This document shows, one piece after another, positions 1-34,955 of a stretch of 34,955 bases of DNA. Location of the stretch: positions 1-34,955 of IMG/VR virus record IMGVR_UViG_3300032224_000087; one strand, given 5' to 3'. How positions within the stretch are numbered: position 1 is the stretch's first letter; every line of letters starts with the position of its first letter. Position numbers and translations under genes: made by a program. This stretch comes from a virus. The notes under the pieces were generated by a model. That model was not told where the DNA came from and did not search any database. It saw only the letters and a list, made by a program, of their open reading frames with translations.

Positions 1-123
1 AGAAGATGACAGTCAAGAAGAAGAGCCTTCATATGTAGTTAAAGCCGCAGGGGAAGAAAAAGAAGTACCTCTATCTGAATTGATTAAAGGTTATCAGCTT
101 GGTGCTGACTATACGAAAAAAAC
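1..123. repeat. Terminal overlap, left copy (circular contig)
   Basis: These bases are identical to 34833-34955 at the right end. Joining the two copies restores one uninterrupted reading frame for the scaffolding protein across the junction. That is what an assembler leaves when it runs around a circular or circularly permuted genome. A real direct terminal repeat would rarely sit in the middle of a structural gene. Confidence 0.95.
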
Positions 124-784
124 TACCGAAGTAGCAGAGCAACGTAAGCTAGTGGAAGCTGAACGTGCCGCCATTGAGGAAGCCAAGTATGCTCGTGATA
201 ATTATGCTCAACGTCTGCAAGCAATAGACCAGTTTCTAACTTCGCAGATGCCACAAGAGGATTTACAATCTCTTAAGGAAAACGACCCTATAGGCTATGC
301 AGTTAAAGTTGCTGAACTTTCTGAAAAGAAAGAACAACTCCAAGCTATAAGAGCCGAACAAGCCAGAATTGCTCAAGAGCAACAATCTGACTATGCTCGT
401 GCCATGTCTGACAGAGTTGCACAGGAAGCATCTAAACTAGCACAAGTCCTACCAGAGTTTTCAGACCCAGCCAAAGGCGACAACTTCCGTAAGGAAATTC
501 GTTCATATGGCAAGACGTTAGGATTTACTGATGAGGAACTCTCACAAGTATATGACTCTCGTCATGTGCTCACGTTACACAAGGCAATGATGTATGACAA
601 ACTTCAAAAGTCAAAGCCAGCTATTACAAAGAAGGTAAATGAAGCTCCTAGAATGTTAAGAGCAGGTACTTCTGGTGCTAATAAGCAAAGTGATGCACAA
701 AAACTACAAAAACAACAATCCCAGTTGCGTAACTCTGGCAAAGTCAGAGATGCCGCAGCTTTATTTGAACAATTATTAGAATAG
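1..784 (+). CDS. Capsid scaffolding protein, C-terminal part (5' end at 34615)
   Basis: This is residues 74 to 333 of a 333-residue protein whose first 113 codons are at 34615-34955; the reading frames agree across the circular junction. It is rich in Glu, Gln, Lys and Ala, with a long predicted coiled coil (repeated EKKEQLQAIRAEQARIA-like heptads) and a Lys/Arg-rich C-terminal segment, as in podovirus scaffolds that bind the coat protein through a basic tail. The N-terminal part is very acidic. Its place between the portal and the major capsid gene supports the call. The TTG at 80 is internal and is not the start. The family is inferred from composition and position; no catalytic motif applies. 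Confidence 0.85.
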   Translation, partial: EDDSQEEEPSYVVKAAGEEKEVPLSELIKGYQLGADYTKKTTEVAEQRKLVEAERAAIEEAKYARDNYAQRLQAIDQFLTSQMPQEDLQSLKENDPIGYAVKVAELSEKKEQLQAIRAEQARIAQEQQSDYARAMSDRVAQEASKLAQVLPEFSDPAKGDNFRKEIRSYGKTLGFTDEELSQVYDSRHVLTLHKAMMYDKLQKSKPAITKKVNEAPRMLRAGTSGANKQSDAQKLQKQQSQLRNSGKVRDAAALFEQLLE

Positions 785-795
785 GAAATTAAATC

Positions 796-1740
796 ATGGC
801 AACGTTTCAAACATATACCGCTATTGGTCAAAGAGAAGACTTAAGCGACGTAATTTACAACATTTCTCCAACAGAAACACCATTCTTAAATTCAGTAGGC
901 AAATCAAAAGCTACTGCTATTTACCATGAATGGCAAACAGACTCATTAGCAGCAGCTTCTACTTCAAATGCAGCAGTTGAAGGTGCAACAGCTTCTGATG
1001 CAACAATTTCTCCAACAGTTCGTGTTGGTAACCGTACACAAATCTCACAAAAGACTATCAAAATTTCTGGTACTCTTGATGCAGTAAACAAAGCTGGTCG
1101 TAAATCTGAAAAGGCTTACCAATTAGCTAAAGCATCTAGTGAAATTAAACGTGATATGGAAGCAACTTTGTTATCTAACCAAACTGCAGCTAATGGTAAC
1201 TCTACAACAGCTCGTAATCTTGGTGGTTTACAAGCATGGTTAGCTTCTAACACATCAAACGGTTCTGGTGGTTCAGCAGGTGCTAACGGTACTACAGCTA
1301 GAACAACTGGTACTGATAGAGCTTTCACAGCTACATTACTTAACACTGTTATGCAATCAGCGTTCACAAACGGTGGTTCACCAACATTGTTATTAGTAAC
1401 ACCAGCTCAAAAAGTTGTGGCTTCTACATTCTCTGGTATTGCAACTCGTTACAGAGATGTACCAGCTAACCAACAAGCTCAAATCATCAATGCAGCAGAT
1501 GTATACGTTTCTGACTTTGGTATTATCCAAATCGTTCCAGACCGTTTCATCCCTAACACTGACTCTGATGACACAGCTTTCTTATTAGATACAGAAATGG
1601 CAGCAGTAGCTTACTTACGCCCATTCCAAACTAATGAGCTTGCTCAAGTTGGTGACGCTGATTTAACTCAACTTTTAGTAGAATACACACTAGAAGTTAA
1701 GAACGAAGCAGCACATGGCATTATTTCTGATTTAACTTAA
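796..1740 (+). CDS. Major capsid protein (SU10/DUF5309-like, HK97 fold)
   Basis: At 314 residues this is the main shell protein. The N-terminus (MATFQTYTAIGQREDLSDVI, then SPTETPFLNSVGK) is typical of the DUF5309 / phage SU10 major capsid family, which adopts the HK97 fold. The start is set by AGGAAA seven bases upstream, 12 bases after the scaffold stop. A Gly/Ser/Thr-rich insert near residues 150-172 may be a surface loop. The gene is followed by a strong terminator, fitting a gene whose product is needed in hundreds of copies. Codon use favours A/T-ending codons like its neighbours. Confidence 0.93.
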   Translation: MATFQTYTAIGQREDLSDVIYNISPTETPFLNSVGKSKATAIYHEWQTDSLAAASTSNAAVEGATASDATISPTVRVGNRTQISQKTIKISGTLDAVNKAGRKSEKAYQLAKASSEIKRDMEATLLSNQTAANGNSTTARNLGGLQAWLASNTSNGSGGSAGANGTTARTTGTDRAFTATLLNTVMQSAFTNGGSPTLLLVTPAQKVVASTFSGIATRYRDVPANQQAQIINAADVYVSDFGIIQIVPDRFIPNTDSDDTAFLLDTEMAAVAYLRPFQTNELAQVGDADLTQLLVEYTLEVKNEAAHGIISDLT

Positions 1741-1753
1741 TCAGTATGAGGAT

Positions 1754-1779
1754 AGCCCTAGCAATAGGGCTTTCTCTTT
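1754..1779 (+). terminator. Intrinsic terminator after the capsid gene
   Basis: AGCCCTA (1754-1760), a GCAA tetraloop and TAGGGCT (1765-1771) form a perfect 7-bp hairpin followed by TTCTCTTT. It begins 14 bases after the capsid stop codon. It probably ends or thins the capsid transcript, lowering expression of the tail genes unless RNA polymerase is antiterminated. Confidence 0.85.
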
Positions 1780-1920
1780 ATGATTTTTTATACTGGTAAA
1801 CATCTTAATGGTCATTTCAGACAAGAACGAATGACTAAACGCAGACATTCTGATAAAGATAAAAGATATTACCAGCATTTAGATAGAGTCATAAATAGAA
1901 GGATTTTCCCTAAAGGATAA
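1780..1920 (+). CDS. Possible small basic protein, 46 aa
   Basis: An open frame from ATG at 1780 to TAA at 1920 encodes 46 residues, strongly basic (KRRHSDKDKRYYQHLDRVIN in the middle). It fills the gap between the capsid terminator and the next gene, which starts 3 bases after its stop; the AAAGGAT near its end would serve as that gene's ribosome site. It has no Shine-Dalgarno of its own, and its ATG lies right behind the terminator's U-tract. It could be a real peptide or chance. I do not recognise it. Confidence 0.4.
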   Translation: MIFYTGKHLNGHFRQERMTKRRHSDKDKRYYQHLDRVINRRIFPKG

Positions 1921-1922
1921 AA

Positions 1923-2156
1923 ATGAATTGGAATTATAGAATTCTTAAACGTAAATGCCCAGAGACTAAAGAGATTTATTATGCTTTAAATGAAGTCTTT
2001 TATCAAGAAAACGGCAAACTTATGGCTTATAGTGAACGTGATGATATTGTAGGTGGTTCTCCAGAAGAAATTATAGAAACATTAGAAATAATGTTATTTG
2101 ATGCTAAAAAAGATGCTCCTATATTAACAGAAGAAGATTTTAACAATGACAGATAA
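1923..2156 (+). CDS. Hypothetical protein, 77 aa
   Basis: A small mixed-charge protein beginning MNWNYRILKRKCPETKEIYY. It has an antiparallel-beta look, then an acidic helix and an acidic C-terminus. Start chosen for the AAAGGATAAA just upstream. Its end overlaps the next gene by 11 bases, suggesting coupled translation. Similar small MxWNYR-type proteins occur in many phages without known role. No membrane segment, signal peptide or metal motif is visible. Confidence 0.75.
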   Translation: MNWNYRILKRKCPETKEIYYALNEVFYQENGKLMAYSERDDIVGGSPEEIIETLEIMLFDAKKDAPILTEEDFNNDR

Positions 2157-2466
2157 AGTAATTAACAACGGAATTACTCAAACATCTTTCCATGATAATG
2201 GTGATGATTTAGTAATAGCACACTCACAAAATGTAACAACTATTGTAGATGCTAACAAAGCAGAATATGCTCAATCAGATGAAAAACAAAGATGGAGTGA
2301 TGATGCGTTTGGTAATAAAGTTGCGTCAATTCCTTTAGTCGTATTTCAAGAATTAGAGAAACAAGGTATCACTCGTGGCTTTACTGTATTAGATATGCCA
2401 CGATTCAAAGCATGGTTAAATAACCCAGATAACAGAGCATTTAGAACAAGGACAGGTCGCATATAA
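2146..2466 (+). CDS. Hypothetical head/neck-region protein, 106 aa
   Basis: A 106-residue protein with no recognised motif. The N-terminal half is polar, the C-terminal part (residues 70-106) is basic and ends in RTRTGRI. It overlaps the previous gene by 11 bases and the adaptor gene by 1 base (TAATG), so it belongs to the head-completion block. Proteins of this size just upstream of the adaptor are common in podovirus genomes and are usually called virion-associated. The role is inferred from position only. Confidence 0.75.
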   Translation: MTDKVINNGITQTSFHDNGDDLVIAHSQNVTTIVDANKAEYAQSDEKQRWSDDAFGNKVASIPLVVFQELEKQGITRGFTVLDMPRFKAWLNNPDNRAFRTRTGRI

Positions 2467-3092
2467 TGGCTATAACAAACTATACAGATTTGCAGTCAAC
2501 GATTGCAGATTACTTGGCTCGTACAGATTTGACAACACAAATCCCATTGTTCGTTCAATTAGCAGAAAACAGATTAAGACGTGACTTACGCACTAGACCT
2601 ATGCTTAAAGTAGTGACAACAAGTACTGCCGCAAGTGACCCTACGGTAGCATTACCTAGTGACTTCCTAGAAATGCGTGATTTACATATAGAGTCTAGTC
2701 CAATACAAACGCTTGTATATCAAAATCCAAGTAATTTTTACAGAAATACTAAAGCATCTACAGCAGACAGTGGTGCTCCTAAATTTTATACAGTGATGGG
2801 TTCAGAGTTTCAATTTGCACCTATCCCAGACTCTGCATACACGCTTAAAATGGTTTACTACGCAGCACCATCATATTTAAGTTCATCTAATTCATCTAAT
2901 GTATTCTTGGCTAATTGCCCAGACTTACTTTTATATGCGTCTTTAGGTGAAGCAGAACCTTATTTACTTAATGATGCTCGTATTGTAACTTGGCAAGGTC
3001 TTTATGATAGAGGTCTTAACTCATTAACAGTATCAGACAGTGCTGGTGAAAATCCATCTGCACCAATGGTAATTTCATTAGCAACTAGATAA
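2466..3092 (+). CDS. Head-tail adaptor protein (SU10 adaptor-like)
   Basis: A 208-residue protein that probably forms the dodecameric ring docking below the portal and joining it to the tail nozzle. Sequence signs are an N-terminal helical stretch (YTDLQSTIADYLARTD, then FVQLAENRLRRDLRTRPML), followed by LPSDFLEMRDLHI and a beta-rich middle, the pattern of podovirus adaptors of the P22 gp4 / SU10 kind. It follows the capsid and precedes tail genes, as expected. It overlaps the previous stop by one base. Confidence 0.8.
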   Translation: MAITNYTDLQSTIADYLARTDLTTQIPLFVQLAENRLRRDLRTRPMLKVVTTSTAASDPTVALPSDFLEMRDLHIESSPIQTLVYQNPSNFYRNTKASTADSGAPKFYTVMGSEFQFAPIPDSAYTLKMVYYAAPSYLSSSNSSNVFLANCPDLLLYASLGEAEPYLLNDARIVTWQGLYDRGLNSLTVSDSAGENPSAPMVISLATR

Positions 3093-3103
3093 TATGTTAT
3101 AAT
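3074..3103 (+). promoter_or_regulatory. Promoter candidate for the HNH gene (near-leaderless)
   Basis: A perfect TATAAT at 3098-3103 lies only six bases before the ATG at 3110, with a weak TTCATT 18 bases upstream (3074-3079). Transcription from it would begin at or next to the start codon. The HNH gene has no Shine-Dalgarno, which agrees with a leaderless message. Confidence 0.5.
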
Positions 3104-3109
3104 TCCTAT

Positions 3110-3658
3110 ATGGAATACAAAATTTGTGCAAGTTGTAAAGTTGAACAATCTACCAGTAATTTTAGGTGGAACAAAACTCGTTTTGAGTCATGGTGTAAAA
3201 AATGTAAAAGTAACTATAAAAAATCATGGTATAAAAACAATAGAGAATATGCTATAGCAAAATCAACAGAATATCATCATGCAAGTTACTCTGAAAAACG
3301 TGAGCATAAAGTTAAAAAAGCTATTGAATGGGTAAAAAATAACCCTGAAAAATATAAAATAAATGCTAAAAAATGTTATGAAAAAACTAAAATACAAAGG
3401 TTTGCATATCAAGCATTAGCAAGAGCTAAAAGAAGAAATGCAGTACCTACATGGTTTGAAACCATTAAAGAAGATATACAAAAAATATACATAGAAGCAA
3501 GAACTAAAACATTAGAAACAGGTATACCTCACGAGGTTGACCATATTATTCCTTTGGTAAGTGAATATGTATGTGGATTGCACGTTCCTAATAACTTGCG
3601 TGTTATAACTAGATTTGAAAATAGAAGTAAACAAAATAAATTACAAGGAGTAATATAA
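3110..3658 (+). CDS. Free-standing HNH endonuclease
   Basis: This 182-residue protein has an N-terminal zinc-finger-like CxxC...CxxC (C6/C9, C29/C32), a very Lys-rich linker and a C-terminal HNH core: HEVDHIIPL (141-149), PNNLRV (160-165) and NRSKQNK (171-177). Such genes are usually selfish homing nucleases that cut sites in related phages. It sits between the adaptor and tail genes, has its own TATAAT box, no ribosome site, and is more A-rich than its neighbours, all signs of insertion. The next gene starts at the base after its stop codon and uses AAGGAG inside this gene. Confidence 0.85.
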   Translation: MEYKICASCKVEQSTSNFRWNKTRFESWCKKCKSNYKKSWYKNNREYAIAKSTEYHHASYSEKREHKVKKAIEWVKNNPEKYKINAKKCYEKTKIQRFAYQALARAKRRNAVPTWFETIKEDIQKIYIEARTKTLETGIPHEVDHIIPLVSEYVCGLHVPNNLRVITRFENRSKQNKLQGVI

Positions 3659-4045
3659 ATGTCCGAAATGTCGAATTACCTCGAAAATGCACTAATTAAC
3701 GTAACTCTACGCAATACAGCATTTACAGCAGTATCACAACCATATGTTGCATTATTTACAAGTGACCCTACAGACGCAGGTTCAGGTACAGAAGTAAGTG
3801 GTGGTTCTTATTCTAGGACAGCAGTAACTTTTGCTTCACCTTCTAACGGTGTATCTACTAACTCTGCTGATATTACATTCCCAACTTGCACATCTTCATG
3901 GGGAACTGTGGGTTGGATTGGTATTTATGATGCTTCTACATCAGGTAATTTACTTTACCACACACCTTTAGATACATCTAAAACGATTGATACTGGTGAT
4001 ATATTTAAAATTGCTTCTGGCAACTTATCTGTTACTTTAGCTTAA
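3659..4045 (+). CDS. Tail/virion structural protein, 128 aa
   Basis: A Ser/Thr/Gly-rich beta protein. Residues 4-35 (NYLENALINVTLRNTAFTA, then YVALFTSDPTD) and the later WGTVGWIGIYD are typical of a small phage tail protein found next to fibre genes in many short-tailed phages. It is probably part of the fibre attachment or a decoration protein. Start supported by AAGGAG ten bases upstream. The exact role is unknown; alternatives include a baseplate-like domain. Confidence 0.7.
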   Translation: MSEMSNYLENALINVTLRNTAFTAVSQPYVALFTSDPTDAGSGTEVSGGSYSRTAVTFASPSNGVSTNSADITFPTCTSSWGTVGWIGIYDASTSGNLLYHTPLDTSKTIDTGDIFKIASGNLSVTLA

Positions 4046-4054
4046 GGATAAATA

Positions 4055-6439
4055 ATGGCTCTAGTAGTCAAAGACCGCGTCCAAGAAACAGCTACAACCA
4101 CAGGCACAGGCACATTTACATTATCTGGTGCTGTATCTGGCTTCCAATCATTCTCTGCTATAGGAAATGGTAATACAACATACTATACTATTACAGACGG
4201 TACAAATTGGGAAGTAGGTATTGGTACATATACATCTTCAGGCACAACTTTATCTCGTGATACTGTATTAAAATCATCTAATTCAAATAATTTAGTTAAT
4301 TTTGGTGCTGGTTCTAAATTTGTATTTTGTACTTATCCAGCAGATAAATCTGTATATGCAGACGCATCTAATAAAGTATCTGGTTACGCTATAGAAAACA
4401 CCACTATAGGTGCTACTACAGCTACTACAGGTAGTTTTACATCTGTCACCACACCATCAGTCACAGCAACAACATTAGATTTAGCTTTAAACTCTGTAAG
4501 CACAGGTTCAGTAAATTTTAGTAGTGCAAATGGTCAATTATTTAAAATTTCAGATGGTGGTGCTTATGGTGGATATTGGAATGCCTTTAGTGCATCAGGC
4601 TCTCCATCATTAAGAGCAATAGGCAATGTTTCAGGTGCAATAGATACCAATAGTGCTGTTCCAATTCAATTTAGAACAAATATTGGCACATCAGGTGCAG
4701 AACAATTTAGAGTAGGACACACCGCTTCTGCTGTAAACTATGTTCAAGTAACAGGTGCGGCTACAGGTGGATTACCTACAATATCAGCACAAGGTAGTGA
4801 CGCTTCGGTTGCATTAGCTATACAATCTAAAAGCACATCACCTTTAATATTACAAAATGGTTCAGCACAAAGAATATTACGAGCAGATGGAACAGGCACA
4901 GGAGTAAACTATTTTAATATAATTAGTTCTGCCGCATCACAAGCACCAATATTTAGTATTGCCGCCGCAAGTTCTGATACTAATGTAAGTATGGCTTTCC
5001 AACCTAAAGGCACAGGTGCTATAGACCTAGCCGCAGGTAGTAGTGGTGTAAATATAAGTAATGGTGGAACAGTAACAGCTATTACTAGGACAGTTCAAGG
5101 TTCAAATTATACAAGTGTACCTTCTTTAGCAATATCAGCACCAACAACAGCAGGTGGTGTTCAAGCTACAGCTACAGCAAATTTAGGTGTTTTATCAGCT
5201 ACTATTGTTTCAGGTGGAACAGGATACACAGCAGGTGATACATTAACTGTAGTAGGTGGTACAGGAACTGCTGCTCAACTTACTGTAAGTACAGTATCTA
5301 GTGGTGTAATTACTGCGGTAACTGTTGCAACACAAAATGGTGTTTATTCAGTATTTCCTACAAACAATGTATCTGTTACAGGTGGTACAGGTTCAAGTGC
5401 TACATTTACTATTTCAGGTGGCATACTTTCAACATTCACAATTACAGCAGCAGGTTCAGGCTACATAGAACAACCTACAATCACCTTTAGTGGTGGTGGT
5501 GGTAGTAGTGCGGCTGCTTATGCAAGTGTTGGTGCTTTGCCTATAATTAGGTCATTACATACTGAAATGCAATTTGCCACAGCAGGTGGTATAGGTTTTG
5601 AAGTGCAAACTTATGGTGCTGGAACAACAACAAGTAGATTTGCTACATTTGCAAGTGCAAGTGGTAATCCTGTAGTTTTAGAACCTCGTGGTGCAGCAGG
5701 TAATATAGCTTCAGTTTTTAGTTCAAAAGGTACAAGTGCAATACAATTTTATACAAACAGTTTTACTTTAGGAACAGGTGCACAACAATTAGCAGTTACC
5801 CACACAGCATCAGCAGTTAATTATGTGCAGGTGACAGGTGGTGCTACAGGTAGTGGTCCTACTATATCAGCACAAGGTTCAGATGGTAATGCTTTCTTGG
5901 TAATTACAAGTAAAGGCACAAGTGCAATTAGATTACAAACAGGTGGTTCATCTCAAGTATTAATTAATAATACTACATCTGCTATTAATCAATTAGGATT
6001 ATCAGGCTCTACTGCAGGTCAAGCGTGTTCTATTATTACACAAGGAACAGACACAGACATAAGTATGCTATTAGTTCCTAAAGGTTTAGGAATTGTATAT
6101 ACAAACCAACAAACACCTGTAGCTGTTGATGCAACAAACACATTAACAATAGCAAACTTATTAACTCAAATTGTTACTACTACATCTGCAACAGCAGTAT
6201 CACTTACACTACCTACAGGAACTCTAACAGATGCAGGTATATCAGGTGGCACAAGTGCAGTTAATACATCATTTGAATGGTCTATTATTAATTTAGGTTC
6301 TGCTGTGGGTGCAATTACTTTAGTAGCTGGTACTGCTCATACTATTGTAGGTTCTACTGCAATTGCTGTTGGTGCGTCAGCAAGACTTAAAACAAGAAAA
6401 ACAGCAACAAATACATTTATAACTTATAGAATCGCATAA
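4055..6439 (+). CDS. Long tail fibre protein with internal repeats
   Basis: At 794 residues this is the largest tail gene. The N-terminus (MALVVKDRVQETATTTGTGT, then GFQSFSAIGNGNTTYY) matches a common phage tail-protein head domain that anchors to the virion. Most of the rest is repetitive: a unit starting HTASAVNYVQVTG occurs near residues 222 and 583, with more divergent copies between and after. A central Gly-rich section has GTGYT/GSGYI turns near residues 390-480, as in beta-solenoid shafts. It probably binds a host surface polymer or protein. Start supported by AAGGATAA upstream. Repeats may drive recombination and host-range change. Confidence 0.82.
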   Translation: MALVVKDRVQETATTTGTGTFTLSGAVSGFQSFSAIGNGNTTYYTITDGTNWEVGIGTYTSSGTTLSRDTVLKSSNSNNLVNFGAGSKFVFCTYPADKSVYADASNKVSGYAIENTTIGATTATTGSFTSVTTPSVTATTLDLALNSVSTGSVNFSSANGQLFKISDGGAYGGYWNAFSASGSPSLRAIGNVSGAIDTNSAVPIQFRTNIGTSGAEQFRVGHTASAVNYVQVTGAATGGLPTISAQGSDASVALAIQSKSTSPLILQNGSAQRILRADGTGTGVNYFNIISSAASQAPIFSIAAASSDTNVSMAFQPKGTGAIDLAAGSSGVNISNGGTVTAITRTVQGSNYTSVPSLAISAPTTAGGVQATATANLGVLSATIVSGGTGYTAGDTLTVVGGTGTAAQLTVSTVSSGVITAVTVATQNGVYSVFPTNNVSVTGGTGSSATFTISGGILSTFTITAAGSGYIEQPTITFSGGGGSSAAAYASVGALPIIRSLHTEMQFATAGGIGFEVQTYGAGTTTSRFATFASASGNPVVLEPRGAAGNIASVFSSKGTSAIQFYTNSFTLGTGAQQLAVTHTASAVNYVQVTGGATGSGPTISAQGSDGNAFLVITSKGTSAIRLQTGGSSQVLINNTTSAINQLGLSGSTAGQACSIITQGTDTDISMLLVPKGLGIVYTNQQTPVAVDATNTLTIANLLTQIVTTTSATAVSLTLPTGTLTDAGISGGTSAVNTSFEWSIINLGSAVGAITLVAGTAHTIVGSTAIAVGASARLKTRKTATNTFITYRIA

Positions 6440-6465
6440 CTTTAACTACTTAAAGAGGAAACAAA

Positions 6466-6735
6466 ATGGCATTATTAAAAGCAGTAGATACAGACTTTGG
6501 TATTCAAGCAGAATATTGGAACATTGGAGCAGTGCAAGAGGACTTTAAAGGTAAAGGCACAGAAGTAACATTCTATGGCTACGCATCTAAAGAAGCTCGT
6601 GAAGCAGGTAAACAACCTTTATCAGCAGGCAAAGTTCAAATCGCAGGTGATGAATATGTAGCAGGTGCAGACCGTTCTGCTCTATACGCTATCATCAAAC
6701 TTAAGCCTGAATTTGAAGGTGCAGTAGACGCTTAA
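6466..6735 (+). CDS. Hypothetical virion protein, 89 aa
   Basis: A compact protein (MALLKAVDTDFGIQAEYW start) with alternating strands and no signal peptide or membrane segment. It has a good ribosome site (AGAGGAAAC) and lies between two fibre genes, overlapping the next by one base (TAATG). Small proteins of this kind beside fibre genes are often fibre accessory or capping domains. I cannot name its family. Confidence 0.72.
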   Translation: MALLKAVDTDFGIQAEYWNIGAVQEDFKGKGTEVTFYGYASKEAREAGKQPLSAGKVQIAGDEYVAGADRSALYAIIKLKPEFEGAVDA

Positions 6736-7448
6736 TGTTTGGCATAAGTGCATTTTCCCAAGTACCATTATCATCAGTCATTGGGATTATATATAACTCT
6801 AATGCTGATATAAATGCAAATGCAACAGTAACTGCAAGTGGAAGCAGATTATTAAATTCAGTAGCTAACATAAATGGTTTAGCTACAGTAAGTGGTAGTG
6901 CAATAAGAACAAGATTATTTACTGGTGCTATTAATGGTATAGCCACAGTAAGTTCTAATGCTAAAGTTAATTATAATGGTATAGCAAGTATAAATGCCAA
7001 TGCTAATACTAATGTAAGTTATATAAGAATAAGACAAACAAATGGTTCTATAAATGGAACTGCAACAGTTAGTTCAAGTGCTATTAGATATAGATTATCT
7101 AGTGGATTTATAAATGGCACAGCAACAGTTAGTTCTAATGCAAAAGTAACATATAGTGGCAGAGGTAATATTTTATCTAATGCTACATTAACAGCATCTG
7201 CAAAAGCAAATTATCGTGGTTTTGCTTCAATTACAAGTAATGGCAATGTAGTTGTTATTAGTGAAATACTTGGTAAAAATTGGACAAACACAAATGTAGG
7301 AACAGAAACATGGGATGTACAATCTGCTGGTTCTAATACATGGACAGACGTATCAGCAGGTTCAAACACATGGAATGATGTATCAGTAGGTTCTAACACA
7401 TGGACAGATGTTTCATCTGGTTCAAATACATGGTTATTAAAAGGGTAA
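6735..7448 (+). CDS. Repetitive tail structural protein with Trp-decamer tail
   Basis: The 237-residue product starts MFGISAFSQVPLSS, a phage structural N-terminus. Residues about 20-170 are imperfect repeats of INGxATVSSxAxxxxR units, probably stacked beta turns. The C-terminal 50 residues are five tandem 10-residue units with Trp at position one (consensus WTDVSxGSNT) plus a final Trp. It shares its stop region with the start of the next fibre gene (3-base gap). Probably a tail or fibre component; the Trp repeats could mediate carbohydrate or protein contact, which is inference. Confidence 0.75.
   Translation: MFGISAFSQVPLSSVIGIIYNSNADINANATVTASGSRLLNSVANINGLATVSGSAIRTRLFTGAINGIATVSSNAKVNYNGIASINANANTNVSYIRIRQTNGSINGTATVSSSAIRYRLSSGFINGTATVSSNAKVTYSGRGNILSNATLTASAKANYRGFASITSNGNVVVISEILGKNWTNTNVGTETWDVQSAGSNTWTDVSAGSNTWNDVSVGSNTWTDVSSGSNTWLLKG
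7281..7433 (+). repeat. Five tandem 30-bp repeats encoding Trp decapeptides
   Basis: Units begin at 7281, 7311, 7341, 7371 and 7401, each starting TGG and exactly 30 bp, followed by a last TGG at 7431. The decoded units are WTNTNVGTET, WDVQSAGSNT, WTDVSAGSNT, WNDVSVGSNT and WTDVSSGSNT. Third-position differences show the repeats are old enough to have diverged while the amino-acid pattern is kept. Confidence 0.9.
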
Positions 7449-7451
7449 ATA

Positions 7452-8969
7452 ATGGCAAAGACAAAAATTAGTGAATATTCATCAACAAGTGCTGGTGCTG
7501 GGTTAAACACAGACATAGCATCTATTAACATTGATGAAGGATGTGCACCATCAGGTATAAATAATGCTATTCGTGCACTTATGGCACAAGTAAAAGACTT
7601 ACAGTCTGGTGCTAGTGGAGACACTATTCCTGTTGCAGCAGGTGGTACAGGCTCTACTACAGCAGCCACAGCTAGGACTGCATTATCAGCAGCAGCTAGT
7701 GGTGCTAACTCTGACATTACATCTATCACAGGTTTAACTACTGCTCTTACAGTAGCACAAGGTGGTACAGGTGCTGCTACATTAACAACTGCTTACGGTG
7801 TTTTAGCAGCAGGTACAACTGCTACTGGCTCATTACAAAATATTGGAACAGGTACTTCTGCACAAGTATTAACATCTAATGGTACAGGTGCATTACCTAC
7901 ATTTCAAGATGCTGCAGCGTCACCTTATGTGCTAAAGAACCGTATTATAAATGGTGCTATGGTGATAGACCAGAGAAATGCTGGTGCTAGTTATACTGCT
8001 CCAAGCGGAAGTGCATACGCTTTAGATAGAATGAATATATATTCTTCTCAAGCATCTAAATTTACAATTCAACAAAATGCAGGAAGCGTTACACCACCAA
8101 CAGGATTTACTAATTATCTTGGCATAACTTCATCATCTGCATACACAGTAGGTTCGGCTGAATTATTTGTAGTAGGTCAACCAATTGAAGGATATAATAC
8201 TGCTGATTTAGCTTGGGGAACTGCTAACGCTAAAACAATAACATTATTTTTTTGGGTGCGTTCAAGTTTAACTGGAACTTTTGGTGGTTCTTTACGAAAT
8301 AACGCAGCAGATAGAAGTTACCCATTTTCATATACTATTTCATCAGCAAATACTTGGGAACAAAAATCAATAACTATTACTGGAGATACATCAGGAACAT
8401 GGCTAACAACTAATGGTGTTGGAATATATGTTTATTTTGGTCTTGGGGTTGGCTCAACATTAAGTTCAACTGCTGGTGCATGGGCAGCAGGAAATTATTT
8501 ATCATCAACAGGTGCAACATCAGTAGTAGGCACTAACGGAGCTACATGGTATGTAACAGGTGTCCAACTAGAAATAGGTTCAACAGCAACACCGTTTGAA
8601 CGCAGACTTTATAATCAGGAATTGGCTAATTGTCAGCGATACTATATTCGTTATAAAAATCAATCACCATCGGGCTATGTATTGGTTGCAACAGGAAGAA
8701 CTATTAATTCAACTTATGGTGACACCTTTTTTTCAACTCCAGTATCAATGCGAACAGCACCAACATTAAATTATTCAGCATTAGGCGATTTTCAAAGTGC
8801 GTATGGAACGGCAACAACTATAAGTTTTGAACAAACAGCCGCACCTTTTACAACAATGGGCATATATGTATCACCATCAACTATTGCTGGTGGCAATCAA
8901 GTGCAAATATTGCAATTTCAAAATGTAAATTTAACAACTGCTTTTATTGATTTTTCTGCGGAGTTATAA
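7452..8969 (+). CDS. Tail fibre / receptor-binding protein
   Basis: A 505-residue protein. Residues 1-45 contain MAKTKISEYSSTSAGAGLNT and INNAIRALMAQVKDL, a common virion-anchoring segment. Residues about 55-150 are Ala/Gly/Thr repeats including VAQGGTG and TARTALSAA, the flexible shaft seen in many fibres. From about 160 (LKNRIINGAMVIDQRNAG) begins a lectin-like C-terminal domain typical of phage fibre tips. This is the best candidate for the host-range determinant. A small fibre-associated gene follows directly. Confidence 0.82.
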   Translation: MAKTKISEYSSTSAGAGLNTDIASINIDEGCAPSGINNAIRALMAQVKDLQSGASGDTIPVAAGGTGSTTAATARTALSAAASGANSDITSITGLTTALTVAQGGTGAATLTTAYGVLAAGTTATGSLQNIGTGTSAQVLTSNGTGALPTFQDAAASPYVLKNRIINGAMVIDQRNAGASYTAPSGSAYALDRMNIYSSQASKFTIQQNAGSVTPPTGFTNYLGITSSSAYTVGSAELFVVGQPIEGYNTADLAWGTANAKTITLFFWVRSSLTGTFGGSLRNNAADRSYPFSYTISSANTWEQKSITITGDTSGTWLTTNGVGIYVYFGLGVGSTLSSTAGAWAAGNYLSSTGATSVVGTNGATWYVTGVQLEIGSTATPFERRLYNQELANCQRYYIRYKNQSPSGYVLVATGRTINSTYGDTFFSTPVSMRTAPTLNYSALGDFQSAYGTATTISFEQTAAPFTTMGIYVSPSTIAGGNQVQILQFQNVNLTTAFIDFSAEL

Positions 8970-8970
8970 A

Positions 8971-9120
8971 ATGTATAAATTAGTTAAAACAGGCAATGGT
9001 TACAACATTAATATTGTTGGGACAAATATTCATATTCCAATGAATCCTGACAACACAGACTACCAAGCCTACCTTAAATGGGTAAGCGAGGGCAATACGC
9101 CAGAACCAGCAGACGAATAA
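8971..9120 (+). CDS. Small fibre-associated protein (XkdW/Tfa-like), 49 aa
   Basis: ATG at 8971 follows the fibre stop by one base and ends in TAA at 9118-9120. The C-terminal half (NTDYQAYLKWVSEGNTPEPA) is a motif shared by small proteins next to phage fibre genes, including XkdW-like and fibre-assembly proteins. It may chaperone or cap the fibre. Its short length and lack of other domains make it likely only the conserved motif is needed. Confidence 0.75.
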   Translation: MYKLVKTGNGYNINIVGTNIHIPMNPDNTDYQAYLKWVSEGNTPEPADE

Positions 9121-9129
9121 AGGATATAA

Positions 9130-10551
9130 ATGGCTACCCAAAGACTACCATTTCCAGAGTGGTTACCAGACCAACCTGCTACTGCTAACGGACTAATAGA
9201 TGCTACTAATGTCATACCATTAACTATAGGCTATGGTTCATTTCCTACATCTAATAATTTGTCTAATGCTGCTAGTGAATCACTAACTAATGCTATTGCT
9301 GCCAAGTTTGACACAGTAACACAGTTATTTGCAGGAGGTTCTACTAAACTATTTAAGTTTAACGGTACAACACTTGCTTTAGATAATGTATCTAAAACAG
9401 GTAATTATTCTAGCTCATCTCGTTGGAGCTTTGCACAATTTGGTAATAGAGTATTAGCATCTAATAATTCAGCTAAAATACAAGCATGGACTGTAAATAG
9501 TTCATCATTATTTGCAGACGTATCTGCTACTGCACCTATAGCTAAATTTATTACAGTAGTTCGTGACTTTGTAGTAGCTGCTAACATTAGTGGCACACCT
9601 AATAAACTACAATGGTCAGATATTAATGACGAAACTAATTGGACAAGTGGTAACGCTTCACAATCTGACTATCAGATTATAGCAGACGGTGGAAACATTA
9701 CAGGCATTACAGGTGGTGAATTTGGTCTAGTATTCCTAGAACGTGCTATTGTGCGTATGTCATATATTGGCTCACCATTCTTTTTCCAGTTTGACACTAT
9801 CTCTCGTGGATTGGGTTGTAATACAGCAGGTTCTGTTACTCAATACAGAAATGTATCTTATTTCCTAGCTGATGATGGATTCTACTCTTGTGACGGTACT
9901 AGCATTGTTAATATCGGTACAAACAAAGTAAACAAATATTTCTATGACACACTTAACGTATCTCAACAAGATACTATGAGTGCAGCTATAGACCCTATTA
10001 ATAACCTAGTGATATGGAATTATCCTAACGCATCTGGTGGTCGTACATTGCTTATTTATAACTGGCAAGTACAAAAATGGTCATCTGCTACTACTGACGT
10101 TGATTATATTGTATCTCTTTCTAATACAGGCTACACTTTAGAAGGACTAGACATTTATGGCTCTATAGAGGCTGTTCCTGCGTCTTTAGACGATAGATTA
10201 TGGGCAGGTGGTAAGTACCTATTTGGTGGAGTAGATACGACTTATGTGGTCACATTTACAGGCACTGCTGCCACAGCTACTATTACTATAGGTGATATAG
10301 AAGACGGTTATAACTCTGTAGTCAAGGTAGTTAGACCTGTAATAGATAATGGTTCTGCTACAGTACAAGTTGCAAGTAGACGATTACTTAATGGTACAAT
10401 TACTTATGGTTCATCAGTTACTATGAATAGTGATGGTAGATGTCCTGTCAGAAGTGCTGGTCGTTTCCACAGGGTAAAAGTAACACCTACAGGTAACTGG
10501 ACTAACGCTACATTTATAGATATAGATACAGAGCCACAAGGAACTAGATAA
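9130..10551 (+). CDS. Tail nozzle / hub protein (P22 gp10- or SU10-nozzle-like)
   Basis: A 473-residue, beta-rich protein opening with MATQRLPFPEWLPDQPATAN and VIPLTIGYGSF, as in podovirus tail proteins that sit under the adaptor ring. The body has repeated strands with aromatic turns (LFAGGSTKLFKFNG; ISGTPNKLQWSDINDETNW), consistent with a beta-propeller platform. It probably closes the DNA channel before ejection. Start supported by AAAGGAT at 9119-9125. It overlaps the next gene by one base. Confidence 0.8.
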   Translation: MATQRLPFPEWLPDQPATANGLIDATNVIPLTIGYGSFPTSNNLSNAASESLTNAIAAKFDTVTQLFAGGSTKLFKFNGTTLALDNVSKTGNYSSSSRWSFAQFGNRVLASNNSAKIQAWTVNSSSLFADVSATAPIAKFITVVRDFVVAANISGTPNKLQWSDINDETNWTSGNASQSDYQIIADGGNITGITGGEFGLVFLERAIVRMSYIGSPFFFQFDTISRGLGCNTAGSVTQYRNVSYFLADDGFYSCDGTSIVNIGTNKVNKYFYDTLNVSQQDTMSAAIDPINNLVIWNYPNASGGRTLLIYNWQVQKWSSATTDVDYIVSLSNTGYTLEGLDIYGSIEAVPASLDDRLWAGGKYLFGGVDTTYVVTFTGTAATATITIGDIEDGYNSVVKVVRPVIDNGSATVQVASRRLLNGTITYGSSVTMNSDGRCPVRSAGRFHRVKVTPTGNWTNATFIDIDTEPQGTR

Positions 10552-10868
10552 TGCGTGATATGTACCGTAAGCTACCTTATCAGGGTGCTGAACCAAGAGC
10601 CATATCAGAGGTAGTTAATAACCTTGTAGAAGGTAAATCTAACAACACAGGTGAGGTAACTTTAGCTGTAGCTAGTGCTACTACAACAACTATTTATGAT
10701 GAACGTATAGGGTATAATAGTGTTATGCTTCTTATGCCTACAACAGCTAATGCTGCTTCAGTTTTATCAACAACATACATAGGTACTACAAACAAAGGTA
10801 ATGCAGTCATTACTCATACAGCTAACACAGTAGCAAATAAAACATATAAATATATTATAGTCGGATAA
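10551..10868 (+). CDS. Small virion protein, 105 aa
   Basis: A Thr/Ala-rich beta protein without recognised motif. Residues 1-32 hold MYRKLPYQGAEPRAISEVVN, a helical N-terminus seen in small phage structural proteins, followed by a beta sandwich-like region. It overlaps both neighbours by one base (TAATG each side), locking it into the tail operon. Likely a tail accessory or fibre-attachment protein; this is positional inference. Confidence 0.7.
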   Translation: MRDMYRKLPYQGAEPRAISEVVNNLVEGKSNNTGEVTLAVASATTTTIYDERIGYNSVMLLMPTTANAASVLSTTYIGTTNKGNAVITHTANTVANKTYKYIIVG

Positions 10869-11257
10869 TGCAACTTAAATACGTCAACCCAAACGAATTA
10901 AAACAAGTTTGGAATCAGATTAAACCAAGTCTAGGTGAAATATCTGCACTAGGTGGTGATTGGATTCCAGAGGATGCCTATTGTGATATTAAGGTAGGCA
11001 AGGCTCAACTATATCTAGGCATTAAAGATGGTTACTTTATAGGTTACATTATAACACAGCTTATAAATAACTCTTTTCATGTATGGGCTGCTTACAGTAG
11101 TTCACATGACATATTGTCAGAAGGTCTTAAACAGATAACTGACATTGCTAACCAGATGAACGCTAAAGAAATAACATTCAGTTCTTATCGTAAGGGTTTT
11201 GAAAAGATTGCACCTAAACTTGGATTCAGACCATATACATGGAGGTTTGAATGTTAA
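10868..11257 (+). CDS. GNAT-like virion-region protein, paralogue 1
   Basis: A 129-residue protein with the alternating alpha/beta pattern of a GNAT acetyltransferase: N-terminal helix (NELKQVWNQIKPSL), beta strands, then FEKIAPKLGFRPYTWRFEC at the end, matching the usual final motif. No clear acetyl-CoA pyrophosphate loop (Q/RxxGxG/A) can be seen, so it may be structural rather than catalytic. It shares its layout with the next gene, which it overlaps by 7 bases. Similar GNAT-like genes accompany internal virion genes in other podoviruses. Confidence 0.65.
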   Translation: MQLKYVNPNELKQVWNQIKPSLGEISALGGDWIPEDAYCDIKVGKAQLYLGIKDGYFIGYIITQLINNSFHVWAAYSSSHDILSEGLKQITDIANQMNAKEITFSSYRKGFEKIAPKLGFRPYTWRFEC

Positions 11258-11658
11258 AGTTTTATGTAGTCCCTACAGAACATATCCAACAAACATGGGA
11301 TAAAGTAGAAATCATGCTAGATAGAGCTATGGCTCATTCTGGTGGTGAGTATGACCTTGACCAACTTAAAGTATTACTTACACAGGGTAGACAAGTATTG
11401 TGTGTAGGTGCAGAAGAAGATTTAGTAATTAAATGTGCTATGACTATAGAATGGATTAATTATCCTAACGACAGGGTAGCATTTATAACAGCTATTGGTG
11501 GCAAGACAGATAAGCAAGGCTTTGGTGAATTTGAATTATGGGTTAAAGCCAATGGTGGTACAAAAATACAGGGAGCAGCATTTGAAGCAGTAGCTAGGCT
11601 TTGGAAGCGTGCTTACGGATTTGAAAACAGATATATTATAGTAGAGAAAAAATTATGA
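11251..11658 (+). CDS. GNAT-like virion-region protein, paralogue 2
   Basis: The 135-residue product parallels the preceding protein: HIQQTWDKVEIMLDRA helix, a G-x-Y/D segment, strand LCVGAEEDLVIKCAMTIEW, then FEAVARLWKRAYGFENRYII at the end. It therefore looks like a diverged tandem duplicate. The acetyl-CoA loop is again poor. It overlaps the preceding and following genes. It may be a virion or assembly protein built on an acetyltransferase fold. Confidence 0.65.
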   Translation: MLKFYVVPTEHIQQTWDKVEIMLDRAMAHSGGEYDLDQLKVLLTQGRQVLCVGAEEDLVIKCAMTIEWINYPNDRVAFITAIGGKTDKQGFGEFELWVKANGGTKIQGAAFEAVARLWKRAYGFENRYIIVEKKL

Positions 11659-12239
11659 TGAATTTACCTTTGAATTTTTCTGCTCCAACAGGACAGGTTC
11701 AAAATACTTATGCTAGACCTGCACAAACTAATCCTTATTTAACATCATCACAATATAGTGATATGCAGTTGCATACACCTAGTGGAATGTATTATCAAGG
11801 TGGAAAGTTTTATGAGCCATATACTGTAGGTACAAAACAAGTGCAAGTAAATAATGGAAATAATGGTTTTAGTATAGGCGGTGGTAACAATGGATTTATG
11901 GGAGCTAACAGTGGATTTGGTGGAGGTTATGGTGCATTTGGATATAATCAACCAAGATATCAAACAGTACCAGATATTATAGCAGGCTCTGTTCAATCTG
12001 GTGACCAATACTTTAAACCATTTACAGGTAACGCTACAGGTATTATTAATGGTGATTTATCTATGGCTGCTATGTTAGGTTCTCAACCTACATATCAACC
12101 ACAAGGTATACCTAATAGTTTATTAAACTTTTTATCAGCACCAAATATGCAACAAACAAATAATCAGCAAAGTTCAGGAGCTGGTAGATTTTCAGGTTTA
12201 CTAGGTTCACCAATAACAACTAACACACAAGGCAAATAA
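11655..12239 (+). CDS. Gly/Asn/Gln-rich virion protein, 194 aa
   Basis: Low-complexity protein: PTGQVQNTYARPAQTNPYLT near the start, an Asn/Gly/Phe-rich middle (about residues 70-105) and a Gln/Asn-rich end. No globular domain is visible. It overlaps the preceding gene by four bases (ATGA) and ends one base before the next ATG, placing it at the head of the internal-protein block. Probably a disordered internal or tail-associated protein. Two ATG codons are adjacent at 11655 and 11658; either could be used. Confidence 0.65.
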   Translation: MMNLPLNFSAPTGQVQNTYARPAQTNPYLTSSQYSDMQLHTPSGMYYQGGKFYEPYTVGTKQVQVNNGNNGFSIGGGNNGFMGANSGFGGGYGAFGYNQPRYQTVPDIIAGSVQSGDQYFKPFTGNATGIINGDLSMAAMLGSQPTYQPQGIPNSLLNFLSAPNMQQTNNQQSSGAGRFSGLLGSPITTNTQGK

Positions 12240-12240
12240 C

Positions 12241-13353
12241 ATGATTAATCTTAATAATTGGCTATTTAATTTAGTAGACAACTTTACTTTTTACAAGGGT
12301 GGTGGCGGTGGTGGTGGAACATCTCAAACTAACAATCAATTAGACCCAACTGTTAGACCATTTGTAGAATATGGTCTTAATGAAGCTAAAGGTCTTTACC
12401 AAACTGATACCCCACAATATTATGGTGGTCAAACTTATATTAGTCCTTCTGCACAAACACAAACAGCACTACAAGCTGCTCAAAATCGTGCATTAGGTGG
12501 TAACCCATTACTTCCTGCTGCCCAACAACAACAACAAGATGTTATCTCTGGTCAATACTTACAAAACAACCCATACTTTAACCAAGCTCTAGCAGGTGCT
12601 GCACAAGGTGCTACACAAAACTACTATGATGCTATTAAATCTGCTCAATCAGGTGCTTCTTCTGCTGGTCGTTATGGTTCTAATGTATCTGCTGATATTC
12701 AAAATCGTGCTGCTAATACATTGTCCAATACGTTAGCTAATAAGTATGGTGAACTAGCTTATCAAAATTATGCTGGTGAACGTGGTATGCAAAATCAAGC
12801 TGCACAAAATGCTCCTGCTTTAGCTAATGCTGACTATGCTGACATTCAACAACTTATGAATGTAGGTAAAACTGCTGAAGATTATCAAAAAACTGCATTA
12901 CAAGCTGACATTGACAGATTTAACTTTGAACAAAATAAACCATATCAAAAACTATCTGCTTATCTTGGTGCTGCTTATGGTGCTCCTACAGGTACAGTAT
13001 CACAAACTACGCAATCTGGTGGTGGTAAAATTGTATGTACTGCAATGAACCAAGCATACGGTTTTGGTTCATTCCGTCAAGCTATTTGGTTACAACATTC
13101 AGCTACAATGCCTAATGCTAAACTAATTGAAAAAGGATACCATAAACTATTCTTACCAGTGGTTGCATTTGCATTTAGTGATAAACAAACATTTGTTCGT
13201 AAACTTGTTCGTAAAGTTTCAGAACATATTGCAAGACATAGAACTGCTGACTTATGGAAAGAAATGCGTGGTAAACGTAGAGACCCATTAGGTCGTTTAT
13301 ATCGTGCAATCATTGAACCATTATGCTATGTGGCAGGTAAGGTAGGTAAATAA
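12241..13353 (+). CDS. Internal virion (ejection) protein candidate with conserved C-terminal domain
   Basis: At 370 residues. A hydrophobic N-terminus is followed by a seven-Gly run and a Gln/Ala-rich helical region (about 50-240), as in podovirus ejection proteins. From about residue 260 the character changes to a compact, basic domain (KIVCTAMNQAYGFGSFRQAI, later HEXX-free, ending AGKVGK). That domain recurs at the end of large virion proteins of many aquatic phages and has no assigned function. The gene follows the Gly-rich gene by one base. Two-part architecture suggests a linker plus a DNA- or protein-binding tip. Confidence 0.7.
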   Translation: MINLNNWLFNLVDNFTFYKGGGGGGGTSQTNNQLDPTVRPFVEYGLNEAKGLYQTDTPQYYGGQTYISPSAQTQTALQAAQNRALGGNPLLPAAQQQQQDVISGQYLQNNPYFNQALAGAAQGATQNYYDAIKSAQSGASSAGRYGSNVSADIQNRAANTLSNTLANKYGELAYQNYAGERGMQNQAAQNAPALANADYADIQQLMNVGKTAEDYQKTALQADIDRFNFEQNKPYQKLSAYLGAAYGAPTGTVSQTTQSGGGKIVCTAMNQAYGFGSFRQAIWLQHSATMPNAKLIEKGYHKLFLPVVAFAFSDKQTFVRKLVRKVSEHIARHRTADLWKEMRGKRRDPLGRLYRAIIEPLCYVAGKVGK

Positions 13354-13354
13354 T

Positions 13355-14110
13355 ATGGGTATGCCATTATTAATAGGTGCTGGAATCGGTGCTATTGGTT
13401 CTGCTGCAATGGGTAAAAGCCCATTAACAGGTGCACTTTTAGGTGGTGCTTTAGGTGGACTTGGTGGTGCTGGAGGTCTATTTGGTGCTGCTGGAAGTGG
13501 TGCTGGTGTAAGTGGTTTAGCTGCTGCCGCACCTGCTGCTGCAACTGCTGGTGAAATTGCTATTCCAAGTGCATCATTACTTGGTGTTGGAACAACTGCA
13601 TCATCCATAGGTATTCCTGCATCTGCTTTAGAGTCTGGTATAGGTATGGCTGGATTAGAAGGCGGTGCTTTATCTGCTGCTCCTACTATGGGAGTTCAAT
13701 TATCTGCTGCACCTAGTTTGGGTGCTATGGATTATGGTATTGGTGCTGGAAATACATTAGCAGGTGGTCAATCTATTTACCAAGCTCCATCACTTATGGA
13801 TAATTTAAGTAAATTACCATCACAAGGTTTGGACTATGTAAAAGAAAATCCATACCAATCAGCTAACATGGCTTTAAAAGCAAATGAAGCTCTTAACCCT
13901 CCATCACAACCTATGCAACCTGCTCCAGCAATGCCAATTCAACGTGGTAACTTTGACCCATCTTCTGCATTATTAAATGTAGCTCCTAATATGGGTATGT
14001 CACGAGAAGAAATGTTACGTTCTAAAGCTGGACAATATGCTTCTGCTGCACACTTAACAGACCAAGATAGACGCAAAATTGGTGATTTTTACACCTCATT
14101 AATAGGATAA
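13355..14110 (+). CDS. Gly/Ala-rich internal virion protein candidate, 251 aa
   Basis: Residues 1-60 are rich in Gly and Ala with glycine-zipper spacing (LIGAGIGAIGSAAMG and LLGGALGGLGGAGGLFG), suited to inserting into membranes. The remaining part is a mixed low-complexity region with a charged helix at the end (MSREEMLRSKAGQYASAAHL). Such proteins lie inside the head and form a channel through the host envelope during DNA ejection. The assignment rests on composition and on its place among similar genes. Confidence 0.65.
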   Translation: MGMPLLIGAGIGAIGSAAMGKSPLTGALLGGALGGLGGAGGLFGAAGSGAGVSGLAAAAPAAATAGEIAIPSASLLGVGTTASSIGIPASALESGIGMAGLEGGALSAAPTMGVQLSAAPSLGAMDYGIGAGNTLAGGQSIYQAPSLMDNLSKLPSQGLDYVKENPYQSANMALKANEALNPPSQPMQPAPAMPIQRGNFDPSSALLNVAPNMGMSREEMLRSKAGQYASAAHLTDQDRRKIGDFYTSLIG

Positions 14111-14114
14111 TATT

Positions 14115-15230
14115 ATGGCATTTTTAGACAGTTTTACAAATCCACTTGAAGGTATGAATGTATTTGGTGCAAGAGCACCTAGTTACATGGATAGTTTATT
14201 AGACCCTGCTACTTTAGAAAAAGTAAAGCAACAATCTCTTGTACAAGGGCTTCTAGGAACTGCAGCAACCTATCTAGCACAGCCTAAAAACCAAAGATAT
14301 GGTTCAGCCTTGCCTTATCTTGGTAAAGCGTTTCTAGGTGGTATGCAACAATCTCAAGGTGTATATGACCAAGCTACTCAAGAAGCTATGATGAAACAAA
14401 AACTTGACCAAGCTAAATTACAACAAGAATATATTAATAAATATGCTGCAGAAAATCCTCAACTTGGTGGTGTATTAAAAGCATTTCCAGAGGCTGCTCC
14501 AAAAATACTTGAGCAACAATATAAGCCAGAAGATTTACCATCTAGCGTTAAAGAATTTCAATATGCTGTTAAAAATGATGGATATAAAGGTACATACGCA
14601 GATTTTGTTAAAGAACAAAAACGTGCAGGTGCTACTAATGTTAATGTTGGTGGTGAATCTTTTTCTAAAGAGTTTGGTAAAGGTGTTGCTAGCAATGTTC
14701 AAACTACATACGAAGGTGCTCAAGCAGCTCAAAATACTATTGCTAAAATACAAGATATTAGACCTTTAATTAAAGAGGGTGTATATGCTGGACCATTAAG
14801 CAAACAACAACAACTTATTACTCAAATTGGTACTAAACTTGGTGTTGCAAGTCCAGACGCTACAGAAACTCTTAAACGAACAGCAGAAACTATGCAAGGT
14901 TTAGCACAGTTTGAACTTAATGCTGCTGCTCAAATGAAAGGTCAAGGAGCAATCACAGAAAATGAACGTATGCTTATTCAGCGTGCTGCAGGTGGTAGAC
15001 TTGATAATTTTACTGCACCAGAAATGGATTCATTGCTTAATGCTCTTGAAAAAACTAGTAAATATAAAATTAAAGCACATGAAACTAATTTGGAAAGACT
15101 TAAAAAAACTCCAGAAGCATCTCAATTTTCAGAATATTATAAATTACCTCCTATGCCAGAAGCTCCAAAACCAATTGCTCCTGTTGCAGGCAGAACTAGA
15201 CAAGACATTTTAAAACAATATGGATTTTAA
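14115..15230 (+). CDS. Internal virion (ejection) protein candidate, 371 aa
   Basis: A mostly helical, Gln/Ala/Lys-rich protein. Residues 36-60 include QQSLVQGLLGTAATYLAQPK, then QATQEAMMKQKLDQAKLQQEY forms a coiled-coil-like stretch. The C-terminal third (TAETMQGLAQFELNAAAQMK) is also helical, followed by a Pro-rich tail and RQDILKQYGF at the end. Layout fits the second of the P22/T7-type set of ejection proteins. A 4-base gap separates it from the preceding gene and 2 bases from the next. Confidence 0.68.
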   Translation: MAFLDSFTNPLEGMNVFGARAPSYMDSLLDPATLEKVKQQSLVQGLLGTAATYLAQPKNQRYGSALPYLGKAFLGGMQQSQGVYDQATQEAMMKQKLDQAKLQQEYINKYAAENPQLGGVLKAFPEAAPKILEQQYKPEDLPSSVKEFQYAVKNDGYKGTYADFVKEQKRAGATNVNVGGESFSKEFGKGVASNVQTTYEGAQAAQNTIAKIQDIRPLIKEGVYAGPLSKQQQLITQIGTKLGVASPDATETLKRTAETMQGLAQFELNAAAQMKGQGAITENERMLIQRAAGGRLDNFTAPEMDSLLNALEKTSKYKIKAHETNLERLKKTPEASQFSEYYKLPPMPEAPKPIAPVAGRTRQDILKQYGF

Positions 15231-15232
15231 TA

Positions 15233-16756
15233 ATGGATAAACAACAATTAGAAGATGCTTTAGTAAATGCACACCAAAATGGTGATTTTGAAGCTGCTCA
15301 ATTATTTGCTACAGAATTAAAAGCATATAAAGAACCATCATTCATGTCTAAAATGGCTCGTGAAGCCAATATATTAGTTCGTGGAGCTGCTGTTCCTGTT
15401 ACTGGTGCTATAGGTGGAGGATTAGTTGCTGGACCTGCTGGTGCTGTTGCTGGTTCTCTTGCATTGCCTGCTGCAGAATTAGTAGCTAAAGGTTTAAACT
15501 TAACAGGTCTTAATGTAGGTTCTCCAACACAAAAAGTAGAAAGTTTTTTGACTAAAGCTGGTTTTCCAGAACCATCATCTACAGGTGAAAGAGCTTTACA
15601 AACTGCAGGTAGTGCATTAGGTGGAGTAGGTGGTCAAATAGGTGCATTACAAAAATTAGGTACTACTGCACAATCAGAATTTGGTCGTGGATTAGCTAAA
15701 ACATTATCACAATCACCTGAAAGACAATTACTTGCTGCTGCACCAAGTGCTGCATCTGGTCAATATGTATCAGAAAAAACAGGTAGTCCATTATTAGGTA
15801 TGTTAGCAAGTGTCGGTACTGCTGCACCATTTGCTATTGGTGCTAAACCATTAGAGTCTGTTAAAGTTCCTACAATAGAAGAATTAAAATCACAAGCTGG
15901 ACAACAATATAAATTTGCAGAAGAAGCAGGTGCAGTATTTAAGAAAAATTCATTTAACAAATTTGCAAGTAATTTAGAATCTGATTTAGTTAAAGAAGGT
16001 GTTGATAAAACATTACATCCTAAAGTTATAGCTGCATTAGAAAGAATTAAAGATGTAAAAGGCAATGATGTTACTTTAGAAAAAATGGATATTTTACGCA
16101 AGATTGGTCAATCATCTGCTGCAAGTATAGACCCTTCTGAAAGAAGATTAGGTTCTATTTTAGTAGATAAATTAGATAATTTTGTAGAAGGTGTTAGTAC
16201 AAAAGATTTAAAAGCTGGAACTACAGAAGCTATTGATGCTTTAAAAACAGGTCGTGAATTATGGAAACGTGCTAAAAAAACTGAAATATTAGATGATATA
16301 TTTAATAGTGCAGATTTAAGAGCTGAAGCTAATTACTCACAATCTGGTATGGAAAACGCATTAAGACGCAAACTTGTAAATCTTGCTGATAATGCTAAAA
16401 AAATGCGTGCTTTTACACCTACAGAACAAAATGCTATTCGTGCTACTGCTAAAGGTGGAAGCATACAAAATGTATTACGTTGGGCAGGTAAATTAAGTCC
16501 TAGTAGTGTTATTGCTGCTGGTGGTGCTGGATATATTGGCTCATCATTATTTGGTCCAGCAGGTGCTGTTATTGCTCCTGCAGCAGGTTTAGCAGCTAAA
16601 TATGGTGCTACTAAAATAGGATTAAGTAATTTTAAAAACCTAGAAGATATGTTGAAATTAGGTTTTATCCCAGAACAACCTATTTCGCCTTATACAACAT
16701 TATCAACAAGAGGTGTCGCTTCAACTATGCCTAGTTTACTTGGCAATCAACAATAG
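15233..16756 (+). CDS. Large internal virion (ejection) protein candidate, 507 aa
   Basis: The 507-residue product starts with a charged helix (KQQLEDALVNAHQNGDFEAA), then a Gly/Ala-rich hydrophobic hairpin at about 45-85 (TGAIGGGLVAGPAGAVAGSL) that could cross a membrane. A long helical, Lys/Glu-rich body follows, and another Gly/Ala-rich hydrophobic segment lies near residues 425-465. This is the pattern of a pore-forming ejection protein. No lytic transglycosylase motif is seen, so cell-wall opening must come from elsewhere. It closes the structural block; lysis genes follow. Confidence 0.7.
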   Translation: MDKQQLEDALVNAHQNGDFEAAQLFATELKAYKEPSFMSKMAREANILVRGAAVPVTGAIGGGLVAGPAGAVAGSLALPAAELVAKGLNLTGLNVGSPTQKVESFLTKAGFPEPSSTGERALQTAGSALGGVGGQIGALQKLGTTAQSEFGRGLAKTLSQSPERQLLAAAPSAASGQYVSEKTGSPLLGMLASVGTAAPFAIGAKPLESVKVPTIEELKSQAGQQYKFAEEAGAVFKKNSFNKFASNLESDLVKEGVDKTLHPKVIAALERIKDVKGNDVTLEKMDILRKIGQSSAASIDPSERRLGSILVDKLDNFVEGVSTKDLKAGTTEAIDALKTGRELWKRAKKTEILDDIFNSADLRAEANYSQSGMENALRRKLVNLADNAKKMRAFTPTEQNAIRATAKGGSIQNVLRWAGKLSPSSVIAAGGAGYIGSSLFGPAGAVIAPAAGLAAKYGATKIGLSNFKNLEDMLKLGFIPEQPISPYTTLSTRGVASTMPSLLGNQQ

Positions 16757-16767
16757 AAAGTTAATCA

Positions 16768-16977
16768 ATGAGCAACGAAATTGACCCAATACAATACGGA
16801 CAACTTATAGCCCAAGTGCAAAACCTACAAGATAAGGTAGATAGCATGGAAACAGATATAAAGTCGCTCCTAGAGCTTGCAAATAAGTCTAAAGGTGGCT
16901 TCTGGGCAGGAATGGCTATTGCCTCTGCTATCGGTGGCTTTATAACATTTGTAACTAATCATTGGTTAGGTAGATGA
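16768..16977 (+). CDS. XhlA-like / holin-like membrane protein, 69 aa
   Basis: Residues 10-38 form a short coiled coil (QLIAQVQNLQDKVDSMETDI), followed by one transmembrane segment at about 45-65 and a short basic end (WLGR). This is the build of XhlA-type haemolysin/holin accessory proteins, which act with a holin at lysis. It lies at the start of the lysis region and overlaps the next gene by 4 bases. It may also serve as a fibre-independent membrane anchor; the lysis role is inferred from build and position. Confidence 0.65.
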   Translation: MSNEIDPIQYGQLIAQVQNLQDKVDSMETDIKSLLELANKSKGGFWAGMAIASAIGGFITFVTNHWLGR

Positions 16978-17303
16978 AAGTCCTTGCTTACTTTACAGTT
17001 TTAGTAATATTTTGGTTATTCTTAATTGATACGCCTTATGCTAAAGACCTTGTAAAAGAAATGGTTATGGTTACAGAAGCAGGTGAAATAGTATTAACTA
17101 CAGAAGAGTGTGTCTTTAAAAAAGAAGGCTTACAAGGTTACGACTATGCTGCCTACGCAACTGACAAAGGTCATCCTAACCATGAAGGTTGCTGGAAGTC
17201 TGATAGTTATGAAGGTAAGCACGCAGTATTTATATTCTTTCCAGAGATAAACCAAACAGCAGTATTTGACGCTAAACTATTTCATCCTAAAGCTACTATA
17301 TGA
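16974..17303 (+). CDS. Secreted or membrane-anchored protein, 109 aa
   Basis: An N-terminal hydrophobic stretch (LAYFTVLVIFWLFLIDTPYA, residues 4-23) is a signal peptide or anchor; YAKD may be a signal peptidase I site. The remainder, about 85 residues, is polar with two cysteines (C45 and C71) that could form a disulphide. It would act in the periplasm. It overlaps both neighbours by 4 bases. A spanin-like or peptidoglycan-related role is possible but not supported by a motif. Confidence 0.65.
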   Translation: MKVLAYFTVLVIFWLFLIDTPYAKDLVKEMVMVTEAGEIVLTTEECVFKKEGLQGYDYAAYATDKGHPNHEGCWKSDSYEGKHAVFIFFPEINQTAVFDAKLFHPKATI

Positions 17304-17659
17304 CATTCATCACAGAGAACAACATTGCCAATCTTTATTCGGCTTTGATAGAGTTCCCTGTATTTGACGAGTATAAGTTACCCCCATCATCCAAAGTAGA
17401 TTTTGTTATAGTTAATGACCCAGAAATGTATGGTCAGTATGAGCCTCCAGAACAAGGTGAGACTCATGTTATTACAATAAGCACAGCTAAATGCAGTCAT
17501 CTTGATACCGTTATGAAAACACTATGCCATGAAATTATACATATGTGTATTTATTTAGAAACACCTAAAACAGAAAAATATACTAGCCACAAAGGTTTAT
17601 TCTTAAAACTACAAAAACGTGTTGCTAATCATCTTGGCTTTGACCCAAAGGAATTATAA
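17300..17659 (+). CDS. SprT-like zinc metallopeptidase
   Basis: A 119-residue protein with the zinc-protease motif HEIIH (H77, E78, H81) and a third His at H97 in YTSHKGLFLKL, the spacing found in SprT/Spartan-like enzymes. The N-terminal part is a beta/alpha lead-in. It is shorter than cellular SprT proteins (about 165 residues) and carries no zinc ribbon. Overlap with both neighbours places it in the late operon. Substrate unknown; head maturation, DNA-protein crosslink repair or cell-wall protein cleavage are options. Confidence 0.8.
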   Translation: MTFITENNIANLYSALIEFPVFDEYKLPPSSKVDFVIVNDPEMYGQYEPPEQGETHVITISTAKCSHLDTVMKTLCHEIIHMCIYLETPKTEKYTSHKGLFLKLQKRVANHLGFDPKEL

Positions 17660-18165
17660 TGGATTTAACAGAACTTTTAAAGAATATAAATTTATTAGCT
17701 CCACCAAGAGCATCTATAGGTAATGATAATTTAAATGTTAATGCTTATACTAATCCAACATTAGGTGCTAATGCTAATGCAACACAACCTACTGATATGG
17801 GTTTATTAAGTGCTACTATAGGTAAAAATATTAATGAGCCATCATATAAAGATGTAGCTTTAAATAGAGAAAATATGCGTTATGGAGTTACAAAACAAGC
17901 AAGTGATACTGCACCATATGCACAATACACAGACCCAAATATTATAGTAAGAGCTATGGGAGGCAATAACCCAAATGTGCAAGGCAACTACATGACTGAT
18001 TTAATGGGTGGTAAAGCTAGTGTAGGTGGTCAATATGACGCATCTGGACTATCTGCAATGGCAGCATATCAAAAGAAATTAGCAGACGATTGGCTATTAA
18101 ATACTTATTTACAAGCTAACCCTTATGCACATTCAGCAAATGTTACAATAGGTAAAAACTTTTAA
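17659..18165 (+). CDS. Hypothetical virion-region protein, 168 aa
   Basis: Asn/Ala/Gly-rich, without clear domains. It opens with a hydrophobic helix (MDLTELLKNINLLAPPR) and ends with KASVGGQYDASGLSAMAAYQ and a terminal NVTIGKNF, which looks like a beta strand with a closing aromatic residue. It overlaps the metallopeptidase by one base and precedes the holin by nine bases. Could be a small structural protein or the natural substrate of the adjacent protease. I do not recognise it. Confidence 0.6.
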   Translation: MDLTELLKNINLLAPPRASIGNDNLNVNAYTNPTLGANANATQPTDMGLLSATIGKNINEPSYKDVALNRENMRYGVTKQASDTAPYAQYTDPNIIVRAMGGNNPNVQGNYMTDLMGGKASVGGQYDASGLSAMAAYQKKLADDWLLNTYLQANPYAHSANVTIGKNF

Positions 18166-18174
18166 GGAGTTACA

Positions 18175-18564
18175 ATGTTTGGTTCAATCATATCTTTAAT
18201 TTTACCAGCCCTAGTCCCAGCATTTGCTGATGGTGCTAGAGGTCTTATAGCCAAGTTTACAGGTGGTGCAGGTGGACAACCACAGAACATGACAGAACGT
18301 ATAGAGCTTATGAAAGCAGAAGCTGAAAAACTACAGGCTTTAGCTGCATTAGATAACCCAACTGGTGAACCTTCTAAATGGATTATAGACCTTCGTGCTT
18401 CATTCAGATATATTATTATTAGTGCCATCATGTTATTTACTGCTGTTGTGGTATTTAATCCAGATGTTGTTGGTGCGTCTGTAGTAGCAGTATTCCTTGA
18501 CATGACTGGAGCTTGTATGTCTTTTGTTATTGGCGAAAGAATGTACTTGACACTTAAAAAATGA
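18175..18564 (+). CDS. Holin (GTA_holin_3TM-like)
   Basis: A 129-residue protein with an N-terminal hydrophobic helix (GSIISLILPALVPAFADG), a charged middle (MTERIELMKAEAEKLQALAA), then two hydrophobic segments at about 78-96 and 100-120 around FNPDVVGAS. The PSKWIIDLRASFRY stretch before the second membrane helix is typical of the three-TM holin family first noted in gene transfer agents. It would form the inner-membrane lesion that starts lysis. Ribosome site AAGGAG is 6 bases upstream. Its stop overlaps the next ATG. Confidence 0.8.
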   Translation: MFGSIISLILPALVPAFADGARGLIAKFTGGAGGQPQNMTERIELMKAEAEKLQALAALDNPTGEPSKWIIDLRASFRYIIISAIMLFTAVVVFNPDVVGASVVAVFLDMTGACMSFVIGERMYLTLKK

Positions 18565-18728
18565 TTGTATTAAACATATTAAACTTTATCGGTTTATCTA
18601 TACTTAAATTACTCGTAGTAGGAATGTTATTCTTGGCTATGGGTATGTCCCTTGTATTCCTATCTGTTATGGAATATCTCACAAAAGCATTAAATTATCT
18701 AAACGATATCTATGAAAATCAAAATTAA
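18561..18728 (+). CDS. Small membrane protein in lysis cassette, 55 aa
   Basis: ATG at 18561 overlaps the holin stop (ATGA). The product has a long hydrophobic stretch (ILKLLVVGMLFLAMGMSLVF, within residues 14-35) followed by a polar end (EYLTKALNYLNDIYENQN). No Shine-Dalgarno is needed if translation is coupled. It overlaps the next gene by 17 bases. A second holin, antiholin or inner-membrane spanin are possible. Confidence 0.65.
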   Translation: MIVLNILNFIGLSILKLLVVGMLFLAMGMSLVFLSVMEYLTKALNYLNDIYENQN

Positions 18729-19101
18729 GCGTTACGAATTTAAAGACACATACACAGTAGGTCGTATGTATATCAATGATGTTTATTTCTGCTATACCCT
18801 TGAAGATAAGGTTAGAGAAGGAGCAAAAGTAGATGGACAAACAGCTATTCCTAATGGCACTTACTCTGTCATTATTGATGTTTCTACTCGTTTTGGTAAG
18901 CAACTTCCCCATATACTAGATGTTCCTAATTTTACAGGTGTAAGAATACACTCTGGTAATACATCTAAAGACACAGAAGGATGTATCTTGCTAGGTCATA
19001 CATACGCAGGTAAAGACTTCATAGGTAATTCTAAATTAGCGTTTGATGTATTCTTTAATAAACTGCAAGAATCTAAAACATCAACCATTGAAATATGCTA
19101 G
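18712..19101 (+). CDS. DUF5675 protein, likely YkuD-like cell-wall enzyme
   Basis: A 129-residue protein matching the DUF5675 pattern: FKDTYTVGRMYIND, FCYTLEDKVRE, GQTAIPNGTYSVIIDVS, then the core IHSGNTSKDTEGCILLG (H80, C91). The His...(S/T)xGC spacing resembles the active site of YkuD L,D-transpeptidase-like folds. In phages this family is found in lysis cassettes and is thought to act on peptidoglycan. There is no signal peptide, so export depends on the holin. It lies between two micro membrane proteins, overlapping both. Confidence 0.82.
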   Translation: MKIKIKRYEFKDTYTVGRMYINDVYFCYTLEDKVREGAKVDGQTAIPNGTYSVIIDVSTRFGKQLPHILDVPNFTGVRIHSGNTSKDTEGCILLGHTYAGKDFIGNSKLAFDVFFNKLQESKTSTIEIC

Positions 19102-19193
19102 AGTATTTAATCTGTGATGTGCTATGTGCATTAGACCATTTAAAGTATGTATTACTATTTTTATGTGTATTTATCGTATATAATAAAATATGA
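19095..19193 (+). CDS. Micro membrane protein, 32 aa
   Basis: ATG at 19095 overlaps the DUF5675 stop (ATGCTAG) and its TGA overlaps the next ATG (ATGA at 19190). The product MLEYLICDVLCALDHLKYVL is followed by LFLCVFIVYNKI, one membrane-spanning segment with two or three Cys. Tight overlaps on both sides favour a real gene, but there is no Shine-Dalgarno. It could be a lysis accessory protein. Confidence 0.45.
   Translation: MLEYLICDVLCALDHLKYVLLFLCVFIVYNKI
19179..19184 (+). promoter_or_regulatory. TATAAT box just before the endonuclease VII gene
   Basis: A perfect TATAAT (within TATATAAT) ends five bases before the ATG at 19190; no convincing -35 is visible. As with the other HNH gene, a transcript from here would be nearly leaderless, and the gene has no Shine-Dalgarno. 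Confidence 0.4.
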
Positions 19194-19579
19194 CAAAAAC
19201 ATGCAAAATATGTTTAACAGAAAAAAATCAATCTGAATTTTATTATGGAACATTAACTTGTAAACCATGTTATAACAAAAAATCTATAGTATGGACTAAA
19301 GCCAATCCAGATAAGGTAAAGGCTTCTAGGCGTAAATCTAAATTAAAAGATAAATACGGTATTTCTATAGAAGATTATGATACAATGTATGCAGAGCAAA
19401 ATGGTGTTTGTTACATCTGCAGCAAAGAACATTTACGTAGACCTTTAAACGTAGACCATTGTCATAAAACAGGTAAAGTAAGAAAATTACTTTGTGATAA
19501 ATGTAATATGGCTTTAGGTTTAATAGATGACTCCATTGTGCTTTTAGATAAAATGAAACAATATTTAAAAGACAATTAA
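19190..19579 (+). CDS. Recombination endonuclease VII-like HNH nuclease
   Basis: A 129-residue protein with an N-terminal CxxC pair (C5/C8, C24/C27), then the endonuclease VII domain: YGISIEDYDTMYAEQNGVCY, C74/C77, LNVDHCHKTGKVRKLLC with D89-H90-x-H92, and CDKCNMALG (C102/C105/N106). T4 endonuclease VII resolves branched DNA, but free-standing copies of this family commonly act as homing nucleases. Lack of a ribosome site, its own TATAAT box and insertion just before the exonuclease gene favour a mobile HNH gene. Confidence 0.85.
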   Translation: MTKTCKICLTEKNQSEFYYGTLTCKPCYNKKSIVWTKANPDKVKASRRKSKLKDKYGISIEDYDTMYAEQNGVCYICSKEHLRRPLNVDHCHKTGKVRKLLCDKCNMALGLIDDSIVLLDKMKQYLKDN

Positions 19580-19592
19580 CAAGGAGAATATC

Positions 19593-20330
19593 ATCAAGAT
19601 TTTACTCATAGATATAGAAACAAGTCCTTTAACTGCACACTGCTGGGGATTGTTTGACCAAAACATTTCAATAAATCAAGTATTAGAATCATCTTATACG
19701 CTTTGTTATTCAGCTAAATGGTACGGTGAATCTAAAATCATGTTTGATTCCATTCACAAGACTTCTAAAGAACACATGCTACAAAGTGTTCATGCCCTTT
19801 TAAACGAATCTGACGCAGTCGTACATTATAATGGCAGTCGCTTTGATATTCCAGTCCTTAATAAAGACTTTTTACTCTCTGGCATGCCTCCTCCTGCACC
19901 ATCAAAACAAATTGACTTATTGCAAGTAGCTCGTAGACAGTTTAGGTTTGTATCTAACAAACTAGATTTTGTATCGCAACAATTAGGATTAGGTCAAAAG
20001 ACTAATCACGAAGGTCATACATTGTGGGTTAAATGTATGAATGGTGACCGTAAAGCGTGGAAGACAATGGAAGAATACAATAAGAATGATGTTATATTAC
20101 TTGAGAAAGTCTATGATAAGTTTAAAGGTTGGATTAAACAACATCCAAATCATAATGCGTATTCTACAAATTTATGCTGCCCTAATTGCGCATCACGCAA
20201 ATTAAATTCAAGAGGTACACAAAGAAGTAGGACTGCTATATACCAAAGATTCCAATGTCAAGATTGTGGGTCGTGGGCAAGGTCTGTTAAGTCAGAGAAG
20301 ATTGCCAAAGACTCTGTAGTAACCATTTAA
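19593..20330 (+). CDS. DEDDy 3'-5' exonuclease with zinc ribbon, non-ATG (ATC) start
   Basis: Catalytic motifs are all present when reading from ATC at 19593: DIE (D7, E9), HYNGSRFDIPVL (D85) and YNKNDV (Y162, D166), the DnaQ-type DEDDy set. A C-terminal zinc ribbon follows (C196/C199 and C222/C225). AAGGAG at 19581-19586 is six bases before this ATC. No ATG, GTG or TTG exists upstream of the first motif; the TTG at 19650 would remove D7 and E9. The family normally begins MKILLIDIET, exactly matching (ATC)KILLIDIET here. It may proofread, degrade host DNA or process recombination ends. Confidence 0.82.
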   Translation: MKILLIDIETSPLTAHCWGLFDQNISINQVLESSYTLCYSAKWYGESKIMFDSIHKTSKEHMLQSVHALLNESDAVVHYNGSRFDIPVLNKDFLLSGMPPPAPSKQIDLLQVARRQFRFVSNKLDFVSQQLGLGQKTNHEGHTLWVKCMNGDRKAWKTMEEYNKNDVILLEKVYDKFKGWIKQHPNHNAYSTNLCCPNCASRKLNSRGTQRSRTAIYQRFQCQDCGSWARSVKSEKIAKDSVVTI

Positions 20331-20337
20331 GGATTAT

Positions 20338-20511
20338 ATGTCACTAACACCTCAACAAATAGTTAATCACATGGTAGGTAAAACAATCTTATCATGTGAG
20401 TTAGATTACGAAGATAACCTTATCATACTAGAAATAGATGATGGAAGTTATATAGAGATAGCTGGTGAAGACTTATCTATCTATGCAGAGATACCACAGT
20501 TAGACGATTGA
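20338..20511 (+). CDS. Small acidic protein, 57 aa
   Basis: ATG at 20338, seven bases after the exonuclease stop, with AAGGAT upstream. The product starts MSLTPQQIVNHMVGKTILSC and is acidic (LEIDDGSYIEIAGEDLSIYA), probably a small beta-hairpin/helix protein. It ends the plus-strand late block and overlaps the 3' end of the convergent minus-strand gene by 31 bases. Function unknown. Confidence 0.65.
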   Translation: MSLTPQQIVNHMVGKTILSCELDYEDNLIILEIDDGSYIEIAGEDLSIYAEIPQLDD

Positions 20512-20861
20512 TACCAAGCATCAATAAAGTCTTTTAATCCTTCTATACCATTACCAAGTATTACAAGTTTGTCTTGGGTAACCTTATAAAAGCTATCTAC
20601 TTCAGTTCCTATATTGTCACTATATCCATTTATAACCACTACAGTAAACTTATCTTGGTCTGCTAATGCTTTTAAGAGTATCTTTTGACCTAAAGATATT
20701 TCCTCATTTGTGCGTTTCCACTCACCTACAAGAAAATTTCCATGTCTTTCAAAAACCATGTCAATATTAGATGGCATGGCTTTTGGATTATCTAATATAA
20801 CACCTCTTAAAAAACCAAAGTCCGTATGACTAGCATAAGAGTTACGCATTGCATTAGACAC
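20481..20861 (-). CDS. PD-(D/E)XK-like nuclease candidate, 126 aa
   Basis: Residues 30-60 show NIDMVFERHGNFLVGEWKR: an Asp on one strand followed by E-x-K on the next, then a helix with a Gln (EISLGQKILLKALAD). This is the core of the PD-(D/E)XK fold used by Holliday resolvases and restriction-type nucleases. The start is GTG at 20861, overlapping the preceding gene; ATG at 20849 is an alternative. It is the last gene of the minus-strand operon. The fold call is by motif only. Confidence 0.62.
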   Translation of the reverse strand: MSNAMRNSYASHTDFGFLRGVILDNPKAMPSNIDMVFERHGNFLVGEWKRTNEEISLGQKILLKALADQDKFTVVVINGYSDNIGTEVDSFYKVTQDKLVILGNGIEGLKDFIDAWYQSSNCGISA

Positions 20862-21006
20862 AAATAATCATATCCTTACCTGTAGTGCATACTGTTACAG
20901 TACCGTCAGGTGCAAAGATAGTGGTTGTATCAGCTAAAACACTTTCTGTTCCCCATATAGCTAATGCAGCCATTACAACAATAAATAGCCAGTAGATTTT
21001 ATTCAT
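20854..21006 (-). CDS. Small exported protein, 50 aa
   Basis: From ATG at 21006 to TAA at 20854: a signal peptide or anchor (MNKIYWLFIVVMAALAIWGT, residues 1-20, cleavage possible after VLA-D at about 26), then a short mature part with two Cys (TVTVCTTGKDMIICV), perhaps a disulphide hairpin. It overlaps the DUF3310 stop by 8 bases and the nuclease start by 8. Likely periplasmic; unknown role, perhaps superinfection exclusion. Confidence 0.65.
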   Translation of the reverse strand: MNKIYWLFIVVMAALAIWGTESVLADTTTIFAPDGTVTVCTTGKDMIICV

Positions 21007-21274
21007 CATCAATTCTCCCTAACATAGCTTCTAGTTCTGGTGGATTAGCAACTAATTCTTCTTTAGTAGCTTCTAATAATTTGTTCTTATACCAATCAGA
21101 CTTTTCCAAGTCTTGCTCTGGATGGTCTTTAAACGGATAGCGTAAGTCATACTTCAACTTACATCCCTTAAGATACCCAATATACTCTTCTTTACTTAAA
21201 CGACTTTTAATAATATCTATTGCTTGAATGCCTCCCACCAAATAATGTGGAGGGTTATTAACTAAATCAACCAT
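20999..21274 (-). CDS. DUF3310 protein
   Basis: A 91-residue protein with the family pattern NNPPHYLVGGIQAIDIIKSR, SKEEYIGYLKGCKLKYDLRY, then EQDLEKSDWYKNKLLE. DUF3310 proteins are common in phages, mostly beside nucleotide or replication genes, and may be small modifiers of the host; no activity is established. Ribosome site AAGGGG lies about ten bases upstream. It overlaps the next gene. Confidence 0.85.
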   Translation of the reverse strand: MVDLVNNPPHYLVGGIQAIDIIKSRLSKEEYIGYLKGCKLKYDLRYPFKDHPEQDLEKSDWYKNKLLEATKEELVANPPELEAMLGRIDDE

Positions 21275-21276
21275 TC

Positions 21277-21393
21277 TTATCCCCTTATAAAAAATAAATC
21301 AATTAATTGATACATTCCGTAAACGAACCATATCATTGAGAATACTACCATAAAATATATAATATAATCAATTACTTTTAATATCCTATCCAT
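21277..21393 (-). CDS. Micro membrane protein, 38 aa
   Basis: From ATG at 21393 (overlapping the preceding gene's end by 16 bases) to TAA at 21277. The product MDRILKVIDYIIYFMVVFSM continues IWFVYGMYQLIDLFFIRG: a charged N-terminus and one membrane span. It stops 3 bases before the DUF3310 start, so the two are probably translated together. No family recognised. Confidence 0.55.
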   Translation of the reverse strand: MDRILKVIDYIIYFMVVFSMIWFVYGMYQLIDLFFIRG

Positions 21394-21632
21394 TTACCAT
21401 ACTCCCTTCCTACAGTTACAGATACATAGTTTCTATTCTTAAAGCGTTTATCTAGTTCATTATTATAAGTCCATTTAGGTAAAGTAAAATATCCTTGACT
21501 CTCTAAATACTTTAACCTAACCCTATTAGTAACACATCCTTGCACAATATCTTTAATACTGCAATTAGGATGTTCTTGTATAAAATTCACAATAAATTTT
21601 GCTTGTCTTTGGTCATCTAACTTTGTATACAT
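21378..21632 (-). CDS. Hypothetical winged-helix-like protein, 84 aa
   Basis: Residues 9-45 (QAKFIVNFIQEHPNCSIKDI, then GCVTNRVRLKYLESQGYF) read as helix-turn-helix with a wing, similar to small phage transcription regulators. The remainder is basic and aromatic. It overlaps the glycosyltransferase by one base. A DNA-binding role is a structural guess. Confidence 0.6.
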   Translation of the reverse strand: MYTKLDDQRQAKFIVNFIQEHPNCSIKDIVQGCVTNRVRLKYLESQGYFTLPKWTYNNELDKRFKNRNYVSVTVGREYGKWIGY

Positions 21633-22369
21633 TATACTAATCTCCCACTATATTGATAAGTTCCTGTATGGACTAACTGTGCCCATGCAGCTCCCCATAC
21701 CTTAATGCCATTGTCCCTAGCTAGTTTACAGAAATGATAATCTTCTGACAATAGTTTTTTTTCTTCATCAATGCTAGTGGCAAAATATTCTACTATTTCA
21801 TCACCTAAATCAGAATTGTTAGTAGTATCATTCATGTTATGAATATATTTAGGACACTTATCCTTTAACTTATTAAAGACATCACGCTTAATTACCATAA
21901 ATCCTGTACCACCATGTTTAATCTCAAAAGGCTTATCTAATGGAACAAGTTGTTCTTTTAAATCACCTACCATGTTGACTACATATTCACCTGTAAAATA
22001 TTTTAATTGATTTTCTGGCACATTCTTTTTAATAGCAAATGCTAGTGAGCCAAAGTTAATTTCTTTTTTAGGGTAAAGACCACAAATAATATCTACATCT
22101 GAATCAATCATCTTGAATAAATGCTCTGGATTAAAGTGAATATCAGCATCAATAAATATCATGTGAGTGCAATCTGACTTTAAAAAGTCATTGACTAATG
22201 TATTGCGACCACGAGTAATAAGACTTTCGTTGTATAGGAATGAAAAGTAAGCATCTATGTCTTTAGCAATAAGATGTGCCTGTAGGCTTAATATAGACTC
22301 CATATAAGTTCCATAACAAAGACCACCATACATAGGTGTTGCTATAAATAAATTAGGTTTAGAGTCCAT
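21632..22369 (-). CDS. GT-A type glycosyltransferase
   Basis: A 245-residue protein with a GT-A fold pattern: FIATPMYGGLCYGTYMES at the nucleotide-binding end, RGRNTLVNDFL, and the metal-binding FIDADIHF (DAD at 74-76). The later DYHFCKLARDNG and WAQLVHTGTY give the acceptor-side acidic residues and His. It has no signal peptide or membrane segment. Phage enzymes like this glucosylate DNA bases or alter host surface sugars; which applies here is not shown. It overlaps neighbours on both sides. Confidence 0.85.
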   Translation of the reverse strand: MDSKPNLFIATPMYGGLCYGTYMESILSLQAHLIAKDIDAYFSFLYNESLITRGRNTLVNDFLKSDCTHMIFIDADIHFNPEHLFKMIDSDVDIICGLYPKKEINFGSLAFAIKKNVPENQLKYFTGEYVVNMVGDLKEQLVPLDKPFEIKHGGTGFMVIKRDVFNKLKDKCPKYIHNMNDTTNNSDLGDEIVEYFATSIDEEKKLLSEDYHFCKLARDNGIKVWGAAWAQLVHTGTYQYSGRLV

Positions 22370-22589
22370 TATTAGCTTCCGTTAATCTTTTAGAATTGTA
22401 TTTTTTTACATTAGTTACTTTAGTAATATTTTTAGTATCTGCTATCAATGGTGTTACTGTAACATTGTGCATACTAGATTTTATTTGATTAAACCATGAA
22501 AGTTCAAAAGGTTCAAATCTTGATATTGTTGATGATATAAGCTTTCCTTTGCTATTAAATTCTTCTATAAGCCACGCTAACGGTTTCAT
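22359..22589 (-). CDS. Hypothetical protein, 76 aa
   Basis: Starts MKPLAWLIEEFNSKGKLIS, a pattern of small phage proteins with strand-turn-strand N-termini, then turns basic (KNITKVTNVKKYNSKRLTE). It overlaps the preceding gene by 4 bases and the glycosyltransferase by 11. No domain, metal site or membrane segment is visible. Unknown. Confidence 0.6.
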   Translation of the reverse strand: MKPLAWLIEEFNSKGKLISSTISRFEPFELSWFNQIKSSMHNVTVTPLIADTKNITKVTNVKKYNSKRLTEANNGL

Positions 22590-22717
22590 TTTTTATCCCA
22601 CCATTTTAAATATATTAAATATATTAAATATCCTATAGCACACAAAATTACTATTGGTATTATTTCAATTAATGCTGCTATATCTTCTGCTAACCAAAAT
22701 TTTATATATTCAATCAT
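22586..22717 (-). CDS. Micro membrane protein, 43 aa
   Basis: ATG at 22717 overlaps the cell-wall hydrolase stop; TGA at 22586 overlaps the next ATG. The product MIEYIKFWLAEDIAALIEII continues PIVILCAIGYLIYLIYLKWW and DKK, one long membrane span ending in Trp-Trp-Asp-Lys-Lys. Directly after a cell-wall hydrolase, it could be a holin-like partner. Confidence 0.6.
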   Translation of the reverse strand: MIEYIKFWLAEDIAALIEIIPIVILCAIGYLIYLIYLKWWDKK

Positions 22718-23097
22718 CAGTAAAATACCATCCTTCCTATTTTTGTTTTTTTGCGTTTACCAAACCATTGAGCTTTTGGCGTAATAGAATCATCATGGAA
22801 ATATAAAGCATCTGCAACTGGGTTAGTATGTTTATTAAAAATAATCGTATCAATAACCAAAAGTTTAGTTTCCAAATACGCCCTTTCATCAACTTTCCTA
22901 TGACTTTCATCTGTAACCCCAATGAACTGACCAGAAGCATAAACAACAGAGCATACATCACGACCCCAACGACCATCACGAACCCTATTACGTATAACAT
23001 TTATAATACCAATCCTTTCTTGTATGTTATGAGAACCCTCATGGTAAACACCTTGGGCATAACATGATATAGCCAATTCCAAATTTGACATATCCAT
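22717..23097 (-). CDS. SleB-type cell-wall hydrolase (endolysin candidate)
   Basis: A 126-residue enzyme of the SleB/Hydrolase_2 kind: CYAQGVYHEGSHNIQERIGI carries the catalytic Glu (E20), followed by VIRNRVRDGRWGRDVCSVVY, GQFIGV, and DALYFHDD near the C-terminus. The family cleaves glycan strands in peptidoglycan. ATG at 23097 has AGGAG ten bases upstream; a longer form from 23139 would overlap the SSB-like gene by 29 bases. There is no signal peptide. It is odd that it is in the DNA-metabolism operon, away from the other lysis genes. Confidence 0.82.
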   Translation of the reverse strand: MDMSNLELAISCYAQGVYHEGSHNIQERIGIINVIRNRVRDGRWGRDVCSVVYASGQFIGVTDESHRKVDERAYLETKLLVIDTIIFNKHTNPVADALYFHDDSITPKAQWFGKRKKTKIGRMVFY

Positions 23098-23110
23098 GCT
23101 AAAGATGCTC

Positions 23111-23350
23111 CTAGAAAGGAACATCTCCGTCATCTTCATTTACAGGTTTACTAGCACCAGCAGAGTTATTATCTTTTAACTGCACAGAACCACTAATAAA
23201 CTTACCTTTAGCACTTTCACGAATCCAACCACTAATTCTAAATTCAATACCATCTACATTAGCAGTGCCTGTGTAGTCTGGTCGTTTAGGATTATCACCT
23301 TTATCATTTTTAAATAATGCAAAGGTATTAGTATTATCATATTCAGCCAT
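23111..23350 (-). CDS. Single-strand DNA-binding-like protein, 79 aa
   Basis: Residues 22-60 (RPDYTGTANVDGIEFRISGW, then KGKFISGSVQLKD) form a small beta barrel-like pattern, and the C-terminus ends in acidic EDDGDVPF, the tail by which bacterial SSB and its phage analogues bind partner proteins. It lies with an annealase and an exonuclease. Ribosome site AAGGAG is clear. Alternative: a DUF-type DNA-binding protein with similar tail. Confidence 0.68.
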   Translation of the reverse strand: MAEYDNTNTFALFKNDKGDNPKRPDYTGTANVDGIEFRISGWIRESAKGKFISGSVQLKDNNSAGASKPVNEDDGDVPF

Positions 23351-23351
23351 C

Positions 23352-23978
23352 TTATTGCTCCTTAAGTTTAATAATTGTTTCGTCTACTTCATCTAAAAAC
23401 TTTATTACTTCTGTTTCTAGTTCCTTAATATACTCATCATCTCTATCAACCCTAGATACGAACAATTGCAAGTCTACAGGAAAATTAGGATTATAGCTAA
23501 CGAAATCTACCCATTTAGCATTAGTACAAGCCATTTGCCATTGTATCTGTGGAATGTATTTACTAGGTACAGACTTACTCATAAGCGTATTAGTGTGAGT
23601 AGTTTCTATAGGGCATTTGATTTCAATGAGCCCTGCATACTTACCTTCTTCTTCTGACTCAACTGCACCGTCTGGACTAGCACCGCTATTTGCAATAATA
23701 GGATGGTCAAAGAATCCTACTTCTACTACAGATACCCCCCTAGATTGCACATAAAGCTCCCTAGCAGCACTTTCTCGTTCAATACCATCTAACATAGCTT
23801 GATTAACAAAGCTATCCCCCTTTTTTCCTGTAATGCGTTCTGATACTAATTGGACAAGATAATTTTGACGAGATGTTGACACACCTGTTTTGGTCTTGGC
23901 AATCACATCCGATATTCTGGATGCGGTTACCTTACCTAATCGTTGTTGAAACCACTCTTCTGTGCGTTGTTCAATCAT
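23352..23978 (-). CDS. YqaJ-like recombination exonuclease
   Basis: 208 residues. N-terminal RTEEWFQQRLGKVTASRISD is the YqaJ/lambda-exonuclease signature; the nuclease centre is SPDGAV (D103) and IEIKCP (E119, K121), with upstream E67/E69 in GIERESAA. It would degrade one strand at double-strand ends, leaving single-stranded DNA for the annealase whose gene overlaps its start by four bases. Confidence 0.9.
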   Translation of the reverse strand: MIEQRTEEWFQQRLGKVTASRISDVIAKTKTGVSTSRQNYLVQLVSERITGKKGDSFVNQAMLDGIERESAARELYVQSRGVSVVEVGFFDHPIIANSGASPDGAVESEEEGKYAGLIEIKCPIETTHTNTLMSKSVPSKYIPQIQWQMACTNAKWVDFVSYNPNFPVDLQLFVSRVDRDDEYIKELETEVIKFLDEVDETIIKLKEQ

Positions 23979-24448
23979 AGAAAGTCCTTGTTAGATACTG
24001 CTTTTAGAGTTGGTTGTTCTGACTCTGGAATATCCTCACCACTATAGATATATAAACCAATACCATGTAATGCAATAGCTTTAGCTAAACATCTTTGCAT
24101 GGCTGTATTAACTGCCATAGCATCTGGGTTAGGAATAGCTTGGTTTCTAAAGTTAAGCACAGGTAATTGTGCAGTCATAGACTTACCAAACGCATGAACT
24201 GTGCAAAATACCATAAGAGTTTCACCAAACTGTTTAGGCTCACCATATCCCCATGAAGCAGTTGGGTCTTGTTGTAGAAGAGTATCCACAGCCCAAGCCC
24301 ATGATAAGTATGATAGACCATTCTTTTTTTCAATGTGGTCAGATACATTAATCTTGCGTAAATCGTTATAGTTCATCTTGCTCTCCGTTTGTTGTTCTAG
24401 TTGATGTAGTTCCATCATTACTTGGTCGTAGTGTTGTTGCTGTGACAT
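23975..24448 (-). CDS. DUF1071-type single-strand annealing protein
   Basis: A 157-residue protein with HIEKKNGLSYLSWAWAVDTL and AMQRCLAKAIALHGIGLYIY, the hallmark of the DUF1071 (Sak3-type) annealases, which pair complementary single strands. Partner of the YqaJ exonuclease downstream. Two starts look possible: 24448 (GGGAGAG upstream) and 24376 (GGAGAG upstream, 133 residues); the second removes a Gln-rich leader. The longer form overlaps the small gene upstream by 83 bases. Confidence 0.85.
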   Translation of the reverse strand: MSQQQHYDQVMMELHQLEQQTESKMNYNDLRKINVSDHIEKKNGLSYLSWAWAVDTLLQQDPTASWGYGEPKQFGETLMVFCTVHAFGKSMTAQLPVLNFRNQAIPNPDAMAVNTAMQRCLAKAIALHGIGLYIYSGEDIPESEQPTLKAVSNKDFL

Positions 24449-24536
24449 TTGCTCTCTCCCATTTGTCGTTATCTAATTTTAATTCTTCGTTTAATTCTTT
24501 TAAAATCTTTGCTATGTGTTCTAAACCATTCGCCAT
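24366..24536 (-). CDS. Hypothetical small protein, 56 aa
   Basis: ATG at 24536 with GGGGG nine bases upstream. The helical N-terminus (MANGLEHIAKILKELNEELK) is followed by a Thr-rich tail ending NGEQDEL. Its end overlaps the annealase start in another frame, and its beginning overlaps the 22-residue membrane peptide. It may act by helix pairing. Function unknown. Confidence 0.55.
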   Translation of the reverse strand: MANGLEHIAKILKELNEELKLDNDKWERANVTATTLRPSNDGTTSTRTTNGEQDEL

Positions 24537-24589
24537 ATTATATACCCCCAAAATATAAAAAGAAAGAACCATAAGTATTTAGTCATCAT
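24521..24589 (-). CDS. Micro membrane protein, 22 aa
   Basis: ATG-ATG at 24589/24586 with AGGAGAA five bases upstream leads to TAG at 24521. Product MMTKYLWFFLFIFWGYIIWR then MV, almost entirely one aromatic membrane helix. The strong ribosome site is the main support. Overlaps the genes on both sides. Confidence 0.5.
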   Translation of the reverse strand: MMTKYLWFFLFIFWGYIIWRMV

Positions 24590-24689
24590 GTTTCTCCTGT
24601 TGGTCTAGTTTATATTGAGCTTCTTTTTCTTGTTCGTCAAGTCTTTCCATATCATCTAAATAAGCATCTGGGTCTAAATGTCTTTCCAT
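24579..24689 (-). CDS. Small charged protein, 36 aa
   Basis: ATG at 24689 (TAATG overlap with the gene before it) with AGGAG upstream, ending at 24579. MERHLDPDAYLDDMERLDEQ then EKEAQYKLDQQEKHDD: a highly charged, probably single-helix peptide with no hydrophobic core. Could bind a host protein; no family recognised. Confidence 0.55.
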   Translation of the reverse strand: MERHLDPDAYLDDMERLDEQEKEAQYKLDQQEKHDD

Positions 24690-24784
24690 TATATTGCTCC
24701 TTCTATTTTACCAATGATATAAAGGCATAATGCTACCCAACACCAAAACGCTACTGCTGTCACAATCATAGTCTTAATACTCAT
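24689..24784 (-). CDS. Micro membrane protein, 31 aa (first gene of minus operon)
   Basis: ATG at 24784 with AGGAGAG six bases before it, ending in TAA at 24689. MSIKTMIVTAVAFWCWVALC then LYIIGKIEGAI is one membrane span with short polar ends. It is the promoter-proximal gene of the minus-strand operon, so it would be among the earliest phage products made. Confidence 0.6.
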   Translation of the reverse strand: MSIKTMIVTAVAFWCWVALCLYIIGKIEGAI

Positions 24785-24819
24785 CTTTTCTCTCCTAAAA
24801 GTTAAATACTACAATGCCT

Positions 24820-24847
24820 ATCTTAATGATATAAAATACCATGTCAA
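24820..24847 (-). promoter_or_regulatory. Sigma70-type early promoter for the minus operon
   Basis: On the minus strand a perfect -35 TTGACA (24847-24842) is followed after 16 bases by TAAGAT (24825-24820). The first start codon of the operon is 36 bases downstream. This is the clearest -35 in the window. Confidence 0.7.
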
Positions 24848-24850
24848 GCA

Positions 24851-24875
24851 TTTTTATATAATAATTATATAAAAA
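24851..24875. promoter_or_regulatory. 25-nt AT palindrome in the divergent control region
   Basis: TTTTTATATAAT (24851-24862) and ATTATATAAAAA (24864-24875) are perfect 12-base inverted arms around a single A. It lies 4 bases upstream of the minus-strand -35 box and about 85 bases before the replication gene on the plus strand. The rest of 24785-24958 is AT-rich, with no gene; a plus-strand TATTAT at 24897 could be a -10. Operator, UP element or unwinding element are possible. Confidence 0.6.
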
Positions 24876-24958
24876 ATATGTTTGCATTTGATAATATATT
24901 ATGGTAATTTGTACTAGTAACAGAATTATATGAAGAATGTCTATTTTAAGGAAAGAAT

Positions 24959-25555
24959 ATGAGAATTAAGAATTGGGATAAATTTCAGCATTTTAAGCAT
25001 AAAAGTGATATGAAATGGTTTAAATGTTATGGTCGTGATTTATTAAATGACCCTGATTTTATGAAAATGGATGATGTAAAACAAGCCACTTTATTTAAAC
25101 TTTGGTGTCTAGCTTCTGAAGGCAATGGCGTAATAGGAATGATTCCTGATATCGCTTTTAGATTAAGAAAACCTATTGCGTTTGTAGAGAAAATCCTAAA
25201 GGAATTAGATACTTGGATAATTACAGATGAAAAATTATATAACGATTATATAACAGATAAGAGTAAGATAAGATTAGATATAGATAAGATTATAAAGACC
25301 ACAGTGCGTTTTTCAGAGTTCTGGGATTTATACCCAAATGTCCGTAAAAATAATAAAAAGGGTTGTTTAGAAAAATGGGAAGCAAAAGACCTTGACTTGA
25401 TAGCTGATAAAGTTATAGGATATGTTAAGATGATGAAAGAAACTAAACAATGGAAGGAAGGATTTGTTCCAGCACCTATGACATTATTAAATCAAGAGAG
25501 ATGGGATGATGGGAATGTAACTCATATCCGTAAAGTTTGGGAAGGTGGCATCTAA
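24959..25555 (+). CDS. Replication initiator / helicase loader candidate
   Basis: A 198-residue protein. The N-terminal half (KWFKCYGRDLLNDPDFMKMD, GNGVIGMIPDIAFRL) looks like the winged-helix domain of phage replisome organisers; the C-terminal part (FWDLYPNVRKNNKKGCLEKW ... FVPAPMTLLNQERWDD) is the usual end of phage replication proteins that engage a helicase. It is the first plus-strand early gene, with AAGGA upstream, and overlaps the helicase start (TAATG). It probably recognises the origin, perhaps in the adjacent AT-rich region. Confidence 0.78.
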   Translation: MRIKNWDKFQHFKHKSDMKWFKCYGRDLLNDPDFMKMDDVKQATLFKLWCLASEGNGVIGMIPDIAFRLRKPIAFVEKILKELDTWIITDEKLYNDYITDKSKIRLDIDKIIKTTVRFSEFWDLYPNVRKNNKKGCLEKWEAKDLDLIADKVIGYVKMMKETKQWKEGFVPAPMTLLNQERWDDGNVTHIRKVWEGGI

Positions 25556-26478
25556 TGAATTTAGGAGAGGTCATTGATAAGCTAACCGTAAGTCAATCAA
25601 CTGTACAAGAATTTTATAACGAGGGGTATGGTCATGCGGAGTTTAAGGTTAAAAGTACGGATACATTTACTAATGATTTGGTCAAGTATTTTGGTGAAGA
25701 AATTCATAGTGGTAAATCTCTTGGATGGCTTAAGACGGAAGATAAGTTTCGTGTTAGGAAAGCCGAACTAACAGTTCTCACAGGAGTATCTGGTCATGGT
25801 AAATCTATGTGGCTATCACAAGTTATATTGGCAATGATGACACAAGGAACTAAATGTTTAATAGCGTCTTTAGAAATGCGACCTGTATTAACTTTATCTC
25901 GTATGCTTATACAAACTTTAGGTTCTCCAGAGCCTACAGATTCTTACATAAATCAGTGGGGAGATAGAGCAAAGGATAAACTTTTTCTTTATGACCAGTT
26001 AGGAACGACTACATCTGAAGATATGTTTGCAACTCTTTACTATGGTAAGCACGTTCTTGGTTGTGAAGTATTTGTGATTGATAGTCTTATGAAGATGTCA
26101 GACATAAGTGAAGAGTCTTTAGAGAAACAGAAATTGTTTTTAGATAGACTTGCAGTAACTTGTCGTGATTTGTCAATCCATGTTTTTTTAGTAGCACATA
26201 CAAGAAAAATGAAATCGGAAGACGAAATTCCAGACGCTACAAATATTATGGGAAGTTCACACATAAGAAACTTGACAGACAATGTTATATGTGTATGGAG
26301 AAATCGTGCTAAAGAAAAACTTGTAGAAGAAGGTAAGACTTCTGATGAAGAGCTAAAGATAATTCCAGATGCAAAGGTGTTTGTACAAAAGCAGCGTAAT
26401 AGTCAGTGGGAGGGTAGTTTTAATTTCTGGTACGACCAAAAAGGTCTTAAATACAAGGAGAGTCCAAATGCAAGGTAA
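25555..26478 (+). CDS. DnaB-like replicative helicase
   Basis: 307 residues from ATG at 25555. RecA-type core: Walker A GVSGHGKS (77-84), SLEM (105-108) with catalytic Glu, Walker B VFVIDSL (172-178), and VAHTRK (213-218). This is the DnaB/Twinkle C-terminal ATPase without the large N-terminal or primase domain, so primase must come from the host. The upstream initiator gene overlaps by one base, supporting function as a loader-helicase pair. The next gene overlaps its end. Confidence 0.9.
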   Translation: MNLGEVIDKLTVSQSTVQEFYNEGYGHAEFKVKSTDTFTNDLVKYFGEEIHSGKSLGWLKTEDKFRVRKAELTVLTGVSGHGKSMWLSQVILAMMTQGTKCLIASLEMRPVLTLSRMLIQTLGSPEPTDSYINQWGDRAKDKLFLYDQLGTTTSEDMFATLYYGKHVLGCEVFVIDSLMKMSDISEESLEKQKLFLDRLAVTCRDLSIHVFLVAHTRKMKSEDEIPDATNIMGSSHIRNLTDNVICVWRNRAKEKLVEEGKTSDEELKIIPDAKVFVQKQRNSQWEGSFNFWYDQKGLKYKESPNAR

Positions 26479-26653
26479 AGATACAATAAATGATTTTTTA
26501 AAAGCTATACAAAAGCATTTTGGTGAAGTAGAATATAAAATAACAACAATAGATGGTGTTACATTCAGAAAAACAAAGGGGTGGAGAGATGATAAAGTGG
26601 TCGCTAACGAAAGACAACTTGCCAATGTTAGTGGAGAAGTTAAAAGCACTTGA
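26468..26653 (+). CDS. Small hypothetical protein, 61 aa
   Basis: ATG at 26468 with AAGGAG seven bases before it, overlapping the helicase end by 11 bases. MQGKDTINDFLKAIQKHFGE and VTFRKTKGWRDDKVVANER suggest a helix followed by a basic strand. It overlaps the NinB gene by 65 bases in another frame. Probably a helper of replication or recombination; unknown. Confidence 0.6.
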   Translation: MQGKDTINDFLKAIQKHFGEVEYKITTIDGVTFRKTKGWRDDKVVANERQLANVSGEVKST

Positions 26654-26945
26654 CTTTACTCATAGATGGAGAGTAACAGTCACAGATGCTAAACTTAACC
26701 GTAGTAACGAGCAAAATTTACGCCTGTGGGAATTATATACAAGCATTGGAAATCATTTAGGTATTGAAAAAGATAAGATACACGAACTTATGGGGTATAA
26801 GTTTTTGCGTTACCAAACTGAAATAGCAGGTATGCCTGTAGAGCTTATAAAATCTACTACTAAACTTACTACAAGTGAAATGGCAGATTATCAATTAAAT
26901 ATTGAAGTGTTTGGTCAGACGGTTGGCTGGGGATGGGATGAATGA
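26589..26945 (+). CDS. ninB: NinB-like recombination protein
   Basis: 118 residues from ATG at 26589 (GGAGAG just upstream). The pattern RSNEQNLRLWELYTSIGNHL, DKIHELMGYKFLRY, and GMPVELIKSTTKLTTSEMAD matches the NinB/Orf family, which in lambda loads recombination proteins onto single-stranded DNA. Its end overlaps the YbcO-like nuclease (ATGA), a pairing also found in lambdoid nin regions. Confidence 0.88.
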   Translation: MIKWSLTKDNLPMLVEKLKALDFTHRWRVTVTDAKLNRSNEQNLRLWELYTSIGNHLGIEKDKIHELMGYKFLRYQTEIAGMPVELIKSTTKLTTSEMADYQLNIEVFGQTVGWGWDE

Positions 26946-27232
26946 ACTATAGAAATCCTAAACTTCTCAAACTGGCTAAAGATGCACCATGTGTTTTGTG
27001 TGGCAGTAATGACGGAACTGTGGTAGCCTGTCATAGTAATCAACTGCGTGATAAAAAAGGCACTGGAATTAAAAGTCACGATTTCCGCATCTGTTACTGC
27101 TGCCACAAACACCATGTTATGATGGATAGCAGTAATGAGTTAAGTAGAGAAGAACGTATTACATTATGGGAAGAAGCTCATAGACGTACTATAGGATGGT
27201 TATTTGAAAACGGACATTTGGAGGTAAAATAA
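26942..27232 (+). CDS. YbcO/DUF1364-like zinc nuclease
   Basis: A 96-residue protein with zinc ligands C17xxC20 in PCVLCGSNDG, ACHSNQLRDKKGTGIKSHD, then CYCCHKHH (C51-C54, H55-H58), the build of DUF1364 (YbcO) single-strand nucleases in lambda-like nin regions. The C-terminal RRTIGWLFENGHLEVK also fits. It overlaps NinB by 4 bases, and the 69-residue gene starts at the base after its stop. Confidence 0.85.
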   Translation: MNYRNPKLLKLAKDAPCVLCGSNDGTVVACHSNQLRDKKGTGIKSHDFRICYCCHKHHVMMDSSNELSREERITLWEEAHRRTIGWLFENGHLEVK

Positions 27233-27442
27233 ATGGGTAAAGGTTCTGGAAGAAGACCATTATTAATTTCTGAAAAAAAAGCACAAGATAATTGGGATAA
27301 GATATTTAAAAAGAAAAAGAATAGTGATGATGTATCACCACACGCTTATGAATACGAACTTAATAAGTCTACTGGTGAAGTGCAAAAAAGATTTACAGAC
27401 GGAATATCTAAACCTAACGAAAGTCAATTTAATGGCAATTAG
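27233..27442 (+). CDS. Hypothetical basic protein, 69 aa
   Basis: Lys/Asn-rich, starting MGKGSGRRPLLISEKKAQDN, with no recognisable fold; the middle is charged and the end Asn/Ser-rich. The start sits at the base after the preceding stop, with GGAGG upstream. It overlaps the nuclease gene that follows by 11 bases. Could bind nucleic acid. Unknown. Confidence 0.65.
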   Translation: MGKGSGRRPLLISEKKAQDNWDKIFKKKKNSDDVSPHAYEYELNKSTGEVQKRFTDGISKPNESQFNGN

Positions 27443-27749
27443 CCCAACGCAGTTAAGTCTTAAAAAATTACGAGAAGAAGGTTACACCGTAGCAGTAGTA
27501 GAACACTGGAACGCATTTGCTAGAATACGTCAAGACCTATTTGGTTTTATTGACCTATTAGCTCTTAAGGGTAAAGAAGTTCTTGCTGTACAAACAACAA
27601 CTACTACTAACATGAACGCTAGGATTAAAAAAATAGCAGACCATGAGAATGTAGGTGTAGTTCGTGATGCAGGTTGGACTATCCATGTGCATGGTTGGAG
27701 TCAGAACGATAAGAAAAAGTGGCAATGTAAAGTAAAAGATGTATCCTAG
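27432..27749 (+). CDS. Resolvase-like PD-(D/E)XK nuclease candidate
   Basis: 105 residues from ATG at 27432. RIRQDLFGFIDLLALKGKEV and LAVQTTTTTNMNARIKKI resemble phage proteins with an Asp-strand-(E/Q)xT/K core of the PD-(D/E)XK type, often called resolvase or VRR-NUC-like. The conserved Lys is not in its usual place (QTT instead of ExK), so activity is uncertain. Located among recombination genes. Confidence 0.6.
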   Translation: MAISPTQLSLKKLREEGYTVAVVEHWNAFARIRQDLFGFIDLLALKGKEVLAVQTTTTTNMNARIKKIADHENVGVVRDAGWTIHVHGWSQNDKKKWQCKVKDVS

Positions 27750-28134
27750 TAGAGAACAAATAAATAATGAACGCAAACAATTTCTAAAGCAAAAAATAAT
27801 GGAATTGATTGGTGATGATATGAAAACTTCAGTGCAATTAGCTAAAATGATTGGAGTTGAAAGGTATCATCTTAAATACGCACTTATGGATTTAGAGGCA
27901 GAAGGATTATTGCACCATGAGCCCAGAGGTAGTAAATTATATCTATACTACAAACCTAAACGACATCCATTAGATGAAATCTTTAATCACAATTTAAACA
28001 TCCCACAAGAGTTAATCAAAGAAAGCCATGTATATACCGAAAAAGATACCAAGCATAATCTACGACATAATGTGACATTAGATTCATTTGGTAGTAGTGG
28101 CATAGATAGCGAAGGGTTAGGAATAGGAACATGA
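27739..28134 (+). CDS. Winged-helix DNA-binding protein, 131 aa
   Basis: Residues 18-68 (QKIMELIGDDMKTSVQLAKM, VERYHLKYALMDLEAEGLLH, then RGSKLYLYYKPK) read clearly as a winged helix: helix, turn, recognition helix and wing. The remainder is polar. It may regulate middle or late transcription. It overlaps the preceding gene by 11 bases and the next by 4. Confidence 0.72.
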   Translation: MYPSREQINNERKQFLKQKIMELIGDDMKTSVQLAKMIGVERYHLKYALMDLEAEGLLHHEPRGSKLYLYYKPKRHPLDEIFNHNLNIPQELIKESHVYTEKDTKHNLRHNVTLDSFGSSGIDSEGLGIGT

Positions 28135-28253
28135 CACAAGAAGATATTATTGCTATATACAAAAAAGTATTTCCAACAGGTTATGAGCCAGTTAGCGTAG
28201 AACGTATGATAAGGTTTGCAAGACTGATAGAGGAAAAAGTTAAGCATGATTAG
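28131..28253 (+). CDS. Small helical protein, 40 aa
   Basis: ATG at 28131 overlaps the preceding stop (ATGA), TAG at 28251-28253 lies within the next gene's start. MTQEDIIAIYKKVFPTGYEP then VSVERMIRFARLIEEKVKHD: two helices, probably a protein-interaction peptide. Small proteins of this pattern are frequent in phage genomes beside regulators. Function unknown. Confidence 0.65.
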   Translation: MTQEDIIAIYKKVFPTGYEPVSVERMIRFARLIEEKVKHD

Positions 28254-28575
28254 TATGGAACGCTTACTATCAATCCTAGATGATTGGAAACTATACATGA
28301 GGTCATCTAACCACAGACTTGGTTATCCTAGCAAGTCATTAGGGATGTCATCTGGAGGCGAGTCTACTACTGACGAATTTGAACACATGGTCAGTGCTAT
28401 GGATAAACAAAATGTAAGAACCATAGACGCAATCATACATAGCCTTGATAAAGGACAGCAAGAAGCCATATACGCTAAATACTTGGGAGCTAAACCTCCA
28501 CTTGCCTTTTATTGGCAATTAGACATGGCATACGACAATTTACTTACCATTAGTTCACGCAGGATAAACGCATAA
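28246..28575 (+). CDS. Q-antiterminator-like late regulator candidate
   Basis: 109 residues (first Met 28246; Met at 28255 also possible). The layout MERLLSILDDWKLYMRSSN, LGYPSKSLGM, then a helical DNA-binding-like part (MVSAMDKQNVRTIDAIIHSL and QQEAIYAKYLGAKPP) resembles Phage_antitermQ proteins. It is placed just before a TATAAT promoter and a terminator that stand in front of all late genes, as for lambda Q. Alternatively a small sigma-like or ArpU-type regulator. Family call by pattern and context only. Confidence 0.6.
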   Translation: MISMERLLSILDDWKLYMRSSNHRLGYPSKSLGMSSGGESTTDEFEHMVSAMDKQNVRTIDAIIHSLDKGQQEAIYAKYLGAKPPLAFYWQLDMAYDNLLTISSRRINA

Positions 28576-28579
28576 TCAC

Positions 28580-28609
28580 TAGACCTAATATAGTGACTTG
28601 TGGTATAAT
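28580..28609 (+). promoter_or_regulatory. Late promoter candidate (TATAAT inside a palindrome)
   Basis: Perfect TATAAT at 28604-28609, with TAGACC (4/6 match to TTGACA) 18 bases upstream at 28580-28585. The -10 box is the centre of TGGTAT-A-ATACCA (28601-28613), a perfect 13-nt palindrome that could be an operator. Transcription would start near 28616 and read into the late genes through the hairpin at 28656. Confidence 0.65.
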
Positions 28610-28655
28610 ACCAGCTATGTGGGCAGAGCCTACCCAAAAAAAACGTAATCCCTCC

Positions 28656-28700
28656 AAAACCCTGCTTATAACTCTCTCCATAAGTGGGGTTTTACTTTTA
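28656..28700 (+). terminator. Strong hairpin terminator in the late leader
   Basis: Arms 28656-28669 and 28680-28693 form a 14-bp stem (two U-G wobbles) with a 10-base loop, running directly into TTTTACTTTTA. It lies about 40 bases downstream of the predicted late start and ends right before the ATG at 28702. It looks like a conditional terminator; it might also hide the translation start of the first late gene. Confidence 0.7.
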
Positions 28701-28701
28701 T

Positions 28702-28866
28702 ATGACAATATCTGTAGCAATATGCACTACCTGTGGCGAAGCATTTGACCGCACAGAGTATTCCCTTTGCAACGATTGCAGATATGACAAGACTTATATC
28801 AAGCTAGACAAAGAACCTATACAGGATAAAGAGCATGGAACAATCATTCAAAACAGAAGTGAGTAA
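28702..28866 (+). CDS. Small zinc-ribbon protein, 54 aa
   Basis: ATG at 28702 lies immediately behind the terminator hairpin; no normal Shine-Dalgarno can be seen. MTISVAICTTCGEAFDRTEY then SLCNDCRYDK: two CxxC pairs (C8/C11, C22/C25) that should hold zinc. As first gene after the late promoter it may act on transcription or translation. It overlaps the next gene by 32 bases. Confidence 0.7.
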   Translation: MTISVAICTTCGEAFDRTEYSLCNDCRYDKTYIKLDKEPIQDKEHGTIIQNRSE

Positions 28867-29233
28867 AGATAAAGTAGCAAGTATATTTGCACTTATGTTA
28901 CTTCACGAAGTTACTAATGCTCATTTATTGCACTGGGCAAGTAACTCTTTTTCAGAGCACGTTACATTAGGTGAGTTCTACGATAACCTAACAGAAAAAA
29001 CAGATATGTATGTAGAAGCATACATGGGTAAATACGGACAACTTAAAATTGAAGGTTACCCAGAAGTATATTCATTACCTAAAACAGATTCTGTAGCCCA
29101 ATTAGAAGAACTGTCGCATAATGTTGAAGAGTTAAGAGCAAAACTACCACAAGATACAGAACTACAAAACTTGGTAGACGAAATAGCAGACCTAATTGAT
29201 TCAACTCTTTATAAACTACGTTATTTAAAATAA
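28835..29233 (+). CDS. DUF5856/ferritin-like helical protein, 132 aa
   Basis: All-helical, with ALMLLHEVTNAHLLHWASNS, EHVTLGEFYDNLTEKTDMYV, EAYMGKYGQ and a long C-terminal helix pair. His/Glu spacing (LLHEVTNAHLLHW) recalls Dps/ferritin-like four-helix bundles; DUF5856 proteins of phages have this look. It may sequester metal or protect DNA. Placement with late small proteins suggests a virion or lysate role. Uncertain. Confidence 0.65.
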   Translation: MEQSFKTEVSKDKVASIFALMLLHEVTNAHLLHWASNSFSEHVTLGEFYDNLTEKTDMYVEAYMGKYGQLKIEGYPEVYSLPKTDSVAQLEELSHNVEELRAKLPQDTELQNLVDEIADLIDSTLYKLRYLK

Positions 29234-29242
29234 GGAAATAAT

Positions 29243-29440
29243 ATGGCAATGTCAAAACCAAAAGCAAAACCAGCTAAAATGGCTAAAGTAGGTAAAGTAA
29301 TGAAAGAATTTGGTGCAGGTAAATTGCACTCTGGTTCTAAAAAAGGTCCAGTAGTTAAATCACAAAAGCAAGCTGTAGCTATTGCATTATCAGAAGCTGG
29401 TATGAGCAAAAAGAAAAAAGGCATGAAAAGTGGCTACTAA
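29243..29440 (+). CDS. Lys-rich small protein (DUF6496-like), 65 aa
   Basis: A very basic protein: AKPAKMAKVGKVMKEFGAGK, then VKSQKQAVAIALSEAG, the recognisable DUF6496-type core. Ribosome site AAGGAAA upstream. It opens a set of three overlapping Lys-rich genes. It probably binds DNA, perhaps packaged with the genome. Confidence 0.75.
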   Translation: MAMSKPKAKPAKMAKVGKVMKEFGAGKLHSGSKKGPVVKSQKQAVAIALSEAGMSKKKKGMKSGY

Positions 29441-29582
29441 ACAAGGTCTTTACGCTAATATCGCTGCAAAGAAAGCTAGAATCAAAGCTGGCTCTGGTGA
29501 GAAGATGCGTAAGGTAGGCACTAAAGGTGCTCCTACTGCTATGGCATTTAAACAATCAGCAAAGACAGCTAAAAAGAAATGA
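29430..29582 (+). CDS. Lys-rich small protein, 50 aa (GTG start)
   Basis: GTG at 29430 (inside the end of the preceding gene) to TGA at 29582. MATKQGLYANIAAKKARIKA then GSGEKMRKVGTKGAP and QSAKTAKKK: about one third Lys/Arg. This pattern (Ala-Thr-Lys-Gly-Leu-Tyr-x-Asn-Ile) is frequent in small phage proteins next to DUF6496 genes. Stop overlaps the next ATG. Confidence 0.7.
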   Translation: MATKQGLYANIAAKKARIKAGSGEKMRKVGTKGAPTAMAFKQSAKTAKKK

Positions 29583-29875
29583 GTGGAGCTTGGCAAAAGA
29601 AAGAAGGCAAGAACCCTAAAGGTGGACTTAATGCCAAAGGTCGTGCATCTTACAATAAAGAAACAGGTGGTCATTTAAAAGCACCTGTAAAGTCTGGTGA
29701 TAATCCTAGACGTGCATCATTCCTAGCTCGTATGGGAAATATGAAAGGTGCAGAACATAAACCCAATGGTGAGCCAACAAGATTATTATTATCTTTAAAG
29801 GCTTGGGGTGCGTCATCTAAATCAGATGCCAAAGCAAAAGCTAAAACTATTTCAGCAAGGAATAAAAAGAAATGA
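29579..29875 (+). CDS. Lys-rich DUF6321-like protein, 98 aa
   Basis: Pattern AWQKKEGKNPKGGLNAKGRA, then NPRRASFLARMGNMKGAEHK, and PTRLLLSLKAWG, as in DUF6321. Strongly basic throughout with a Lys-Ala-rich tail (SDAKAKAKTISARNKKK). Starts within the preceding stop (ATGA) and ends overlapping the next gene. Likely nucleic-acid binding; may pack with the phage DNA. Confidence 0.8.
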   Translation: MSGAWQKKEGKNPKGGLNAKGRASYNKETGGHLKAPVKSGDNPRRASFLARMGNMKGAEHKPNGEPTRLLLSLKAWGASSKSDAKAKAKTISARNKKK

Positions 29876-30342
29876 AATGTCCTATAGCCACACATGATAT
29901 TTTACTTAATCTCAAGCATAGAGATTGGGCATTTAAGAACGTAGGCTATGGTCCAGTAAACCCAGACATAGAAGATAAAGTATTTTGGGCTAAACGTGCA
30001 GATGAATGGGCAACTACTCCAGAGATTGCTAAACAATCACGCTGTGGTAATTGTTCTGCCTTTATACAAACACCAGAGATGATGGATTGTATTGTTAATG
30101 GTGTAGCAGGTGATGAACCTGTAAATGAATCTTATGCACCAGAAGTGATTGCTTCTGCTGAACTAGGATACTGTGAGTTATTTGACTTCAAGTGTGCAGC
30201 AGATAGAACTTGTTCTGCATGGCTAGTAGGTGGTCCGATTAAAACACCACTCACATCAGCACAGAAGAAGATGCTTATGATGGCTAAATTTGAAAACGGT
30301 AATAAAGAAAACGATACTAACGAATATAATACAGGGGAATAG
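29872..30342 (+). CDS. Cys-rich protein with a possible iron-sulphur site, 156 aa
   Basis: Cysteines C58xxC61 (RCGNCSAF), C73, C101 (GYCELFDFKC, also C108) and C114 (RTCSAW). The CxxC ... C ... GYC order resembles high-potential iron-sulphur proteins, and this family is common in phages near the terminase. No signal peptide. Could be a redox or zinc-structural protein; metal type cannot be seen from sequence. Overlaps the preceding gene by 4 bases. Confidence 0.7.
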   Translation: MKCPIATHDILLNLKHRDWAFKNVGYGPVNPDIEDKVFWAKRADEWATTPEIAKQSRCGNCSAFIQTPEMMDCIVNGVAGDEPVNESYAPEVIASAELGYCELFDFKCAADRTCSAWLVGGPIKTPLTSAQKKMLMMAKFENGNKENDTNEYNTGE

Positions 30343-30344
30343 TA

Positions 30345-30662
30345 ATGAGCATTATTAGATTTGATGACAATAGAAATCCAATAGAAGTATACTCACCAAG
30401 TACATCACAAGTATTTTCAGTAGGTAATACGACAGCAGCTTCAACAGCATTTGGTACAGGAACAACTTTAGTAAGAGTTTCTTGTTCACTTGGTCATTGC
30501 CATGTTTCATTTGGTGCAACACCAACAGCATCAATTACAACAAGCATGATGATTCCTACAAACTCTGTAGGTATATTTAAAGTTAATGCAGGTGATAAGA
30601 TTGCATACATTAAAGATGCAACTGTAGCAGCTTCAACACTTTGCGTAACAGAACTAGCATAA
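30345..30662 (+). CDS. Beta-rich small virion/decoration candidate, 105 aa
   Basis: Ser/Thr/Ala-rich with alternating strands: STSQVFSVGNTTAAST, VRVSCSLGHCHVSFG, then SVGIFKVNAGDKIAYI. This is the pattern of small jelly-roll or head-decoration proteins. It has AGGGGAATAGTA just upstream and precedes the terminase genes. Role inferred from composition and place in the late block. Confidence 0.65.
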   Translation: MSIIRFDDNRNPIEVYSPSTSQVFSVGNTTAASTAFGTGTTLVRVSCSLGHCHVSFGATPTASITTSMMIPTNSVGIFKVNAGDKIAYIKDATVAASTLCVTELA

Positions 30663-30704
30663 CATTCAATAACAAAGGTAATGACCCAGCAATGGAGTTA
30701 CAAC

Positions 30705-30986
30705 ATGGAAGAAACAACAAATAAAGTCGGTGCACCGCTAGGAAATAAAAACTCTATTAAATCCAATAGGTTATGGGCGGAAACAATTCGTAGAGCTGTA
30801 GTGCAAGATGATGCTCAACGATTAAGACAAATAGCCGAAGCATTGCTTATAAAAGCATCTGAAGGCGATATGACTGCTATTAAAGAGTTAGGTGACAGAT
30901 TAGACGGTAAAGCCTTACAAGAGAATAAAGTAACTGGCGATTCAGATGAACCAGTTATTATTAAGATTGTAACAGGCATTGAGTAA
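30705..30986 (+). CDS. Terminase small subunit candidate, 93 aa
   Basis: From ATG at 30705 (GGAG seven bases upstream; ATG at 30681 gives eight more residues). KVGAPLGNKNSIKSNRLWAE then IRRAVVQDDAQRLRQIAEAL, ASEGDMTAIKELGDRLDGKA: a short basic N-terminus followed by helices, as in phage small terminases or DUF5681-type DNA-binding proteins. It precedes and overlaps the large terminase. It would recognise the packaging start. Confidence 0.7.
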   Translation: MEETTNKVGAPLGNKNSIKSNRLWAETIRRAVVQDDAQRLRQIAEALLIKASEGDMTAIKELGDRLDGKALQENKVTGDSDEPVIIKIVTGIE

Positions 30987-32241
30987 TGTTCTAAATACTG
31001 GGTATGAACCCAGAGAACCACAGAAGTTGATTCACCAAATGGTGAAGGACAACAGGTTCACAGTAGTGGTTGCTCATAGACGTATGGGTAAGACTGTATC
31101 AGCCATAAATCAACTGGTACATTCAGCACTACTGTGTGATAAACCTAGTCCAAGACTAGCTTATATAGCACCTACATACGCACAGTGTAAGCGTATAGCA
31201 TGGGATTACTTGCTAACCTATACTAGACCATTAGGTGCAATAGCAAATATAGCAGAGTTAAGAGTAGACTTCATGGGCAGGCGTATATCTTTATACGGTG
31301 CTGATAACCCAGACTCATTACGAGGTATCTATTTAGACGGTGTTGTGATTGACGAGATTGGGGATATTAACCCTACCATATTTAGTGAAGTCGTTAGACC
31401 TGCATTAGCTGACCGATTAGGTTGGGCAATGTTTATAGGAACGCCTAAAGGAAATAACCACTTTAAAGACTTACGAGATAGAGCAGACAAAGGCAATGAT
31501 AGCTGGAAACTGCTAGAGTTTAAAGCAAGTGATACAAAGTTACTAGACCCACAAGAGTTAGCATCTGCTAGAAATGAAATGGGTGATGACAAGTATCAAC
31601 AAGAATTTGAATGTTCATTTAATGCCGCAGTAGAAGGTTCATACTACGGACAAATGATAAACGATTTAGAAGCCAAGAATCAGATTACTACCATCCCTAG
31701 AGAAACTCTCTCAAAAACGTATTGTGCATGGGACTTGGGTATGTCTGATTCAACAGCTATTTGGGTAGCACAAGTCGTAGGTAAAGAAATAAGACTTGTA
31801 GACTTTTATGAGAATCATGGACAAGGATTAGATACTTATGTTAATTGGCTTCGTGATAATGAATGGAGTGATGCAGTTCAACTTCTACCTCATGACGTGG
31901 TAGTAAGAGAATTAGGCACAGGAAAGTCAAGACAAGAAATGCTTGAAGAAGCAGGGCTAGAGATAACAGTAGTAAAGAAACTACCAGTAGCAGACGGAAT
32001 ACAAGCAGTACGCAGAATATTACCACGCTGCTGGTTTGATAAGAATGTAAAGCAAGGATTAGATGCACTACGTAATTATAGACGTAACTATGATGAAAAG
32101 CGTAATGTATTCTTTGACTCACCTTTGCACGATTGGTGTTCCCATGCTAGTGACGCATTTAGATACCTTGCAGTAGGATTAGATGAGTCTGATAATAGCT
32201 GGGGTCAACCCTTACAAATTAATAATTCATGGATAGTATAA
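30979..32241 (+). CDS. terL: Terminase large subunit (TTG start)
   Basis: 420 residues. ATPase: Walker A AHRRMGKT (32-39), Walker B VVIDEI (122-127), coupling GTPKG (154-158). Nuclease: AWDLG (D252), LPHD (D306) and SHASDAF (D392), the RNase H-like triad. TTG at 30979 is the only start ahead of the first domain; the nearby ATG at 30986 is out of frame. It pumps DNA into the head and cuts it. Overlaps the small-subunit candidate by 8 bases; the portal gene follows after two bases. Confidence 0.93.
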   Translation: MSNVLNTGYEPREPQKLIHQMVKDNRFTVVVAHRRMGKTVSAINQLVHSALLCDKPSPRLAYIAPTYAQCKRIAWDYLLTYTRPLGAIANIAELRVDFMGRRISLYGADNPDSLRGIYLDGVVIDEIGDINPTIFSEVVRPALADRLGWAMFIGTPKGNNHFKDLRDRADKGNDSWKLLEFKASDTKLLDPQELASARNEMGDDKYQQEFECSFNAAVEGSYYGQMINDLEAKNQITTIPRETLSKTYCAWDLGMSDSTAIWVAQVVGKEIRLVDFYENHGQGLDTYVNWLRDNEWSDAVQLLPHDVVVRELGTGKSRQEMLEEAGLEITVVKKLPVADGIQAVRRILPRCWFDKNVKQGLDALRNYRRNYDEKRNVFFDSPLHDWCSHASDAFRYLAVGLDESDNSWGQPLQINNSWIV

Positions 32242-32243
32242 CA

Positions 32244-34337
32244 ATGGCAAATGTAAAAAAATCTGGCTACATAATGGATGAAGGCAAACTTAAAGCCATT
32301 CTGGATTCTGAAATCTGGAGTGCGTTAGGTTATATCCAATCTGAAACTACACATGAAAGACAACAAGCACTTGAGTACTATCTACGCAGACCATATGGCA
32401 ATGAAGTAGAAGGTAAGTCACAGATTGTTACTGGTGAAGTAGCAGAGGCTGTAGACGGTGCATTACCACAACTTATTCGTGTATTCACATCATCTGACAA
32501 CATTGTTGAGTTTAGTCCACAAAGTGAAGGTGACCAAGATTTAGCTGACGGTGCTACCACATATGTCAACCATGTATTCTATAAAGACAATGATGGATTC
32601 CATATCCTTCACAATTGGTTTAAAGACGCACTACTAGAAAAAGTAGGTGTGGTTAAAGTATATTGGGATGATGAAACAAACATCACTAAAGAAGAATATA
32701 AAGGTTTAACCGAAGATGAGCTTGCACTTATCTTACAAGACCAAGAAGTAGAACTAGTATCACACGCAGAAGTAATTAAAGTAGAGCAAATTGTAGACCC
32801 AATCACAGGTTTACAATCTGACCATAACACAGTAACACACAATGTTAAGGTTCGTAAGACAGTACGCAATGGTACAGTTCGTGTAGAGAACATTCCACCA
32901 GAAGAGTTTATCATCTCTAAACGTGCTAGAAATATCCAAGAATCAGGTTTCTGTGCTCACCGTAAGATGCTTACTCGTAGTGAACTTATTTCTATGGGCT
33001 TTGACCCTAAAATCGTAGAAGGTCTTAATACTGGTAACGCACTAGAATATAGCCCAGAAAGAATTGCTCGTTATACTCGTGGTGAACAACCTACTGATAT
33101 GATGTCACAAGACCACTCTATGCAAATCGTAGAGGTATATGAGTGCTATATCAAGGTAGACTATAATGATGACGGTGTAGCAGAACTACGCAAGATTGTA
33201 TACGCATCTAATGAAATTTTAAGTGATGAGGATTGTGATTACATTCCTTTCCATTCTATCTGCCCATTACCAATACCACATAAATTCTTTGGTAACTCAT
33301 TAGCAGACAGAACAATGGACTTGCAATTAATCAAGTCTACAGTAACTCGTCAAATCCTAGACAATATGTACCTAACTAACAATGCTCGTGTATTGGCAGT
33401 AGAAGGTCAAGTAAACTATGATGACTTACTAACATCTACAGCAGGTGGTGTGATTCGTGTTAAAAACCCAGCAGCAGTATCACAGTTAGCTGTGACTTCA
33501 GCAGCAGGTCAATCATTCCCATTACTAGAGTATTTAGACTCTGTACAAGCTAAACGCACAGGTGTTAGCGATATGCAACAAGGTTTAAGTGCAGATGTAT
33601 TACAAAACGCTACAGCAACAGCAGTGGCTACTATGTCTAATGCTGCTAATGGTAAGCTAGAACTTATTGCTCGTATCTTTGCAGAAACAGGTGTCAAATC
33701 ACTATTCCAATCTATCTTTAGATTACTATGTAAGTATCAAGTTAATTCACGCACTCTTATGATTAACAAGAAACCAATGGTATTTAACCCTAGAGAATGG
33801 TCAGAACAATATAGTATCAACATCAATGTAGGTTTAGGTACTGGTTCTCGTGCTGAACAGTTAGCTACTATGCAAATGATTTTAGGTAAACAAGAACAAA
33901 TATTACAAGGTTATGGCTTAAGCAATCCTTTAGTCAACCTTAAACAATACAGAGATACATTGGCTAAATTCATCCACATGGCTGGATTTAAAGATGCTTC
34001 TGGTTTCTTACAAGACATTACACCAGAACAAGCTCAACAATTAGCACAAGCAGACCAACCTAAAGTTGACCCAAGTGTAGAAGCTGCTCAAGAGTTTGCT
34101 AAAGTTGAACGTGAAAAAGCACAGTTAAGAGCCCAAACAGAGATGGCTAAACTTGAGCTACAAAAACAACAAATGGAACTAGACAATGCTCGTAAGCAAT
34201 TAGAGTTACAGATGCAAGAATTTAAGATTCAAGCAGATGCTCAAAATGCTTCAGAGAAAGCTAGGTCTGACTCTATGAAATCAGTGATGGCATCATTAAA
34301 AGATATTAAAGATTTACAAATTCCTAACGGAATGTAA
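32244..34337 (+). CDS. Portal protein
   Basis: A 697-residue protein from ATG at 32244; an ATG at 32229 in the terminase end adds five residues. ALGYIQSETTHERQQALEYY then RPYGNEVEGKSQIVTGEVAE and FKDALLEKVGVVKVYWDD are typical of P22/SU10-like portals, and PIPHKFFGNSLADRTMDLQL with the helical LQSAKRTGVSD-type stem follows. The C-terminus has a long coiled-coil (EFAKVEREKAQLRAQTEMAK). It forms the dodecameric channel at one vertex. It overlaps the next gene by one base. Confidence 0.92.
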   Translation: MANVKKSGYIMDEGKLKAILDSEIWSALGYIQSETTHERQQALEYYLRRPYGNEVEGKSQIVTGEVAEAVDGALPQLIRVFTSSDNIVEFSPQSEGDQDLADGATTYVNHVFYKDNDGFHILHNWFKDALLEKVGVVKVYWDDETNITKEEYKGLTEDELALILQDQEVELVSHAEVIKVEQIVDPITGLQSDHNTVTHNVKVRKTVRNGTVRVENIPPEEFIISKRARNIQESGFCAHRKMLTRSELISMGFDPKIVEGLNTGNALEYSPERIARYTRGEQPTDMMSQDHSMQIVEVYECYIKVDYNDDGVAELRKIVYASNEILSDEDCDYIPFHSICPLPIPHKFFGNSLADRTMDLQLIKSTVTRQILDNMYLTNNARVLAVEGQVNYDDLLTSTAGGVIRVKNPAAVSQLAVTSAAGQSFPLLEYLDSVQAKRTGVSDMQQGLSADVLQNATATAVATMSNAANGKLELIARIFAETGVKSLFQSIFRLLCKYQVNSRTLMINKKPMVFNPREWSEQYSININVGLGTGSRAEQLATMQMILGKQEQILQGYGLSNPLVNLKQYRDTLAKFIHMAGFKDASGFLQDITPEQAQQLAQADQPKVDPSVEAAQEFAKVEREKAQLRAQTEMAKLELQKQQMELDNARKQLELQMQEFKIQADAQNASEKARSDSMKSVMASLKDIKDLQIPNGM

Positions 34338-34564
34338 TGAACACGCAAAACATTAAAAACATTTTAAATGATGATGACTTTAAAGGTGTCTTACAGGGCA
34401 TGATTGATGGTCATATGCAACAAATTATAAACTCTAATGACTCTGATACAGAAATTAGAGAGCAGTCCTATTATAAAATAGCTGCTATAAAAGAATTAAT
34501 CGGCAGTCTTGAATCTATTGCAGCAGGACAAGTAATAGATAAGAACCGATTTAAGATATTGTAG
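34337..34564 (+). CDS. Hypothetical small protein, 75 aa
   Basis: A helical, acidic protein (NIKNILNDDDFKGVLQGMID; later REQSYYKIAAIKELIGSLES) starting one base before the portal stop. Small helical proteins between portal and scaffold are common in podoviruses and may aid portal assembly. No motif recognised. Confidence 0.7.
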   Translation: MNTQNIKNILNDDDFKGVLQGMIDGHMQQIINSNDSDTEIREQSYYKIAAIKELIGSLESIAAGQVIDKNRFKIL

Positions 34565-34583
34565 ATATTTCTACATTTGGTAC

Positions 34584-34598
34584 ACCTCCCATAGAGGT
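34584..34598 (+). promoter_or_regulatory. Small hairpin before the scaffold gene
   Basis: ACCTC (34584-34588) and GAGGT (34594-34598) can pair around a 5-base loop, followed by TAATATAGGAAAAATAAATG. The hairpin lies just upstream of the scaffold ribosome site (AGGA) and could modulate its translation. It has no U-tract, so it is not a terminator. Confidence 0.35.
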
Positions 34599-34614
34599 AA
34601 TATAGGAAAAATAA

Positions 34615-34955
34615 ATGAGTGAAAATACCATGACTCCAGAAGAATCTGGAAGTGGCACGCTTACTGTAAGTCAAGCAGCCAATGCGTTTGAAGGTCTAAT
34701 GGACACCCCAGCTAACTCTTCGGAGCAAAGAGCAGGTGAACAAGAAGCTGAACAAGTATTGGAACAAGAAGCAGAGCCACAACAAGAAGCTGAACAAGTA
34801 GAAGAAGTCGTTGATGACGAAGCTGAAGTACAAGAAGATGACAGTCAAGAAGAAGAGCCTTCATATGTAGTTAAAGCCGCAGGGGAAGAAAAAGAAGTAC
34901 CTCTATCTGAATTGATTAAAGGTTATCAGCTTGGTGCTGACTATACGAAAAAAAC
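34615..34955 (+). CDS. Capsid scaffolding protein, N-terminal part (continues at 1)
   Basis: ATG at 34615, AGGA nine bases upstream, runs off the window and continues in frame from position 124 after the overlap, ending at 784. The N-terminus (MSENTMTPEESGSGTLTVSQ, then NAFEGLMDTP) is followed by a very acidic Glu/Gln region, then a conserved-looking SYVVKAAGEEKEVPLSELIK. Total 333 residues. It lies between portal and capsid. Confidence 0.85.
   Translation, partial: MSENTMTPEESGSGTLTVSQAANAFEGLMDTPANSSEQRAGEQEAEQVLEQEAEPQQEAEQVEEVVDDEAEVQEDDSQEEEPSYVVKAAGEEKEVPLSELIKGYQLGADYTKK
34833..34955. repeat. Terminal overlap, right copy (circular contig)
   Basis: Identical to 1-123. See the left copy; it shows that the window is one full circle of about 34,832 bp with 123 bases repeated. 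Confidence 0.95.

Follow-up and report, generated by a model that had tools for sequence, protein, structure and literature searches.

A conserved promoter, transcribed element and terminator behind a Q-like gene form a probable antitermination switch in small aquatic phages

The Q proteins of phage 21 and lambda, as well as AlpA of Pseudomonas aeruginosa and GafZ of the Caulobacter GTA, use a DNA loading site that lies between the -35 and -10 elements of a promoter. The terminators under the control of AlpA begin 26 and 54 nt after the transcription start, and the fold of AlpA resembles that of phage 21 Q (21Q), which is composed of a helix, a flexible ring-forming loop and sigma-region-4-like helices in this order (PMC6606751). 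The Q21 family corresponds to PF06530 in Pfam (PMC7171158). In SE10, a P22-like phage, the Q21-type gene is followed within about 90 nt by TTGACA, TGAGCA-N2-TGAGCA, which is the phage 21 Q binding element (QBE), and a terminator. The leader of ST64T, another P22-like phage whose Q is annotated as 'similar to bacteriophage 21 Q', is similar to that of SE10. These two phages indicate that a compact switch is already known and is normal in podoviruses that have no polymerase of their own. A preliminary description of the locus studied here had considered its layout uncommon for a small podovirus that lacks an RNA polymerase of its own; this view is wrong, since ST64T and SE10 share the layout and have equally short leaders.

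The window, which is the whole stretch of 34,955 nt that was analysed, is AT-rich and comes from a small aquatic phage. Its translated ends overlap (EDDSQEEEPSYVVKAAGEEKEVPLSELIKGYQLGADYTKK, about 1-120 versus about 34835-34955), which gives it the appearance of a complete genome that is circular or circularly permuted. The early rightward operon ends with the Q-like gene, upstream of which it contains genes for a DnaB-type helicase, NinB-like and YbcO-like proteins, and a Ren/O-like winged-helix protein, and the leftward genes probably encode recombination proteins, judging from the annotation of relatives. Throughout the region 3' of the leader, the genes are on the + strand and encode a small Cys-rich protein, a DUF5856/phrog_858 protein, terminase, portal, capsid and other virion proteins (Table 1). 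The window thus has the order of Q gene, promoter, terminator and late operon by which any lambdoid Q switch is recognised. No integrase was found in the window genome, and the gene order is a lambdoid one in a phage without signs of lysogeny. A PF00940 search for an RNA polymerase gave no match in the window and none in the control genomes, and the absence of a polymerase of its own is read only from the list of open reading frames (ORFs). A hairpin formed by AGCCCTAGCAATAGGGCT and TTCTCTTT directly behind the capsid gene (1754-1779) is likely the terminator of that gene within the late operon.

Table 1. Features of the late-switch region and of the late block in the window.
Feature	Position	Strand	Details
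Q-like antiterminator gene (putative), 109 aa	28246..28575	+	helix 1, conserved flexible loop LGYPSKSLGMSSGGEST, four sigma-region-4-like helices (predicted)
Inverted repeat TCACTA-N9-TAGTGA	28576-28581/28591-28596	.	over -35/spacer; in the window and closest relatives only
Late promoter (predicted)	28580..28609	+	weak -35 TAGACC 28580-28585, 18-bp spacer, extended -10 TGGTATAAT 28601-28609
Conserved transcribed element GGG-N9-CCC-N8-CGTA (GGGCAGAGCCTACCCAAAAAAAACGTA)	28621..28647	+	short hairpin/inverted repeat; from relatives and IMG/VR recovery
Intrinsic terminator, proposed conditional stop	28656..28700	+	14-bp stem 28656-28669/28680-28693, loop with CTCTCTCC, U-rich tail
First late-operon gene, small Cys-rich zinc-finger-like protein	28702..28866	+	ATG 2 bases past U-tract
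Start of late block: terminase large subunit, portal, onward over the circular junction to capsid and tail genes	30979..34955	+	

The ORF, the perfect TATAAT and the 14-bp hairpin with a U-tract were all present as the preliminary description had reported them. The TATAAT (28604-28609) is made into an extended -10 by the preceding TGG (28601-28603), and, even with a weak -35 (TAGACC, 4/6), this is the best promoter match behind the Q-like gene; the predicted transcription start is at about 28616. The resulting leader is ~85 nt long and is predicted to form a small hairpin (28619-28633) and the 14-bp hairpin (28656-28693), whose stem runs into the U-rich tail TTTTACTTTT. The predicted folding energy of the leader was -22.7 kcal/mol as compared with -13.95 ± 2.98 kcal/mol for dinucleotide shuffles, of which 2 out of 200 were as good (z -2.94). 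Promoter-like and terminator-like sites of a generic kind were as frequent in the window as in shuffled sequences, and neither the promoter nor the terminator alone therefore means much. The combination of an extended -10 with a strong hairpin/T-tract 40-130 nt downstream was found at one site on the + strand, which is the one described here, and at one site on the - strand, and it did not occur in six shuffled genomes. No Rfam family reached its cut-off at the leader; GP20-b was rejected as a candidate (14.9 bits against a cut-off of 36.2, E 0.6) because its match paired across the promoter and did not recur in a relative. At 28680-28704, the sole purine-rich stretch of the first late gene, GTGGGG, sits in the terminator stem, so that the ribosome site of this gene might also be masked by the hairpin.

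Relatives of the Q-like protein are abundant in IMG/VR, where 249 candidates were obtained with the window protein as a query and 367 with an alignment. Downstream of the Q stop codon, these relatives nearly always have an extended -10, a gap of 9-11 nt, the element GGR-N9-YCC-N8-CGTA and a terminator, and the distance from the Q stop codon to the -10 is conserved at 22-23 or 29-32 nt. The strict pattern occurred in 202 of the collected loci, where it was represented by 34 distinct 31-mers, and it was absent from the complementary strand of these 1.78 Mb. When the loci were restricted to the clades of the window and of MW202481, which are the two main Q clades, and duplicates were removed, 135 testable loci remained. 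The strict unit of promoter, element and terminator was present in 110 of them (102 adjoining Q and 8 behind an inserted gene). With few exceptions, the remaining loci carried one-letter or register variants of it. Conservation of the unit in more than 100 relatives shows that the pairing of promoter and terminator is not due to chance. The unit is kept among phages whose Q proteins are only about 30% identical to that of the window, and the terminator stems of relatives differ in sequence with their pairing kept. Together with the lambdoid setting (upstream, genes of the NinB-like and YbcO-like types; downstream, those for terminase, portal and capsid), this conservation strongly supports the order of Q, promoter and conditional terminator with the late genes behind it that had been proposed earlier. 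A promoter that stands directly before a terminator with no gene between them also has the look of a gene for a small regulatory RNA, such as lambda 6S, whose function would be unrelated to late control. However, both main clades have the unit located after the Q-like gene and before the late operon, and stems that vary freely in sequence while keeping their pairing fit a stop signal better; this explanation is thus extremely improbable. In clade 1, the terminator loop CTCTCTCC (28670-28679 in the window) is nearly invariant.

The element is located at about +6 to +32. Information content at its free positions was 1.76 bits in the loop and 1.60 bits in the N8 segment, as compared with 0.75 bits in the promoter spacer and 0.79 bits in the stretch after the element, when calculated on the most varied clade (40 sequences, effective number 19) with the fixed positions of the search pattern excluded. 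The conserved part is the transcribed hairpin or inverted repeat, and the promoter spacer is not conserved. The preliminary description had drawn attention to a palindrome at the -10; this palindrome (GGTATAATACC, 28602-28612) indeed spans the -10, but it is not the conserved part of the locus, which is the transcribed element that had gone unnoticed. Neither of the two palindromes in the promoter region is conserved in most relatives, and the one at the -10 was rejected as a conserved operator for this reason. The TGAGCA direct-repeat QBE was absent from the promoters of the window group, while the SE10 control was found. Direct repeats were also rejected as a QBE, the best 6-mer repeats in 55 promoters being at shuffle level.

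The arms of the element pair in one of three registers, with exchange of G-C for A-U and some U-G pairs. Folded alone, the elements had a mean energy of -5.9 kcal/mol and were better than shuffles at a median of 0.013, with the exception of some clade 2 forms. The U-G pairs and compensatory changes lean towards an element that is read as RNA, and its small size and place lean towards a pause or loading site. In Q21 switches, a -10-like sequence in the initial transcribed region causes a sigma-dependent pause. Candidates for such a sequence are TGGGATAGT in clade 2 and CAGAGT or CATACT in some others, but it could not be assigned in all clades, and the commonest clade 1 form, GGACAACTCC, is without the consensus T. 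In clade 2, CTCTCC runs into CGTA. A conserved transcribed hairpin with compensatory G-C/A-U changes and some U-G changes would also be expected if the leader RNA itself antiterminates through an effect of its hairpin in cis on RNA polymerase, either independently of any factor or with a host factor, for which HK022 put RNA is the precedent (PMC9378689). The element, however, comprises about 20 nt versus 73 nt in two stems in put, and it is nearly always found behind a Q-family gene, which a self-sufficient RNA would not need. It is thus very unlikely that the leader acts by itself, and we regard the element as a candidate site at which an antiterminator protein is loaded or utilised.

Scans for the element were also performed without reference to Q, using a core suggested by the leaders of EBPR podovirus (GGGCAGAGGTGCGCCCAAAGAGA) and of contig L006 (GGGCAGAGTGTTGCCCAAAGAAA). 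When the whole of IMG/VR was searched for GGGCAGAGNNNNGCCCAAAGARA, seven contigs were obtained, all of which had the promoter, the element and the terminator, and in six of which these were behind a Q-family gene. Three of the seven were already known types. In three contigs (L286, L287 and L292), the upstream ORF is a Q-like homologue that is 28-70% identical to that of the window, with promoter and terminator present. In L289 (12203-12600, - strand), the promoter, element and terminator are behind an ORF without detectable similarity to the Q family, which possibly represents another antiterminator family that uses the same element. When 257 Gb of cellular genomes were scanned for GGGCAGAGNNNNGCCCAAAGARA, the four matches had no such context and were about as many as expected by chance, and a looser scan with GGGCANNNNNNNGCCCAAAGARA gave 43 contigs that were mostly chance matches. 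The contigs of the looser scan that had both a promoter and a terminator were relatives or the GC-rich L314, in which the promoter, element and terminator are behind a divergent Q-like ORF whose likeness was judged by eye only.

In one group, a Q-like protein is found without adjacency to the unit or the element, and the link between Q and the element is therefore not universal. In Methylophilales phage Venkman (L210), the opposite strand encodes the late genes, and the Q-like gene does not adjoin a unit; a position weight matrix of the element scored at best 10.4 on this genome versus up to 14.1 on shuffled sequences, and the element was not detected there. The Q-like gene of Venkman-type phages (L210, L169-L195) is followed by assorted genes.

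Some loci carry inserts. In L005 (5323-6099), Q is separated from the promoter by a gene read as a DNA methyltransferase, behind which the unit is located; similar inserts at this place were seen in L008, L013, L026, L027, L029, L030, L042 and L078. The final ~15 nt of Q (about GGATAAACGCATAA) recur at the 3' end of the inserted gene, as would result from recombination at that boundary. In L054 (5380-5990), an insert with copies of TAATAACGTA on its two sides interrupts the leader. It contains a gene of the HNH/AP2 endonuclease-like type and an int-alpA RNA (RF02996, 44 bits), and this locus has a degenerate first hairpin.

Among annotated phages, only three carry a relative of the Q-like protein: MW202481 (61% identity, labelled 'phage antitermination protein Q'), Venkman (gp37, 46% identity, labelled 'antitermination-like') and EBPR podovirus 1 (gp41, 35% identity to the window protein). 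No characterisation of these three proteins was found in the literature, and the protein family is uncharacterised. The window protein had no match at all in Pfam, and the models of lambda Q (PF03589) and Q82 (PF06323) matched neither this protein nor its relatives. The protein is thus not of the lambda Q type, and the nearest known type is phage 21 Q, with sub-threshold matches only. For PF06530, the best relative scored 20.2 bits against the Pfam cut-off of 26 bits (best E among relatives 6e-4), while the control QuuD scored 179 bits; sigma-70 region 4 was touched, also below threshold, by 10 of 22 family members. Alignment of profiles with hhalign gave a probability of 15.7% for Q21, which is unusable, a sequence search of the PDB returned spurious matches only, and a protein search of genome contigs yielded no Q-family relative. 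Since no match to a characterised protein is significant alone, the matches are treated as likeness and not as membership.

Two AlphaFold2 models, built from 21 and 32 sequences (pLDDT 78 and 80), predict a helix at residues 4-21, a disordered but strongly conserved loop (LGYPSKSLGMSSGGEST) and four further helices. In Foldseek searches of the PDB, 21Q in the Q-engaged complex ranked first for model 1 (TM 0.52, E 1.6), while sigma region 4 domains led the main matches for model 2, with 21Q in ninth place; the E values were 1.6-4.1, none of which is statistically significant. The structure prediction of the 109-residue protein that had been suggested earlier as a check thus recovered the helix order of 21Q, and 21Q itself as the top match of model 1, but at E > 1. 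As modelled, the window protein resembles phage 21 Q, below significance, in the order of its helices and in its sigma-region-4-like C-terminal half. It looks like a Q protein in its action, with a likeness to 21Q and with membership of PF06530 not established. Another role to be considered is that of a transcription activator of the late promoter, with the hairpin merely ending the early operon. Its best PHROG match, phrog_248 (E 0.006), is labelled transcriptional activator, the sigma-region-4-like domain could contact DNA at the -35, and terminators between early and late operons are common. However, the terminator is downstream of the late promoter in every clade, where it would stop late transcripts too, while a terminator of the early operon would be expected upstream of that promoter. 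Moreover, the second-clade promoter (TTGACA, a spacer of about 17, TGnTATAAT) is near consensus and should need no activator. An activator role is therefore unlikely.

We consider, with a probability of roughly 0.8, that a Q-type processive antitermination switch controls the late genes. Transcription by host RNA polymerase would begin at the extended -10 promoter that directly follows the Q-like gene; in the early phase of infection, it would end about 85 nt on at the intrinsic terminator, leaving a short leader RNA. Once accumulated, the Q-like protein would load onto the polymerase near the promoter, most probably at the element past the start site, and the loaded polymerase would pass the leader terminator and later ones to transcribe the whole late operon. 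The sequences establish which components are present, in what order they stand and that they are conserved together; activity of the promoter and terminator in vivo, the antiterminator function of the protein and its loading at the transcribed element are inferred. The late switch is real, widely conserved and ordinary in plan, and its cis element is not in Rfam. It is conceivable, at somewhat less than even odds, that the proteins form a separate, undescribed Q-type family that is widespread in aquatic phages and whose loading site is not a QBE in the spacer but a transcribed hairpin or inverted repeat (GGR-N9-YCC-N8-CGTA or GGGC-AGAGTnnn-GCCC-AAAGAAA) at about +6 to +32. If this is true, a promoter spacer that drifts while a transcribed element is kept would represent another way to load a processive antiterminator, and the element would provide a short sequence signature for locating late switches in uncultured phages.

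Among the annotated phages, EBPR podovirus 1 and MW202481 have the unit of promoter, element and terminator in variant form, while GGR-N9-YCC-N8-CGTA was absent from the six canonical Q regions that were checked. The Q-pR'-tR' region of lambda is like the window in its order of Q, promoter, leader, terminator and late genes, but lambda Q (PF03589) differs in having no sequence match to the window protein, and the lambda leader is about 200 nt long as compared with about 85 nt in the window. AlpA and GafZ are likewise DNA-binding antiterminators that are loaded at a promoter before terminators; however, their binding elements lie between the -35 and -10, the proteins are different, and they control host or GTA genes and not a lytic late operon. 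The switches of the phage 21 Q/PF06530 type share with the window the position of Q as the last gene of a nin-type early operon, a promoter at its stop codon, and a short leader with a terminator ahead of the late genes, and phage 21 Q itself is, like the predicted window protein, small, with a first helix, a flexible loop and sigma-region-4-like helices.
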